Positions 1-64,000 of a stretch of DNA of 64,000 nt are shown in pieces; position 1 is the stretch's first letter; each line of letters begins with the position of its first letter. The DNA comes from Microcoleus sp. CAWBG506 (GTDB taxonomy: Bacteria > Cyanobacteriota > Cyanobacteriia > Cyanobacteriales > Microcoleaceae): assembly GCA_020883125.1 (NCBI GenBank), contig JAHREW010000005.1, positions 98,518 through 162,517 of the forward strand. The letters are read 5' to 3'. Position numbers and translations under genes: made by a program. The notes beneath the pieces are model-generated. The model was given only the letters and a program-made list of their open reading frames with translations. It did not search any database and was not told where the DNA came from.

Positions 1-26
1 GTAGATAGTAATTAGACATCTCCCAT

Positions 27-247
27 AATTATTGTAGGGGCAATCCGACCCCTACTCCCCGTGGTTGCCCCGATAGATAGGGGGTAGGCACTCTTAGCAC
101 TACCCCTACAAATTTACAGCACTTTTCAGGTTTATGAGGTACATTCAATATCCTCGTAGGGACACGGCAGTGCCGTGTCCCTACAAGAACTTATGTACCT
201 CGCATACCTGAAAAGTGCTGTATATGAATGATTTAGGATTGCTATAG
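27..247. repeat. Dispersed repeat copy A (interrupted by the 117-220 MITE)
   Basis: Shares the sequence around ATTGTAGGGGC, a CCCCGTGGTTGCCCCGATAG block and GCACTACCCCTACAAATTT with the intact copy at 4347-4488. The right end, GATTTAGGATTGCTATAG, matches the right terminus of that copy. The left terminal inverted repeat seen in the other copy is missing here, so this copy is truncated on the left. Confidence 0.6.
117..220. mobile_element. 104-bp MITE with TA target duplication, nested in another repeat
   Basis: The ends are near-perfect inverted repeats starting CAGCACTTTTCAGGT. TA flanks both ends (115-116 and 221-222). A related copy of the surrounding sequence at 4457-4470 has one TA at the same point and no insert, so the pre-insertion site can be read directly. 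The centre is the palindrome GTAGGGACACGGCA with its complement. No ORF is present. A TA duplication is typical of IS630/Tc1-mariner-mobilised MITEs; the mobilising transposase is not in the window. Confidence 0.75.
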
Positions 248-857
248 TAATTGTAGGGTGCACAGGCAGCGAGAAATCTTTGATTCGCTGCTTGCGACTG
301 CGGAGTGTCACGCACCCCGGTAAAAAGTTGCTTGCTGGTGCGGGGAAAAAGTAGCGAGTATTTTTTATAAAAAATTAATCTTTCCGAACTCAATCAATAG
401 GGCGATCGCAACTTGAATAAGTTATGCTTATAGTTTTTTTTAAAATATAAAATAAATCAAATAAATAAACTCTTGAACTTGCTTTTGGAAAACAGTAAGC
501 TTCTAGTCAATAAGCCAAAAATAAACTGATTAATGCAAACTTCACTCTCTGAGGCGTGCTCGTAGGAATACAATTTAGGACGGGCGCAAAACTAAGTTGT
601 AAAGTCTATGTTGTGTAGGGCAATTTATGAGTTACTCCTACCAATGTTTTACACTGCGTAAGTTCAGGAATTTTTTAGGATCTAGTTCCAGATTTCAGCA
701 TGACTGCACAGGTGACTCGCGCGAGATGTGTAGCAATATAGCAGATTCCACATTTATGAAGGACACCGCGCGATCGATCTATCCCCACGGTAGGGACACG
801 GCAATGCCGTGTCCTTCATAAATTCGGTTCAAACTTTAATTATTGAGGTTAAATCCA

Positions 858-2711
858 ATGGCAAATACTGATACAAAAATTGGTCAACTCGATGGCAATG
901 ACATTATTTTTCCAGCTCCCGGCGGCGGCGGCTTCACGCGGGCTGATGAATATGACTTAATTACATCTGCGATCGGGCAACCTGTCACGCTTTCTCTTAC
1001 GGCTACAGATCCAACCAAATTTAACACGTTCCTGGAAGTTATAAATGCCGAGACGAGTGGCTTAATTGCTGATTCAGACGATACCGAGCCATTTGTTAAC
1101 ATTAACTCACTGATTGCACCCGGTCGGCCTACCATCAAGGATGGTACTAACCCTGCGAACATTCCTAATTCTTTCCAAATTGGCGGCGGCATTAAGTACA
1201 AAGTCCGCGTCACCAGCTCTTCAAAACTCGAAGCGTCGTCTACTAATCCCTACAGTTTACAGGCCAGCATTCCTACGGGCGATATCAGTTTAGTTCCCAG
1301 AGGTAGCGACTTCAGTGGCAGCCCCTTAACCGGCGCTCCTGCCGTTACATTAACTGGTAAATTGGAAGGCAGCAAAGACTTTACTTTTGGCAACAAACTT
1401 GCTGATGAATTTCTAGTAACTACATCCTTGGATGGCCAACCTCTCACCATTAACCTCAGCAGCACGACACCTAACTTTGACCCTTATGTGGAATTCGTCA
1501 ACGCTGATACTGGCGCTGCTGTTGCTTTCAATGATAACGGCGGTGGCGGTAAGAACGCGCAGCTTAATGGAGTCCCGCGCCAAGCAAATAATAACTACAG
1601 AATCCGCGTCACCGGTGCTGACGGTTCAGGTCTCCCTGCTGATTACAAGCTACAGGTCACCGTTCCTTTAGGTACTGTCACGTTGACCCCCCGGAGTGGC
1701 GACACCCCCATTATCACACCAACACCTGTGGTCACGACTCCGACACCTGTGGTCACGACTCCGACTCCTGTGGTCACAACACCGACTCCTGTGGTCACAA
1801 CACCGACTCCTGTGGTCACAACTCCGACTCCTGTGGTCACACCTCCGACTCCTGTGGTCACACCTCCGACTCCTGTGGTCACGACTCCGACTCCTGTGGT
1901 CACAACTCCGACACCAACACCAACTCCAACACCGACACCATCGCCAACACCAACACCAACGGCTGGTGGTACGCCTGTAGCGATCGCGGCACCTGCAATC
2001 AATTCTTCCGGCCCTGGTACTCCTACTGGGCAACCAGCAAACACTGTTAGCGGTCAGTCTTACAACCTGTCAGACAATAATGACAATATTTTGGTGTCAT
2101 CACTGCCCCCGGCGGCTGCTGGCAAACCAATTTTGGGGCTATCTGGCAACGACAATATTACCGGGACAAGCGGCTTTGATATCATTAACGGAATGCAAGG
2201 AGCCGATACAATTGACGGAGGGGCTGGCAACGACTCTTTAACCGGCGGTAAAGGATCGGATCAGATTGAAGGCGGTGCTGGTAATGACAACTTGTCCGGC
2301 AATAATGACAACGATACTCTCACCGGAGGAGATGGCAATGACACTATCACCGGTGGTAAAGAAAATGATGTCCTGATTGGCGGCTTAGGCGATGACTTAC
2401 TGAGTGGCGATCGCGGTCAAGACATTCTCACAGGTGGCGGCGGAAACGATACATTTATCTTAACCGGAGGGGCGGCGACTGCTGCCACCTTAGCAGAGGC
2501 AGATGTGATTACAGACTTTACTATTGGGGACAAAATTGGTCTAACTGGCGGGAGTGTATTTGCTAGCCTCACCTTGGAAGCTGTAAGTTTGAATCTGAAT
2601 GGAGGAGCTCCTGTTACTGCTACGGCTATTAAACTCGGCGGCTATTTGGGTATCGTTGTAGGGGTTGCCCCAAGCGAGCTTACGGCAAGTGTTTTTGTGC
2701 CAGCAGCATAG
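858..2711 (+). CDS. RTX calcium-binding secreted protein with Thr-Pro-Val linker
   Basis: A 617-aa protein from ATG 858 (a TTG 15 bases upstream is less likely). There is no N-terminal signal peptide. Two related beta-sandwich segments of about 130 residues each look like pre-peptidase C-terminal-type domains. A proline/threonine linker follows, built from the heptad TPVVTTP repeated about nine to ten times and encoded by 21-bp DNA repeats at 1721-1912. The C-terminal third has RTX nonapeptides (GGxGNDxL type, for example [11 protein letters not shown] and [11 protein letters not shown]) and a typical RTX tail. RTX proteins bind calcium outside the cell and leave by type I secretion, which is the inferred route here; no type I secretion genes are adjacent. 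The function outside the cell (surface layer, adhesion or enzyme) cannot be told, as no catalytic domain is seen. Confidence 0.85.
1721..1912 (+). repeat. 21-bp coding tandem repeat in the RTX gene linker
   Basis: About nine copies of a 21-bp unit of the form ACTCCTGTGGTCACAACTCCG, encoding TPVVTTP, with small variations (CCT for ACT). A shorter CCAACACCAAC-type Thr-Pro repeat follows to about 1960. Copy number is likely to vary between strains by slippage. Open frames on both strands through this block are artefacts of the repeat. Confidence 0.9.
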
Positions 2712-2784
2712 TTTCTGTAGCGTGGGCGTTGTGAGTCCTACTTGAGTGGAATTAAGTGCGATCGCTACGCCTCTAATCGCTAAT

Positions 2785-4077
2785 TCATTGGACGTTTGTG
2801 GAAAACGCATACATATACCCATCGTTGCGGTGGATTGATTCGCAGTATTTATGACGCACTGGACTTACCTTGCCTAGTGGCGTTCTCATCTCGAAAACTC
2901 CACTTTCTCTGACAGTCAACCTGCCGACGTGAGTACCTGCAAACTTCCCGGAAGGGAGAACTGCCCTCACCATATCGCCAGTCTGAAACCCAAAAAACGT
3001 CTTGCACCGCGTTCTGTGCCTCACCGGAAATCCATATTTATTAGTCGTAGACATCTGACGATTGCCCCATCCTTTAGCTGAAATTAGCAACGGCTTCTTA
3101 GCGTGAACTTGCAGCATTTCTACATTTCCTACGCAGGCGGCATCCAGCCAATGAGTTTTAGGTAGTTGCAGTCGAGTACGATTGAACTTTGTTCTACCTC
3201 CTGTTGAAACTTCTATTGGTGATCCTGTTTGTTTAAGTCGTTGAAATAATGCCCAACGGGTAGAATTTACCGCAGTTGCATCTTTCAAAGGTTGTTTTGC
3301 CTGCTTCAAAATACGGGACAATATCTCAGGCTTTTTGGATAAGAACTCCCGGATATCTTGATTGCCTTTCTTTTGGTTGCATCCATGACAGGCTATGGCG
3401 AGATTGGAAACTCTATCGCTTCCACCTTTTGATTTTGGGTGAATGTGTTCTACCTCAAAAGGTACGTTTTCCACCCCGCAGTAAGCGCACTTCCTCCCCC
3501 ATTTCTCTAATAAGTATTCCCTGACTTCATAGCCCGCAAGTTCACCTTGCTGATACTCCTTGCCAGAAATTTCGGGATTCTGCATTGCCTGCGTGTCAAA
3601 TTTAACCAATTCCTGCGATATGCCTGTAATTGGCACATATCGACGGACGCGGTTAACCCAAGTCATGATATTCTTCACCCTGGATTCTCTACTCGGTGGC
3701 AACCATCCAGGCGTTCTCTTGCGGTTCAGAAAGCGTGGTTTGCGGTAACGAGTTTTGCGGTTACGACGATTGCGACGAATGGCACGACGCGATTCTAAGT
3801 CGTTTTTAATTTGCTGCCCGCGATGGGTTAATTCCGCACCCCAGATCACTTGATCGCCCTGCACAATTGCTAGCCCAGTAGTCTTGGAACCTGGATCAAT
3901 TTTTAATTGAGCAGGTTGCACTTGCGGGTCTGAAACTGCATATTTCAGGATGATCGTGAACGGGTAACGGCGATATACAGCCGCTTGTTGTAGGTTCAAT
4001 AATCGTCTTGCCTGTCCTGGCGGTACTGGATCAAGCGGTTGTTTGTTGGTATCTAGAACGAACACAAAGTTAGACAT
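2785..4077 (-). CDS. iscB: IscB RNA-guided HNH/RuvC nuclease
   Basis: A 430-aa protein of the IscB family, the relatives and likely ancestors of Cas9. Domain order: N-terminal PLMP-like segment (residues 14-27, PLDPVPPGQARRLL), RuvC-I with D61 in KIDPGSKTTGLAIV, arginine-rich bridge helix (97-116), RuvC-II with E156, HNH at 197-240 (CAYC, then EVEHIHP with H211, then CHGC), RuvC-III with H309 and D312 in HWLDAACVG, and a C-terminal target-interaction domain. All expected RuvC and HNH residues are present and the length is usual, so the nuclease looks intact. A GAGG-type ribosome site lies about 8 nt before ATG 4077. The omega-RNA is immediately upstream on the same strand, the usual arrangement. 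Family knowledge: IscB uses omega-RNA to cut double-stranded DNA and favours retention of the element. Confidence 0.95.
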   Translation of the reverse strand: MSNFVFVLDTNKQPLDPVPPGQARRLLNLQQAAVYRRYPFTIILKYAVSDPQVQPAQLKIDPGSKTTGLAIVQGDQVIWGAELTHRGQQIKNDLESRRAIRRNRRNRKTRYRKPRFLNRKRTPGWLPPSRESRVKNIMTWVNRVRRYVPITGISQELVKFDTQAMQNPEISGKEYQQGELAGYEVREYLLEKWGRKCAYCGVENVPFEVEHIHPKSKGGSDRVSNLAIACHGCNQKKGNQDIREFLSKKPEILSRILKQAKQPLKDATAVNSTRWALFQRLKQTGSPIEVSTGGRTKFNRTRLQLPKTHWLDAACVGNVEMLQVHAKKPLLISAKGWGNRQMSTTNKYGFPVRHRTRCKTFFGFQTGDMVRAVLPSGKFAGTHVGRLTVRESGVFEMRTPLGKVSPVRHKYCESIHRNDGYMYAFSTNVQ

Positions 4078-4081
4078 AAAA

Positions 4082-4315
4082 GTCCTCTGATTACTCAGGT
4101 TATGTTTTCCTCGTCAATGTTAGCGGGGCTTGTCGTGCCGGAGACACTTCCTTAGCTAAATAAAGATGTTTAATCTCCGGCGACAGAGCTACAGGCTCGA
4201 AAGCACCCGTAGGTGTCGTGACCCTGCTAACGTAGCCTAGTTAAAGGCTTAGACTGGCTACCTTATCCACTGTTGTCCAGTGATTAGCGGATAGCCTTTG
4301 AGTTTGACTTGGGGG
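4082..4315 (-). ncRNA. IscB omega-RNA (HEARO-type RNA)
   Basis: About 230 nt directly upstream of iscB on the same strand with strong complementarity (plus-strand coordinates): 4119-4128 pairs with 4222-4231 (GTTAGC with GCTAAC), 4137-4144 pairs with 4174-4181 (GCCGGAGA with TCTCCGGC, perfect), a tight hairpin lies at 4204-4215 (CACC/GGTG), another at 4234-4249 (AGCCT/AGGCT), and the outermost stem is at 4256-4296 (GGCTA/TAGCC) with an internal CACTG/CAGTG hairpin. This fits the HEARO layout: guide at the 5' end, structured scaffold, then the ORF. The guide should be roughly the 16 nt on the 4300-4320 side of the outer stem. Exact ends are not measurable here. Confidence 0.8.
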
Positions 4316-4346
4316 CGATCGCCTTCTGTAAAACCTACAGATCAGG

Positions 4347-4488
4347 CTATAGTAATCCTAAATCATTTGCGTAATTTATTGTAGGGGCTCTTGGCCCCGT
4401 GGTTGCCCCGATAGATATGGAGTAGGCACGGGGAGTAGGGGTAGCACTACCCCTACAAATTTATATGAATCATTTAGGATTGCTATAG
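4347..4488. repeat. MITE-like repeat copy B (intact, empty-site copy)
   Basis: 142 bp bounded by imperfect inverted repeats: CTATAGTAATCCTAAATCATT on the left and the complement of CTATAGCAATCCTAAATGATT on the right (two mismatches). The inside holds a palindromic GTAGGGG/CCCCTAC pair. It shares its right half with the repeat at 27-247 and contains the uninterrupted TA (4462-4463) where that copy carries a second MITE. It lies between the IscB element and the split hydrolase gene. Confidence 0.65.
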
Positions 4489-4574
4489 TTCCAGATTTCA
4501 GCTTATTGTAGGCATTGTCTTTTTGAGATATTTGCCGCGATTTAAACCCGATTTCTACCCATGAGAAAACTAAC

Positions 4575-4748
4575 ATGAGAAAACTAAGTTTATGGGGGCA
4601 ACAACTGAGCCTAATTTTGGGGGGAATTATGGCGGGTGTTTTCCTGGGAGAATTAGCTCTTCATCTGGGGGGAATTAAAGGTCTGAAAAAGCCCAGCGAT
4701 CCTGTCTCTTTTGATACTTACAGATTAGAGGATCCCGCTGGAGCTTGA
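4575..4748 (+). pseudogene. N-terminal membrane-anchor fragment of the SGNH hydrolase
   Basis: 57 codons from ATG 4575 ending in TGA at 4746-4748. It encodes a short basic start and one hydrophobic segment (about residues 10-34, LSLILGGIMAGVFLGELALH), a signal anchor. The frame continues without shift into the hydrolase ORF starting two codons later, so the two parts are one gene interrupted by a single nonsense codon. Either the gene is decaying, or the stop is a sequencing error, or the downstream part is made by reinitiation at TTG 4752. Confidence 0.7.
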
Positions 4749-4751
4749 TCG

Positions 4752-5783
4752 TTGAATCCGGGCGCGTCTTTCGAGTGGCTGGGTGAAGGGGAGCGCTCCT
4801 TTATCCAAGCGAATAAAGATGGTTTACGCGATCGTGAACATACGAAGGAGAAACCACCAAAAACTTTTCGGATCGCGGTGGTGGGAGATTCCTATGCCGA
4901 AGCTTTACAAGTGCCGATGGAAAAGACTTTTTGGTGGAAAATGAGAAAGCAACTCAATAAAAAATGTACTGCTTTAGGCGATCGCAAAGTTGAGGTAATT
5001 AATTTTGGGGTTCAGGGTTATGGAACGGCTCAAGAACTAATGACTCTGCGCCAGAAAGTCTGGAAATATTCTCCCGATTTAGTGATTTTAGCTTTTTTTC
5101 CAGGCAACGATATTATTAATAATTCCAAAAAGCTTGATTTGTATAAACGTCGGCCCTTTTTCGTCTATAAAAATGGTGAATTAGTCCCAGATATGTCGTG
5201 GCTGAAAATGTCACCGAAAGAACATGACTATTTAAAATTTTCCTCGGTTGATTATCTTCCCACTTGGTTGGTCAATAATTCACGCATTTTGCGGTTAGTC
5301 AGAAAAGTTGATTTAGATAATAAAAAACGTCTGCTTGATGCCACCGAAAGAGAACTATCCCCTAAGAACTTTCAAGAACCTATTGAGCCAGTATGGAAAG
5401 AGGCTTGGCAGGTGACAGAAGGATTAATTACACTAATCAATCAGGAAGTTAAGGTAAAAAAGGCAGATTTTATGGTTTTGATTGTCAGTACGGGAATTCA
5501 AGTCCATCCCGATCCTATAGCTCGTCAAGACCATATGAAACAATCTGGCATTAAGGACTTGTATTATCCTAATCAGAGAATCAAATCCCTTGGCGATCGC
5601 CTCAATATTACGACGTTGGATACAGTACCGCGATTGCGAGAGTATGCAGAAAAAAATCAAACTTGTGTACAGGGCTTGGACAATGCTCTGCCCTGTGAAG
5701 GTCATTGGAATAGTCAAGGCCATGAGCAAGTTGGTCAACTTATTGCAGAACACTTATGCGATAAGTTCAAAGCAGAGCCTTAA
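4752..5783 (+). CDS. SGNH/GDSL-type hydrolase (separated from its membrane anchor by a TGA)
   Basis: A 343-aa ORF in the same frame as the fragment at 4575-4748. Block I is IAVVGDSYAEALQVP (GDS serine), block III is near DLVILAFFPGNDI (the N of GND), and the C-terminal block V is GHWNSQGH with the catalytic His region. These mark an SGNH-fold hydrolase of the kind fused to N-terminal anchors in cyanobacteria, often linked to surface polysaccharide or acyl ester chemistry; the substrate is unknown. The TTG start right after the stop codon is only a formal start. Without the anchor the domain would stay in the cytoplasm, so the gene may be non-functional. Confidence 0.65.
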   Translation: MNPGASFEWLGEGERSFIQANKDGLRDREHTKEKPPKTFRIAVVGDSYAEALQVPMEKTFWWKMRKQLNKKCTALGDRKVEVINFGVQGYGTAQELMTLRQKVWKYSPDLVILAFFPGNDIINNSKKLDLYKRRPFFVYKNGELVPDMSWLKMSPKEHDYLKFSSVDYLPTWLVNNSRILRLVRKVDLDNKKRLLDATERELSPKNFQEPIEPVWKEAWQVTEGLITLINQEVKVKKADFMVLIVSTGIQVHPDPIARQDHMKQSGIKDLYYPNQRIKSLGDRLNITTLDTVPRLREYAEKNQTCVQGLDNALPCEGHWNSQGHEQVGQLIAEHLCDKFKAEP

Positions 5784-5803
5784 GTTTGAATCTGATCCTA
5801 TAT

Positions 5804-6523
5804 CTAGATTCTGACTAAAATACTCAAGCCGTGAGAATCAGTTCCACAAGTTCCAAACAAGCTGTGAGTTTCTGCTAAATCTTTGACTAAAGCAGTTTGT
5901 TTGGGACTTGATTTCCAAGGATTTGGATTGCCATAGGCATAGTAAATTTCTACACCATCAATCCCAAAACGAGCAGCTTCTGGGATTAATTTATCTGCGG
6001 TAGAACGATACCGACAAGGATGGGCGAGAACGGCTAAACCTCCTGCTTCATGAATGGCTTCAATTACCCTGATGGCTGCATACAAATAAGTTCCTTCTGT
6101 ACCTTTACCTCCTAAGTAGGGTTTGAGACTCGAATGTTGCGGATCGAAGCCATAACCGAGAATATGTACATCGTTATTGAGTAATTCAGCATTAATTTCC
6201 ACCCCTGTCCACAGAGTGGGCATCGTGCTATTTTTGTCGGGATGGTCTAATTTCCAATTATCTAACCAAATTTGAGCTTTTTCGTAGCCTTTGGTGCTAT
6301 GGTGGTCTGTAATAGCTAAGCCTTTGACCCCAAGGGCGATCGCTTTTTGGAGCAATTCCTCTGGCTGCAAGCGTCCATCCGAGTACACTGTGTGCATATG
6401 GAAGTTATAGGAACCCGGACAGCTATTGGCATCAATTGTCTGGAAGACTTGTTTGAGTGCACAGATATTTTGGGCTGCGGGTTTGAGACTAGAACCGGGG
6501 AAGGGAGCGAGATTGATATTCAT
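5804..6523 (-). CDS. PHP-domain metal-dependent phosphoesterase
   Basis: 239 aa. PHP metal-binding motifs are visible: HMHTVYSDG (HxH, residues about 43-51), TDHHS, and LAHPCRY. The overall size and motif order match stand-alone PHP phosphoesterases (COG0613 type), which use a metal cluster to hydrolyse phosphoesters such as nucleotide or histidinol phosphate analogues; the substrate here is unknown. ATG 6523 is the natural start. It is convergent with the hydrolase at 4752-5783, the stop codons being only about 20 bases apart. Confidence 0.8.
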   Translation of the reverse strand: MNINLAPFPGSSLKPAAQNICALKQVFQTIDANSCPGSYNFHMHTVYSDGRLQPEELLQKAIALGVKGLAITDHHSTKGYEKAQIWLDNWKLDHPDKNSTMPTLWTGVEINAELLNNDVHILGYGFDPQHSSLKPYLGGKGTEGTYLYAAIRVIEAIHEAGGLAVLAHPCRYRSTADKLIPEAARFGIDGVEIYYAYGNPNPWKSSPKQTALVKDLAETHSLFGTCGTDSHGLSILVRI

Positions 6524-6577
6524 AAGTGTTCCTATAAAAAAAACTAGCCTTGTTCAATATATCTAATAAATTGATAT

Positions 6578-6695
6578 GTTGCACCGGTGGCGATATTTCC
6601 ACCGGGCGGGGGCGGGTTTATAAGATTATCGATCTCAGGCAATTATGGTTTGTAAAACCCGCCCCTACAGGTTTGTTGAGAATGGTGCAAGATAT
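6578..6695. repeat. Palindromic repeat with TTGCACC/GGTGCAA ends
   Basis: Begins TTGCACCGGTGG and ends GAATGGTGCAA, with an internal inverted pair GGGCGGGTTT...AAACCCGCCCC. The same AACCCGCCCC core occurs at 9144-9271, 24481-24608 and 58858-58920, so it belongs to a dispersed family of non-coding palindromic elements. It lies between the PHP gene and the tail of the kinase gene. Confidence 0.5.
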
Positions 6696-6699
6696 TAAT

Positions 6700-7005
6700 T
6701 CACTGGCATTTTAAACCTGCGGCGGCGGCTGTGGGAAATTCGATGGGCACAAATGTAACGCCAAATTGTTCTCTAGCACACGGAACAATGTGCGCCACTC
6801 GTTGAGGAGAGTTTTTTCGATTACCGGTGTTTGGGTCAAATTCAATTATACCTGTGGCTCCACTGGCTTGAAAATTTGGTGATGCTAAGGTTTTTTGCAT
6901 TCCCTCCCGACTTGGTTGTTGCTGTATTTCTAGGGCTTGAATCAGGGTACGGGCGGCGTCGTAGGTTAAGGCCGATCGAGTATTTACCGGGCCTCCCCAC
7001 AATTT
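6700..7005 (-). pseudogene. Severed C-terminal end of the kinase/ligand-binding protein
   Basis: About 100 codons in the same frame as the kinase gene, directly after its TAA (plus-strand 7006-7008). The peptide (GPVNTRSALTYDAARTLIQA then GIIEFDPNTGNRKN) is the final part of a periplasmic branched-chain amino acid-type binding domain (Peripla_BP_6), which the upstream ORF lacks. A single nonsense mutation or sequencing error explains the split. There is no proper start codon or ribosome site of its own. Confidence 0.7.
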
Positions 7006-9132
7006 TTAAGCGTTTAGCGGAAAATTTTTGTCAAAACTGATTAACGGATGCCAAAACACGGATATTCCCAGTTTCTTAACAGATTTCAATTGCTTGGCTA
7101 ATTCTAATGTTCTTGTTTCGTACAGCGTCCAAGGGCCGACAATCCAATTGCGATCGTTGTTAGCTTTAATCATTTCGATCGCATTTTCTAGGGAACTGGT
7201 GACTTGACCATCGGGAATCACAAGTATCGCTATTTTTCCCTCTTTTTCAACTTCGGCGATTGCTGCTGGGGCGTTAAAATTATTTTTAGATAAATCGTAA
7301 TAATTATTGATTCTAAAAGTGGTTCCTCCTAGGGCTTCAAATTGTTTTTTAAATTCTTCCCACAAAGAAGCGCTGAAGGGACTATTGGGATTGTAAAATA
7401 CTGCCACTTTTTTCTGATCGACTGAGATTAGTTGATTTACTAAACCTTCAGCTTCTATGCTAGTTGTCGGTGCCGTCCGAAAGAAAAATTTCCGGGGTTT
7501 GCGTGTCAGTTCTTCTGTTGTGCTTCCCGGAGAAATAGCGACAAGTTGATTGCGATCGTAAATATCTACTGTTTCCACAGTCATGTCGCTGGTGTAGTGT
7601 CCGATTACTGCTAAAATATCTGGCTGAGCGACTAGAGAATTTGCTCTTTTAACTGCGTAGGATTTGATATTGCCGTCATCGGCGATGATGACTCTGAGTC
7701 CTTTGCCTTTAAGAGGTTTTTTTTCGAGCAATTCTTGACCGGGAAAGTCTTTATTGCTATTATTGGGAGTGATGAGACTTAAATTAACTTCAGTTTGAGC
7801 CTGAGCAATGCCACGCAGCAGTTCTTCGGCTAAGTTAGCATTGATAATGCTGCCGTCCTGATTGCTGCGGACGGGAACGACAATTGCGATGGTGTAATAT
7901 TCTGCGTTGATTGATTTGAGCAGGGCATTGTTGATGTAAATTAAAGTTTCTGGATCTCTGCGGTCTTCTCGCCAGGACTGTTTGAGCAATTTTAAAGCTT
8001 CTAAATAATTCAAGCTAGCAAACTCATTAATTCCCCTTTGTTTTGACCAAATGGCGGAGGTTTGCACTAGAATTTTTTCGCCCGAACTTACACCATCTGC
8101 GGAGGTTGCAGGCAGGGTTTGTTGCTGCCCGAATCTGGGGATTAAAAGTACGATCGCCAATGCAACAGCCAGTCCCGCAAGTCCCAATAGCACCCAGCGA
8201 AAGTGCGATCGGACAAATTGGAACAGCAACCAGAGAAAGCGCCATGGAGGTGGTGGTGGTGGTGCTGGTGCTGGTAATTGGAGCGAATCTAAGGCTTCTA
8301 ACACCTCAGCAGCAGATTGGTAACGCTTAGGAAAGTGGAACCGGATCATTTGATTTAAGATATTTTTTAGACCCTCGCTAACTTGTAACATTCCTCGCTC
8401 TGATGTTGCATAATTCCAAATAAGTTCGCAAGTCTTAGGCTCTTTTGGCAGATTTGTGGGATACTCCCCAGTGAGAGCTTGAATAACGATGATTCCTAGG
8501 GCATAAATATCATTGTATGGTTGCGGAAAAGACCGCGTATCGTATTGTTCGGCCGGCATATAACCGTCGGTACCTATCGCCTTCGATGTCAATATTTTAC
8601 CTGTACTGTTAGATGTGAAATTCCTGATTTCTTTAACAGCTCCAAAATCAATCATCACAAGTTTACGATCTTGGGTGCGCCGAATTAAGTTAGAAGGTTT
8701 AATATCGCGGTGAATAATATTTGCTTTGTGAATAGAATTTAAAATTTCTAGAATTTCCCGTAAAAAGGCGATCGCCTGTGCTTCCTTCCACTGCTGGCCA
8801 GGAAATATTTCTTTACTGAGGAGAGTTCCCTGAATGTATTCTTGAACTAAGTAAAAATTGTCATTTTCCTCAAAGCGCTCGAACAATTTGGGAATGCGCG
8901 AGTCTAGGTCCAGAGTCTGCAAAGCATTAGCTTCCCTTTGAAATCGTCTTCTAGCTTGTTCTAATACTAGGGGATTTTCCGATTCAGGAAAAGGAATTTC
9001 TTTAATCACGCACGGGGGATTTCCAGGGTTTTCTAGATCCTGAGCCGTGTAGGTTCTAGCAAATCCTCCCTGTCCTAATTGAGCAATAATTCTGTAGCGT
9101 CCAGCCAGTATATCTCCGGGATTGAGACACAT
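7006..9132 (-). CDS. Transmembrane Ser/Thr protein kinase with extracellular ligand-binding domain (C-terminally truncated by TAA)
   Basis: 708 aa. Residues 10-285 are a Hanks-type kinase: GQGGFARTY P-loop, K44, HRDIKPSNL with D143, DFG at 162-164. A proline stretch (288-296) leads to one membrane segment (about 312-332). The outer part (about 410-708) matches the branched-chain amino acid-type periplasmic receptor family (for example ILAVIGHYTSDMTVE, LVAISPGST and VAVFYNPNSPFS). The architecture is that of a one-pass receptor kinase: ligand outside, phosphorylation inside; the ligand is unknown. The last about 100 residues of the binding domain are cut off by an in-frame TAA, with the rest at 6700-7005. 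The kinase domain is untouched, but ligand binding is probably lost if the stop is real. Confidence 0.85.
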   Translation of the reverse strand: MCLNPGDILAGRYRIIAQLGQGGFARTYTAQDLENPGNPPCVIKEIPFPESENPLVLEQARRRFQREANALQTLDLDSRIPKLFERFEENDNFYLVQEYIQGTLLSKEIFPGQQWKEAQAIAFLREILEILNSIHKANIIHRDIKPSNLIRRTQDRKLVMIDFGAVKEIRNFTSNSTGKILTSKAIGTDGYMPAEQYDTRSFPQPYNDIYALGIIVIQALTGEYPTNLPKEPKTCELIWNYATSERGMLQVSEGLKNILNQMIRFHFPKRYQSAAEVLEALDSLQLPAPAPPPPPPWRFLWLLFQFVRSHFRWVLLGLAGLAVALAIVLLIPRFGQQQTLPATSADGVSSGEKILVQTSAIWSKQRGINEFASLNYLEALKLLKQSWREDRRDPETLIYINNALLKSINAEYYTIAIVVPVRSNQDGSIINANLAEELLRGIAQAQTEVNLSLITPNNSNKDFPGQELLEKKPLKGKGLRVIIADDGNIKSYAVKRANSLVAQPDILAVIGHYTSDMTVETVDIYDRNQLVAISPGSTTEELTRKPRKFFFRTAPTTSIEAEGLVNQLISVDQKKVAVFYNPNSPFSASLWEEFKKQFEALGGTTFRINNYYDLSKNNFNAPAAIAEVEKEGKIAILVIPDGQVTSSLENAIEMIKANNDRNWIVGPWTLYETRTLELAKQLKSVKKLGISVFWHPLISFDKNFPLNA

Positions 9133-9680
9133 AAATTTTATATTATAGCAACTGCCAAGGCGATTAGGGCAGATTTTGTAGGGGCGGGTTCACCGATATC
9201 TTTCATCGGTATAGACAAATTCTATAAACCCGCCCCCACCCCACGACTTAACCACCCTGGCGGTTGCTATACCTGTCAGGGGTGCGATCGTCGCTGTTGA
9301 TTATCATACCAAATCTGAGCTCACTACGTTATTTATGTCACTAGACTGTGTTTTTAAACCCGGAACTCCCCCTATCCCCCCTTTTTTAAGGGGGGACAAG
9401 AACAATCAAAGTCCCCTTTGTTAAGGGGGATTTAGGGGGAGATTCAGGTTCGCTAGGTGATCTCTAAAAACAAATTCCCAGGTGTTCCCTGGGAATCATA
9501 ATTATTAAGAAAATTTAGTGCGGTTTTAATATATTTAATTAGCTCAAAAGCTTTCATAATCCGGCATCCCTAGTGGGAGTTTTGAGAGAGGACGCCGGGG
9601 CGGGCATTGTTTTCAGTGCACCGCACCCGATCGCATTTTCCAGTCTCCAGCCAAGGGTTACATTCATGTTGAAGTACCCG
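9133..9680. other. Intergenic region with MITE and G-rich inverted repeats
   Basis: Holds the MITE at 9144-9271, then at about 9368-9445 an inverted repeat of the CCCCCTTTTTTAAGGGGGG / CCCCTTTGTTAAGGGGG kind that recurs in many cyanobacterial genomes. No gene is supported. The 140 bases next to the stop of the hetZ-like gene show nothing clear. Confidence 0.5.
9144..9271. mobile_element. 128-bp MITE, copy 1
   Basis: Identical base for base to 24481-24608, as read by eye. Terminal inverted repeats are TAGCAACTGCCAAGG and the complement of TAGCAACCGCCAGGG (13 of 15 positions), inside flanking TA at both ends. The centre contains the AACCCGCCCC palindrome. No ORF is present. The identity points to recent movement or gene conversion. 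Confidence 0.75.
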
Positions 9681-10919
9681 TTAGGCTTGGGTGCTGTTGC
9701 GAGTCTGGCTGGCGAGTTCCAACAGTTGCGCCCAACGTTTTTGCACTTGTTTGGGAGTACATTTGATGGCAGTGGCAATGTCCTTGTCACTTGCTTGATT
9801 CCGCTTCATTGCTAACAGTTGTTGCTGTTCGGAGGAAAGTTGAGCGCGAAATGTTTCCCACTTGTCCGAAGTCATTCCCAATTTTTGATCGACATCAGCA
9901 CCGAGCCATTCGTGCACTAATTTCCAGTTTTGAGTGCGGGCAAATTTTTCGACGTGGTACTTGAAACGTTGTTGCAAGTAGTCCCGTTGACGGGAAGACA
10001 AACCAAGAACGCGATCGATTTCAGAAGCAGAAAGGTCTTGCAATTTCAAATTGAGGTAGCTAACACATTCTGGCTGATTTTGCGATTCCAGATAAGCAAT
10101 CAATTCCGATACTACTCGATCGCGCAGGACAGCATCAGCCGGATCGACAGTTTCAGACACCATTTGTTCGCGCACTTGTTGCAGCGCCGGAGAGCGGCTG
10201 TACATTTCTGCATCTTCTCCCTTGCCAGATTCTACAGCCATTTCAATGTCGATCGCAGTTTCAGGAGGTTGACCCTTGGCAAAACCTTGAGCGCGGAGGA
10301 CAATCAGGCGTTGGCGGTTGCGGCCTGGTAAGCCAATTTGGCGTTTGGCGTAGTGTTCGGTGAAAGCCATGTACTCAGCCAATTCTAGCTGTGTGCGGGG
10401 CTGGTAGCTCAGATCGAGTTGGTGTTCCCGGCGGAAAGCCCGTAAAGATTCAATGTAAAAGCCTTGCAAAAAGTCTTCAATCATGTTGTAGCGAGCTTGG
10501 TAGTTCAAGTTCGATCTAAAGGAAGCAACATGGCGGTAAATCATCGATGCGAGGTGAGAGTGAAGTTCAACACGGCCTTGCTTGGAACCGAGGCGATAGA
10601 ATTCCAGGGTTTTTTGCAAGCGGTGTTCGGCTAAGGTGATTTGCCAAGCTTGGACTTCGCCGGAAATTTGGATGCGATCGCTTTTTTGGCAAATCCGTTC
10701 GACTTCCTTCGCAATCCGCATCGCCACCGATTGAGCGCTACGGCTTGCTGTTTTCATCTCTGCTTGCAACGCTTTGAGGGCGAAGTCAGCCAAAGCTAGG
10801 GTATCGACGCTGGGAAGGTTATTGATTTCGAGGGTTTGTTCGCAGGGGGCAGTTTGAAGGGAGTTGATGGTAGAAGCGGTGTTGCAGTTAACGGAGTTGG
10901 TGGCAGTTGTGACAGTCAT
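9681..10919 (-). CDS. hetZ: HetZ-like regulator of cell differentiation
   Basis: 412 aa from ATG 10919; an upstream extension to 11228 is open but has no family resemblance. The segments TLEINNLPSVDTLALA, SAQSVAMRIAKEVERICQKS, YRLGSKQGRVELHSHL and QARYNMIEDFLQGFYIESLR correspond, from memory, to HetZ, which in Anabaena is about 400 aa and is needed early in heterocyst formation as a DNA-binding partner of HetR circuits. HetZ homologues also occur in filamentous cyanobacteria that make no heterocysts, so a role in filament or cell-type control is inferred. The C-terminal 60 residues (DKDIATAIKCTPKQVQKRWA) look like a helix-turn-helix. No patU gene follows. Confidence 0.65.
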   Translation of the reverse strand: MTVTTATNSVNCNTASTINSLQTAPCEQTLEINNLPSVDTLALADFALKALQAEMKTASRSAQSVAMRIAKEVERICQKSDRIQISGEVQAWQITLAEHRLQKTLEFYRLGSKQGRVELHSHLASMIYRHVASFRSNLNYQARYNMIEDFLQGFYIESLRAFRREHQLDLSYQPRTQLELAEYMAFTEHYAKRQIGLPGRNRQRLIVLRAQGFAKGQPPETAIDIEMAVESGKGEDAEMYSRSPALQQVREQMVSETVDPADAVLRDRVVSELIAYLESQNQPECVSYLNLKLQDLSASEIDRVLGLSSRQRDYLQQRFKYHVEKFARTQNWKLVHEWLGADVDQKLGMTSDKWETFRAQLSSEQQQLLAMKRNQASDKDIATAIKCTPKQVQKRWAQLLELASQTRNSTQA

Positions 10920-11584
10920 GGTATTTATCAGGTGGTAGGGCACCGCAGCGACAGTGCGAGGACTTTTGTTAGAGAGTGAGTGATGCAGTTGCAGGCGGTT
11001 TGGCTTGCTGTGCGGATTCAACTCTCTATACATTGAATGTACGGGAAGTACAAATAGTGCAGTGACTTGGGTGTTCCACTCTCTCATGCAACTCTTTTTG
11101 GCTGCTGAATCTGATTTTAAGCTTTGGCTGTAGAGGATTGGTGATTTTGTGCTTAAACCTATACTGTACAAACATTGTGAGCTATTGCGAAGGTCGGGCG
11201 ATCGCACTTGCGAGTGAGGGTATAGCAAGGCCGTTCAGTGGACAATTTACTAACTGGCCTTGAGACGGGATTTTGGGGGTGGAAGATTCTGGAATTGGTA
11301 GTCAGCAGAATGTAGGGAACTGCAATGTATTCTCTACCTACGACAGAGCAGTTTGAAAACCCGGTTAATTTGAAAATTGGTCTGACAGAAGGCTGGTTGA
11401 TTGACAGAAGCCAGATTTCTGGGTACAAAGGCTGGCTACAAAGGAATGTATGCGATCGAGGTTGGTTTGATGGGGGCGGGTGAGTCCTTCCAGAAGTTTA
11501 AACCCCTAAATTGAGAACAGCGACGCTGAGTCTATCGAATAAAATATTAAAGGTGATAAATTCTCACAAGTTGAAATATGCAAT
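10920..11584. other. Intergenic region upstream of the hetZ-like gene
   Basis: 665 bases between the stop of the nuclease-helicase and the hetZ-like start. Open frames here (for example 11159-11428, minus strand) show no family resemblance and are treated as non-coding. The region probably carries the hetZ promoter and a long leader. I see the repeated half-site-like sequence AACTCTCT or its complement AGAGAGTG at about 10971, 11021 and 11079, but no confident -10/-35 pair. Confidence 0.4.
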
Positions 11585-14500
11585 TTAAATGCCGGACAGC
11601 TTTTCGAGAATATCGGGTGGTGGCTCAAAAAATTGTACCTGATGCCCATCCACAGTCTCAGTACCGATGAGCTGCGAACACACAGCTCGCAAGGACTTCC
11701 AAAGCATTGTCTCCTCGTAATGTTCCAATTCGGCTGGAATGTGATCTAGCAGCGTCTTAGAGCAGACCACAATCAGTTGTTTCTGAGCCCTAGAAAAAGC
11801 CACATTAGATCGATTCAGGTCTAAGATAAATTCCACATTTTTACTAATTGCTGAGGGGTCGCTGGCTGTTGCCGACACAATTATATAAGGTCGCTCGTCA
11901 CCTTGTAAGCTTTCAACAGTATCAATTACATCGATGAGGTCGCCAGAGTCCTTCAAATAACTTTTAAGCAGTGTGCGCTGAGCTCGGTGTGGAGTGACAA
12001 TAGCCACAGAGTTGTTTTCTATTGCTCTTCTATTTTTTGCAGCAGCAATAATTTTCTCAATAATCCGCACCTCAAGCATATTGCTGCGTTTTGACAGCCG
12101 CTCAGAATGAATAACCAGACGTAGACCTCTTAACTCCTCATGTAAAAGACTCTTTGAATCGGGCAATTTTCCTTTTAATTCAATATTATCCAGTCTGTAA
12201 ATACGAGAAATTAAGTCACAAATCAGCGGGGGCAAACGGAAAGTAAAACTCAACGCAGAGCTCAGAATAGCTGAATCAGTAACTCCTGTAATTTTAATAT
12301 TTTTAACTGCCTCAAAGGCACTCACATAAGGTTTGTAAAGTTGAATGGGTGGACGGTCTTCCTGCTCCCAATTATGAGCAACAATTGGTGATAGCTGCCG
12401 ATGATCTCCGGCAAGCATGATTTCCCCGTCAATTTTTACTAATGTAGCTAGTGACAGAAAGTGCGGAAACACCATCATGCTTGCTTCATCAACGATTAGT
12501 ATAGGTACTTGGATACCTTTAATTTCCAGCGATAATTTCAAAAGAGCATTCGTTGTGCCACCGATGACCAAGACAGCTTTTGAACGCATTTTCTTCAACG
12601 GGGCTGCACAAGACTTAGAGGAAAAACATTCAACATTTTTTTGGCTAAAAGACTCATCCTCTTTAGGATCAACTCGGCTAAGTTTTATTGGCGGTACTGT
12701 TAATCCTAATTGCTCTGCCTGTTGCTGAAGGATTGGCAAGAGGCTATGGAGGCGGGAAAGCAAGTTGTTTACAGCCGTATGGGTAGGTGCTGCGATGAGA
12801 ACGATATCTCCGATCGAACAACGCGCCAAAATTCTTAAAAAAGTAGCGATCGCAGTTGTCTGTGTCTTGCCAGTTCCTGGAGGCCCCTGCAAAAGTTGAA
12901 TTCTAGCGGTTAATCCACTGACAGCAGCATATATTTGATCGGCATCTAACTTCTGCTCGTTAAGTAATTCTAGAAACCTTAGCAAATTCTGGTATTGTTC
13001 TAACTCGTCTGCGGCTGGAGACTGTTGTGGAGGAATCTGAGGACGCTCAGGATCGAACCAGTGACATACATGATTTCCCAAACCACTTATTAGTCTGTCG
13101 TCAACCTTTCCGGCTACAAAATCAGAAGGACTTTCATCTAAAGTAGCATAGGAAAAAATGTCTTCGTCTTGCTTATAAAACCGACCTGGGAGTTGATATC
13201 GGTCTGGTTTATTTGTTTGTCTTACTAAAAGCTCAATCTGTCTAGTCTCCCAGTCAATACGATCCACAAAACACGTAGTTCCACCCCGTAGAATTTGACC
13301 GAATGTTTGACCGCGATGCGGATCGCTAAAACAGGGGCTAAGCCTTACACAGTTGCCTTTTTCGATCGTGCAGTTAGTCTCCAAAACTTCATAGTTAATA
13401 CCGTACCCATCAAGGTTGATAGTGGCTGAGAGCCTATTGTTGCCATGCGAAACAACATCACTAATAGGAATAGTGCGCCCTAGAGGGACGCGATAGACAG
13501 GCGGGACTAGGTGAGTAGCAATCCAGTTTGTCACTTTAACGTGCTGATCCAGTCGGAGATAGTCAATCCCCGCCTGAGCGGCATTATCTACCCCAAGCGT
13601 GAATTCCAGTAACTCAGCGATGACAAGAGATGGTTTTACTATTTCTGGGTTCTTAGAACGAATACTTTCTTCAACCCACCGCAGCGCGTGTACGCGGGCG
13701 CGAAAATAATGGTTGAGATAGTTAGGTTTCTGGGCGCTGTTGTAGCGTTCAATTGCCTTAGCAACTGCTGGCGATAGATTTGGGTCTTTTGGATCTGGCA
13801 ATTTTCGCCAGTAAGCGCGCCAGTAGGGTGCTGTTAACGAATCATAAAAGCGACTGCGGATTTCAAACTTGTGCCTGCTGACTTGCTCAGAATCTCGATC
13901 GGCCCACTGCCCCTGAGCATCTAAATCCAAATCAGTCTTAAAATCGAAAATATCCTGTGTAAAAGCTTGCTCTAGATCGACCTCGGCACCAGACACCCGC
14001 CGCCGCCAGTGATAACGCCTCCCAAACCACGACAGAGAACTAACTACAGCTAAGCCTCTCCCTGTCCATCCCAAGGCAAAACGCCGATCGACTTCATCGT
14101 GCAAGCAAGAGTAGATGAGTTGCTCTAAACTTTCACGGCATCCTAGAAGTTCTCGGAGGTTGCCGAGCAATTGCGAACTGACGCGGGAGCATCCTTCGAG
14201 CAACTGAGTCATCTCCGATCGAGACCAGACATAAAAGTGAATGGGAGCGGTTTCTGCCTCGGCTACTTCATCAATAACCTCAACCAGCTTCATTAGAAAC
14301 CCTTGAATTAGCTGTTTCTCAGCCCCTGTGTCTTCTCTGTATTCCCCCGTCCACGGGGAGGTTTGAAACTCAATAACTTCTTTACCTGTGAGGGAACGAT
14401 CTTCATAGACTGGGCGATTATTTGTATCGCGCTCTACGTCCCACCGTTCCTTGACTGTGGGGTCTGGCTGCCAGTCTCCATTTACCTGCGTGAAGCTTGT

Positions 14501-15685
14501 ATGTAATTGTCCCTCGCTCTTGGTCACATGAGCTGCAAGCGCTCCAATCCTGTTTTCTACATAGTCATAATCCACAGAAAGGTAAACGCGAATCAGCCGC
14601 TCACCATTAATTATGTGTTCTGGAAGTTGACCTTTACCTGCATAAGGTAGTGACTCTACTTCATAAGAATCTGGGTTAATATTCCCACCCGGAAGTGTAC
14701 GCCTGCGAGTTTTTGCTTTCAACTGGAGAAGTTCTAGGTTATCGCTAAAGCTTGGATCGTGCCGCACTTGAACCGCCTGCTGTCCGTCTAAGTCAAGTTC
14801 AGCCAAGTCATCGATTTTATCAATCCCGGCCGCTCGCAAGACTCGTACTGCTGATGGATCTAAGCCTATTAGTTCAAGACGACGCAATCTGGCACTTTCT
14901 GATAAGCAGTGAATATTGAAAACACAGCCATCACACTTCGGATCGATTTGATAGTCCAAATCAGCTAAATCAGCCTGAACTACGCGGTTTAGCGCACCCT
15001 CAGATGCCAACAAACGACTAATGTCAGCTTCTTCAGTATCTAACTTAAACGGTTGTACATCGAGAATGATCTGACTTTTATTTGTACTCTCATCAATCCT
15101 AGCAACCACGCACTCGATATCTTCTGGTCTGAGTTCTACGCCGCAAATCGCCACTGGACTCACCTGAATAAGCTGCCGTACTAGCATCCGGTATAGAGCA
15201 ACCTGCACGCGGTGGTAGGTACGGTCTCGACGACTCGCTTTGCATTCAACAATTCGCAGCTTTGGTCGATCGGCTTCCCACAGAATTAGTACAAAGTCAA
15301 TTTGGCCTTTTATCTGGAAAGCTCCCTCGTCTGCTTCAAGAGAAATTTCGCGTCCATATGCTCTTTGTCCTGAACTTATACCTTGCAATTGTGCGACAAA
15401 GGTAGTCCAAGGTGTCTTCTTTTCGTCAGCAGACTTTTGGCTGTAAAAAGTGAGGTCAATGAGACCATTTTTTTGGAGAGAAGTTTCCCATTCGTTCTCC
15501 CTCAATCGCCCCGCCTCTTGGAGAACTGGATCTAAGGAGTTGAAGAGGCGTTCTGCAAACGGAAGCTCTCGGCCAAGCTTTCGGTTATTATGCTCTAGCT
15601 TAAAGCGGCGGTCGCAAGATTGATAATGGATGTACTCGCCGATTTCGGTAACTCGAACAGATGGTTTAGTTACTGGGGTTAACAT
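11585..15685 (-). CDS. Dna2-like fusion of RecB/Cas4-type nuclease and SF1 helicase
   Basis: About 1366 aa from ATG 15685 (an ATG at 15736 would add 17 residues). The N-terminal part is a PD-(D/E)XK nuclease: QIDFV and IVECKAS (about residue 147) supply the D and E-x-K. One early cysteine (SCDRRF) and CDGCVFNIHC (about residue 250) make the four-cysteine iron-sulfur pattern of Cas4, AddB and Dna2. A helix-hairpin-helix-like segment follows, then a long middle region of unknown fold, then an SF1B helicase: Walker A GPPGTGKT (about 930), DEAS Walker B (about 1065), TPHRAQR, VESLQGDE and NVAFSRAQKQ near the end. It probably processes DNA ends or flaps. It stands alone and is not in an obvious defence island. 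Confidence 0.8.
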   Translation of the reverse strand: MLTPVTKPSVRVTEIGEYIHYQSCDRRFKLEHNNRKLGRELPFAERLFNSLDPVLQEAGRLRENEWETSLQKNGLIDLTFYSQKSADEKKTPWTTFVAQLQGISSGQRAYGREISLEADEGAFQIKGQIDFVLILWEADRPKLRIVECKASRRDRTYHRVQVALYRMLVRQLIQVSPVAICGVELRPEDIECVVARIDESTNKSQIILDVQPFKLDTEEADISRLLASEGALNRVVQADLADLDYQIDPKCDGCVFNIHCLSESARLRRLELIGLDPSAVRVLRAAGIDKIDDLAELDLDGQQAVQVRHDPSFSDNLELLQLKAKTRRRTLPGGNINPDSYEVESLPYAGKGQLPEHIINGERLIRVYLSVDYDYVENRIGALAAHVTKSEGQLHTSFTQVNGDWQPDPTVKERWDVERDTNNRPVYEDRSLTGKEVIEFQTSPWTGEYREDTGAEKQLIQGFLMKLVEVIDEVAEAETAPIHFYVWSRSEMTQLLEGCSRVSSQLLGNLRELLGCRESLEQLIYSCLHDEVDRRFALGWTGRGLAVVSSLSWFGRRYHWRRRVSGAEVDLEQAFTQDIFDFKTDLDLDAQGQWADRDSEQVSRHKFEIRSRFYDSLTAPYWRAYWRKLPDPKDPNLSPAVAKAIERYNSAQKPNYLNHYFRARVHALRWVEESIRSKNPEIVKPSLVIAELLEFTLGVDNAAQAGIDYLRLDQHVKVTNWIATHLVPPVYRVPLGRTIPISDVVSHGNNRLSATINLDGYGINYEVLETNCTIEKGNCVRLSPCFSDPHRGQTFGQILRGGTTCFVDRIDWETRQIELLVRQTNKPDRYQLPGRFYKQDEDIFSYATLDESPSDFVAGKVDDRLISGLGNHVCHWFDPERPQIPPQQSPAADELEQYQNLLRFLELLNEQKLDADQIYAAVSGLTARIQLLQGPPGTGKTQTTAIATFLRILARCSIGDIVLIAAPTHTAVNNLLSRLHSLLPILQQQAEQLGLTVPPIKLSRVDPKEDESFSQKNVECFSSKSCAAPLKKMRSKAVLVIGGTTNALLKLSLEIKGIQVPILIVDEASMMVFPHFLSLATLVKIDGEIMLAGDHRQLSPIVAHNWEQEDRPPIQLYKPYVSAFEAVKNIKITGVTDSAILSSALSFTFRLPPLICDLISRIYRLDNIELKGKLPDSKSLLHEELRGLRLVIHSERLSKRSNMLEVRIIEKIIAAAKNRRAIENNSVAIVTPHRAQRTLLKSYLKDSGDLIDVIDTVESLQGDERPYIIVSATASDPSAISKNVEFILDLNRSNVAFSRAQKQLIVVCSKTLLDHIPAELEHYEETMLWKSLRAVCSQLIGTETVDGHQVQFFEPPPDILEKLSGI

Positions 15686-15847
15686 AAATGTAAGAATAAA
15701 ATATTTCAATGAGTCAGACTTGCATAAAGGGTGCAAATCGACTAAATTTTAGTAATCATCTCACAATTAAGTCAGGGGTTACATGACAATAATCACCTTT
15801 AATTGTGACCATACTCACTGCAACTATTTTGATTATAAATTTATAAT

Positions 15848-16303
15848 TTACCCTGCTTCTCTCTCTAACACCAAAGTCACCGGCCCATCATTATCTATAG
15901 AGACTTGCATCTGAGCTCCAAACACGCCTGTTTCGACTTTTAAACCGCTGGCGCGCAACTTTTCGACAAATTTGTGATACAGAATGGAGGCGGCTTCTGG
16001 GGGCGCAGAGCGATCGAATGAGGGTCGCCGACCTTTGCGGCAGTCGCCATAAAGCGTAAATTGACTGACAACAAGCAACTCGCCACCGATGTCTTGTACG
16101 GATTTCTCCCAGCGGCCAGTGTCAGTGGCTGGATCGGGAAATAAACGCAATTCTAGGCATTTGCGAGCCATCCAATCTAGTTCTGCTTCGGTGTCGGTGT
16201 CTGCGATACCTACAAGCAGATTCAGTCCGCGGCCAATTTTGCCAATTATTCGATCGTTAACTTCGACTTGAGACGATTTGACTCGCTGGATTATGATTCG
16301 CAT
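15848..16303 (-). CDS. dtd: D-aminoacyl-tRNA deacylase (D-Tyr-tRNA deacylase)
   Basis: 151 aa, the normal length for Dtd. It starts [15 protein letters not shown] and has the signature SQFTLYGD plus GRRPSF and the C-terminal DNDGPVT (the Gly-Pro motif that enforces D-chirality). It removes D-amino acids wrongly charged on tRNA in the cytoplasm. It lies upstream of the nuclease-helicase, separated by 160 bases of AT-rich DNA, and is probably transcribed on its own. Confidence 0.95.
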
Positions 16304-16329
16304 TCAGAATCGGTAATTGGTAATCGATA

Positions 16330-16462
16330 GAGGACTTATTTGTTTACTCGTTACCAAGCTAGAGCCTGGTAACGCATATCCACAGGCTCTACCTCCTATT
16401 TTCATGAATAAAAGCGAGATAGAGCCTCTAGACATTTCCAGGCTCTAGCCTGGAAGTTTTAC
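16330..16462. repeat. CTAGAGCCTGG palindromic repeat
   Basis: Several copies of AGAGCCTGG/CCAGGCTCT in opposite orientations with GAGGCTCTGCCTC-type core variants. The same family appears at 45230-45335 and 59590-59705. It is non-coding and lies between dtd and the COG0523 GTPase. Confidence 0.55.
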
Positions 16463-16481
16463 TGTGTAATTCCTGTTGTGT

Positions 16482-17648
16482 TTATTTTTTGCCAAATCCT
16501 TTGCCACGATTCGGTGAAGGCAGACAGAGACAGTTTTCGATTTGCGATCGCAAAGTCTCGATATCTAAACCTTGACCGATCAAGACAATCTGGTTTTTCC
16601 GTTCACCTTTCCACTCATCATCATCGATGGAAAATCGCTTACCACTCAAGTGAAAAATATGCCGTTTGGGACTTTCTTCAAACCACATAATCCCTTTCGC
16701 CCGAAACACATTTGTTGGCAATTGGTTATCTAAGAAATATTGAAATTTTCTCAGAGAAAACGGCTTGTCGCTCTGAAATGAAAGTGAGGTAAATCCGTCA
16801 TTTTCTAAATGGTCGGAATGGTTATGATGAGCATGATCGTGATGACCGTGGTCGTGATGAGAATGATCGTGATGACCGTGATGGTCATGTTTATCATGAT
16901 GATCATGTTCATCGTGATCGTGATGAGCATGATCGTGATGAGCGTGGTCGTGATGGTCGTGACTGCTAGCAGTTTCTTCAGCTTGGAAATATTTGTCCGA
17001 TTCAAACAATCCTACACTGAGAACGAGCGCCAGTGGAACTTGCGATTTTACTGTGCGGAGAATTCGAGCACCTTCTTTGACATCGCGAATCTTAACTTCC
17101 AACAAATCTAAATCTGCTTCGTCAACCAAATCTGTTTTATTGAGGACAATGATATCACCATAAGCAATTTGACTGTAAGCTGCTTGAGAGTTGAACAAAT
17201 CTAAACTGTAATTTGCCGCATCTACTACAGTCACAATGGAATCGAGACGAGTCAAGTCTCGCAATTCAGTGCCTAAAAAAGTCAGAGCTACTGGTAGCGG
17301 GTCGGCTAGTCCGGTAGTTTCTACTACTAAATAATCTAGCTTTTCTTGACGTTCTAAAACTTTGTAAACTGCATTTACCAAATCTTCGTTAATTGTGCAG
17401 CAAATACAGCCGTTGTTCAGCTCGACCATATTGTCATCGGTGGTGACAATCAGTTCGTTGTCGATGCCAATTTCGCCAAATTCGTTGACTAAAACTGCGG
17501 TTTTCAAACCTTGCTGGTTGGTCAGGATATGGTTGAGCAGGGTTGTTTTGCCACTGCCGAGGAATCCTGTAATGATGGTAACTGGCAAGCCGTGTTTGGG
17601 CGCGTCCATTACCTGCTCTGTCTCGGACTGATTTGTTGTAGATTGCAT
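16482..17648 (-). CDS. COG0523 (CobW/ZNG-type) GTP-dependent metal chaperone, His-rich
   Basis: 388 aa. P-loop GFLGSGKTTLLNH (about residues 28-40), the family CxCC motif in NNGCICCTINEDL (about 80), a switch region with ETTGLADPLPV, NKTD for guanine binding, and the C-terminal CobW_C domain. Between the two domains (about 228-285) sits an extreme histidine-aspartate tract of HDHHDHAH type with well over twenty histidines, which should hold zinc, cobalt or nickel. The family delivers metal to client proteins using GTP. Cobalamin, zinc or nickel roles cannot be separated from sequence alone. I see no clear Zur box upstream. Large open frames antisense to the His tract are artefacts. Confidence 0.9.
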   Translation of the reverse strand: MQSTTNQSETEQVMDAPKHGLPVTIITGFLGSGKTTLLNHILTNQQGLKTAVLVNEFGEIGIDNELIVTTDDNMVELNNGCICCTINEDLVNAVYKVLERQEKLDYLVVETTGLADPLPVALTFLGTELRDLTRLDSIVTVVDAANYSLDLFNSQAAYSQIAYGDIIVLNKTDLVDEADLDLLEVKIRDVKEGARILRTVKSQVPLALVLSVGLFESDKYFQAEETASSHDHHDHAHHDHAHHDHDEHDHHDKHDHHGHHDHSHHDHGHHDHAHHNHSDHLENDGFTSLSFQSDKPFSLRKFQYFLDNQLPTNVFRAKGIMWFEESPKRHIFHLSGKRFSIDDDEWKGERKNQIVLIGQGLDIETLRSQIENCLCLPSPNRGKGFGKK

Positions 17649-17682
17649 AGCTTGACTGTCAAATAAGGTCGATCGCTTAAAT

Positions 17683-18030
17683 TTGTTATTCTTATTGTAT
17701 CTTATTTTTTGTTATTGGTTATTTGTTATTGGTTATTTGTTATGCGTTATTTGTTATTTGTTGTTTGTTATTGGTTATTGGTTATTGGTTATTGGTTATT
17801 TGTTATTGGTTATTGGTTATTTGCGGTGTCCGCTCAGCTTCGGGTCGTCCTGCCCTTCGACTCCGCTCAGAAACCGCGTAGTCGAAGGGTTATTAGTTAT
17901 TTGTTTTTTGTTAAGGGTTACTTGTCATTTTGCGGTTGTTAGTTATGTGTTCTAATAACCAATAACCAATAACCATTAACCAATAACCATTAACAAACAA
18001 CAAATAACCATTAACAAATAACCATTAACC
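17683..18030. repeat. Heptamer tandem repeats forming a long inverted repeat
   Basis: The left arm (about 17700-17825) is tandem TTATTGG/TTATTTG-like heptamers; the right arm (about 17953-18030) is the complement type (AATAACC, TTAACCA). Between them is a GTCGAAGGG palindromic segment (about 17853-17890). The arms could fold into a large hairpin. These are short tandemly repeated repetitive sequences known from filamentous cyanobacteria. It may act as a transcription barrier downstream of zipN, but that is only inference. Confidence 0.8.
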
Positions 18031-18036
18031 AATTTC

Positions 18037-20349
18037 CTACTTCATAACTTGCCAATCCATAATGCGCCATTGTCCGTCTTGGCGGATCAAGTCGTAGCGA
18101 ATACGGAGGTTTTCGTTACGGGAAGTAACTAGCTGTTCGCGATCGAACACTTCGGCTTTTTCGGTAACTTGGGCTTCGACTTCGGTCCGATCGGGATTAG
18201 TCGGATTTGTTGTTACCTTTGTAATTTCCAGCTTGTGTGTATAACGCTGGTGGGCGTTGTTTCGCTGTTGAGCTTCTGCCATCAATTGCCAGCGAGACAA
18301 AGCAGGTTCCGTCAGAACTTGCTTTAATTCATCGATAGCGTGATTGGGGCCGAGGGCTGCTGCTTTGGCTGAGAGCCAACTTTGAATCATTTGCTCCGCT
18401 GTTTCTTCTGTGACGGAGCCGGAGGCTGGGGCGACAGGGCCTGGCTCTGGGGCGGCGGGGGCTAAGGGGGGAATTTCGATCGGTGGTGCTTCCAGGCTGA
18501 CTAAGGCTTGTTCTCCTTGCAGAGATGGGCCTGAGAGAGCTTGGAGGATGCCACCTAAGATACTGAAAATCAACCACAGGATTAACAGACTTAGAAAACC
18601 AGCTACTAGCAGCAGAGCCAGCCGATTTCGAGGCATGGACTGGACTTGGGCTGAAATTTGCGAGCCTAGTGTCCTGGCTCGATCGACTAAATCACCCATT
18701 GGCCCTGCACTACTCTTGGCACTGCGACGGGAGGAATGGGGGCGTCGGCGTTCTTTGGAGCTGGAGGAAGGGGGGTGTGCGGTGGGGGTAGCTGTCGAGT
18801 CCTGGGGGATGCCTGGAGGGATAGGTGCGGCTGGAGTCCCCTCATATTTGGGGCTTGGCCCTGGGGGGGGTATGATGGCGGGGCCGGGGGTCAAGGTCAC
18901 AGTGGGCGATCGCCCTGTAATGGCTGGAGATGGCTGGAGTGAGCTAGTGAGTGCCGCTCTAGCTTGAGCCTTGGCAGTAGAGCGGGGTTGGGCTACAACC
19001 CACTCGTTGGCTGTTTCTGTATCCAGTGGCAAGGATTCTAGGTAGGCTTGTACCTTGGGATCGGCAAAGTAATCTTTTAAGGAAACTGACTGCTTTGCCA
19101 AGTCCCGGAAGTGCGGAAATACTTCTTCCTGTAGCCAGTGTTCGGCGTATAAGCACAGCCCTGGCAACAAATCGGGAGAATCCTGGGAATTTTCGCGAAT
19201 GAAGGCGAGGGGTTCTTTTTCGGAACTGAGTTCTAGGGCTCTGCTGGCTTCTTCTGTTTGGCCCAGCAGCAGGGAACATACGGCTTTTTCGAGGTGGACG
19301 TCTTGGCGGCGGCCTAACTGCATCAGCATCAGCTTGGCGCGACGGATCATGGAGGGCTGTCTGGCTGCAAATCCTTGAGCTAGTAGGGTGTAAACCGAGA
19401 GATAAGTGCCTACAGCGGAGGGGCGGGCAGCTTCTGCTTCAAATAGGGTCTGCTGCTCGCTGCTGGTTAGGTGTTTCCGCAGTTGCTGGACGAAGCGTAG
19501 GAAGTCTTCGATGCCCAATCCCGATCGATCGTCATCGGAACCATCTATCCCACCCCTTTCTTCGAGCATTTCTCGCAGGATTTTTAGTCCTTGACGACGT
19601 TCGGAGACTTTTTCTTCTGGGAGGGATAGTAATTGTAAGATGTTGTACGGACGGAGTTTGTATATATCGGTTTGCATTTCACCCCTCACGCTTGGAAATA
19701 GGCTTTCGCGCAGCAGCAGTTCTTGACCTGCGTCTAGTGATTTGGTGGCATTTTGGTATTGACCTTGTTGCCACTGTTCCCTGCCTAGTTCTAAGCAGGA
19801 CAGGGCGATGGTTAAAACTATGTCTGGTCGCACTAGCTGGGGGTCGCCGAAGCGCCCTTGTGCGATCGCAGAGCTGCCATTGTTGAGATAGGGACGGCCC
19901 AGTTTCTGTACAAGTTCGTATTCTCCGAGTTCTTGCAGTACCAGCAGCACTCCTACGAACTGGTTGTCGTCGATTTCAATACTTGGAGTATGGGGGTCGG
20001 GAGTAGCGTCTAAAACCCCGGAGTCTTGCCAGTCTGTTTCTGCTTCTTGCAGGACTGTGGCCGTGCCTGTCGAGGCTTTTAACCTCGGATGCTGGCCTAA
20101 AATCCCTGCTTCTGATTCGCGATCGTAAGTTTTGGCCAAAAAACTGGCATCGTAAGCTTTGCGCCCCTCTGAGTCTGACAAAACGGCGTGGGCTTCGTCG
20201 AGCAGTTGTTTACGGGCGACGATCGCCACTTCGGAATACTCCCTGCGTGGAAGTTGTAACGTCCGGTCGCGATGAGCTTGCTGCAACTGTTCGGCAGTAG
20301 CTTGAATCGGTAGACCCAGAATCCGATAATAATCTAGTGGAATTAGCAC
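18037..20349 (-). CDS. ftn2: ZipN/Ftn2 (ARC6-type) cell division protein
   Basis: About 770 aa from GTG 20349, chosen because GGGGAAG lies about 9 nt upstream and the protein then begins (V/M)LIPLDYYRILG as in the family. N-terminal J-like domain (degenerate: HRD in place of HPD), a long alpha-solenoid cytoplasmic region, a Pro/Ser-rich linker, one membrane segment (about residues 575-600) and a C-terminal ARC6 IMS-like domain (EETAEQMIQSWLSAKA to the end). ZipN anchors and stabilises the FtsZ ring at the membrane in cyanobacteria; ARC6 is the plastid counterpart. Its neighbours are unrelated. Confidence 0.9.
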   Translation of the reverse strand: MLIPLDYYRILGLPIQATAEQLQQAHRDRTLQLPRREYSEVAIVARKQLLDEAHAVLSDSEGRKAYDASFLAKTYDRESEAGILGQHPRLKASTGTATVLQEAETDWQDSGVLDATPDPHTPSIEIDDNQFVGVLLVLQELGEYELVQKLGRPYLNNGSSAIAQGRFGDPQLVRPDIVLTIALSCLELGREQWQQGQYQNATKSLDAGQELLLRESLFPSVRGEMQTDIYKLRPYNILQLLSLPEEKVSERRQGLKILREMLEERGGIDGSDDDRSGLGIEDFLRFVQQLRKHLTSSEQQTLFEAEAARPSAVGTYLSVYTLLAQGFAARQPSMIRRAKLMLMQLGRRQDVHLEKAVCSLLLGQTEEASRALELSSEKEPLAFIRENSQDSPDLLPGLCLYAEHWLQEEVFPHFRDLAKQSVSLKDYFADPKVQAYLESLPLDTETANEWVVAQPRSTAKAQARAALTSSLQPSPAITGRSPTVTLTPGPAIIPPPGPSPKYEGTPAAPIPPGIPQDSTATPTAHPPSSSSKERRRPHSSRRSAKSSAGPMGDLVDRARTLGSQISAQVQSMPRNRLALLLVAGFLSLLILWLIFSILGGILQALSGPSLQGEQALVSLEAPPIEIPPLAPAAPEPGPVAPASGSVTEETAEQMIQSWLSAKAAALGPNHAIDELKQVLTEPALSRWQLMAEAQQRNNAHQRYTHKLEITKVTTNPTNPDRTEVEAQVTEKAEVFDREQLVTSRNENLRIRYDLIRQDGQWRIMDWQVMK

Positions 20350-20449
20350 TGTCCACTTCCCCAAAGCGCTAGCAACTGAATTAGCCTATCTTAGGTGACG
20401 CTCCCATATCAAATCAAAATTGATCGGTTGGGCTTCTGACTCCTGTTAT

Positions 20450-20610
20450 GGAGAGCGAGAACTTCCTTCCAGGTACTTCGTTTCCCTTGAGGGCATTTGA
20501 GAGTGAGGTGCGCGTCGGGCCCCACTGCTGACCGAAGAACGAGATACAAGCCCCTGGCTTTAGACACGGGTCCTAGTCGGTAGCGGTTTCAACCGCCTTC
20601 AATATTTCTT
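20450..20610. mobile_element. Possible IS200/IS605 end remnant (PATE-like)
   Basis: Contains the sequence GCCCCTGGCTTTAGACACGGG, a degenerate form of the CCCC-GGCT-TTAGCC-GGGG hairpin seen at right ends of cyanobacterial tnpB elements, preceded by CCCCACTGCTGACCGAAGAACGAG and followed by a GGCGGTT/AACCGCC-type inverted pair. No tnpB reading frame is left. It could be a solo end or non-autonomous derivative. The identification is by resemblance from memory and is weak. Confidence 0.35.
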
Positions 20611-20639
20611 TACGTGGTTAATCAGGAAATGATGTTACC

Positions 20640-20738
20640 ATGAAAGACGATCGAGTAAGAATAACCATCTACGTGTTGAAACATCCTAGAGGGCGAGCAA
20701 TTCCGGCAACGGACAGCTCCGACTCAGATTCGGAATAG
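20640..20738 (+). CDS. Possible small ORF, 32 codons, acidic tail
   Basis: ATG 20640 preceded by CAGGAAATGATGTTACC, with a weak AGGAA site. It encodes a basic beginning (MKDDRVRITIYVLKHPRGR) and a Ser-Asp tail (DSSDSDSE). I do not recognise it. It could be spurious; no codon-usage or conservation test can be done here. Confidence 0.2.
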   Translation: MKDDRVRITIYVLKHPRGRAIPATDSSDSDSE

Positions 20739-21071
20739 TTAAAGGGCAAACAATAGCAGGATGTAGAGCGTACCGTATCTGTTGGCGATCGATGGCAGGG
20801 CGAAAGCAAAAAAAAGTATACGCAATGTTTGAAGAAATTCAAATGGAGTGAGTAGTGGCGACTTGATAGGGCCGAAGACAAGTCAGACTCTGGACTATTC
20901 AAGAATCCCCGTCTATGAAAGGGCTGGGGAGTATCAAAGAATAGCAGTTTGTTCGTTCAGTCGCTATCCCCAACTAAGGGGATAAAAGCCGATTGACCGA
21001 TTATTGGTATAGTTAGGGTCGTTGACCGATTATCAACAGTTTGCATAATACTTATCGGGTATTAATTATTT

Positions 21072-22109
21072 ATGGTTCAGGAACGGACTTTACCAGCTTT
21101 TGACGCAACAAGCGTAAGTATTTCTCGTGATGAAGGTTTGATGCTTTACGAAGATATGGTCTTGGGGCGCTTTTTTGAGGACAAGTGCGCTGAGATGTAT
21201 TACCGGGGCAAGATGTTCGGTTTTGTTCACTTGTACAACGGTCAGGAGGCTGTTTCTACTGGGGTGATTCGATCGATGCGCCGGGATGATACGGACTATG
21301 TTAGTAGCACTTATCGCGACCACGTTCACGCTTTGAGTGCCGGTGTGCCGGCGCGGGAGGTGATGGCGGAGTTGTTCGGGAAAGAAACTGGTTGCTCGAA
21401 GGGCCGCGGCGGTTCGATGCATATGTTTTCTGCCGAACACCGACTGTTGGGGGGCTATGCTTTTGTGGCTGAGGGGATTCCTGTGGCGACGGGGGCTGCT
21501 TTTCAATCTAAGTACCGCCGGGAGGCTTTGGGAGATCAGACTTCTGATGGCGTGACTGCTTGTTTTTTTGGGGATGGTGCTGCTAATAACGGTCAGTTTT
21601 TTGAATGTTTGAATATGGCGGCTTTGTGGAAGTTGCCAATTCTTTATGTTGTGGAAAACAATAAATGGGCGATCGGGATGTCCCATGAACGTGCTACTTC
21701 TGACCCGCTGATTTACAAGAAAGCTCATGCTTTTGGTATGGCTGGGGTTGAGGTTGATGGGATGGATGTTTTGGCGGTGCGAGAAGTGGCGAAAGAAGCT
21801 GTGGCGCGCGCGCGGGCTGGTGAGGGACCGACGGTGATTGAGGCGTTGACTTATCGTTTTAGGGGGCATTCTTTGGCCGATCCTGATGAGTTGCGTTCTA
21901 AGGAAGAGAAGGAATTTTGGTTCCCTCGCGATCCGATTAAGAAGTTGGCTGCTGATTTGATCGATCGCGCTTTGGCTACGGCTGAGGAATTAAAGGCGAT
22001 CGACAAGAAGATTGAAGCAGTAATTGATGATGCGGTGGATTTTGCTGAGAAAAGCGCTGAGCCAGATCCCAGTGAATTGTATCGGTTTATCTATGCTGAA
22101 GATGAGTAG
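21072..22109 (+). CDS. pdhA: Pyruvate dehydrogenase E1 component, alpha subunit
   Basis: 345 aa, standard length. The thiamine diphosphate motif [15 protein letters not shown] (start about residue 172) and the [15 protein letters not shown] segment with the later [12 protein letters not shown] are typical of E1-alpha. With E1-beta it decarboxylates pyruvate and passes the acetyl group to lipoyl-E2 to give acetyl-CoA. As usual in cyanobacteria, the beta gene is not adjacent. ATG 21072 follows an AT-rich promoter region. Confidence 0.96.
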
Positions 22110-22191
22110 TCTTTAGATATATTTTGAGTCCCGTTGCAGCCACAAGTTGTTAAAACCTGTGGCTGCACAATTTTCAAGCTTAAATTGAACT

Positions 22192-22467
22192 TTAAATGCG
22201 GTGATTATTAATTTTTGCGAGTCCGCCTCCAAAGGCAAAATCTTGGGCCATTGAACTTTGTAAAAAATCGTGGGGAAAACCCAATTCGATCGCACTGACT
22301 GCGTTTAATCGCTCCATTTGTTCCGGGGTTAAGGCAAACTCCAAACAAGCCAGATTTTCTTGAACTTGCGTGACTTGGCGGGAACCAATAATCGGGATTA
22401 CTCCTACTGACTGCTGGCGCAACCAATTCAGCGCTACTTGAGAAGGTGATTTGCCGATTTCGGCTGC
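22192..22467 (-). pseudogene. Aldo/keto reductase, C-terminal fragment
   Basis: An open frame of about 92 codons ending at 22192, bounded upstream by an in-frame TAA (22468-22470). The peptide reads AAEIGKSPSQVALNWL, SVGVIPIIGSRQVTQVQENL, then LTPEQMERLNAVSAIELGFP, the typical NADP-binding end of an aldo/keto reductase. The first about 230 residues, including the catalytic Asp-Tyr-Lys-His region, are gone. No start codon or ribosome site suits it, so this is a remnant. It is convergent with pdhA. Confidence 0.75.
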
Positions 22468-22589
22468 TTATGGTGCTAACTTCCCCAGCGATTTTTAATT
22501 CGCGTTCGCTTCATTGATACTGTTTTGCTTCCTGCGTAAGCTAAGGTTGGGATCGGGTGAAATATAGCCTTTCGAGCGAAAGATGAGGT

Positions 22590-22800
22590 AAGATCGAGAA
22601 TTGGTAATAGGTAATAGGTAATTGCTATTCCTTGTTAATTTAAGCAGTTGACACCCATATTTCCTGATAGTAAGCGACATTCTCAAGGGTGTCGCTTACT
22701 TTTTTATTTAATCAAACTCAGTTTACCAATTACCAATTACCAATTACCAATTACCAATTACCAATTACCAATTACCAATTACCAATTACCAATTTTTGAA
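22590..22800. repeat. Heptamer tandem repeat (ACCAATT) and inverted partner
   Basis: About ten head-to-tail copies of ACCAATT at about 22724-22793, with TTGGTAAT/AGGTAAT copies of opposite sense at about 22598-22625. It is not a CRISPR: the units are contiguous and there are no spacers. It lies upstream of the transporter gene, so it may influence its leader, but this is unknown. Confidence 0.85.
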
Positions 22801-22902
22801 ATTTGTCGAGTTCGCTCACGTAAATTGACTCAGAGGACGAATAGCGAGTTATACTCCTAGTACCCTGACTGCGCCGGTCAAATAACCGCCAAATCAAAGC
22901 TT

Positions 22903-24339
22903 ATGAGCAACTCTTCCCCTTCTGAGCCAGCAGCCAACAACCCAGAAACCAAAAAACTCAGTTTCTCGACCAAATTAGCTTACGGTGCGGGAGACCTGGG
23001 CCCAGCTATCACTGCGAATGTTCTAGTATTTTACCTACTACTGTTTTTTACCAGTGTGGCTGGTTTGTCTCCTGGTACTGCTAGCAATATTTTACTGATT
23101 GGTAAGGTTTGGGACGCTGTAAACGACCCGCTTGTGGGGGTTTTGAGCGATCGCACCTCTCACCCCTGGGGCCGTCGGTATCCTTGGATGGTATACGGTG
23201 CAATTCCCTTTGGGATTTTCTTCTTTTTGCAGTGGATTGTTCCTAGCGAAAATCCAACCATACTGTTTTGGTACTATGTAATTATCGCGATTCTATTCAA
23301 CACTGCTTACACGGCTGTTAATCTTCCCTACACTGCACTTACCCCAGAATTAACCCAAGATTATAACGAACGCACTAGCCTCAATAGTTTTCGGTTTACT
23401 TTCTCTATCGGTGGCAGCATTCTGTCACTGATTTTAGCAAAAATTATCTTTGCCTTAGTTAAAGACAATACCCAAAAATACTTAATATTAGGTGCTGTCT
23501 GTACAGTGATTTCAGTATTGCCTTTATATTGGTGCTTTTTGGGAACTCGTAAACACGTCTTTGCTCAACTGCAAGAAAATCCTGTAGTAGAAGATGATTC
23601 TACATCGTTGCCGCTGAAAGAACAGTTACGGATTGCATTTAATAATCGCCCTTTTTTGTACGTGATTGGCATTTATCTCTGTTCTTGGTTGGGAGTGCAA
23701 TTAACTGCTTCTATTTTGCCTTATTTTGTGATAAACTGGATGAAACTACCGGAAGAAACTTTTCCTCAAACTGCGATCGCCGTTCAAGGTACTGCACTGG
23801 CTATGTTGTTTGTTTGGAGTAAAGTTAGCGAAAGATACGGCAAAAAAGCTGTATATTTTATGGGCATGAGTTTGTGGATTATTGCCCAAGCTGGACTATT
23901 TTTCTTGCAACCAGGACAAGTAGGATTGATGTATTTGCTGGCAGTGATGGCTGGTGTGGGAGTTTCTACTGCTTATTTAGTACCTTGGTCGATGATACCG
24001 GATGTGATTGAACTGGATGAATTACAGACTGGACAAAGACGCGAAGGTGTGTTCTATTCGTTTATGGTGTTGTTACAAAAAATTGGATTGGCGATCGGTT
24101 TGTGGTTTGTGGGGCAGGCCTTAGAAGTAGCTGGATTTCTCCCTACACTTCAGGGACAGGCACCACCTATACAGCCGGATTCTGCACTGTTTGCGATTCG
24201 AGTGGCGATCGGACCTTTGCCAACAATTGCTTTAATTATCGGGATGATTTTAACATATTTTTATCCAATTACCCGCGAAGTTCATGATGAAATATTGTTG
24301 AAACTCAAACAAAAAAAAGCCGAGAATGAAATGGGCTAA
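22903..24339 (+). CDS. GPH-family (MFS superfamily) sugar/cation symporter
   Basis: 478 aa with about twelve membrane segments. The N-terminal part LAYGAGDLGPAI, the loop VWDAVNDPLVGVLSDRT and the GRRYPWM motif are typical of the glycoside-pentoside-hexuronide:cation symporter family. The mid-sequence NLPYTALTPELTQDYNERTSL is also characteristic. Substrates in the family are sugars taken up with H+ or Na+; the substrate here cannot be told. A GA-rich heptamer repeat starts right after the stop. No sugar-catabolic gene is adjacent. Confidence 0.85.
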   Translation: MSNSSPSEPAANNPETKKLSFSTKLAYGAGDLGPAITANVLVFYLLLFFTSVAGLSPGTASNILLIGKVWDAVNDPLVGVLSDRTSHPWGRRYPWMVYGAIPFGIFFFLQWIVPSENPTILFWYYVIIAILFNTAYTAVNLPYTALTPELTQDYNERTSLNSFRFTFSIGGSILSLILAKIIFALVKDNTQKYLILGAVCTVISVLPLYWCFLGTRKHVFAQLQENPVVEDDSTSLPLKEQLRIAFNNRPFLYVIGIYLCSWLGVQLTASILPYFVINWMKLPEETFPQTAIAVQGTALAMLFVWSKVSERYGKKAVYFMGMSLWIIAQAGLFFLQPGQVGLMYLLAVMAGVGVSTAYLVPWSMIPDVIELDELQTGQRREGVFYSFMVLLQKIGLAIGLWFVGQALEVAGFLPTLQGQAPPIQPDSALFAIRVAIGPLPTIALIIGMILTYFYPITREVHDEILLKLKQKKAENEMG

Positions 24340-24340
24340 G

Positions 24341-24415
24341 TAGAAGGAAGAAGGAAGAAGGAAGAAGGAAGAGGGAAGAGGGAAGAAGGAAGAGGGAAGA
24401 AGGAAGAAGGAAGAA
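24341..24415 (+). repeat. GAAGGAA heptamer tandem repeat
   Basis: About ten contiguous units of GAAGGAA/GAGGGAA starting four bases after the transporter stop. The complementary array (CTTCCTT units) lies at 37640-37675 with similar flanking bases. Confidence 0.85.
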
Positions 24416-24480
24416 GACTTATGTAGTCAGCTTGGGACCATCCCGATTTTGTCAGGGCTATAGCATGACCGCAGACAATT

Positions 24481-24608
24481 TATAGCAACTGCCAAGGCGA
24501 TTAGGGCAGATTTTGTAGGGGCGGGTTCACCGATATCTTTCATCGGTATAGACAAATTCTATAAACCCGCCCCCACCCCACGACTTAACCACCCTGGCGG
24601 TTGCTATA
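24481..24608. mobile_element. 128-bp MITE, copy 2, nested in another inverted repeat
   Basis: Identical to 9144-9271, TA on both sides, terminal repeats TAGCAACTGCC/GGCGGTTGCTA. It sits between the arms AGCATGACCGC (24462-24472) and GCGGTCATGCT (24632-24642), so it inserted into an older palindromic element. Confidence 0.75.
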
Positions 24609-24855
24609 TTAGCTCGCGCCAGAGATTTACAGCGGTCATGCTTCGCCCCTACGAATATATTTGCATTCATTGAGATGCACCCGTCAGCTTTTGGGTCATC
24701 AGTATTTTACGTTTAATTAAGTGGATTTACTTAGAACCCTCAAAAATCAACCTAATTTCTGTAATCTTCGTTCACCAAAATGTCTAAAATATAAGGATTT
24801 AGGCTAAAATTTTGTAGATGCCATTGACAGCGAAGCTGTTGCTTGTGAAGGAAAT

Positions 24856-27306
24856 TCAATTTATCAATGGGAGATCGGGATTGGCAGGAAATGTGACAGT
24901 AAAAGTAGTGTTGCCATTCCCGCTTTCTACTTCTATTTTCCCCTCCAATTGTTCGACAAGTTTTTGGGCTAAAGCTAAACCCAAACCAGTGCCACCTTGT
25001 TTCCAGGGGTCGGCATTGGGAACGCGATAAAATTTCTCAAATATCCGAGGTAATTCCTCCCTAGGAATTTCCGATTCATTTCTGATGGTAAATTCAATTT
25101 CTGGTTTTAAAACACTTGCTAGTTTTCCTTGTCTCTTCTTTAGACCTTTGGACTTAACGCTGAGCGCAATTTCGCCTTCATTGGCGGTATATTTGCAGGC
25201 ATTATTTAGGAGTTCTGCTAAAATTCTGCCCAAACTAGCGCGGTTTGAGTTGATAGTGGGGAGGTTGGCTGGGAACTCTACTACTAAATGTTGGTGGCGG
25301 TTTTGGGCGCGGGTGTAGAAGGGTTCAATAATGTTAGGTAGCCAGACTTGTAAGTTTACTGGTTCGAGGTCGATCGGACAAACTGCTGCTTCCAGTCGCT
25401 GCAAATCTAGCAAAGCATTGATGAGGTCTGTTTCTCTAGTGCATTCTTGTTCCAAAATTTCTAAATAAACTTGGCGTCGTTCTTGAGTCGGAGAAATTTT
25501 CAGCATATGAATTGCCATTTTCATATTAGCTAAAGGAGTCCGCAGTTCGTGGGAAACTGTGCTGAGAAATTCATCTTTGATGATGTTTAAGTGCTGGAGT
25601 TCGTGAACTTTTTGCTGCAATTCGGCGGTGCGTTCTTGAACTTGGCGTTCGAGGTCGGTGTTGAGGTTTTGTACTTGCTGGTATAGTTGGGCTTGTTGAA
25701 TGGCGATCGCAATTTGAGTTGCCAGTTGCAATAGCAAATCGACTTCTGAAGACTGCCACTGTCGAGATTTGGAACATTGGTGGACGCACATCATCCCCCA
25801 CAAATTGCTGTCTTGTAAAATGGGTACTATTAAATAAGCTTTGATTTGTGCTTTCTGGAACCTCGCATATTTTTCGGGACTCACAGTAGTTTGGTCAATC
25901 TGGGGAACCGCATAAATTTGTTGATCCTGAACCGATTCACCTTCTTGCCACATAGTATCTGGAAAAAATTCTCCCAACATTGAAGACCAATCTTCGGCTA
26001 CGGATTCTGCCACTACAATGCCGGAATTGCTCGACTCTAAATGCAGAATGGCTACTCGGTCTGCTTGCAAAACTTGCCGCACTTCATCGACGCTGGCGTT
26101 GAGAATTTCTTCCAGATTTAGGGATTGGTGAATCCGCAGAGCAATCTGAGTCAAAAGTCGATCGCGCTGTACTTGTTCGTGCAGTTTTGCGGTTCGTTCC
26201 CGCACCTGTTGTTCGAGTTTGGTATTCCGGCTTTGGAGTAGTTCGACTTTTTCGGCTTGGAGTTGATAAACTGAGTGCTGTAACTGTTTGACAACTCTGT
26301 ACATTTCTGTTGGGTCTAGGACTCTCAACAAGCTAGTTTGAGTAATAATTCCCAACAGTTCTCCCCGTCCTCCGCACACCACTAATCGCTGCACTTGTTG
26401 CTGCTGCATTTGTTTGTGGGCCGTCCACAGGGAATCGGCTGGTTTGATTAGTAGCAGGGGAGTGACCATGACTTTTTGCACTGCGGTTTGCTCGAAATCT
26501 AGTTCTAGAAACTGTGCTTGTACAATGTCGTATTCGGTAATGATGCCTAGGGGTTGCTGAAAAGAATAGTGAAAAATGGAGGTATGGTCATTTTTGGGTT
26601 TCTCCATTGTTAATTCTTTATTTTTGGTAATCACGACGCAACTAACTTGATGCTGCGACATCAGTTGCGCTATGGTCAACAGCGATGAGGTGTGGGGTGC
26701 TGTGATGGGCGTAGTCATTAATTCTGCGACTCGCCGCAATTTCAGAATATTTGAAGGTTGTAATACTTGCCGTATTCTTTCCCTCGTCAGGACTCCTACC
26801 AAGTGGCGGAATTGATTTACTACGGGCAAATACCGAATTCCATGCTGGCGAAATAAGGATAAAGCGGCGAACACGTCTTGGTCGTCGGATTCTGTCATGG
26901 AGACTGACGCGGGGGACATGACTTCGGAAATTGGTATTTTGCGGAGGGCTAGTTTTTTCTGAGTGTCTATTTTGCCAGAAGCAATCAGCCGTACTAGGTC
27001 GGCGGGAGTTAATATTCCGATCAATAGCCCTCGACTTGGGTTTTCTGGTAAATTTCCAGGCGCTGCCATTTGGTGGTTATGCACCACCAGCACGCATCGT
27101 GCCCGCATTTTGTCCGATGGTGCTAATTCCTGTAGGACTCCACGGTCTGAGGGTAAAGGTGTCTTGGGTAGGGGACAACTGTTTTGCAACTGACTCATCA
27201 GCGCGATCGCCACTACTAAGGAAGTGTCTGGCCCAGCAGTTAGGGGGTAGCGGTCGATCGCTTGTTCTAATGCTGAGGAGTAAAAAGGCGGGTGGTAAAA
27301 GGGCAT
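24856..27306 (-). CDS. Hybrid sensor: four CBS domains, GAF, histidine kinase
   Basis: 816 aa, soluble, no membrane segment. Two CBS pairs (about residues 10-185 and 195-330; motifs such as GILTPADLVRLI, GIITEYDIV and GIITQTSLL) are followed by a coiled coil (340-380), a GAF domain (385-540), a second coiled coil, HisKA with H586 in STVSHELRTP and a HATPase with NNACKYT and GTGLGLALA. The GAF resembles the cyanobacteriochrome group (YLIVPILQDSNLWG) but has VSPEKY where the bilin-binding Cys-His would be, so it should not bind a bilin covalently. CBS pairs usually sense adenine nucleotides. No response regulator is adjacent. Confidence 0.9.
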   Translation of the reverse strand: MPFYHPPFYSSALEQAIDRYPLTAGPDTSLVVAIALMSQLQNSCPLPKTPLPSDRGVLQELAPSDKMRARCVLVVHNHQMAAPGNLPENPSRGLLIGILTPADLVRLIASGKIDTQKKLALRKIPISEVMSPASVSMTESDDQDVFAALSLFRQHGIRYLPVVNQFRHLVGVLTRERIRQVLQPSNILKLRRVAELMTTPITAPHTSSLLTIAQLMSQHQVSCVVITKNKELTMEKPKNDHTSIFHYSFQQPLGIITEYDIVQAQFLELDFEQTAVQKVMVTPLLLIKPADSLWTAHKQMQQQQVQRLVVCGGRGELLGIITQTSLLRVLDPTEMYRVVKQLQHSVYQLQAEKVELLQSRNTKLEQQVRERTAKLHEQVQRDRLLTQIALRIHQSLNLEEILNASVDEVRQVLQADRVAILHLESSNSGIVVAESVAEDWSSMLGEFFPDTMWQEGESVQDQQIYAVPQIDQTTVSPEKYARFQKAQIKAYLIVPILQDSNLWGMMCVHQCSKSRQWQSSEVDLLLQLATQIAIAIQQAQLYQQVQNLNTDLERQVQERTAELQQKVHELQHLNIIKDEFLSTVSHELRTPLANMKMAIHMLKISPTQERRQVYLEILEQECTRETDLINALLDLQRLEAAVCPIDLEPVNLQVWLPNIIEPFYTRAQNRHQHLVVEFPANLPTINSNRASLGRILAELLNNACKYTANEGEIALSVKSKGLKKRQGKLASVLKPEIEFTIRNESEIPREELPRIFEKFYRVPNADPWKQGGTGLGLALAQKLVEQLEGKIEVESGNGNTTFTVTFPANPDLPLIN

Positions 27307-27813
27307 AGTACATCGCGGGTTGTCGGAACGCAGCTAACTGCTGATAGGCGTTTTGTCTGTTGTGCAACACCAACCTAGGGCGGAAATTGTCAAAGTCACA
27401 ATCACAGACAGCCGACGCTAATTTATGATTAGCAATCATCCCGGAGATTTTCTCATCTTCGAGCCGAATGCGAGCAGACTTCCGGCTAATAATCTCCGTT
27501 GTGGTTTTCTTGCATAAGTTTCGCCGTTGGTTGGCGAATTCGAGTATTTTACTTGGCAATTTAGCCGTAAAATTTATGAGCTTTTTGAGGGGGGATGACC
27601 CCTAAGTGATGGTTTCCGATCTGCTGGTTACGGTTTCTTCACGGCGTTTTGCTCAATTTTTTTCTAGATCAAATTATACACAAATTTGAATAGGCATAAC
27701 CTTTCTAAAGTCAGAAGATACAGACAATTATAGACAGGTTTTTGACTGGTTATCAACGATCGCCTATAATGAAAACCAGAGAAATGTAAATTTTTACTAA
27801 AATTTGACCGCTA
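27307..27813. other. Intergenic region, no gene supported
   Basis: About 500 bases between the divergent CBS-GAF kinase and HEAT-protein genes. A minus-strand frame (27077-27559) overlaps the kinase start but lacks family features and is rejected. The AT-rich part at 27640-27800 is a plausible promoter region for the HEAT-repeat gene; no specific box is assigned. Confidence 0.4.
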
Positions 27814-28491
27814 ATGACAACTTTAAGCTTAACGGAAATTGCAGCCAAGTTAGAAAGCCAAAATTCAGCCGATCGCATGGTGGCTTTGGCTAACTTGCGG
27901 AATATACCCGCAGCCGTGGCGGTGCCTTTGATTAAAAAGGTTTTGAATGACAAAAGTTTGCAGGTGCGATCGATGGCTGTGTTTGCTCTTGGAGTCAAGC
28001 CGACTGAAGAGTGCTATCCTATTTTAATCAAATTGCTAGAAAGTGACCCGGATTACGGAATTCGTGCTGACGCTGCTGGTGCTTTGGGCTATCTGGAAGA
28101 TATCAGAGCTTTTGAGGCTTTGGTGCGGGCTTTTTATGAGGATACGGAATGGCTGGTGCGCTTCAGTGCTGCGGTTTCTCTGGGGAATCTCAAAGATCCG
28201 CGAGCTCGTGATGTACTGCTGAAAGCTCTCGAAAGTGAGCAAGTGGTGATTCAGCAGGCTGCAATTTCAGCTTTGGGAGAAATTAAGGCGATTGAGGCGA
28301 TCGATCGCATTCTGAATTTTGCTCAGTCAGAAGATTGGCTGATCCGTCAGCGGCTAGCCGAAGCCTTGGGAAATTTAAACAGTCCCAAAAGCATTTCGGC
28401 CTTAAAATATTTGGCAAAAGATAGTAATTCTCAAGTATCTGAGGCGGCAACTATTTCTCTCGATCGTTTGTCGAAAACAGAGCAAGAATAG
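27814..28491 (+). CDS. HEAT-repeat protein (PBS-lyase-like, NblB/CpcE type)
   Basis: 225 aa built almost wholly of about six 31-residue HEAT repeats with the pattern (V)RxxAAxALGxL, for example IRADAAGALGYLED, VRFSAAVSLGNLKD and IQQAAISALGEIKA. This is the PBS lyase HEAT-like family, which includes phycobilin lyases (CpcE, PecE) and the phycobilisome-degradation factor NblB, which has a similar size. It starts at ATG 27814. A role in phycobilisome maintenance is possible but only inferred; generic scaffolding is equally possible. No phycobilisome gene is nearby. Confidence 0.75.
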   Translation: MTTLSLTEIAAKLESQNSADRMVALANLRNIPAAVAVPLIKKVLNDKSLQVRSMAVFALGVKPTEECYPILIKLLESDPDYGIRADAAGALGYLEDIRAFEALVRAFYEDTEWLVRFSAAVSLGNLKDPRARDVLLKALESEQVVIQQAAISALGEIKAIEAIDRILNFAQSEDWLIRQRLAEALGNLNSPKSISALKYLAKDSNSQVSEAATISLDRLSKTEQE

Positions 28492-28814
28492 ATACGGATA
28501 TTTTTTTCAAAAGCAACCGAGGAGACGGCAGTGCCGTTTCCCTACAATATTATTGACGGAGTTAAATGCCCTACAGTCAATTTAGCATCGAACAAATTAA
28601 GACCAATTTTGGCATAATCTTGACGAGAACGACAGGGTTATTTGCGGATATCCCTGAAAGAGAACCCAGCATTTTTTTGAAATAAACTTGGCCATTCAAT
28701 ATCTTAATAAATTTTATAAAGTCTTGAGTTAAACCAGAATGTATTATTTAAGCTGCGATGGCAAATCCCAAGCTAAGATAGTTGTTGATATCCTTCATTT
28801 TACCAAACCCAGCC
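28492..28814. other. Intergenic region with GACGGCAGTGCCGT palindrome
   Basis: About 320 bases. A palindrome of the GGGACACGGCA family lies at 28504-28535. The rest is AT-rich and featureless apart from a possible promoter region ahead of the small membrane protein. Confidence 0.4.
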
Positions 28815-29078
28815 ATGAATCAACTACCCAATCCCTTTAACTCAAATCCATCCAATCCCCTAGACCCCTTAAAGCAAGAACCAGATAGACTCGACGATGC
28901 GGATGGAGAATTGCCAAAACGCTACCACCGGGCCACTAAAAAAACTCTGCAAAAATTGTTCATTATCCTGATAGTTAGTGGGGCAATTATTGGGGGTATT
29001 TTATCTATAGGTGTGCTTTCGCTGATGCAAAAAGCCGGATTGACTAAGGTTCCACCCAGAGTAGAGAATTCTAAATAA
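28815..29078 (+). CDS. Small single-pass membrane protein of unknown function
   Basis: 87 aa from ATG 28815 (an upstream TTG at 28782 is less likely). The N-terminus is Asn/Pro-rich (NPFNSNPSNPLDPLKQEP), then an acidic-basic stretch, then one hydrophobic segment LFIILIVSGAIIGGILSIGV (about residues 47-66) and a short tail. I do not recognise the family. It ends directly against the TTG start of arsR, so the two may be cotranscribed. Confidence 0.55.
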   Translation: MNQLPNPFNSNPSNPLDPLKQEPDRLDDADGELPKRYHRATKKTLQKLFIILIVSGAIIGGILSIGVLSLMQKAGLTKVPPRVENSK

Positions 29079-29444
29079 TTGATCTTGAAAAATTCTACAA
29101 TTACACCGACGGATTTAGGAGAAAAATTCCCCTTTTCGGGTAAACTGATTGCTGCGGGGTTTCACGCGCTTTCTGACCCCCTGCGGATTCAAATTTTGGA
29201 GTTGCTGCGGGAACAGGAGTTGTGCGTTTGCGATTTGTGCGATCGACTTTGTGTGTCTCAGTCTAAACTGTCTTTTCACCTCAAAACCTTGAAGGAAGCA
29301 GCTTTAGTCCGCAGCCGCCAAGAAGGCCGATGGATATACTACAGCCTGAATCTAGTGCAGTTTCTCGCCATGGAACAGTACCTGTCGGACTACCGCCACT
29401 TAAGCCAGATCCTCCCCGCGCGCCCCTGTTCCGACGCAGATTAA
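29079..29444 (+). CDS. arsR: ArsR/SmtB-family arsenite-responsive repressor
   Basis: 121 aa. Winged-helix HALSDPLRIQILELL with ELCVCDLCDRL: the CxCxxC cysteines in the recognition-helix region form the classical As(III) site of ArsR. The recognition helix is QSKLSFHLKTLKEA. A TTG start (29079) lies immediately after the previous stop; no ATG is available before the conserved domain, so the exact start is uncertain. It should repress the arsenic genes and release DNA on binding arsenite. The likely operator lies just downstream, before the aquaporin gene. Confidence 0.9.
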   Translation: MILKNSTITPTDLGEKFPFSGKLIAAGFHALSDPLRIQILELLREQELCVCDLCDRLCVSQSKLSFHLKTLKEAALVRSRQEGRWIYYSLNLVQFLAMEQYLSDYRHLSQILPARPCSDAD

Positions 29445-29487
29445 CCCATCAACATTTAGTTGATGAATTCTGGCGTTTTTTTGGGGC

Positions 29488-29515
29488 TTGACATATCAAC
29501 TTTTTTTGATATGAT
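29488..29515 (+). promoter_or_regulatory. Sigma70-type promoter overlapped by the ArsR operator
   Basis: TTGACA (29488-29493) and TATGAT (29510-29515) are separated by 16 bp. Between and over them lies a palindrome with perfect 8-bp arms: CATATCAA (29492-29499) and TTGATATG (29506-29513). ArsR/SmtB operators are typically such imperfect dyads overlapping the promoter. Binding here would block transcription of the aquaporin gene and the genes behind it. Confidence 0.75.
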
Positions 29516-29580
29516 ACCAGAGTACCTTAGTTATGTGATTGAGTAAAGTCCATGAACCTATCCGAAACCAGCACAAATTA

Positions 29581-30291
29581 ATGTTCAAGTCAGTTTCTAA
29601 GATGGCCAGTAGCTTGTTTTCACCGGAGTGTAGAAGAGAAGCGATCGCCGAATTTATAGGTACATTTACTCTAGTATTTGCGGGTACGGGCGCGGTGATG
29701 GTGAACCAAATTAGCCATGGTGCGATCGCTCATTTAGGCATTAGTTTTGTCTTTGGAGCCGTTGTTGCCGCCATGATTTATGCTACGGGTCATATTAGTA
29801 GCGCCCACCTAAATCCGGCTGTAACATTAGCTTTCTGGACTAGCGGATTTTTTGCAAAAAAACGTGTTTTGCCTTATATTGTAGCCCAGTGTACCGGGGC
29901 GATTGCAGCTTCTCAACTGCTGCTAATTACTTTAGGAAAAGTAGCAAATCTAGGTGCAACAGTTCCTCTCAATGGTAACTGGTTACAGTCTCTAATTTTA
30001 GAAACAGTATTGACTTTTATCTTAATGTTTGTTATCCTCGGTTCAGGATTAGATAGACGCGCTCACATCGGATTTGCGGGCATAGCAATAGGCTTAACTG
30101 TAGGATTAGAAGCTGCATTTATGGGGCCAATTACCGGAGCAAGCATGAATCCAGCACGCTCTCTCGGTCCAGCTTTAGTTGGCGGCATTTGGGAACACCA
30201 TTGGGTTTACTGGGTGGCTCCGATTTGGGGAGCGCAATTAGCAGTAGCAGTTTATCGGGAACTGTCTAACGGATTTCGGGATTTTAATTGA
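29581..30291 (+). CDS. aqpS: Aquaglyceroporin of the arsenic-resistance AqpS type
   Basis: About 236 aa from ATG 29581 (TTG 29539 and ATG 29602 are alternatives). Six membrane segments and two NPA boxes (HLNPAVT and [10 protein letters not shown]) define the MIP family. Its position between arsR and arsH/arsC matches arrangements in which the channel replaces an ArsB/Acr3 pump: arsenate is reduced inside by ArsC and the arsenite leaves down its gradient through the channel. That role is inferred from context; glycerol or water transport is the general family activity. Confidence 0.85.
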
Positions 30292-30298
30292 AAGCAGC

Positions 30299-30958
30299 AT
30301 GAAAAGTTTTACACACAAACCCAGAATTCTGTTTTTATACGGCTCTTTAAGGGAGCGTTCTTACAGCCGTTTGTTGGCAGAAGAATCTGCGAGAATTATT
30401 GAAGATTTGGGTGCAGAAGTTAGGTTTTTCAATCCTCTGGAATTACCGATTTATGGTAGTGTTACCGATACCCATCCCAAGGTTCAGGAGTTGCGGGAAT
30501 TGAGCCTGTGGTCGGAGGGTCAAGTGTGGTCTAGTCCAGAAATGCACGGTAATATTACGGGCATTATGAAAAACCAAATTGACTGGATTCCTTTAAGTAT
30601 TGGGGCTGTCAGACCGACTCAAGGCAGAACTTTGGCGGTGATGCAAGTTAGTGGCGGTTCCCAGTCTTTTAATGCTGTGAATACTTTGAGAATTTTGGGC
30701 CGCTGGATGCGGATGTTTACGATTCCGAATCAGTCTTCTGTTGCTAAGGCTTATCAGGAGTTTAATGAGGATGGAACGATGAAGGATTCGGCTTATCGCG
30801 ATCGAGCGATCGATGTCATGGAGGAATTGTGCAAGTTTACCTTGCTGTTGCGCGAGGAAGTTGACTATTTGACCGATCGCCACAGCGAACGCAAGGAAAA
30901 AGCGGCAAAAGAGGCGATCGCCGTTGCAAATCGCGCCATGGAATTACCTGGCGATTGA
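30299..30958 (+). CDS. arsH: ArsH NADPH-dependent FMN flavoprotein
   Basis: 219 aa, eight bases after the aquaporin stop. The flavodoxin-like start [20 protein letters not shown] (FMN phosphate loop GSLRERS) and the central [20 protein letters not shown] are diagnostic of ArsH. ArsH enzymes oxidise trivalent organoarsenicals or reduce quinones and metals using NADPH. Cotranscription with aqpS is very likely. Confidence 0.93.
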
Positions 30959-31241
30959 AATTACCCGGCGATTTCAATCGCCGCTACAGAAACAAAACCC
31001 ACTCCAAGCGGGTTGAAGAATCAAGGATTTCTCTTCAGTCCACGGAGGTGGACTTCGGTTGTGTAGCCGCGGTTCCTAACCGCCGAGACCCTAACTAACA
31101 ACTAATACCAAATCCTGTCTTCATCGTCCTGTATTAAACTCTCTCTTCTCTTCCTTCGCGTTCTTCGCGCCTTCGCGGTTAAATCATTCCGATACAACCG
31201 GAATTGATATAACAACTAACAACTAACAACTAACAAATACC
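30959..31241. repeat. Inter-gene repeat block within the arsenic cluster
   Basis: Non-coding 283 bases with inverted pairs (GGCGATTTCAATCGCC; CCACGGAGGTGG; GCGGTTCCTAACCGC), then the CTTCGCGTTCTTCGCG and ACAACCGGAATTGATATAA sequences that recur at 38520-38585, and a CAACTAACAACTAA run before arsC. It separates arsH from arsC, so the latter may need its own promoter. Confidence 0.5.
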
Positions 31242-31637
31242 ATGAAAAAAGTAATGTTTGTCTGCAAAAGAAACTCCTGCCGATCGCAAATGGCAGAAGG
31301 ATTCGCTAAAACCATAGGAGCCGGGAAGATTGGAGTCAGCAGTTCCGGGTTAGAATCAAGCAGAGTTCATCCGACAGCAATTCAAGTCATGTCAGAAATC
31401 GGCATTGACATCAGCGATCAAACATCGAATCCCTTAAACGAATTCCATGCAGAAGACTACGATGCCGTAATTTCTCTCTGTGGCTGCGGCGTCAATTTAC
31501 CCGAAGCGTGGGTATTGCGAGAAGTTTTTCAAGATTGGCAACTAGACGATCCCGACGGACAACCCATCGAAACATTTCACCGCGTGCGAGATGAAATTAA
31601 AGCACGAGTTGAGAAATTGGTTGACACTCTCAAATAA
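31242..31637 (+). CDS. arsC: Arsenate reductase, glutathione/glutaredoxin type
   Basis: 131 aa with a low-molecular-weight phosphatase fold. P-loop CX5R is C8-KRNSC-R14 and the second cysteine pair is at C80 and C82 (SLCGCG), the same three positions (8, 80, 82) I recall as catalytic in the Synechocystis ArsC, which uses glutathione and glutaredoxin. It reduces arsenate to arsenite in the cytoplasm. Start ATG 31242. Confidence 0.93.
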   Translation: MKKVMFVCKRNSCRSQMAEGFAKTIGAGKIGVSSSGLESSRVHPTAIQVMSEIGIDISDQTSNPLNEFHAEDYDAVISLCGCGVNLPEAWVLREVFQDWQLDDPDGQPIETFHRVRDEIKARVEKLVDTLK

Positions 31638-31878
31638 GATTAGAAATTAGGAGACGGCAGTGCGGTGTCCCTACAATATTATTCTGGGGTAGGGACACGG
31701 CACGTGCAGTCTCCGACCTATCATCTCTGAGTGCAACCGAAATTGATGTGAGTTTCAATTGACTTTGTAGGGAATAATTCAAATTAGTTGCTTCCCCGGA
31801 ATTAGTGCTAAATTATGAGAGGGGTTCTGCCATAACGCCTCTCATTCCGTTGCGAGCAAAGACTAAAAAGTTTAGCAC
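31638..31878. repeat. GACACGGC palindromes and hairpin before arsS
   Basis: Two decayed copies of the GGGACACGGCA palindrome family (31650-31712) and, close to arsS, a hairpin with perfect 7-bp arms TGAGAGG/CCTCTCA (about 31817-31845). The hairpin has no T-tract, so it is not a clear terminator. Confidence 0.45.
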
Positions 31879-32865
31879 ATGATTCAGACAGCACTGACGC
31901 CTTTCAAAAACAAACTCAACTCAGCTTTAACTAAAAAGCAAATTACAGTCTTACAAATTAATCTGGGCAAACGCTGCAACCTGGCTTGCACTCACTGTCA
32001 CGTAGAAGCTAGCCCGAAACGAACAGAAGAACTTTCCCCGAAAATTTGCGACCAATTAATTGAAATTATTCGCCGTTTTCCTCAAATTCAAACTGTTGAC
32101 CTCACCGGCGGTGCTCCCGAAATGCTTTACGGTTTTAAACCGCTGGCGGAAGCTGCGAGGGCGACAGGTAAAGAGGTAATTGTTCGTTCTAATTTGACGA
32201 TTTATTTTGAAAAAGGTTTTGAGGATATTCCCGAATATTGCGCGGATGGCCAACTCAGAATTGTGGCATCGCTTCCCTGCTACCAAGCTGATAATGTTGA
32301 CAAAATGCGCGGCAACGGTGTTTTTGACTGTTCGATTCTGGCGCTGCAAAAACTAAATCAGTTGGGATATGGCAAAAACCCAAATTTGATTCTGGATTTG
32401 GTGTACAATCCGCAAGTGCCGGCAACAGATAAGTTTTCGCTAACGCCACAACAAGGGAAGTTAGAGGCAGATTACAAGGTTTATTTAGCGGAACATTTTG
32501 GGATTTGTTTTAATCAATTGTTCGCGATTACTAATTTGCCGGTAGGACGGACTAAGTTTCATTTGGAACATCGGAAACTGCACAAGCCTTATCTGGGGTT
32601 TTTGGAGGATAATTTTAATCCCGGTACTCTAGAACATTTAATGTGTCGCAATGAATTGTCGATCGACTATTTGGGCAATGTTTACGACTGCGATTTTAAC
32701 CAAATGGAAAATCTGCCAGCTAAAACTAGCAGTGGCGAAACCATTACAGTGGGTAAGTTGTTAGAATCTGGGAGTCTAGATTTGATTCAAGAGGTGCAAA
32801 CTGCTGCTTATTGCTATGGTTGTACGGCTGGTTCTGGTTCTAGTTGTGGCGGTACTTTGATTTGA
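31879..32865 (+). CDS. arsS: ArsS arsenosugar-biosynthesis radical SAM protein
   Basis: 328 aa. Radical SAM motif CNLACTHC (CxxxCxxC, about residues 34-41) in GKRCNLACTHCHVEASP; VDLTGGAPEM is the glycine-rich SAM region; the C-terminus CYGCTAGSGSSCGG matches the ArsS family (DUF3641). ArsS makes 5'-deoxyadenosyl-dimethylarsinic acid, a step to arsenosugars, after ArsM has methylated arsenic. arsM is not in the window. Confidence 0.9.
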   Translation: MIQTALTPFKNKLNSALTKKQITVLQINLGKRCNLACTHCHVEASPKRTEELSPKICDQLIEIIRRFPQIQTVDLTGGAPEMLYGFKPLAEAARATGKEVIVRSNLTIYFEKGFEDIPEYCADGQLRIVASLPCYQADNVDKMRGNGVFDCSILALQKLNQLGYGKNPNLILDLVYNPQVPATDKFSLTPQQGKLEADYKVYLAEHFGICFNQLFAITNLPVGRTKFHLEHRKLHKPYLGFLEDNFNPGTLEHLMCRNELSIDYLGNVYDCDFNQMENLPAKTSSGETITVGKLLESGSLDLIQEVQTAAYCYGCTAGSGSSCGGTLI

Positions 32866-32971
32866 GAAGAAGTCACTCCCCCCCTTGGGGGGAAATTCAG
32901 GAAGATACAAGAAATTATGCGGGATGGCTAACGCCCAATGCCCATGTTATTGAGAATGGAGAGTTGAAATA

Positions 32972-33700
32972 ATGAATGATTCTCGATCGCCAATCCCAGA
33001 CAATCGGCAACCATCAAACAAGTGGAAGTTGATTTTAGTGGTGGTTTTAATTGTAGCTTTGATTGTAGGAGCCAAGTTTTTTAACTTTCAAATAATTCTG
33101 CAAAAGGCCTTGGAGTCGATCGCCAGTCTTGGCCCTTGGGGTCCAGCAGCTTTTATTCTAATTTACATTGTCGCAACAGTTCTGTTTATTCCTGGTTCGT
33201 TGCTGACTTTGGGTTCTGGTGTTTTATTCGGAGTATTGGGCGGTTTTGTTTGTGTTTCCATCGGCTCAGTTTTAGGTGCAACTTGTGCTTTTTTAACAGG
33301 GCGATATTTAACTCGCGACTGGGTTTCTCAGCAGATACAAGGAAATCAAAAGTTTCAGGCGATCGACTCCGCAGTTGCCTCTGAAGGATGGAAAATAGTG
33401 TTACTCACTAGGCTTTCTCCAATTTTTCCGTTTAATTTGCTTAACTATGCTTTTGGGGTCACGCAGGTATCTCTCAGAGACTATTTCTTCGCATCTTGGA
33501 TCGGTATGATACCCGGAACTGTGATGTATGTTTATATCGGTTCCTTGGCTGGAAGTTTGGCTGCACTGGGAACCCAAGGGCGATCGCGCACCACTGCTGA
33601 GTGGCTGCTGTACGGTATTGGTTTGGTAGCAACGATCGCTCTTACAGTTTACGTAACCCGCTTTGCCAAAAAAGCTTTAGAGGAAAAAATTTCATCTTGA
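32972..33700 (+). CDS. TVP38/TMEM64-family (DedA-like) membrane protein
   Basis: 242 aa. N-terminal tail, one TM (about 22-42), then the VTT/DedA domain with FIPGSLLTLGSGVLFG and RLSPIFPFNLLNYAFG. Members are half-transporter-like membrane proteins. Genes of this family are often found with arsS, so a role in arsenical or related transport is possible but inferred. 106 bases after arsS; probably the last gene of the arsenic cluster. Confidence 0.85.
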   Translation: MNDSRSPIPDNRQPSNKWKLILVVVLIVALIVGAKFFNFQIILQKALESIASLGPWGPAAFILIYIVATVLFIPGSLLTLGSGVLFGVLGGFVCVSIGSVLGATCAFLTGRYLTRDWVSQQIQGNQKFQAIDSAVASEGWKIVLLTRLSPIFPFNLLNYAFGVTQVSLRDYFFASWIGMIPGTVMYVYIGSLAGSLAALGTQGRSRTTAEWLLYGIGLVATIALTVYVTRFAKKALEEKISS

Positions 33701-33909
33701 AGATGAAAGCATAAAGTATTATAACTGTCAATAAGTATTTACCCTGAATGAAAATTGTATGTTAATTCAGAAAAGTCCGTATTTTTTCTGTGTTATTTCA
33801 AATTATTTTGTTATACAAACGAGATAGATCCTCAAATATTACCTAAAGTAACAATTAATTCTAAAATCTAAAATCTAAAATCGACCGACTAAAAAGAGAA
33901 AAATTGACG

Positions 33910-36399
33910 ATGCAAAACTCAGCAAATGAAGCCTGCGCTGTGTCTGCACAGCCTCCCAAGCAAACAAAAAAGCTGCGCCACTTATGCCAAAACATTGGCA
34001 TCAGTGCTCGAACACGCTGGCAACAACTGCACAGCCTTTGGGAACACAGACGACATCGCCGCCACTTGCTGACTCTGCTAATTCTGGGTGGCACCGCTTT
34101 AAGTATTAGCACCATTGCTTGCATCAGCTATTTTGTGGTGCGCGGACTAATTCTGGATAATTTAAAAGAAATAGCACTATTAAAACTAGAAAAAAGCAGC
34201 GATGAAATCGATAAATGGCTCAGCAGTCGCAAAGCAGAAATAGAAACCATAGCTTATTCTCCTACTATTCGTACTCTAAATTGGACTTTGGCTGAACCTA
34301 TTTTGCAAGGAGAAACCTACAGACTAAAAGAATATTTTATCCTGTCATTGATTCAAGCAAATGGGTCGGTACAGAACACTTTAGGGACTACCACAAACAG
34401 CAAAGACCGCCAACATTTTAAAATAGCCATGTCGGGAAAAGTCAATGTTTCTGATCCCTTGGTAGGTAGGAGCACAAAGCTTTCTACAATCATCATTGCA
34501 GCTCCCATTTGGGCATTGCCTCCAACTCCCAACAAAGCAATTGGAGTCCTGGCAGGCAGCATCAAAGTAGACCGAGTAGCCAACGTGGCAACAAGCTTGT
34601 ACTACGGTTCAGAAAGCTATGCTTTTGCGCTAAATTCCCAAGGAGTGCCCATTGTACACCCCAACAATAATTTAATTGGAAATATAGACCAACCAGCCCC
34701 AAGTTTTTTAAACTCACCAGACCATGCACTAGCAGCAATTGCGCATAAAATGACCGCTCGCCAAACAAATATAGAACTGGTTAAAATAGATAAAAAATGG
34801 GTTTATGTCGCCTACACACCCCTCGATGAAGTTAACTGGTCAATGGCTTTAGTAATTCCCCGCGAAAATATTGAATCTCAACTACAAGCATTAAATTTGT
34901 TGACCTTCGTTGCTGGGGGACTGCTCGGTCCGGCAATGTTAGCAGCCATATGGGTAATTTACTCCTCGGAAAACAATCGGGTTCAAGCCGAGCGAGAAGC
35001 CATGTTAAACCGGATTTCTGGACGCATTCGTACTTCTCTGGAATTAGAGAAAATCCTACAAAGTACAGTGGAAGAAATAGTAATTTTACTGCATTTAGAA
35101 CAAGCCGGATTTGGTTGGTACGAACCGGAACAGCAAATGTTACAAATTATGTGGGAATGTTGCAAGTCAGAGCATCCAAAACCTCGAAAACAGTTTGCTC
35201 CTTACTGCGTAAATAATTTGTCACTGCGGCTAGAAAACAGCGAGCCAATTATGCTTCATGCTGATACTTTTTTATCACAAAACAACTTAGATTTACAATT
35301 AAAACGTAACAGTTATTTAGCTGTACCAGTCCTGACTCAAAGCCAGTCCCACGGTTATTTAATTTGCAGTCATGCTAGTCACTGGTTTTGGAGTAAAGAA
35401 GAAGTTCAATTATTAAAAGCTGTAGCAGACAAACTGGCGATCGCCATTACTCAAGCTCATCTTTACAGCCAAACTCAAGACCAAGTAAAACTGCTCAATA
35501 GCACCTTAACTGAACTCAAAAAAACTCAAACTCATTTAGTGCAAAGTGAAAAAATGTCATCCCTAGGTCAAATGGTAGCCGGGATAGCCCACGAAATCAA
35601 TAACCCCGTTAACTTCATTTTTGCTAACTTGCCCCATACCACAAAATATACTACCGACTTATTGGAATTGGTGAGTTTATACAAACAAGCTTTTCCAGAG
35701 ATTCCACCGGAAATTGAAGATTTTGCCACAGAAATCGAGTTAGATTTTATCGAAGAAGATTTGCCGCAAATGTTGAATTCTATGAAAATAGGAACTGAAC
35801 GGATTCGGAATATAGTTCTTTCCTTACGCAACTTTTCTAGACTGGACGAATCTGAGAAAAAACTAGCCGATATTCACGAAGGTATTGATAATACCTTGCT
35901 GCTGCTATCAAATCGGATTAAAAATGGAATTTATGTAGTCAAACACTACGGAGATGTACCCTTATTAGAGTGCTATCCTTCACAGCTAAATCAGGTTTTC
36001 ATGAACTTGCTGAGCAACGCGATCGATGCTTTGTTTGAGAGCAATCGCCGGGATAAAATTATTACTATTTCTACAGCATTGCTGAGAGAAAATGGTGCTA
36101 AATTTATCCAAGTGGCGATCGCCGATAACGGTCCGGGAATTCCTGAGAAAATTAAAGATCAAATTTTCAACCCGTTTTTTACGACTAAACCCGTTGGCAA
36201 AGGCACGGGTTTAGGGTTAGCGATTAGCTATAAAATTGTAGTGGACGGACATGGTGGCACCATCAATATTTCTACACCTCCTGGCCGTGGCACGGAATTT
36301 TCGGTTAAAATTCCTTTTCATAAGGGCAAGGAAGAAGCAAGAAGCAATAAGGAAACACAACCCTTGGGGGGGGACAAGGGTGGAAGGAAGAAGGAATAA
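33910..36399 (+). CDS. Membrane sensor histidine kinase with Cache and GAF domains
   Basis: 829 aa from ATG 33910 (TTG 33904 is also open). TM1 at about residues 53-77, an extracytoplasmic double-Cache-like domain (about 80-325; pattern DRQHFKIAMSGKVNVSDPL), TM2 at about 332-352, GAF (365-525), coiled coil, HisKA with H561 in [12 protein letters not shown], and HATPase with NLLSNAIDAL, DNGPGIP and GTGLGLAIS. The long insertion between H-box and N-box (about 40 residues with IELDFIEEDLPQML) is shared with the kinase at 46995-51557, so the two are close paralogues in their output half. No response regulator is adjacent. Confidence 0.9.
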   Translation: MQNSANEACAVSAQPPKQTKKLRHLCQNIGISARTRWQQLHSLWEHRRHRRHLLTLLILGGTALSISTIACISYFVVRGLILDNLKEIALLKLEKSSDEIDKWLSSRKAEIETIAYSPTIRTLNWTLAEPILQGETYRLKEYFILSLIQANGSVQNTLGTTTNSKDRQHFKIAMSGKVNVSDPLVGRSTKLSTIIIAAPIWALPPTPNKAIGVLAGSIKVDRVANVATSLYYGSESYAFALNSQGVPIVHPNNNLIGNIDQPAPSFLNSPDHALAAIAHKMTARQTNIELVKIDKKWVYVAYTPLDEVNWSMALVIPRENIESQLQALNLLTFVAGGLLGPAMLAAIWVIYSSENNRVQAEREAMLNRISGRIRTSLELEKILQSTVEEIVILLHLEQAGFGWYEPEQQMLQIMWECCKSEHPKPRKQFAPYCVNNLSLRLENSEPIMLHADTFLSQNNLDLQLKRNSYLAVPVLTQSQSHGYLICSHASHWFWSKEEVQLLKAVADKLAIAITQAHLYSQTQDQVKLLNSTLTELKKTQTHLVQSEKMSSLGQMVAGIAHEINNPVNFIFANLPHTTKYTTDLLELVSLYKQAFPEIPPEIEDFATEIELDFIEEDLPQMLNSMKIGTERIRNIVLSLRNFSRLDESEKKLADIHEGIDNTLLLLSNRIKNGIYVVKHYGDVPLLECYPSQLNQVFMNLLSNAIDALFESNRRDKIITISTALLRENGAKFIQVAIADNGPGIPEKIKDQIFNPFFTTKPVGKGTGLGLAISYKIVVDGHGGTINISTPPGRGTEFSVKIPFHKGKEEARSNKETQPLGGDKGGRKKE

Positions 36400-36475
36400 G
36401 CAAGAAGTCAGTAGTTTGTAGTTTAAGTTCCTTGCTATTGGCTAGGATTAAAAAGTTAGTCTTGAGAGGAGTTTT

Positions 36476-37375
36476 ATGGCTGTTGGGAAGGAGACAATTT
36501 TTGAACGCTTTTTATCGCCCTTAATTCGACTGGCGATCGACGAAGAAGCAATCGGACGATTCTACCAAAGTATCGACTGGGAAACAGTAGCCGGGAGCTA
36601 CCGACAACCAGACCTAGTTGAGCCCGAATATTACAGCAGCCAAAACTTTCATGGCATCAAAGGTGGCTACCTCAATCCCAGTGCCGCCGTTTCCTACGAT
36701 CCCATTACCCAGTATGTTTTGCCTCCTAACGAAACAGTCGTCAGGCAAGGCTTAATTGATGCAGTACGGGTTAAACCTCGTCGCATTATCGATTTGGGAT
36801 GCGGCACCGGTTCAACCACCCTCATGCTCAAGCAAGCCTTTCCTGAAGCGGAAGTTATCGGCCTGGACTTATCGCCTTATATGTTGGTAGTAGCAGACAT
36901 GAAAGCTCAAAAAGCCGGATGCAATATCCAGTGGTGTCACGGTAATGCCGAAAGCGTGGGTTTTCCCGATGGTAGCTTCGATTTAGTTGCAGCTTCCTTG
37001 CTGTTTCATGAGACACCACCTGCTGTGTCGCAGGCAATTTTGCGAGAAAGTTTCCGATTGCTGGGAGTTGGGGGACAAGTAGTAATTTTGGACGGGAATC
37101 AGAAAACTTTGCGCCAGACAGAGTGGCTGACTGATATCTTTGAGGAGCCTTATATTAAGTCTTACGCAGTGGGTAGCATTGATGCTTGGATGGGGGCGGC
37201 GGGCTTCTGCTCAGTACAAACTCAGGATCACTGGTGGGTACATCAGGTGACGCAAGGCGTTAAACCTCTTCCGGGTCAAGATTTGGAGGGGGTGCGGGCG
37301 GCAAGGGGGTGGAATTGGCTCGATCGCACTCCTGATGTTGATAGCGATTTACAAGGCTTTCCCGCTCCTGCTTGA
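36476..37375 (+). CDS. Class I SAM-dependent methyltransferase
   Basis: 299 aa. SAM motif I is IDLGCGTGSTTLMLK (about residues 103-117), motif II VIGLDLSPYML, then GNAESVGFPDGSFDLVAAS and LRESFRLLGVGGQVVILDG, all of the UbiE/Methyltransf_11 type. There is no cysteine set of ArsM kind, so it is not an arsenite methyltransferase despite lying 3 kb from the arsenic genes. The N-terminal 100 residues are an added domain of unknown role. Substrate unknown. It follows the kinase by 76 bases. Confidence 0.85.
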   Translation: MAVGKETIFERFLSPLIRLAIDEEAIGRFYQSIDWETVAGSYRQPDLVEPEYYSSQNFHGIKGGYLNPSAAVSYDPITQYVLPPNETVVRQGLIDAVRVKPRRIIDLGCGTGSTTLMLKQAFPEAEVIGLDLSPYMLVVADMKAQKAGCNIQWCHGNAESVGFPDGSFDLVAASLLFHETPPAVSQAILRESFRLLGVGGQVVILDGNQKTLRQTEWLTDIFEEPYIKSYAVGSIDAWMGAAGFCSVQTQDHWWVHQVTQGVKPLPGQDLEGVRAARGWNWLDRTPDVDSDLQGFPAPA

Positions 37376-37687
37376 TTTATCGCCCAATGTAATTTCCTCG
37401 ATCCACAAACTTTAGTCCGCCTGTGCGGACTTAAGAATCGTGAATAATAAAGCACCAATAACGAATTACAAATAAGTAAATCCACTTAATTAAACGTAAA
37501 ATACGGATGACCGAAAAGCTGACTGCATACAGCGATTCCCGCTGTTATGCAGTACAGCAAAAAACAATGAAATCTCATCAGAAATTGATTTTATAATGGC
37601 TGCTAATGTACCTCATAACAGCAGAAAGTGCTGTAAGTCTTCTTCCTTCTTCCTTCTTCCTTCTTCCTTCTACTTAACAAATAACTT
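37376..37687. other. Intergenic region with two dispersed repeats
   Basis: Carries the 48-bp block (37474-37525) that is an inverted copy of 24687-24735, a palindromic GCATACAGCGATTCCCGCTGTTATGC-type hairpin around 37525-37550, and the CTTCCTT heptamer array at 37640-37675. No gene is seen. Confidence 0.5.
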
Positions 37688-38383
37688 ATGACTCTCAAAG
37701 CAGTTTTATTTGATTTTAACGGCGTGATTATTCATGACGAGCAGATGCACGAGCAAATAATCGATAAATTGATGCTGGAGGAAAATCTTCAGCTCAAACG
37801 CGGTGAGTTTCGATCTGTTTGTTTGGGAAAGAGCGATCGAGGTTGCATTGTCCAATTATTGAGTAGCAGAGGGCGTTTTGTGACAGAAGTTTACCTCCAA
37901 CGGTTGTTACTCCGCAAAGCCCAAGCTTATCAAGCCAGAATAGATAGTCTGGAAACATTGCCGATTTATCCAGGTTTAGCAGAGTTTATTGCTAAAATTC
38001 GGGCGGCCGGACTCAAAATGGCCATAGTCAGTGGGGCTATGCGATCGGATATAGAATTAGTTTTAAATCGGGCTGGTTTAACAGAAAACTTTGAATTCAT
38101 GGTCACAGGGGATGATATAACGGCGAACAAGCCAGCACCAGACGGCTATCTGTTGGCTGTGGAATTGATGAATCAGCAATATCCAGGCTGGAACCTGCAA
38201 CCGGGGGAGTGTTTGGCGGTGGAAAATAGTTTGGCTGGGATTGAAGCGGCAAAAACAGCGGGGATTCAGGTATTGGGTGTCACTCACACTTACCCGTTTC
38301 ATATGATCCAGCGCCAAGCTAATTGGACGGTGGACTTTTTTGCAGATTTGGAATTGGATCGAGTCCAAGAACTTTGTTTGTAA
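37688..38383 (+). CDS. HAD-superfamily hydrolase, beta-phosphoglucomutase-like
   Basis: 231 aa. Motif I is DFNGVI: the nucleophile D9 is present, but the usual second aspartate, the general acid/base, is Asn (N11). Motif II is IVSGAMRSD (Ser), motif III is K in ANKPAPDGYLLA, motif IV is AVENSLAGIEAAK. The cap domain is small and helical. This is close to the CbbY/beta-PGM/phosphatase subgroup. With the Asn the phosphatase or mutase activity may be altered; cyanobacterial homologues with the same FNG motif exist as far as I recall. Substrate unknown. Confidence 0.8.
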   Translation: MTLKAVLFDFNGVIIHDEQMHEQIIDKLMLEENLQLKRGEFRSVCLGKSDRGCIVQLLSSRGRFVTEVYLQRLLLRKAQAYQARIDSLETLPIYPGLAEFIAKIRAAGLKMAIVSGAMRSDIELVLNRAGLTENFEFMVTGDDITANKPAPDGYLLAVELMNQQYPGWNLQPGECLAVENSLAGIEAAKTAGIQVLGVTHTYPFHMIQRQANWTVDFFADLELDRVQELCL

Positions 38384-38823
38384 TAGAAATACCAGGTAAT
38401 TGATTGTAAATTTTCCACAAAATTAATCAAAAAATTAGCGGTTATTTATTTTAATAAAAAAATATGATCATCAATTTACCATATTAAATTCCCATAAATT
38501 CTTCAGATATCTCTTCTTTCCCTCTGTGTCCTCTGTGTTCTCTGCGGTGAAATCATGACCATGCAACCGGAAGCGATATAAATCATCAAAAAACCAGAGA
38601 ATTTATGATGGAATCTCAGATGGAAATTGAAAAATATGTGGGTACCTTAACAGAGTTCAGATTCCACGTTCTCATTGGCGATCGCCAGAGGTTCCCTCCG
38701 CCCGATACCCGTAGACTGTTAGACATCTCCCATAATTCCTGTCGAGCACGCCAAACAGCTTATTCTTCACAGGTTTTTTGGGACCAGATGTCTATTTTTG
38801 AACACTCAACCTGACTTGATATC
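38384..38823. other. Intergenic region; short open frame judged non-coding
   Basis: 440 bases. 38510-38585 matches the repeat also found at 31140-31215 (TCTGCGGTGAAATCAT, ACCGGAA, GATATAA). A frame at 38605-38814 (69 codons) has an ATG but its second half overlaps the AGACATCTCCCATAATT repeat found at 17-33 and 44850, so it is not accepted as a gene. Confidence 0.45.
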
Positions 38824-39687
38824 ATGTATATTACTCCTGACCAAGACCAAAAAATTCGTTCCACCCTGCGGGAGTGCGGTGCACAAGCTGAAAAACTCGC
38901 AGCAGAACCGTTTGAAGTTTGCGAGAAAGGGCCAAATGACTACGTAACCAGTATCGATCGATTCTTAGACCAACAGCTATCCGTGGCCTTTGGTGCATTG
39001 TTTCCTGAAGACGGTATAATTACTGAGGAAAACGCCACATCCAGAGCAGCTTACCTGGGTAATTACAAAAGCCTCTGGTGCATTGACCCCCTAGACGGCA
39101 CGGAAGAATTTATTCAAGGGAAACTCCACTACGCCCTGATGGTGGGGCTCCTGCAAGAGGGGGAACCGGTAGCGGGTTGGATCTACGCTCCGGCTTTTGA
39201 GCAAATGTACTTCGGCGGGAAAGGTTGGGGCTTGTTCCAAACCCTTGGAGACTCGAATCCTTGTGCGATCGCCCTGCACAAACCACCGGCTCCGACAGCA
39301 GATAGTTGTAAAATTGTTCTGGGAGACAAAGATCAGAAAAACTACGGTATGGCGATCGCTCAAATCATACCAGGTGTCGAATTTTATTCCCTAGGCAGTT
39401 TTGGCTTAAAAGTTCTCGAAGTCATCAGCGGTAGAGCCGGTTTGTATCTCTACTTCAACGGCAGAGTCAAAGTGTGGGATACCGCAGGCCCTCTGGCCCT
39501 AGCCAAGGCAGCCGGATTAGTCTGCTGCGACTTGGAAGGTAAACCTCTGCGGTGGACTCCCGATGCTCTCGATCCCTCAAGTCTGGCCCACTCTCAGGCG
39601 ATCGCGATCGGCCAGCCGGAGTACATAGAATCTCTGTTACCAAAAGTCCGCATAGCAGTAGGAGGGCGATCGACCAGTAGACTATGA
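38824..39687 (+). CDS. Inositol monophosphatase-family phosphatase (CysQ-like)
   Basis: 287 aa. The metal motifs of the family are visible: EE in GIITEENAT, IDPLDGTEEF (about residues 88-97) and KVWDTAGPLALAKAAG (about 218). Members hydrolyse inositol phosphate, fructose-1,6-bisphosphate or 3'-phosphoadenosine 5'-phosphate with Mg2+. Cyanobacterial proteins of this shape are often annotated as 3'(2'),5'-bisphosphate nucleotidase, but the substrate cannot be fixed by eye. Start ATG 38824. Confidence 0.85.
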   Translation: MYITPDQDQKIRSTLRECGAQAEKLAAEPFEVCEKGPNDYVTSIDRFLDQQLSVAFGALFPEDGIITEENATSRAAYLGNYKSLWCIDPLDGTEEFIQGKLHYALMVGLLQEGEPVAGWIYAPAFEQMYFGGKGWGLFQTLGDSNPCAIALHKPPAPTADSCKIVLGDKDQKNYGMAIAQIIPGVEFYSLGSFGLKVLEVISGRAGLYLYFNGRVKVWDTAGPLALAKAAGLVCCDLEGKPLRWTPDALDPSSLAHSQAIAIGQPEYIESLLPKVRIAVGGRSTSRL

Positions 39688-39699
39688 AAAAATCTGTGG

Positions 39700-39945
39700 A
39701 TTTAGTATCAACCGCGCCTGAGTCCTGTCAACAGTAAACTGGGTTGAAAACCCCGTCCTTCCCCAGGGCAGCTTTTGTGCATCAGTGCCACCAGTCCTAT
39801 GGTCTAATGTAAAAAGTCGGGATAGGGCATGGCCACGACTCTAAATGGACAAGTCGGGAGAGTGAAACTACTTGGGTAGGATCACCTTTCGGAAGTGTCA
39901 AGAATCACCGCCCTCACAGTGCGGTGAGTATGTCAAATTTCCCAC
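39700..39945 (+). mobile_element. Degenerate tnpB right-end / omega-RNA-like remnant
   Basis: The series GGTTGAAAACCCCGTCC, AAAAAGTCGGGATAGGGC, GGACAAGTCGGGAGAG, GGATCACCTTTCGGAAGTG and TGTCAAGAATCACCGCC, ending in a hairpin CACCGC/GCGGTG (39907-39927) and ATGTCAA, resembles the stretch that follows and overlaps the 3' end of tnpB in cyanobacterial IS200/IS605 elements, where the omega-RNA scaffold ends in a hairpin before the guide. No tnpB frame survives. Its end abuts the Crp/Fnr gene. Identification is from memory. Confidence 0.45.
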
Positions 39946-39959
39946 CTCAGCGAACTTGC

Positions 39960-40640
39960 ATGAAGACAGAAGCTTTCAGTGAGCTTTTCCCCCTGTTTAA
40001 GGGTGCTAACCCAGAAACCTTGGGAGGGCTACTATCCAATGCCGTCAAGCACGAGTATCCCGCAGGCAGAGCCGTTTTGATGGAGGATTCTTGGGGTAAC
40101 GCTATTTACTTTGTAGTTTCCGGGTGGGTCAAAGTCAGACACCTGTCTGGCGATCGAGCCGTATCGATGGCTATTTTGGGTAGGGGTGCATTCTTCGGCG
40201 AAATGGCGATTCTGGACGAATCTCCGCGATCGAATGACGTACTTGCTCTATCACCCGTGCGACTGATCAGCGTTACGGCTCAGCGATTTATCCAAACCCT
40301 GTTCAAAGATCCGCAGTTGCACCACCGAATGCTGCAACTGATGGTACGGCGACTCCGCCAAACAAATCTCCGGTATCAACTCCGCAACCGCCAGCCAGCG
40401 GTTAAACTAGCAAATACCTTAGTCGAGCTGGCAGAAAACTACGGTCAGAAAACTGCCCAGGGCAAAGATATCTTTAATATCCCCTATGAAGACTTAGCGG
40501 ACATTACAGAAATCACCCTAGATGAAACCAGCAAAATTATGGAAAAACTCGATAGCAAAGGCTGGATTAGTGTCGATCCCGAACGCCAAACTATCCATTT
40601 GATTAACCTCAAGCACTTGATGAATTTAGCAAGTCAATGA
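39960..40640 (+). CDS. Crp/Fnr-family transcription regulator
   Basis: 226 aa from ATG 39960. GTG 39924 and ATG 39930 are also open but fall inside the element remnant. The N-terminal cyclic-nucleotide-binding fold has GEMAILDESPRSNDV (about residues 82-96), close to the cAMP-binding phosphate cassette of CRP-type proteins; the C-terminal winged helix has YEDLADITEITLDETSKIMEKL. It may be a cAMP receptor (SyCrp1-like), but this is not certain. Its last four bases overlap the start of the M61 peptidase gene (ATGA), so the two form an operon. Confidence 0.85.
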   Translation: MKTEAFSELFPLFKGANPETLGGLLSNAVKHEYPAGRAVLMEDSWGNAIYFVVSGWVKVRHLSGDRAVSMAILGRGAFFGEMAILDESPRSNDVLALSPVRLISVTAQRFIQTLFKDPQLHHRMLQLMVRRLRQTNLRYQLRNRQPAVKLANTLVELAENYGQKTAQGKDIFNIPYEDLADITEITLDETSKIMEKLDSKGWISVDPERQTIHLINLKHLMNLASQ

Positions 40641-42508
40641 CTGATGTCACCCCTTTGGATACCTCGTTGGTTGCCGCGAATCTTTCAAAGCAACCTCAAG
40701 CACCGACCATTGAATATTCCGTGGCGATGCCCAATCCTGAATCTCACTTGTTTGAAGTGACTTTGCGCGTGCAAGGTTGGTCCTCGCCGATGATGGATTT
40801 AAAAATGCCTGTCTGGACTCCCGGTTCTTACTTGGTTCGAGAGTATGCCAAACACCTGCAAGATTTTCGCTCGACCACTGGGGGCGATCGCTCCTTATCT
40901 TGGCGCAAACAAAGCAAAAATCACTGGCAAATCGAGACTAATTCGGTTTCTGATGTAACAGTTAATTACCGGATTTTTGCTAACGAACTGACAGTCAGAA
41001 CCAATCATTTAGATTCAACTCACGGTTATTTCAATCCCGCAGCTCTGTGCTTTTTATTACCAGGATTTGAGAGAAATTGTTACAGGATAAAAATTGTCCC
41101 GCCACGACCAGAATGGCGGATAGTTACTACTTTACCCCCCGTTTATGGGCAACCCTATACTTTCGAGGCTGCGGATTTTGACACTCTCGTAGACACTCCT
41201 TTTGAAATTGGCTGTCACGATTTGTACGATTTTGAAGTAATGGGGAAAAACCACCAGCTAGTTGTTTGGGGCAAAGGTAATTTACAACCGGAACCGGTAA
41301 TTAGAGATATCCAAAAACTGATCGAAGTCGAAGCGAAAATGTTTGGCGGTTTACCCTACGACCGTTATGTATTTTTACTGCATTTGTCAGGCTCAGGTTT
41401 CGGGGGATTGGAACACAAAGATAGTTGCACTCTCAATTATCCCCGTTTTGGTTTTCGGAATAAAGACAAGTACGATCGCTTTATGCAGTTGGTGGCTCAC
41501 GAATTTTTTCACCTCTGGAATGTCAAGCGCATCCGACCGAAAGCTCTAGAAGTATTTGATTACAACCAAGAAAGTTATACTACTTCTTTGTGGTTCTCCG
41601 AAGGGACTACCAGTTATTACGATTTAGTGATTCCTTTTCGCTCTGGTCTCTACGGCGTGAAGGGCTTTTTGCAGGGTCTAAGTAAGGAAATTACTCGCTT
41701 GCAAACCATTCCTGGGCGGAAAGTACAATCTGCTAGCGAGTCTAGTTGGGATACTTGGATTAAGCTGTACCGCAGGGATAGTAATAGCGATAATTCGCAA
41801 ATTTCTTATTACTTAAAAGGGGAGTTAGTATCGTTTTTACTTGACTTATTGATTCGGGAAAAACACGGCAACGAACGCTCGCTGGATGATGTAATGCGTT
41901 TGATGTGGGAGAAATTTGGTCAGGGAAATTTAGCTCAAAACAATGGAACTAAAAAATCTGTAATTCCAGGAAACGGGGAATTACTTGATAATTCATTACC
42001 CTCAGAAATTGGTTTTACTCCTGAACAGTTACAAGAGGCGATCGAGTCGGTAGCTGGTGTCGATTTGAGTGATTTTTTGGCGCGCTATATTGACGGTACC
42101 CAAGAGTTGCCCTACAACCAATATCTCGCACCTTTTGGGCTGGAACTTGTGGTAGATGAAACTAACGAAGTTCCTAGCCTGGGTTGGACTTTGGGAGTCG
42201 AAAACGGGCGGGAAATGGTTAAATTTGTCGAAGCAGGAGCACCCGCACAGTTGGCGGGAATTGACGCTGGGGACGAGTTACTGGCGATCGACGGTTTTCG
42301 AGTAAATGCAGAACAAGCGACCGAGAGGCTGAAAGATTATCGGCCTGGGGACACAGTAGAGGTGACAGTGTTTCACCAAGACCAACTGCGGACTTGTCGG
42401 GTGACTCTCGCCCCGCCGCGGCCAGCCCGCTATCAAATTTTGGCGGTGGAATACCCAAGTTCGATTCAGAAACAAAACTTTACCGGGTGGCTGGGAGTTC
42501 CTTTCTAA
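40637..42508 (+). CDS. M61-family metallopeptidase with PDZ domain
   Basis: 623 aa. Zinc motif HEFFHLWNVKR (HExxH, about residue 287) with the downstream WFSEGTTSYY glutamate, as in glycyl aminopeptidases (M61). The N-terminal beta-domain (about 25-190) precedes the catalytic domain; a PDZ domain occupies about 510-600 (LAGIDAGDELLAIDGFRV). No signal peptide is seen, so it probably acts in the cytoplasm. Its start codon overlaps the Crp/Fnr stop, so the regulator and the peptidase are translationally coupled. Confidence 0.9.
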   Translation: MTDVTPLDTSLVAANLSKQPQAPTIEYSVAMPNPESHLFEVTLRVQGWSSPMMDLKMPVWTPGSYLVREYAKHLQDFRSTTGGDRSLSWRKQSKNHWQIETNSVSDVTVNYRIFANELTVRTNHLDSTHGYFNPAALCFLLPGFERNCYRIKIVPPRPEWRIVTTLPPVYGQPYTFEAADFDTLVDTPFEIGCHDLYDFEVMGKNHQLVVWGKGNLQPEPVIRDIQKLIEVEAKMFGGLPYDRYVFLLHLSGSGFGGLEHKDSCTLNYPRFGFRNKDKYDRFMQLVAHEFFHLWNVKRIRPKALEVFDYNQESYTTSLWFSEGTTSYYDLVIPFRSGLYGVKGFLQGLSKEITRLQTIPGRKVQSASESSWDTWIKLYRRDSNSDNSQISYYLKGELVSFLLDLLIREKHGNERSLDDVMRLMWEKFGQGNLAQNNGTKKSVIPGNGELLDNSLPSEIGFTPEQLQEAIESVAGVDLSDFLARYIDGTQELPYNQYLAPFGLELVVDETNEVPSLGWTLGVENGREMVKFVEAGAPAQLAGIDAGDELLAIDGFRVNAEQATERLKDYRPGDTVEVTVFHQDQLRTCRVTLAPPRPARYQILAVEYPSSIQKQNFTGWLGVPF

Positions 42509-42524
42509 AAACTGTGACATTATG

Positions 42525-42603
42525 GTTAGTAGTTATTTATTAGTTGTTATGGGTGTATTCCTACCAATAACAACTAACAAATAACCAATAACCAATAACA
42601 AAC
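42525..42603. repeat. Heptamer-type inverted repeat between M61 and terB-like genes
   Basis: TAGTTATTTATTAGTTGTTATGG on the left and CCAATAACAACTAACAAATAACC on the right form arms of a hairpin. It is the same family as 17683-18030. There is no T-tract after the stem. Confidence 0.7.
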
Positions 42604-42608
42604 TTTTT

Positions 42609-43082
42609 ATGCAAACCCCACCTCCTCCATCCATTACACCCCGTCAGATGAACCTGTTAAGAATAGTTGCTTCTATGGCCTGGGCTGACGGAGAATTAGC
42701 AACAGAAGAAGTCAATTTAATGCTCGATCGCTTTTGCAGTTTGTTTGCCACCGATGTCGATGGTCAACAATTGCAACAAGAACTCCGCGACTATGTGATG
42801 CAAAATATTCCCGTAGAAGAGTTGATTTGTCAACTACAAAGTCAGGAAGAAAAGGAATTGGTGCTGCAACTAGGTTATGAGGTGATTGCATCTAGTGCTC
42901 GGACTCCCGATGAACCAAAAATTAATGCCGAAGAAGCAGCAGCGTATCAAAAATTAGTGCAATTACTGAATCTTCCAGAGGAGGCTGTGAAGCGGATTGA
43001 AGCGGAAGCATCGGCCGCATCTACTTCCGAGGGAATTGTCGAGAAGATGGTTGATAAATTAGAAAATTTAATGAAAGGTTAA
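42609..43082 (+). CDS. TerB-like (tellurite-resistance family) protein
   Basis: 157 aa, all helical. The stretch RIVASMAWADGELATEEVNLML and a second acidic helix pair (PDEPKINAEEAAAYQKLVQLL) match the TerB domain, which binds divalent metal through acidic residues. Its role in cyanobacteria is unknown; stand-alone TerB proteins are common and need not concern tellurium. Start ATG 42609. Confidence 0.75.
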   Translation: MQTPPPPSITPRQMNLLRIVASMAWADGELATEEVNLMLDRFCSLFATDVDGQQLQQELRDYVMQNIPVEELICQLQSQEEKELVLQLGYEVIASSARTPDEPKINAEEAAAYQKLVQLLNLPEEAVKRIEAEASAASTSEGIVEKMVDKLENLMKG

Positions 43083-43488
43083 TTTCGGACTAACTAAGTC
43101 ACCCTTTCCAGGGCGGGTTATCCGCCCGACCAAAAATACAATTGTATTCTAGTTGTCTTTAGACGGCTTTAGCTGTGAGACAGGAGTTTTCAATCCCTGG
43201 CGGCCCGCGCAACTAGCATCACATATCCATGCACCTGTCCCACTATCCGATTTGTAAACTTTTTTATCAACCCGATCGCACAGCTTTTATTTGATAGATA
43301 ATATGAGGTTATTTATTTTTCGCTCCCTACAGATTGCACTATAAAAAACTTTACTTTTCTTTACAAATAACCACAAAAAACACCGTGTAAAACAAAAATT
43401 TGCTGACAGACTTTAAAAGCGCCACGCGATCGACTAAAGTGAAAAAAATGGCTTTATCCGTTTATTTATCGCAAAGGAAACAAAGCTC
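43083..43488. other. psaE upstream region with hairpin at 43111-43127
   Basis: 406 bases. A perfect GGGCGG/CCGCCC hairpin (43111-43127, loop GTTAT) lies 30 bases after the terB-like stop and may end that transcript, although no T-run follows. The 200 bases before psaE are AT-rich and should contain its promoter; I do not assign boxes. Confidence 0.45.
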
Positions 43489-43863
43489 ATGACTCAACGC
43501 GGTTCTACAGTTCGGATTCTCCGCAAAGAATCTTATTGGTATCAAGAAGTCGGCACCGTTGCCACCGTAGACCAAAGCGGCATTAAATACCCAGTTATCG
43601 TTCGCTTTGACAAAGTAAATTATGCTGGCGTCAACACCAACAACTTCGCCCTCAGCGAAGTAGTCGAAGTGTCAGCACCCAAAGCCAAAGCGAAATCGAC
43701 AGCAGCCCCCGGCGGCAAGCAAACCACCGTCGCCGAGAAAACCCGCAAAACCGGCAGCGGTGGCACCCCCCAGCAGCCCAAAACCTCCGCAGACAGCAAG
43801 CCAGGTGCCGAAGTTCCTGGAAGCGTCGAAGGTTCGCCAAATCAAGGAACAGAACAACGCTAA
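43489..43863 (+). CDS. psaE: Photosystem I subunit PsaE with long C-terminal tail
   Basis: 124 aa. The first about 62 residues are canonical Psa[40 protein letters not shown] and [15 protein letters not shown], the SH3-like stromal subunit that helps ferredoxin docking and cyclic flow. Usual cyanobacterial PsaE is about 70 aa; this one continues for about 55 more residues rich in Lys, Ala, Pro, Gly, Ser and Thr (for example [14 protein letters not shown] and [11 protein letters not shown]), probably disordered. The tail has no repeats and no frameshift. mutM starts 2 nt after the stop. Confidence 0.95.
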
Positions 43864-43865
43864 TT

Positions 43866-44828
43866 GTGCCAGAACTGCCAGAAGTAGAAACTATTTGCCG
43901 GGGGCTGAATCATCTCACCCTCGATCGAGCAATTTTGGGCGGAGACGTGCTGTTAGCCAGCTCGATCGCCCGCTCCATCTCTGCGAGCGATTTTTTGACA
44001 AAACTCAAAGGAAAGTCGATCGAGCGGTGGTACAGACGCGGCAAATACCTCCTGGCAGAACTATCTCAATTCTCAGAAGGAGAAAGGGAGAAAGGGAGAG
44101 GGGGAGAGGGGGAGAAGGGGAGAGTGGGAGAATTTAGGGCCCAAACTCCAAACTCTTCCCTTCTTCCTTCTTCCTTCTTGCCTTTTCCTTCTTCCCAAAC
44201 TGGCTGGTTGGGAGTTCACCTGCGGATGACAGGTCAACTTCTGTGGGTGAATAGCGACGAACCAGTGCCAAAACACACGCGAGTCAGATTGTTCCTTGAG
44301 GGAAACCAAGAATTGCGCTTTGTAGATCAACGCACCTTCGGGCAAATGTGGTACGTACCCCCGGAAACAGAGGTTTCCAGCGTTGTCACTGGCCTGAAAG
44401 TGTTGGGTCCGGAACCATTTTCAGCAGAATTTTCCAGAGAATATTTCGCCCACAAGCTACACCGACGGGCGCGACCAATTAAAACAGCATTGCTAGACCA
44501 GTCTCTGGTGGCTGGTTTGGGCAATATTTACGCTGATGAAGCTTTGTTTGTGTCGGGGGTTTTGCCCACAACTGTGTGCGCTGATTTGACAGCAGAGCAA
44601 ATTGGGCGTCTCCATGCAGCTATTATTCAAGTTTTACAAAAGGCGATCGCCTCTGGTGGCACTACTTTCAGCAATTTTCTTAACGTCCAAGGCGTCAATG
44701 GCAACTATGGCGGTGTTGCTTGGGTATATAACCGTAAAGGCCAACCTTGTCGCGCTTGCTGTACACCGATCGAACGGATAAAATTAGCAGGGCGATCGAC
44801 TCATTCCTGCCCCGTTTGTCAAACATAG
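43866..44828 (+). CDS. mutM: Formamidopyrimidine-DNA glycosylase with repeat-encoded insert
   Basis: 320 aa from GTG 43866, the only start that gives the required N-terminal Pro after Met removal (PELPEVETI). P2 and E3 are the catalytic pair, K60 in RRGKYLL is the beta-turn lysine, GVHLRMTGQ follows, LLDQSLVAGLGNIYADE is the helix-two-turn-helix, and the zinc finger is CRACC...CPVC. It removes 8-oxoguanine and Fapy lesions. Between LAEL and TGWLGVHL sits a foreign low-complexity stretch of about 43 residues (68-111) encoded by GGGAGA and CTTCCTT-type repeats; typical homologues have only a few residues here. The site is a surface loop, so activity may survive. It is 2 nt from psaE, so the pair is cotranscribed. 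Confidence 0.93.
   Translation: MPELPEVETICRGLNHLTLDRAILGGDVLLASSIARSISASDFLTKLKGKSIERWYRRGKYLLAELSQFSEGEREKGRGGEGEKGRVGEFRAQTPNSSLLPSSFLPFPSSQTGWLGVHLRMTGQLLWVNSDEPVPKHTRVRLFLEGNQELRFVDQRTFGQMWYVPPETEVSSVVTGLKVLGPEPFSAEFSREYFAHKLHRRARPIKTALLDQSLVAGLGNIYADEALFVSGVLPTTVCADLTAEQIGRLHAAIIQVLQKAIASGGTTFSNFLNVQGVNGNYGGVAWVYNRKGQPCRACCTPIERIKLAGRSTHSCPVCQT
44068..44200 (+). repeat. Heptamer/purine repeat inserted in frame in mutM
   Basis: The left half is GAGAAAGGGAGAGG-type purine repeats and the right half CTTCCTTCTTCCTTC-type pyrimidine repeats, potentially pairing into a hairpin. The length keeps the mutM frame open. It is the same kind of repeat as the intergenic arrays at 24341 and 37640. 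Confidence 0.85.
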
Positions 44829-45003
44829 TCATCAGTCAGTAGTCATTAGACATCTCCTCAAAAGACAGTCAAGAACAGGCTGGATGCCTGTTCCACAATA
44901 ATTATGGGATACGACTATTAGTCAGTAGTCAACAGAAAAAAGTGCTATAAAGACAAATCTAGATTAAAATTTGTATAGTTTTTTAAACTAAACAAAGCAA
45001 GTC

Positions 45004-45219
45004 ATGGCAATTAAAAAAGGCAGCATAGTCCGCGCCCTACGCGAAAAATTGGAAAATAGTTTGGAAGCAAAAGCCAGCGATCGACGCTTTTCCTCCTATA
45101 TATTTGAAACTAAGGGCGAAGTGCTCGATGTTCGTGGTGACTATGCCTTTGTCAAATTTGGCAAAGTCCCTACCCCCAATATTTGGCTCCGGGTAGACCA
45201 ACTCGAAGATTTCAACTAA
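45004..45219 (+). CDS. ndhO: NAD(P)H-quinone oxidoreductase subunit O
   Basis: 71 aa, the full normal length. [16 protein letters not shown] and the later [19 protein letters not shown] match NdhO, a small stromal/cytoplasmic oxygenic-photosynthesis-specific subunit of NDH-1, with an SH3-like fold. NdhO modulates NDH-1 cyclic electron flow. It lies 175 bases behind mutM, in the same direction as psaE. Confidence 0.95.
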
Positions 45220-45229
45220 CTTTAACTGC

Positions 45230-45335
45230 TTCCCAGGAAGAGCCTGGGAAACCATGCCCAGAGGCTCGGCCTCGCTTGGGAAATTGGAGGCAGAGCCGAC
45301 CGATCTGCGTTCTCAGGCTCTTCCTGGGAACGAGT
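45230..45335. repeat. CCCAGGAAGAGCCTGGG palindromic repeat
   Basis: Outer arms TTCCCAGGAAGAGCCTGGGA and TCTTCCTGGGAACG in opposite sense, inner GAGGCTCGGCCTC. It is related to 16330-16462 and 59590-59705. It falls between ndhO and mdh. Confidence 0.6.
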
Positions 45336-45380
45336 AAAACAAGTAAAATCTAACATCCAAAATCTCAAATCTAAAATAGA

Positions 45381-46358
45381 ATGACTTCTATCAGTTCCAG
45401 TACCTCAAATTGTCCATCAACTCGCGTCTCAATTATTGGTGCAGGGAAAGTAGGCAGTACCTTAGCCCAGCGGATAGCTGAAAAAAATCTGGCTGATGTG
45501 GTATTGCTAGATATTGTGGAAGGTTGGCCCCAGGGTGTAGCTTTGGATTTGATGCAAGCAAGGGGTGTAGAACGACACGATCGCCAAATTATCGGTACAA
45601 ACCACTATCCTGATACTGCTAACTCAAACATCGTCGTCATTACCGCCGGCGTACCACGCAAGCCCGGTATTAATCGGGAAGATTTAATTAAAATCAATGC
45701 TAAAATTGTTACCGAAGCCGCACAAAAGGCGATCGCCTATTCCCCCGAAGCAATCTTAATCGTAGTCACCAATCCCCTCGATGTCATGACCTATTTAGCC
45801 CTGGAAGCTACCGGTTTACCAAAACACCGAGTCATGGGTATGGCAGGAATTCTCGACTCATCCCGCTTCCAAACTTTTATTGCCATGGAATTGGGTATTT
45901 CTATTGCTGAAGTTAATGCCACCGTCCTCGGTTCTCATGGAGATTTGATGGTTCCTTTACCCCGCTATTCTACAGTCAATGGTATTCCCATTAGTCAACT
46001 TATGGATGCAGGGACGATCGCTCGTTTAGTCGATCGGACACGTCACGGAGGCGCAGAAATCGTCACCTTGATGAAGACTTCGAGTGCCTATTTTGCACCA
46101 GCATCTTCTGTTTGTGTCATGATAGAATCAATCCTATTGAATCAGTCTAGAATACTGCCTTGCTGCGTTTATTTGCAGGGTCAATACGGCGTACAAGATA
46201 TGTTTTTAGGTGTTCCCTGTCGCTTGGGATATCAGGGTGTGGAACAGGTAATAGAACTCGCTCTGAGTGATACTGAAAGAGCTGCTTTTATGGAATGTAG
46301 CAAATTAGTTTGGCAAAGTATTCAAGAAGCAAAGGCTATCTTGAATCATTCTGATTAA
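45381..46358 (+). CDS. mdh: Malate dehydrogenase (LDH-like type)
   Basis: 325 aa. Rossmann motif GAGKVGST, AGVPRKPG with Arg for malate/oxaloacetate recognition, VTNPLDVMTY, catalytic His in GSHGDLMVPL and GGAEIVTLMK. Of the [LDH-like] MDH group, which oxidises malate to oxaloacetate with NAD+. Start ATG 45381. Confidence 0.94.
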   Translation: MTSISSSTSNCPSTRVSIIGAGKVGSTLAQRIAEKNLADVVLLDIVEGWPQGVALDLMQARGVERHDRQIIGTNHYPDTANSNIVVITAGVPRKPGINREDLIKINAKIVTEAAQKAIAYSPEAILIVVTNPLDVMTYLALEATGLPKHRVMGMAGILDSSRFQTFIAMELGISIAEVNATVLGSHGDLMVPLPRYSTVNGIPISQLMDAGTIARLVDRTRHGGAEIVTLMKTSSAYFAPASSVCVMIESILLNQSRILPCCVYLQGQYGVQDMFLGVPCRLGYQGVEQVIELALSDTERAAFMECSKLVWQSIQEAKAILNHSD

Positions 46359-46994
46359 AAGCCTAAGTTTTTCTGAAAAAAGCGGCTCTCTCGGATATTT
46401 AGTGCAATACATAGCAATTGATACTAAATCCCTTAATTATGAAAGCAGAAACCCTAGATTTTGCTAAGTTATAAGCACGATCACCATAACTACTAGAGAG
46501 CCGCTATATAATAGTTAAAGATAGAAACCCCCGATGCGCTCAGGAGTTTGTTAATTGCTAAAATCCTTGATGGGATTGCTTATTGCTTCTTCTAGGCTGA
46601 CTATCTAACAGGGGAAATTCGCTCAAATACCATCGGCTCAATTCCCATAAATTTTAGAGAAGACGCTCCGTAAATAATATTTATTATCACCGTCAGCAAG
46701 ATCGCCAATTAACTTTGCAGTCATCTGAGGAATGTGATAATTAAAACAAACACAGATGGTAAAAAATGTGAAAACAAGTAAAATATAAAATTAAATACCA
46801 GTAAAAAAACACGTAAGTAGAAAACTTGTCAGAAATAATACTTTAAAAAGCAAGTATAATTACTGGTAAGTTACCGGAAAATCGACAGCATTTGCTATGA
46901 ATTCCCACTATTTACCAAACTCAACTCAACACATCGGTAATTGGGGTGTCCGCTAAATCTATACCAAACCACACAATAACTAAAGAGATACTAT
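46359..46994. other. Intergenic region upstream of the cyanobacteriochrome kinase
   Basis: 636 bases. 46381-46505 is a 125-bp inverted-repeat element (listed separately). The remaining 490 bases are AT-rich and open for a long leader or promoter; no gene is seen. Two short A-rich stretches lie near the end, and no ribosome site stands out before ATG 46995. Confidence 0.45.
46381..46505. mobile_element. 125-bp element with perfect 11-bp terminal inverted repeats
   Basis: Ends AGCGGCTCTCT and AGAGAGCCGCT. No ORF. The interior is AT-rich and not palindromic. No clear target duplication is seen. It is probably a miniature element; no further copy is seen in the window. Confidence 0.5.
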
Positions 46995-49900
46995 ATGTTT
47001 CATCAATACCTGTATCACGAAGTAACCAGCCTGCGGATGAAATTAATTCATCTAGAAAGAGAAATGCAGTCTCAAACCTGGTTCAAAAAGCTACAAGCAC
47101 TGATGGGAGTAATTAACAAAATTCGTGAATCCTTAGACTTAGAAACCATATTCAAAACCACAAGCACAGAAGTCCGGCAACTCCTAAATGCCGATCGCGT
47201 CGCCATTTATCGCTTCATCCCCGACTCCCAATGGAACGATGGTGAAGTAGTATCCGAAGACGTACTTCCCCAATACAGCCCATCCCTAGGCGCAAAAGTT
47301 CACGACCACTGCTTTGGAGAACAATTTGCCGCCAACTACGAAAAAGGCTACGTTCAAGCTGTCCGTGATATCTATCAAGCGCGATTGACTCCTTGTCACC
47401 TGAAAATTCTCAAACGATTTCAAATCCGAGCCAACTTAGTCGTACCACTCCTGCAAGGGCAGCATTTGTGGGGATTGCTGTGCATTCACCAGTGCGGCAA
47501 ACCCCGTGATTGGCAAGAAGACGAAATCGAATTTGCCAAGCAAATAGGAGAACATCTAGCGATCGCCATCTACCAAGCCGGACTACATTCGCAAACTCAG
47601 CAACAATTAGTAGAAATCGATCGCACCCAGCAACAACTACTCGAAAGCGAAACAAGATATCACCAAATCCTCGACTCGATCGGCGATATGGTATTAGTCA
47701 AAGGCCCTGAATCAAAAATCCTCTGGGCTAATCAAGCATTCCGCGACTATTACGGCATGAGTGAAGAAGAACTTGCAGGGATTATAGACGCACCTTTCAA
47801 TACTCCTGACGATACTCTCCAATATATTAAAGATGACACCTTCGTATTTGAAACCGGACAAACTCTCGATATTCCCGAAGAACCGGTCACGCGACACGAT
47901 GGAGAAGTGCGACTGTTTAGTACAGTAAAAACACCGATTCGCAACGCAGAAGGTGAGATTACAATGACTGTCGGTGTCTCCCGCGACATGACAGAACGAA
48001 AACGATCGGAAGAAGCACTGCAAGCGAGCGAAACCCAATACCGTCGCCTAGTAGAAACCTCCCAAGACATGATTTGGTCAGTCGATGTCCAGGGTTGCTT
48101 TACTTTCGTCAACCCAGCAGTTAAATACATCTACGGTTACGAACCAGAAGAAATGTTTGGTAGACCTTTCTCCGACTTTGTAGTCCCAGAACAACTTCCG
48201 AAAGATTTAGAAGCTTTCGCCCGCTTGATAACAGGAGAATCCATTGTGGTAAGGCACGAGAGTGTGCAGATTGCCAAAGACGGCAGCCTCAAAAACCTGA
48301 TGTTCAATGCGATCGCCCTGTACGATGACACAGGAAACATCCTCGGCATCACAGGCACGGCTACCGACATTACCGCTCGCAAGCGCGCAGAAGCAGCCTT
48401 GCAACACGCCAACGCAGAGCTAGAGCGCAGAGTAGAAGCCCGCACTGCCGAACTGCGACAGACTTTTGCAGCCCTCAGTGCCAGCGAAGCCAGATTTAGA
48501 ACCATCGCAGCCACCCTCCCCGGAGCTTTGTTCCAGTTTTGCAGCCGGGACGGAGTTTGGCGCATGGACTACATGAGCGATCGCATCTTGGATATCAGCG
48601 GTATCACAGCAGCAGAAATGATGCGAGATCTGAATCTATTCATATCTCGCATCCACCCAGATGACTCCCCAGGCTACCTAGCTTCCGTCACCGCAGCCGT
48701 AGAAAACCTTTCCCTATGGCACTACGAAGGACGATTAGTCAAGCCCGACGGCGAAATTCGCTGGTGGCAGGGCGACTCCATGCCCACCCGCATCGAAAAT
48801 GGCGAAATCGTATTTTGTGGGGTTTTGCTCGATATCACCGATCGCAAACTGGCAGAAAGTGGTATTCGCGAAAGCCAACGGCAGTTAAAAGAAGCCCAAA
48901 GACTAGCTCATGTAGGCAATTGGGAACTCGATGCCACCACCGAAACCGTCACTTGGTCTGAGGAACTTTTCCGCATCTTCGGACTCGAACCGGCCGCCAC
49001 AGCACCCACCAGAGCAGAACAAGTCGCTCTGATCCATCCAGAAGATGTGGAATTGTGGGGAACCGAAATACAGCGGGGAGTTGACTTCGGCATCCCCTTT
49101 GATTTTGACTTCCGTGTTTACCGCCCCAACGGTAGCTTGAGACACCTGAACGCCCTGGGCAGAGCCGAAACCGATGCTCATGGCAAAGTAGTAAAATTGT
49201 TCGGTACGGCGATCGACATTACCGATCGCAAAAACGCTGAAGCAGCCCTGCGACAAGCAGCAGCCCAGTTGGAAGAAAGGGTGAGCGAACGCACAGCCGA
49301 ATTGTGGCAAGCAGTGGCCCAGTTAGAACTGGAAATGAGCGATCGCAAAAACGCTGAAGCAGCCGTCCAAATCTCCGAACAAAACCTCCGAACTATCTTT
49401 AACAATGTCTACGATGCTATCTTCATTCACGATTTAGAAGGAAACATTCTCGATGTCAATAATCGAATGTTAGAAATGTATGGAGTTAGCGCCTCCCAAG
49501 CCACCAAATTATCATTTAAAAACGACTATTCCACGGCCGAAAATCCCTTTGCAGAATTTGCCGAAATTTGGCAAAGGGTAATAGCAGGAGAAACAGCCCG
49601 CATTGAATGGAAAGCTAGGCGTCCCCAGGACAATTCAACCTTTGATGCAGAAATAGCCTTGTCTCAAATTAATCTCAACGGCAATGTTAGCATCATTGCC
49701 AACGTCCGAGATATTAGCGATCGCAAACTGGCAGAAGCCGAATTGCAACGCACCCAAAAATTTATGGAATCAGTCCTCCAAACCCTACCAGTAGGAGTAG
49801 TTGCCAAATCAGCCACAGATTTACGGTTTGTACTGTGGAATCCAGCGGCAGAACACTTATTCGGTTTTTCCGCCACAGAAGTTATGGGCAAAAATGATTT

Positions 49901-51557
49901 TGACTTTTTCCCCACAGAACAAGCCCAAACTTTTATGAACAAAGACCGGGAAGTTCTCAACAATACGCAACTTGTAGATATCGCGGAAGAAGAAATTGAA
50001 ATAGCTACAGGAGGATCGCGGATATTTCATACTAAGAAAACCGCAATTATCGATGCCTATGGTCAGCCCGAATATTTATTAGCAATTACCGAAGATGTGA
50101 CCGATCGCAAGCTAGCAGAACTTACTTTGAGGCGCTCTTCAGCCACACTCAAGCAGCAAGCCGATCGAGAAAAATTGCTCAACAACTTGACAACTCAAAT
50201 CCGCAAATCCCTGGACTTCGACAACATCATTAGTGTCGCAGTCCAAGAAATTCGGGCTTTCATGCAGATCGACCGGTGCTATTTTTCCTGGTATCGCTGT
50301 GACGGGAATGATGCTTTTTGGGAAATTATTCAAGAATCTCGCAGAAAAGAACTTCCAGATTTAATCGGTTGCTATAAAGCTTCAGACTTCGGCACTATAG
50401 GAGAACAGATGTTGCGTCTAGAAATGCTGCAAATCGATGATATTGCAACACTAAAAGACCCTGTTTGGATAAAGTCTCTTAGCTCTATGGGCTACCAATC
50501 TGTGTTGGCAATTCCGATGCAGGCACTTTCGGGAGTTGTGAGTGTTGTTACCTGCGCCCACTCCGCTGCTGTCCGCCCCTGGAGTGATAGCGAAGTAGAA
50601 TTATTGCAAGCGATTACAGTTCAATTGGCGATCGCCCTCAATCAAGCAGATCTTTACACTCAAACTCTCAATAAAGCTCGCGAATTAGAACACACATTGG
50701 ATAAATTAACTAGCGCTCAATCGCAGTTAGTTCAAAGCGAAAAAATGTCATCTCTCGGTCAGTTAGTTGCAGGGGTAGCCCACGAAATTAACAACCCAGT
50801 TAACTTTATTTACGGCAACCTTAGCCATGCTAACGAATATACCCAAGACATACTGCACCTGATCGAACTTTACCAAAACCACTATCCCGAACCAGTGCCA
50901 GAAATTCAAGAAGAAGTAGAAAATATTGAACTTGATTTTCTCATGGAAGATTTACCTAAATTGCTGACATCGATGAAAGTCGGTGCCGATCGCATTCAAC
51001 AAATTGTGGCTTCTCTCCGCACATTTTCTCGCATGGACGAAGCGGAAATGAAAGCAGTCAACATTCATGAAGGCATAGATAGCACTTTGATGATCTTGCA
51101 GCACCGACTTAAAGCTAAACACAATCATCCAGAGATTCCGGTGATTAAAGAATACGCTAACTTGCCTTTGGTTGAATGTTATGCCGGACAGTTAAATCAA
51201 GTATTTATGAATGTGTTGAGCAATGCTTTAGATGCTTTGGAAGAAAGAGATTTACAACGTTCGGCTGATGAAATGCGCCAAAATCCTAGTATCATCTCCA
51301 TTAAAACGGAAATGTCCAAACCCGATCGCGTACTCGTCAAGATAGCTGACAATGGACCGGGAATGCCAGAGAGTGTGCGAAATCGACTCTTTGACCCATT
51401 TTTTACTACGAAAGCTGTTGGTAAAGGCACTGGGATGGGTTTGTCAATTAGCTACCAAATTATTACAGACAGACACGGCGGCTCTCTGCAATGCACTTCT
51501 ACACCGGGAAATGGTGCAGAATTTGCGATCGAGATTCCGCTGAAAACTAATTCTTAA
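46995..51557 (+). CDS. Cyanobacteriochrome-type multi-PAS hybrid sensor histidine kinase
   Basis: 1520 aa, soluble. Domains: coiled start, GAF1 (about 40-195), PAS domains at about 220-345, 350-470, 500-625, 635-755, 790-910 and 920-1040, GAF2 (about 1050-1215), HisKA with H1263 ([12 protein letters not shown]) and HATPase ([26 protein letters not shown]). GAF1 has DHCF (C106) and CH (C134) in LTPCHLKIL followed by [17 protein letters not shown]: this is the DXCF plus canonical cysteine pattern of cyanobacteriochromes, with the same 28-residue spacing I recall for TePixJ (C494/C522). It probably binds a phycoviolobilin-type chromophore and senses blue/green light. GAF2 lacks the Cys-His. No response regulator is adjacent. 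The output half is paralogous to 33910-36399. Convergent with 51656-55660. Confidence 0.88.
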
Positions 51558-51573
51558 TATTACCCGAAATCAG

Positions 51574-51640
51574 GACACGGCAATGCCGTGTCCCTACATG
51601 ATTATTTTGGGGTAGGGAAACGGCACTGCCGTGTCCTAAT
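51574..51640. repeat. Paired GACACGGC palindromes between two convergent genes
   Basis: Two inverted copies, GGACACGGCAATGCCGTGTCC and GGGAAACGGCACTGCCGTGTC, on either side of a short TTATTTTGGGG centre. They lie in the 98-base gap between convergent stop codons, where they could act as a bidirectional transcription block, though no T-tract is seen. Confidence 0.6.
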
Positions 51641-51655
51641 TAGTTATCATATCGT

Positions 51656-54600
51656 TTACGATTGTTGTTTATCGATTTTTAAAAGCATTTCAGTGATAGC
51701 ATTACTATCCAAAGGTTTAGAAAACCAATATCCCTGAGCCAGTTCGCATTCAAGTTCTCGAAGCTGCGCTAATTGTTCGGCTGTTTCAACACCTTCTGCG
51801 ATCGCCTCCAGCCCCAAATTGTGAGCCAAAGTCACAATCGCCCGCACAATTTGTAAATGCTGACTCCCATCATCACCATTTTCGCTCACTCCCAAACGAC
51901 TCACAAAAGAGCGATCGATCTTCAGCGTATCCAGTGGAAAACGGTGCAAATAACTCAAAGACGAATAACCAGTACCAAAATCATCGATCGACAACCGAAT
52001 ATTTTTAGCTTTCAATTGAGTGAGTACAGTATTAGCTTTTTTCACATTTTCGACGATCGCACTTTCAGTAATCTCCAATTTTAAACAGCTTGGATCGCAG
52101 CCAGTTTCAGCCAAAATTTCATCTATCTGTTCGATCAAATTCGGCATACCTAACTGTTTCGGAGAAAGATTGACGCTCATTGTTAATTGCGAAGGGTCAA
52201 TAATTGGTAACTGGTAATTGGGAACTGGGAATCGGTAATTGGGAATCGGTAATTGGGAATTGGCAATTGGTAACTGGTAATTGGGAATTGGCAATTGGGA
52301 ATTTGTTACCTGTTCCTTCTTCCTTGTTCCCTGTTCCTCCTTCCCTGTATCTGTTAAATCCGTTAAATCCGTTACATCCGTTAAATCCGTTACAAAATCC
52401 GCTGCCGAACTTCCCTCTTGCTCCATCAACATTTCTTGCCAAACGCGCAATTGCCGACAAGATTCCCGCAGCACCCAAGCCCCCAGAGGCACAATCAAAC
52501 CCGTTTCTTCAGCTACAGGAATAAAAGTAGACGGTGGTACTAAACCTCGAACCGGGTGCTGCCAGCGTACCAAAGCTTCAAAACCCTCGATCGCACCGCT
52601 AGCGATCGAAATAATCGGTTGATAGTTCACAATAAAATGGGAACTTTCATGCTTGTTTTTCCCTAATTCCTCCTTACCAAAAATAGCCAATCGCAGGTCA
52701 GTTTCTAACTGCAATAACGACAAAGTTTGGTCGTGCATCGCTAAATTAAACACCTCATAGCGCGCCTTGCCCAAAGCTTTAGCGCGATACATCGCAATGT
52801 CGGCATCCCGCAGAAATTCTTCGGGATGGTGATACAAAGCACTCTGCTGACAGTTCAAATCTTCCTCTTCTAATGCTTCTACTTCGTCTCTACTAAAAAC
52901 TATGCCAATGCTAGCGCTGGTGAATACTTCATGACCTTCCAGCTTAAAGGGTATGGTCAATTCTTTTTGTATTCTGTTAGCTGCTAGGGTGGCGTCGCTG
53001 AGGTTTTGAATGCGGTCTATGAGGATGGTAAATTCGTCTCCCCCAAGTCTGGCGACAGTATCAGTAACGCGCACGCAATCCTGAAGTCGCTGGGCCAGAG
53101 CGATTAACAGTTTGTCACCGAGAATGTGTCCTAGAGAATCATTAACTACTTTGAAGCGGTCTAAATCTAGGAATAGGACGGCAAATTTGTAATCGGGAGA
53201 ATATTGAGAGAGCTGTATAGCTTGTGCTAGCCTATCGATAAATAAGAGGCGGTTTGGCAAACCTGTGAGCGCGTCGTGAAAAGCATCGTGCAGGAGTTGC
53301 TGTTCTACTCGTTTGCGTTCGGTGACATCTCTGATGATAATTTGGGCGGCGGCTGAGCCTTGATAAGTAGCGGGTATGCCGGCCACTTCCACATCGATGA
53401 TGGTTCCATCTAGGCGCATCAATTTTTCTTCCGCCAGTTCGATCGGTCTATTTTCTTCCTCGACTTTCCGAATCCGCTCTCTGGCGATTTCTACATAGCT
53501 GGGATGGACGAAATGCAACACGGGAAAGCCGATGAGCGCCGATGGAGAGCTAGCGCCCAGGAGTTTTGCGCCCGCTGCGTTGATATAGGCGATTTTACCT
53601 TGACAGTGAACGGCGATCGCTTCTGGAGAGAGTTCCACTAGACGGCGGTAGCGTTCTTCACTTTCTAGGAGAGATACTATCAAATTCGATCGCTCTTTTT
53701 CTACTTGCTGGCGTTCTATTTCCATGCTGTGAGCCGCCAGAAATTTACCCAGGCTTTGAGCCATCAATTCTATAATTTCTCTTTCCTGGGATGCAAAATT
53801 TTTATGCCTGACTTCTCTGGAACAAAAACTCAAAGTACCATAGATTTTATTATTCACAAATATCGGTGTGCCGATGTAGGATTCCAGACCTAATTTTTGA
53901 TAAATTGGATGGTCGTCCCGATCTAGTAGTTCTCTGATGTGAGAACAGGCCATTGTTTTTTTGAACTTAATCACTGCATCACAGTAAGTATCCTCCAGCT
54001 TTAATTCTAATCCGGGAGCTAAAAATTCTAATTCTGTCTTGGCAGACCTAATCATAAAAATTTGATTTTCGACTTTAGCAATGATGCCAATAGAAAAACC
54101 AAAAATCAAACACCCCGCGGTTAGATAATCATCAACCAGTTCTTGAAAATTTTGATAATTATAGGTAGTAATTCGATGTAAATGTTTGAGATTAGCACTA
54201 AAAATTGCTAGGTCTTGAGATTTTGAATATAATTCTTCTTCGGCTTTTTGACGATCGGTGATGTCTGTTTGAACCCCTATAAAGTGGGTCAAGTGTCGTC
54301 GCGAGTTGTACACCGGAGCAAGAGAAAGTTCGTTCCAAAAAGGCGTGCCATCTTTCCGAAAATTACGCAAAACAACTTGGCATTCTTTGCCTTCTTCAAT
54401 AGATTTTTTGAGTTTTTTGACAGAGGTTGGATTAGTGCCTTGGCCCTGTAAGAATCGGCAATTTTTACCAATTAATTCCTCTCGGCTATAGCCTGTGATC
54501 CGCTCAAAACTGGGATTGACATAAATAATCGGATTGTCGGCAACTGTAGCATCCGCGATCGCAATGCCGTTGGTGGCACTCTCCATGGCCCGTTCCATCA

Positions 54601-55660
54601 TTTGCAAGCGTTCAGACGATCGAATCCGCTCGATCGCCGCGGCTAACAAATTGGCGATCGCCTCTATAAAATAGACATCATCTTGGCTAAAAACCCGCTC
54701 TTGAGTGCTGTGAACCCCCAAAACACCCCAAACAGGAGATTTAGTATTTGGGACTTCAATGGATTCTCCCCAGTTCGTATTAGCCATACCCGGAGTGCCC
54801 GGAACCAGCACGGTGACGCCACTGACAATTTGGTGGTTGTGCAGCAGTGGCGATTCACTGAACCTGGTTTCCACCCGCAAATCTGCGACGATAATCGGTT
54901 CCCGCACGGACAATGTATAGCCAGCTTGAGACCGTAGTGAAGCGGTGACAGTAGCACTACCAACAAGCTCGGCAGACCAGCCACACCCCGATCGCAACAG
55001 GAAAGCATGACCTGAAGGCAATAGTTCCAAAAACTGACAATACTCTACATCCAAAGTTTGGGCAATCAACACTCCTGTTTTGTCCATTAGCGCCAACAAA
55101 TCTGTTTCACCCAGCGCCAGATGACCTAAGTAAGCTACAGCGGCTTGCTGGCGAGCGCGACAATGAATTGACGCCAGCAATTCCCCTTCTAGAGCTTCGG
55201 CTCGCTTTCGCTCCGTAATATCGCAGAATACTGACAAAACAGCTTTTTCCGAATGCAAAGTCAGGTAGCGCATCGACACAGTTGCCCAAAATAATGTGCC
55301 ATCCGCCTTTTTCAGGCAGACTTCTGCCTCGGAGATGTGCTGATTGCGAGCTAGTCCCTCCAGTAGTTTCTGGCGGTCTGCGGGGTTGTGGTAAAGTGTT
55401 TCGGCTTTTTGATGCTCGATCGAATCTGTGCGCTTGATTCCGAAAGAAGTAGCACACAAATCGTTGCAATAAAGAATGCTACTGTCAGCCAGAGTGCTAA
55501 TCGCCAAAGGGAGCGGCATCGACTCAGCGATCGCCAGCAATAATTCTTGAGTATCTTGCAGCGCTTCCCGGACTTCCGACTTAAAGTCGCAACTCTGACA
55601 GCGATCGGGGATCAAACTTTCCAGTTTTTGATTGACCCATTCTAATAATCTTTTTTGCAC
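51656..55660 (-). CDS. LOV/PAS/GAF diguanylate cyclase-phosphodiesterase
   Basis: 1334 aa, soluble. PAS1 (about 35-150), GAF1 (165-345), LOV-type PAS (355-470) with the flavin cysteine C401 in [11 protein letters not shown]2 (490-645), PAS3 (660-785), GGDEF (795-970, GGDEF at 873-877 intact), EAL (1005-1330, EAL at 1028-1030; [10 protein letters not shown] and KIDRSF intact). The active-site motifs of both c-di-GMP synthesis and breakdown are present, so it is potentially bifunctional; blue light sensing by the LOV domain is the predicted input. Within EAL, about residues 1085-1156 are a foreign stretch: [17 protein letters not shown] and then [19 protein letters not shown] repeats, encoded by heptamer repeat DNA (about 52195-52410). 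Confidence 0.88.
52195..52410 (-). repeat. Heptamer repeat DNA inserted in frame in the EAL domain
   Basis: Plus strand: repeated GGTAATTGGGAA/GGTAACTGG-type units (about 52200-52310), a CCTTCTTCCTTGTTCCC part and a CCGTTAAATCCGTTA(C)ATC run (about 52350-52395). It encodes Leu-Pro-Ile-Pro-Asn-Tyr-Gln and Thr-Asp-Leu repeats with no frame break. Frames open on the opposite strand are artefacts. Confidence 0.85.
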
Positions 55661-56213
55661 AAAACCTGACTCCTTTACCTCTTACGGAGGGCTATGAATT
55701 TGTGGTCGTTGGCGATTTCAGATGCCTCCGGGCGATCGACACCGATCTCTAGTATTCTCTGAACCCTGAAATAACCCCACCCTAAACCATATAAATTATA
55801 ACGTTTAGTTTTTTCCTATTCAGGTATGGGTGTAAGTAAGTGAGTAATCTTTCACTCCACTTGCAGTCTAAATCAATCCACTCTTTTTGATTACTTTAGC
55901 CCCAGAGTCATTTAACTCTAATACTTAGGTATTTTTTCATAAAAAAACTCGCTGAGTGCGAAAATAGCGTGGCTTCACCCCGTTCTAGCCTAATGCAATC
56001 AAACTTGAGGCGAAAAAGAGTGATGCTCTGATACCCTGAATTTTTGAATTTGACTTGCGGGCAAGTTCGGTAAATATTTGTCTTTGGTATTGAAATCCAC
56101 TTTTTTTACCATTGCGTTAAGTTTTTATAGAGTGGGATACTTTGCCGAATCATGAGTACAAGCTCCTCATTTTCAAAGTAAACTGAACTGCAAACAATCA
56201 ACGAACCACAGAA
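55661..56213. other. Divergent intergenic region before acnB
   Basis: 553 bases between the divergent LOV-GGDEF-EAL gene and acnB. No gene, no strong repeat. AT-rich tracts near 55790-55960 and 56090-56160 are likely promoter regions, with no confident boxes. Confidence 0.4.
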
Positions 56214-58829
56214 ATGCTTGAATCTTACCGCCAACACGTAGCTTCACGGGCAGCCTTGGGGATTCCCCCACTACCCCTAGATGCTCAGCAAACCTCCGAA
56301 CTTTGCGAATTGCTCAAAAATCCGCCACCGGGCGAAGAAGAAACCTTAGTCGAATTATTGCGCGATCGCGTGCCGCCCGGAGTAGACCAAGCAGCCTACG
56401 TCAAAGCAGGATTTTTGACCAGCATCGCCAAAGGAGAAATCCAGAGTCCCCTCATCAGCCCCAAATGGGCAGTCTACCTGCTAGGGACAATGATGGGCGG
56501 CTACAACGTCCACTCCCTCATCGATTTACTCAATCCCACAGCCGAAATTGCCATTCCCGCCACCGCAGCCCGCGCCCTCAGCAAAACCCTGTTAGTATTT
56601 GATGCTTTCCACGATGTTCTAGCCCTGTCCGATGTCAATCCCTATGCTAAACAAGTCATCGACTCTTGGGTTAATGCCGAGTGGTTTACCAGTCGCCCCC
56701 AACTAGCCGAAGCCATCACCGTCACAGTCTTTAAAGTGCCGGGAGAGACGAATACGGACGATTTATCTCCTGCACCCCAGGCTACCACGCGGCCAGACAT
56801 TCCCCTGCACGCTTTGGCGATGCTGGAAACTAAAATGCCCGGTGCTCTGCAAACCATTGCCGACTTGAAGCAAAAAGGTCATCCGGTAGCCTACGTTGGC
56901 GATGTTGTCGGCACCGGTTCCTCGCGGAAATCGGCGATTAATTCAGTCCTGTGGCACATTGGTAATGATATTCCCTTTGTGCCAAACAAGCGCAGTGGTG
57001 GCTATATTCTAGGAAGTGCGATCGCCCCGATTTTCTTCAATACCGCTGAAGATTCCGGTGCATTGCCGATCGAATGCGACGTCGCCAAAATGGAAACAGG
57101 CATGGTAATTACCATCCATCCCTACAAAGGCGAAATCACCAACGAAGCCGGAGAAATCATCTCCACATTCACCCTCAAACCAGACACAATACTAGACGAA
57201 GTTCGCGCCGGTGGCCGAATTCCCCTATTAATTGGACGCACCTTAACCGACAAAACCCGCGCCGCTTTAGGACTAGAAATCAGCCCTATTTTCACCCGCC
57301 CCACCATCCCAGTGGACACCCACAAAGGCTTTACCTTAGCCCAGAAAATGGTCGGAAAAGCTTGCGGTTTGTCCGGCGTTCGTCCCGGCACATCCTGCGA
57401 ACCAGTGATGACCACAGTTGGTTCCCAAGACACCACCGGCCCCATGACAAGGGACGAATTAAAAGAACTAGCTTGTTTGGGATTTAGCGCCGATTTGGTA
57501 ATCCAAAGTTTTTGTCACACCGCGGCCTATCCAAAACCAGTTGATGTCAAAACTCACCATGAATTACCCGATTTCATGGCTCAACGAGGCGGCGTAGCTT
57601 TGCGTCCCGGAGACGGCATTATTCACTCCTGGTTAAACCGGATGTTATTGCCAGATACAGTAGGAACTGGCGGCGATTCTCACACTCGTTTTCCCTTGGG
57701 AATTTCCTTTCCGGCGGGTTCGGGATTAGTGGCATTTGCTGCTGCTTTGGGTGTCATGCCTTTGGATATGCCAGAATCAATTTTAGTCCGGTTTAAAGGT
57801 GAATTGCAGCCGGGAGTAACCCTGCGGGATGTGGTGAATGCAATTCCCTATGTGGCAATTCAAAAAGGTTTGCTAACTGTCGAGAAACAGAACAAGAAAA
57901 ACATCTTTTCTGGGCGGATTATGGAGATTGAAGGTTTGCCCGATTTGAAAGTCGAGCAAGCTTTTGAATTGACTGATGCCACGGCCGAGCGTTCTTGTGC
58001 TGGTTGTACCATTAAACTCAGCGTGGAGACTGTCTCTGAGTACATTCGTTCTAATGTGGCGCTGCTGAAAAATATGATGGCGCGGGGTTATGCGGATGCG
58101 CGGACAATGATGCGCCGGGTGGCGAAGATGGAGGAATGGCTGGCAAATCCGGTGTTGCTGGAGGCTGATGCTGATGCTGAGTATGTCGAAATCATTGAAA
58201 TCGACTTGAATGAGATTAAAGAGCCGATCGTGGCTGCACCCAATGACCCGGATAATGTTAAGTTGTTAAGTGAGGTTGCAGGCGATCGGGTTGACGAAGT
58301 ATTTGTCGGTTCCTGCATGACAAATATCGGTCACTACCGCGCCACTGCGAAAGTATTGGAAGGTGCTGGGGAAGTCAAAGCCCGCCTCTGGATTTGTCCC
58401 CCAACTCGCATGGACGAACAACAACTCAAAGAAGAAGGTTATTACAGCATTTTTGGAGCCGCTGGAGCTCGTACAGAAATGCCCGGTTGCAGTCTTTGCA
58501 TGGGAAATCAAGCACGGGTTAAAGATGCCACAACCGTATTTTCAACATCTACTCGCAACTTCAACAATCGCATGGGGAAAGACGCGCAAGTTTATCTTGG
58601 TTCCGCGGAACTAGCCGCAGTTTGTTCGCTGTTGGGTAAAATTCCCACAGTCCCAGAATACATGGAGATTGTGGCGAAGAAGATTAATCCTTTTGCTGAT
58701 GATTTGTATCGGTATTTGAATTTCGATCGAATTGCTGGTTTTGAGGATGAAGGGCGAGTGATTGCTGTGGAAGATATGCCTCGGATTGAGGATATTTTGG
58801 GAATTCCCGAAGGCGTGTTGAGCAAGTAA
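56214..58829 (+). CDS. acnB: Bifunctional aconitate hydratase 2/2-methylisocitrate dehydratase
   Basis: 871 aa, normal for AcnB. N-terminal HEAT-like domain ([20 protein letters not shown] region), swivel domain ([20 protein letters not shown]), and the catalytic domain with iron-sulfur cysteines in CAGC (about 600) and the CSLC motif of [14 protein letters not shown] (about 760). It isomerises citrate to isocitrate in the tricarboxylic acid cycle. Start ATG 56214; no operon partner. Confidence 0.97.
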
Positions 58830-58857
58830 AAAAGTCCGGTAAGTGAGCGTGGGAGCC

Positions 58858-58925
58858 GTAGGGGCGGGTTCACTAAAGGGCTTTCGGGTTGCAAACAGGC
58901 TAAATAAACCCGCCCTCCCCCACTC
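58858..58925. repeat. GGGGCGGGTT palindromic repeat
   Basis: Inverted arms GTAGGGGCGGGTT...AAACCCGCCCTC, the same family as 6578-6695, 9144-9271 and 24481-24608. The sequence ATCTTGCACCATT follows, matching the end of the 6578-6695 element. Open frames reading through it into the DUF29 gene are not used as starts. Confidence 0.6.
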
Positions 58926-59025
58926 ACATCTTGCACCATTTACCTGTTTTGTGGCACAGTTCGCCGGGGGTTTAAACCCCTGTCGGACTATCGGTTTTAC
59001 CTGGTTGTTGACACCAAGATTAGTT

Positions 59026-59481
59026 ATGATTAGTCACCCTATTACAACCGAAGATAATCTCTACGAACAAGACTTTTGTTTGTGGATAAAAGCTACTGCT
59101 CAAAAATTAAAAGAAGGCAAATTTGATCGGATAGATATTCCTAATTTAGTTGAAGAAATAGAAAGTATAGGCAGAACTGAAAAAGGAGAATTGAAAAATA
59201 GTTTAATTGTGCTTTTGATGCACTTACTCAAATGGGAATATCAGCCCGAAAAACGTAGCCCAAGTTGGCGGATCACCATCGCCGAACAGCGTATCTGTAT
59301 TGAAGCATTGCTAGAAGATAGTCCGAGTTTACAACCTCTGATTTTAGAAGTGTTTGATAATTGTTATGAAAAAGCTTGCCAGAAGGCTGCGGATGAAACA
59401 GGGATTAAATTAAACTTTTTCCCCAAGGAATCTCCTTTTACCCTCGCAGAAACTTTGAAAGTAAGTTTTGTTGTTGAATAA
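59026..59481 (+). CDS. DUF29-family protein
   Basis: 151 aa from ATG 59026. The frame is open 183 bases further upstream, but that part lies in a palindromic repeat. The sequence LYEQDFCLWIKATAQKLKEGKFDRIDIPNLVEEIESIGRTEKG is typical of the DUF29 family, which is abundant in cyanobacteria and is mostly of unknown function. A helical, acidic protein; some members sit near toxin-antitoxin genes, but there is none here. Function not assigned. Confidence 0.85.
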   Translation: MISHPITTEDNLYEQDFCLWIKATAQKLKEGKFDRIDIPNLVEEIESIGRTEKGELKNSLIVLLMHLLKWEYQPEKRSPSWRITIAEQRICIEALLEDSPSLQPLILEVFDNCYEKACQKAADETGIKLNFFPKESPFTLAETLKVSFVVE

Positions 59482-59929
59482 GTTAAACAGTGGGCTATAA
59501 AGAAATATTTTCACCCAAACCCGGTTTCTTGTCACCCGTGCGTCTAGGACTACTTTTTAATCCAAAATCTAAAATCGATTTGGCTGGTTTTGCTTGTTCC
59601 CAGGCCTTAGCCTGGGAACGCATTCCATGAGGCTCTGCCTCCTGTTTTTGTCCGCAAGCGAGGCAGAGCCAAAGCATCTCGGTTCCCAGGCTAAGGCCTG
59701 GGAAGCAGTTATAACCAGTTATAACCAGTTATAACCAGTTATAACAACAATGGACAGCTAACCGCCGAACTGAGCTAGGGAGATAAGAGAGAAACTCCTG
59801 AATATATCCGTAAACTTTTAGATGAAGATCGCCTTTCTAATAGGCTATTATTTCCATATTCCTGCTACACTTCAACTACAAATATTCACAGCAGATACCG
59901 TTGGCGACACCAACAGCAGGGGGAAAACA
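59482..59929. other. Intergenic region with palindromes and a 10-bp tandem repeat
   Basis: 59590-59705 is a large palindromic repeat (CCCAGGCCTTAGCCTGGGAA and its inverse, GAGGCTCTGCCTC). 59706-59745 is CAGTTATAAC repeated four times without spacing. The upstream open frame preceding the cupin (59822-59929) is leader sequence, not coding. Confidence 0.6.
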
Positions 59930-60307
59930 ATGGAAACAATCGAAACAATGGAAACAATAGATACTCGCACCCAAACCCGCTACTGGGGCAAAGTTACAGT
60001 CATCGACGCTGGCCAGCGTTATAAAATCAATCGCATTGAGATCAAGCCGGGCCACCACATCAGTACCCAAATGCACTATCACCGCAGCGAACATTGGGTT
60101 GTTGTCTCCGGTACCGCTAAAGTTATCTGCGATGATAAAGAAACTATTTTGATGCAAAAACAGTCAACCTACGTTCCTATGAATGCTGCTCACCGTGTGG
60201 AAAACCCCGGCGTCATTCCCCTGGTGATGATTGAAATTCAAAATGGCGAATATCTTGGCGACGATGACATCATTCGTTTTCCCCAAGATGCTCACGAAGA
60301 AGATTAA
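59930..60307 (+). CDS. Cupin-domain protein (mannose-6-phosphate isomerase type II-like)
   Basis: 125 aa from ATG 59930, preceded by GCAGGGGGAAAACA, a strong ribosome site. The frame is open 36 codons upstream but lacks any such site. One cupin: YKINRIEIKPGHHISTQMHYHRSEHW, where His residues bind metal, and GTAKVICDDKE with the second motif MNAAHRVENPG. It matches the C-terminal cupin of mannose-1-phosphate guanylyltransferase/phosphomannose isomerase, here stand-alone. A sugar-isomerase role is possible but the family is broad. Confidence 0.85.
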   Translation: METIETMETIDTRTQTRYWGKVTVIDAGQRYKINRIEIKPGHHISTQMHYHRSEHWVVVSGTAKVICDDKETILMQKQSTYVPMNAAHRVENPGVIPLVMIEIQNGEYLGDDDIIRFPQDAHEED

Positions 60308-60324
60308 TCCTTGACAATTAAAAG

Positions 60325-60360
60325 TGTAGGGGCAGTTTCTGAACTACCCCTACATTTTTA
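60325..60360 (+). terminator. Rho-independent terminator of the cupin gene
   Basis: Inverted repeat TGTAGGGGCAGTT (60325-60337) and AACTACCCCTACA (60342-60354), one mismatch and a 4-base loop, followed by TTTTTA (60355-60360). 18 bases after the stop. It is bidirectional in form but also covers the convergent pentapeptide gene's downstream side. Confidence 0.75.
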
Positions 60361-60409
60361 TATTAAAGTTGTTAAGCACAAGCATCTGATATCAGAATAG
60401 GCGATCGCC

Positions 60410-61069
60410 CTAGGGCAGTGCAGCATTCTTTAACTCTACATTGGCCATATTTGCATTTCTGAGGTTAGCACCTGTCAAGTCGGAACCCACCAAATTTGCA
60501 CCAGTCAAATTTGCACCGGTCAAATTTGCATCCCGTAGGTTGACTCCCACCATATCCATTCCGAACAAACTCCCACCTTTGAGAGTGACATTGGCTAGAT
60601 TCAACAATGACTGACGAACATTTTTGAGGTTTGCACCAGTCAAATTAGCACTTTCCAAATTAGCTCCGATTAGATTCGAGCTGCTGAGATTGGCATTCTT
60701 CAAATTCGCAATCACTAAACCAGCCAAATTCAGATTTGCACGGCTCAAGTCAGCTTGCTCCAAATTCGCACCGTGCATCCTCGTAGCGATTAAGCTCGCA
60801 CCGGCTAGTTTGGCATTTTTGAGATTCGCTTGATTCAGCTTGGCTTCATTGAGATTCGTGCCACTCAAATTCGCCCCACTCAAATTCGCCCCATTCAAAT
60901 CTGCACCGCTGAGATCCATACCAGAAAGTTGCGATCCTGTCAAGTCACAACCGGAACAAATTTTGGTTTCTAGTAACTGCTTGACTTCTGCGGGATTTTC
61001 GGCTTTCACTGGAGAGGCAAAACCGATCGCAATTAGTAACCCTGTAGCTGCCAAAATCTCAAACTTCAT
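60410..61069 (-). CDS. Exported pentapeptide-repeat protein
   Basis: 219 aa. A signal peptide (MKFEILAATGLLIAIGFASPVKA, likely cut near residue 23) precedes a short linker with CSGCDL and then about thirty A(N/D)LxG-type pentapeptides (for example LSGANLSG, LTGANLTG, LVGSDL) to residue 215, forming a right-handed four-sided beta-helix. Cyanobacteria have many; the periplasmic/lumenal ones are often of unknown role. Convergent with the cupin gene. Confidence 0.88.
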   Translation of the reverse strand: MKFEILAATGLLIAIGFASPVKAENPAEVKQLLETKICSGCDLTGSQLSGMDLSGADLNGANLSGANLSGTNLNEAKLNQANLKNAKLAGASLIATRMHGANLEQADLSRANLNLAGLVIANLKNANLSSSNLIGANLESANLTGANLKNVRQSLLNLANVTLKGGSLFGMDMVGVNLRDANLTGANLTGANLVGSDLTGANLRNANMANVELKNAALP

Positions 61070-61228
61070 ATACCCACTCCCACCAAATCTCTACTTACCA
61101 ATATAGTTTATTTTTTCAGGGTTTTGAGCGATCGACATCTGGATAGACTGTGATAATAATCACTGTGTTGTATACCAAAAAAATGCAATAATTAGAAATG
61201 TTTTAACAAATTTTAAATTTGTAAATAA

Positions 61229-62917
61229 TTATTGCTTTTTCAGGAACCAAAACGGAAAGGCTTGCGTCGGTTCTACACTAACACCAGTAACATTTTTTTG
61301 AGCAAAAGTATAATCTTTATCCTGCCAAAGGGGAATGAAAGGTACATCTCTACCTAGTATGTCTTGAAGTTCAGCAAAAATGGCGTTGCGGATTTGTGGG
61401 TTTGGTTCTTGGCGCTGTTTGGCGATCAGTTGATTCACCCGATCGCTATAATAAAAAGAACCCTGACCCTGACTAGCACCCTTGGAGCAGCCGCCAGCCG
61501 CCGAACCTTCAGCACAATCTAAAAATGGCTGTATATAATTATCGGCATCGAAAAAGTCGGCGTACCAATCCACTAACACCGCAGGATAAATTCCCTTCTC
61601 AATATTTTGAAATAAAGTGGGAGATTCCACACTATTAACTTCTACCTCTAGGATTCCCTCCATTTTGAGTTTAGCTATGGCCTTGATGGTACTAGCCACT
61701 AAACCTCTTTTTGCCGAAGATGAAGGATACCAGATTTGTAACACTAAAGGATTTGCTGCTGAGTATCCGGCTTTAGTCAATAATTCCTTGGCTTTTACCA
61801 TGTTGGCGTCGCCGTAGAGTTCTTTGAAAACGGGTTTTTGAACGTCAAAGGTTGTGGGAATCAGACTGTACAGTGGTTGTGCTTGTCCACGGAGTACGCG
61901 ATCGTTAATTAATGGTCGATCGATCGTAGCGGCGATCGCCTGTCTCACATATATATTATCCAGGGGTTTAGACTTGATATTCAGCGTCATATAACTGACG
62001 GTACTGCTCTCGGCCTCGAATTCCTGCCATTTGCCTTTTTTTGCTCCCTCATCCAAACTGCGAACTTGATCTGCATCCAGAGATAAATAAGCAACATCGA
62101 TCGCACTGGTGCGAAAACTATTAAACAAATTGGCGGAACTAGAAAGCAGCAACAAATCTATTCCTTTATTTTGGGGTTTTTCTCCCCAATATTTATCAAA
62201 TACATCTATTTTGAGAGAATCTGTGCCATACTTGGCTAGCTTGTAGCGTCCGGTTCCCACAAATGTATCAGGTTTAAATTTACCCTCGCCAATTTCGTAA
62301 GCTTTCGGAGAAATGGCACAAGTACCAGCAAAGGTGAGCATGGCCGGAAAAGCAGCAAAAGGCTTTTTTAATTTAAAAGTTAACTCATATTCGCCCGTCG
62401 CTGTCACTGATTCTACTGCATCACCTAATAGGAAAGCTGGACGGCCACCATTTTTGATAAACCGCTGTAAAGAAAACTCCATTGCTGCGGCATTGAATGG
62501 TGTATCATCGTGAAAAATCACCCCTTGACGCAGGGGAATTGTATAGGTTAATCCATCGGGGCTGATTTTGGGCATGGCTGTGGCTAAATCCGGGATTAAC
62601 TTTGTAGTTCCAGACTCGTAGGTGTAGAGAGTATCGCCCAAATTGTGCAACAATTGTGCTGAGATCACTTCGTAGGCGTCCCCAGGGTCGATCGTCCGCA
62701 GTTTCAAGGTTGTGCCAATGGTAATGCGATCGCTCTGAGCATTGTTAGTGCCAGAATTAACCGATGGATTTGTCGGCTGTCGGCAGCTTACAATTAACCA
62801 GCAGCAAAGACTCAACAGCGCTAGAACTTTAATGACGGAAGGTCTGATAAATATTTTTAGCTGCCACCGAGCTGTTCCCATTTTCATTTTACGCAATAAT
62901 TCCCAAGTACGTATCAT
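61229..62917 (-). CDS. Family 5 extracellular solute-binding lipoprotein (oligopeptide/nickel type)
   Basis: About 562 aa from ATG 62917 (62932, 62887 and 62881 are alternatives). Signal peptide with lipobox (L-I-V-S-C), so a lipoprotein. The ABC-5 (SBP_bac_5) fold is shown by GTTLKLRTIDPGDAYEV, YTIPLRQGVIFHDDTPFNAAA and TFVGTGRYKLAKYG. It binds peptides, nickel or related substrates for an ABC importer. No permease or ATPase gene is in the window next to it, so it is an orphan here. Confidence 0.88.
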   Translation of the reverse strand: MIRTWELLRKMKMGTARWQLKIFIRPSVIKVLALLSLCCWLIVSCRQPTNPSVNSGTNNAQSDRITIGTTLKLRTIDPGDAYEVISAQLLHNLGDTLYTYESGTTKLIPDLATAMPKISPDGLTYTIPLRQGVIFHDDTPFNAAAMEFSLQRFIKNGGRPAFLLGDAVESVTATGEYELTFKLKKPFAAFPAMLTFAGTCAISPKAYEIGEGKFKPDTFVGTGRYKLAKYGTDSLKIDVFDKYWGEKPQNKGIDLLLLSSSANLFNSFRTSAIDVAYLSLDADQVRSLDEGAKKGKWQEFEAESSTVSYMTLNIKSKPLDNIYVRQAIAATIDRPLINDRVLRGQAQPLYSLIPTTFDVQKPVFKELYGDANMVKAKELLTKAGYSAANPLVLQIWYPSSSAKRGLVASTIKAIAKLKMEGILEVEVNSVESPTLFQNIEKGIYPAVLVDWYADFFDADNYIQPFLDCAEGSAAGGCSKGASQGQGSFYYSDRVNQLIAKQRQEPNPQIRNAIFAELQDILGRDVPFIPLWQDKDYTFAQKNVTGVSVEPTQAFPFWFLKKQ

Positions 62918-62980
62918 TAATCCAGAATCCAAAATCTAAAATTGCCCGATTCCCTATGCCCCATTCCCGATGCCCAAATA

Positions 62981-64000
62981 TCAAATTCCTTTGAGTAAAG
63001 TGCGCCAATCTCGACAGCGTTTGAGATAAATGCGAGCCACCCGATCGCTAGGGTTGTTCCGCAAACACTCTTCAAACAATTTTCCCGCTTCTCGAAACTC
63101 CTTGCGATCGCACAATAACATAGCTTCATTATATATGGACAAATTTTCTAGCTTTGGCAATCTCACCTCCTCTGGTTCGGCATCAAATACTTCATAAACT
63201 GTTACAAATTGAGATTTTCCTTTGACCTGTACCTTATCGACGATGCGAACAGCATAATCAGCCGGATTTCGCAACTTCTCAAAAGTGGCATGAGAAATTA
63301 ACAGCGGTACGCCGTAATCTTTGGTCAATCCTTCAATCCGAGAAGCCAAATTAACCGCATCGCTAATCACAGTGCTATCCATGCGACTTTTGCCACCCAC
63401 TGTCCCCAGCATCAAAGAACCTGTGTTAATCCCAATGCCAATTTGAATGGGGATATATCCCACATTTTGACGGTGTTTGTTGTATTCTTTGAGAATATTT
63501 AACATAGCAATACCAGCTTTGAGAGCATCATCTGCACAGTCGCTAAAGAGAGCCATAATTGCATCACCTATGTATTTGTCGATGAACCCATTATTTCTAG
63601 CAATAGCAGGCTCCATCCGCGACAAATAAGCATTGATAAAATTAAAATTTTCTTGTGGTGTCATGGTTTCAGAAAGCGTTGTAAAATCCCGGATATCCGC
63701 AAATAAAACCGACATTTCTTGCTGGGTTTGATCCCCTAAATTAACTTCGATAATGCTTTCATATCCCAGTAAATTTAGAAATTGATGGGGAACAAACCGC
63801 CCATAGGCATCAGTTAATTCTGACTCGGCATCTAGGGATGCTTCCAGACTTTGATTGAGGAGAGAGAGTTCATTAATAAACTTATGGCGATCGCTTTCTG
63901 CTTGTTTGCGTTCTGTAATATCTTGAAAAACTGCGATCGCAAAAGCCACACTACCATCCTCGTCAAAAATTGGTGTTCCCCAAATCTCGATCGGAATTAT
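62981..64000 (-). CDS. Class III adenylate/guanylate cyclase with PAS domain (5' end outside window)
   Basis: Partial: the frame is open to the window edge; at least 340 residues are seen. A PAS end (IPIEIWGTPIFDED to FQDITERKQAE) is followed by a coiled coil and a class III cyclase domain: VLFADIRDFTTLSE with metal aspartate, NNGFIDKYIGDAIMALF with the second aspartate, IGINTGSLMLGTVG and the later VNLASRIEGLTKDYG. The C-terminus (about the last 50 residues) is TPR-like (FEECLRNNPSDRVARIYLKR). The nucleotide-selecting residues were not determined. It ends about 60 bases from the start of the solute-binding gene, both on the minus strand. Confidence 0.9.
   Translation of the reverse strand: MIPIEIWGTPIFDEDGSVAFAIAVFQDITERKQAESDRHKFINELSLLNQSLEASLDAESELTDAYGRFVPHQFLNLLGYESIIEVNLGDQTQQEMSVLFADIRDFTTLSETMTPQENFNFINAYLSRMEPAIARNNGFIDKYIGDAIMALFSDCADDALKAGIAMLNILKEYNKHRQNVGYIPIQIGIGINTGSLMLGTVGGKSRMDSTVISDAVNLASRIEGLTKDYGVPLLISHATFEKLRNPADYAVRIVDKVQVKGKSQFVTVYEVFDAEPEEVRLPKLENLSIYNEAMLLCDRKEFREAGKLFEECLRNNPSDRVARIYLKRCRDWRTLLKGI

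What the first reader, a model, noticed from the sequence alone, without database searches (positions are those of the whole stretch)
2785..4320. IscB locus with intact nuclease and a folded omega-RNA
Seen: a full-length IscB with D61, E156, H211 and H309/D312, plus an upstream stem set (8-bp GCCGGAGA stem, long-range GTTAGC/GCTAAC stem) that fits an omega-RNA. Known: IscB is RNA-guided and related to Cas9. Inferred: the guide is encoded by host DNA beside the 4300-4320 end, so this copy may be active. No tnpA is present, which makes it a natural case for asking whether nuclease, RNA and host flank persist without transposition.
Basis: partly seen in the sequence, partly recalled or inferred. 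Interest (0 to 1): 0.8.

Follow-up and report, generated by a model that had tools for sequence, protein, structure and literature searches.

The report
Cyanobacterial IscB element targeting HIP1 palindromes
This is a small jumping DNA element of cyanobacteria that carries an RNA-guided DNA-cutting enzyme (a relative of the Cas9 ancestor) and lands next to HIP1, an abundant repeat of unexplained function, which the enzyme probably uses as its recognition tag.

Summary
Window 2785-4077(-) is a full-length IscB with all named catalytic residues, and 4099-4295(-) is a HEARO/omega-RNA (Rfam 131.9 bits, cut-off 83). The idea of a copy persisting without transposition does not hold. The 1,530-bp element is 100% identical at another site in Microcoleaceae UBA9251 and about 99% identical, with a deletion, in genome G026, with different flanks. 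Empty sites in related genomes fix its ends: it sits directly beside a pre-existing HIP1 octamer (GCGATCGC), with the guide on the other side.

This is a lineage property: subfamily relatives end at [G/C]CGATCG at 17 of 18 sites in the genus and in 25 of 27 named-genome rows, against 0 of 28 other IscBs. Six other IscB groups end at ATGA/GTGA instead. Residues that distinguish the lineage are concentrated in the C-terminal, TAM-interacting region.

Best explanation: a non-autonomous ISC/IS200-IS605-type element, moved by an unidentified transposase in trans, whose IscB has switched its TAM to the HIP1 core CGATCG and cuts the empty site to retain the element. Insertion beside HIP1 is shown; TAM use and cutting are inferred. 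My literature searches found no paper joining HIP1 with IscB, in an incomplete library.

The parts
2765..4294 (-). whole element, 1530 bp (CTATCC...GGCGTAG); one-base ambiguity (4295-2766 fits the window copy equally well)
   Evidence: ends fixed by empty sites in G006, G011 and G025 and by a 1530/1530 identical copy with other flanks in UBA9251
2785..4077 (-). iscB, 430 aa, RuvC and HNH residues intact
2788..3003 (-). C-terminal TAM-interacting region, aa 359-430, where the residues that distinguish the HIP1 lineage are concentrated (H383, R408 and others)
   Evidence: 24 of 67 scored positions discriminate, against 0-9 in each of the six other segments; this region is also less conserved among IscBs generally
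4099..4295 (-). omega-RNA (HEARO, RF02033)
   Evidence: 131.9 bits; 22 of 56 pairs with kept double changes in 10 sequences
4296..4311 (-). inferred 16-nt guide, taken from the host flank (CAAGTCAAACTCAAAG read on the minus strand)
   Evidence: lies directly outside the left end; the same 16 nt followed by GCGATCG is intact in G026, G006 (twice), G025 and G011
2758..2765 (.). HIP1 octamer GCGATCGC at the right end; present in the target before insertion; inferred TAM (core CGATCG)
   Evidence: present uninterrupted in 3 of 3 empty alleles aligned for the window site
2766..2784 (-). right terminal sequence after the iscB stop codon (..GCGATTAGAGGCGTA)
   Evidence: shared by element copies at different sites

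Best explanation
A non-autonomous ISC-type (IS200/IS605-like) element of one IscB lineage that inserts directly 5' of the core of HIP1 (G^CGATCG, seen from the IscB strand). Steps shown: intact iscB and omega-RNA; the ends; insertion beside a pre-existing HIP1 without a target duplication; movement between sites and species. Steps inferred: a Y1-type TnpA elsewhere in the cell moves it; transcription from the host flank adds a ~16-nt guide to the omega-RNA; IscB reads CGATCG (with or without the preceding G) as its TAM through the C-terminal domain; when the element leaves, or a sister chromosome or related strain has the empty site, IscB cuts guide+HIP1 so that repair copies the element back. 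The occupied site is spared because the guide DNA there is followed by GCTATCC, not GCGATCG.
For: Family. Mobility: 100% identical 1530-bp copy at another site, 99% copies with other flanks, IscB-less derivatives with the same ends. Empty alleles fetched and aligned that carry GCGATCG at the junction: window site 3 of 3; L055 site 5 of 6; L059 site 17 of 19; L054 site 1 of 1. Lineage-wide: a right-end search whose query ended before CGATCG found [GC]CGATCG directly after 21 of 25 right ends, 17 of 18 by my sorting in this subfamily; in named genomes 25 of 27 rows against 0 of 28 other IscBs (Fisher 1e-13). The motif stays where the terminal sequence beside it has diverged. Six other IscB groups end at [AG]TGA. 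The C-terminal region discriminates the lineage. Purifying selection and omega-RNA covariation. The guide+GCGATCG target is intact or has one mismatch in 8 of the other 28 genus genomes.
Against: No cleavage, guide-RNA or TAM data. HIP1 next to the end may reflect the transposase alone. No transposase with matching ends was found. One empty site (for L057) reads GCGATCA in an 87%-identical relative. L288 and G007:C130 lack the motif, and the more distant L200-like elements have it in only 4 of 7. The C-terminal region varies more than the rest among IscBs generally, which alone raises the number of discriminating positions. The sign that L200 shares the C-terminal domain of the lineage is weak (support 85/59; alternative not rejected, AU p 0.134). 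dN/dS against the 99% copy is 0.32-0.37, from very few changes.
Confidence: 0.74

Rival explanations
1. The transposase alone chooses HIP1; IscB reads only a short or different TAM that happens to lie within it.
For: In IS200/IS605 elements the insertion motif is set by TnpA (recalled). HIP1 is abundant: GCGATCG 1.34 per kb in 160 kb of the host genome. Published IscB TAMs are looser: NNRR for OgeuIscB (passage), NTAAA for OrufIscB (passage).
Against: The nuclease differs from other IscBs most in its C-terminal region (24 of 67 positions), as expected if it co-evolved with the new flank. A retention nuclease must accept the sequence that the transposase leaves (inference).
Confidence: 0.2
2. 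The locus is a domesticated, fixed IscB that persists without transposition.
For: No tnpA in the element; purifying selection on iscB.
Against: Identical copy at another site; related genomes have the empty site; no flank match adjoining the element in any of the 10 other subfamily loci compared, apart from short matches far from it.
Confidence: 0.03
3. CGATCG is an internal part of the element end, and the HIP1 match is coincidence in a HIP1-rich genome.
For: GCGATCG is about 30 times over-represented in this genome compared with base composition (rate and G+C; expectation worked out by hand). CGATCG occurs somewhere in the 150 nt after the stop of 13 of 77 other IscB copies.
Against: Empty alleles hold the motif uninterrupted at four independent sites. 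[GC]CGATCG is expected at about 0.1% of positions. In the 13 other copies it lies at scattered places 48-141 nt after the stop, never as GTA[GC]CGATCG.
Confidence: 0.03

Closest known systems
HEARO / IscB (ISC) elements, Rfam RF02033, NCBIfam NF040563
   Same: omega-RNA 5' of iscB, same catalytic residues, guide taken from the flank of the left end, motif on the right flank; tnpA alongside is rare in the family too (passage of PMC9755519)
   Different: six other IscB groups looked at here end at [AG]TGA (the ATGA/GTGA rule for HEARO is recalled from Weinberg 2009, not held); this lineage ends at CGATCG/HIP1, and its right end lacks the TTTCCTCCCC..GGGGCTTC hairpin that several of those groups have
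OgeuIscB (PDB 7XHT)
   Same: RuvC/HNH architecture, TAM read by a C-terminal TI domain (passages of PMC9640706)
   Different: short purine-type TAM (NNRR in those passages); a palindromic 6-7 nt motif inferred here
SDR5 small dispersed repeat
   Same: a cyanobacterial repeat module inserted precisely in HIP1 (passage of PMC4390886)
   Different: by that passage SDR5 sits between nucleotides 3 and 4 of HIP1; here insertion is before nucleotide 1 or between 1 and 2, and the element carries iscB and an omega-RNA. The SDR5 paper itself is not held

Membership tests
IscB | RRXRR/PLMP N-terminus, split RuvC, HNH; curated model above cut-off | tested here: met
   481.4 against 175 bits; Pfam RRXRR 248.6 bits and HNH
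IscB | catalytic RuvC (D61, E156, H309/D312) and HNH (H211) residues | tested here: met
   conserved columns in 85 copies; aligned to solved IscBs
HEARO / omega-RNA | covariance-model match directly 5' of iscB on the same strand | tested here: met
   131.9 bits, gathering score 83
OMEGA system | guide is the host flank of the left end and matches the empty site | tested here: met
   (DNA only; no RNA data)
OMEGA system | RNA-guided DNA cleavage | not testable with these tools
   needs biochemistry
IS200/IS605 (ISC) transposon | encodes Y1 TnpA | tested here: not met
   none in the element; 12 Y1 matches elsewhere in the genome, none with the terminal sequence within 1.5 kb
IS200/IS605 (ISC) transposon | insertion beside a fixed short motif without target duplication | tested here: met
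   GCGATCG kept once, at the right end
canonical HEARO element | ATGA/GTGA at the right flank (recalled) | tested here: not met
   window right flank is GCGATCGC; [AG]TGA seen in six other groups

The most novel reading that the evidence does not exclude
A lineage of RNA-guided nucleases has adopted the host's own methylation palindrome (HIP1 core CGATCG, the target of DmtC/M.Ssp6803I-type methyltransferases) as its TAM, so that cutting is coupled to the methylation state of the site: freshly replicated or incoming empty sites are cut differently from fully methylated resident DNA. HIP1 density would then set the number of landing and cutting sites, roughly one per kilobase.
Probability: 0.22. 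Interest if true: 0.86.

Novelty: new variant of a known kind. Interest (0 to 1): 0.66.

Why it matters
HIP1 is found at high frequency in many cyanobacteria, and the passages of Elhai 2015 that I read call its biological significance little known. A widespread IscB lineage that lands beside HIP1 and probably reads it would tie this repeat to RNA-guided mobile elements, give a natural example of an OMEGA nuclease changing its TAM, and offer a compact nuclease with a long palindromic TAM that contains a methylation site. It also makes testable whether host methylation controls an RNA-guided nuclease.

Tried and rejected
Domestication without mobility: rejected. HIP1 as an internal element end: rejected by empty alleles. 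A 2-bp target duplication (GC): less likely, because elements with GTAC|CGATCG ends occur. A pattern search that contained CGATCG was biased for the HIP1 question, so I repeated it with a query of three right ends each ending at GTA; joining the pieces left an accidental G after two of them, and the three source copies are among the 25 hits. Control window: the 0 of 28 looks at 75 nt after the match, which does not always reach the end of the other elements (L305 is also cut by its contig end); with 200 nt it is 2 of 28, and 13 of 77 copies of the set have CGATCG somewhere within 150 nt, never as GTA[GC]CGATCG. Transposase: tblastn at 1e-6 with ORFs of 11 of the 12 own-genome Y1 loci against the fetched loci gave nothing; a smaller set gave one fragment in the window; the 12 Y1 loci hold no matching terminal sequence, only TA[GC]CGATCG by itself in three. 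More distant transposases may have been missed. The AlphaFold model (alignment of 12 copies; mean pLDDT 58.9) was too weak for a fold search; its C-terminus (361-420, block means 64-84) is beta-rich. CGATCG in the ends of L241/L242 looks internal, so I did not count them. In one search one of 15 added proteins (L291, stops in frame) was dropped; L286 and L288, which lack the motif, were kept in the lineage group. The AU tests used 28 of the 85 proteins. PMC5587575 (passages) was irrelevant. Literature: the direct search HIP1 with IscB gave one unrelated paper; searches showed no paper joining the two, but the listings of 28, 29, 46, 47 and 83 are capped and the library lacks most subscription journals. 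Altae-Tran 2021, Kapitonov 2016, Weinberg 2009, Meers 2023, Elhai 2008 and Delaye 2011 are not held; anything said of them is recalled.

Full report
What is there. On the minus strand the window holds a HEARO/omega-RNA (4295-4099; Rfam RF02033, 131.9 bits, gathering score 83) followed by a 430-aa IscB (4077-2785; NCBIfam guided_IscB 481.4 bits, cut-off 175). Catalytic positions D61, E156 and H211 are identical in 85 of 85 full-length copies aligned, H309 in 83 and D312 in 84. These 85 are the window copy and copies that I chose and fetched from the list (59 genomes). Ten RNAs of near elements fold alike: 22 of 56 pairs have a sequence with both sides changed and the pair kept. The IscB gene is under purifying selection: dN/dS against the two nearest divergent copies is 0.102-0.112 by NG86 and 0.143-0.151 by YN00; against the 99% copy it is 0.32-0.37, but on a dS of about 0.015.

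The host. The window is G000:C45:98518-162517, a 6.03-Mb genome in 81 contigs. The two best named matches to its IscB are a Microcoleaceae cyanobacterium and an Oscillatoriales cyanobacterium. The genome holds 10 HEARO matches at E up to 0.001, 7 over the cut-off, and five other full-length or nearly full-length IscB genes. The 29 genomes of the genus have 411 HEARO matches at that E-value (counts, summed).

The element moves. The stretch 4294-2765, 1530 bp, is identical base for base to a stretch of Microcoleaceae cyanobacterium UBA9251; the first 9.5 kb of the window has no other match in that 6.3-kb locus than the element and the adjoining GCGATCG. A 99% copy with a deletion lies in G026 and a 99% fragment in G011, both with other flanks. 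IscB-less relatives with the same ends were seen: a 389-bp omega-RNA-only element in G001 (L143), right ends like that of L143 at two contig starts of G008, cut off by the contig (L137, L138), and a derivative of 102 bp at the same site in G000 and G026 (L134, L142). So the element is mobile, and persistence without transposition is not supported. No transposase gene lies in it. Twelve Y1_Tnp matches lie elsewhere in the genome; none has the terminal sequence near it, and the fetched element loci gave no match to the Y1 proteins searched (11 of the 12 loci represented).

Where it inserts. I joined the flanks of eight copies and searched the 29 genus genomes. In 3 of 3 empty alleles fetched and aligned for the window site (G006, G011, G025) the left flank runs straight into GCGATCGC and then the right flank. 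So the octamer at 2758-2765 was there before insertion and stands once, at the right end. Among the alleles fetched and aligned, GCGATCG is also in 5 of 6 for the G026 copy's site, one of them in the own genome, and in 17 of 19 for the G017 copy's site, and in the one allele for the second own-genome copy. For a fifth copy the only relative, 87% identical, reads GCGATCA. This motif is HIP1, GCGATCGC, or its core CGATCG. Some elements end in GTAC before CGATCG, which favours insertion between G and CGATCG.

It is a property of the lineage. To avoid bias I searched the genus with right ends cut off before CGATCG: 21 of 25 hits are followed by [GC]CGATCG. By my sorting of the end sequences, 17 of 18 belong to this subfamily; a more distant type (L200-like) has 4 of 7. 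In named genomes one search gave 62 loci, of which I scored 27 subfamily and 28 other rows; the remaining 7 are fragments. The motif is at the right end in 25 of 27 subfamily rows and 0 of 28 others within 75 nt of the match (Fisher 1e-13); with 200 nt, 2 of 28 others contain it. Six of the 27 rows repeat genus sites and two share one site, so 19 of 20 are new distinct sites by my count. Hosts include Nostoc, Scytonema, Tolypothrix, Westiellopsis, Brasilonema, Microseira and Argonema. The end sequence next to the motif varies (GAGGCGTA, GAGGAATA, GAGACGAT and others) while the motif stays. Two further order-level loci fit (L342; L341). Of 13 groups of related other IscBs that I inspected by eye, six diverge directly after ATGA or GTGA (19 of their 20 copies; L184 does not), the flank I recall for HEARO elements; the other seven show other or unclear ends.

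Why the nuclease is likely to read it. IscB needs a target followed by a 3' TAM (recalled); in this element the guide is on the left flank and the constant flank is HIP1 on the right. Comparing 23 lineage proteins with 76 others, 24 of 67 scored positions in aa 359-430 discriminate strongly, against 0-9 in each of the six other segments; H383 and R408 are in all 23. This region also varies more among IscBs in general, which favours such a count. It corresponds by location to the TAM-interacting domain of OgeuIscB (passages of PMC9640706; no residue-level alignment reached it). One distant copy with HIP1 ends, L200, sits with [AG]TGA-type relatives by its N-terminal part (one clade with the lineage rejected, AU p 0.0006; 28 proteins) but with the lineage by its C-terminal part. 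The latter support is weak (85/59) and the alternative is not rejected (p 0.134). Module exchange is therefore only suggested.

Target and self-protection. The 16-nt guide plus GCGATCG is intact in G026, G006 (twice), G025 and G011 and has one mismatch, in the guide, in G021, G005, G019 (twice) and G020. With up to 3 mismatches, only the occupied locus matches in the own genome, and there GCGATCG is replaced by the element start GCTATCC. A cut at empty alleles with repair from the occupied copy would keep or spread the element. This step is inferred from published OMEGA biology (recalled) and not tested here.

Known and new. IscB, omega-RNA and guide are a known kind. New, as far as the searches listed in Tried and rejected reach, is a widespread lineage whose insertion flank, and probably TAM, is HIP1. 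Elhai 2015 (passages) reports that little is known of the significance of HIP1, that CGATCG is methylated by DmtC/M.Ssp6803I-type enzymes, and that the repeat module SDR5 inserts within HIP1, so HIP1 as a landing site has one precedent of another kind.

Limits. There are no expression, cleavage or transposition data; the transposase is unknown; genomes are mostly draft; and subfamily limits and site counts rest on my own sorting of sequences.

Noticed in passing
window 4347-4488: Palindromic MITE-like repeat of 142 bp with 21-nt inverted arms, about 50 bp from the left end of the element; its end matches many places in G006, G025, G026 and some in the own genome.
   Followed up: partly
G000:C3:153631-153853 and G000:C20:77913-78135 (L066, L065): Two similar omega-RNA copies (124.2 and 117.7 bits) with no full-length IscB found beside them; possible omega-RNAs that act in trans.
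   Followed up: no
G000:C20:84802-85501 (L065): RuvC-part relative (query residues 4-163, 32% identity) with a weak HEARO match just upstream: possibly an IsrB.
   Followed up: no
L134 from about 2101 (G000:C6) and L142 (G026:C242): A 102-bp internally deleted HIP1-type element at the same place in two genomes: 88 bp of left end joined to the right end, a natural minimal substrate.
   Followed up: partly
L135 (G000:C40 end) and L136 (G000:C70 end): Two own-genome contigs break inside L200-like right ends with different outer flanks, both at CCGATCG: a second, multi-copy HIP1-type element.
   Followed up: partly
L241 and L242 (G008:C1, G017:C104): Divergent IscBs (48% identity) share an end ..CTAGCGATCGGAC and then diverge; it contains CGATCG but looks internal.
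   Followed up: partly
window 20532-20612: Fragment 89% identical to part of a Y1-transposase ORF of the same contig.
   Followed up: no
window 4576-5783: GDSL-like gene (Pfam below cut-off) whose possible start at 4576 and main frame at 4752 appear to be in different frames: possibly a disrupted gene (read by eye).
   Followed up: no
window 7006-9132: Protein kinase domain fused to a periplasmic-binding-type domain.
   Followed up: no
L152 947-1737 (G011:C1): About 790 bp of extra sequence close to the empty site of the second own-genome copy.
   Followed up: no
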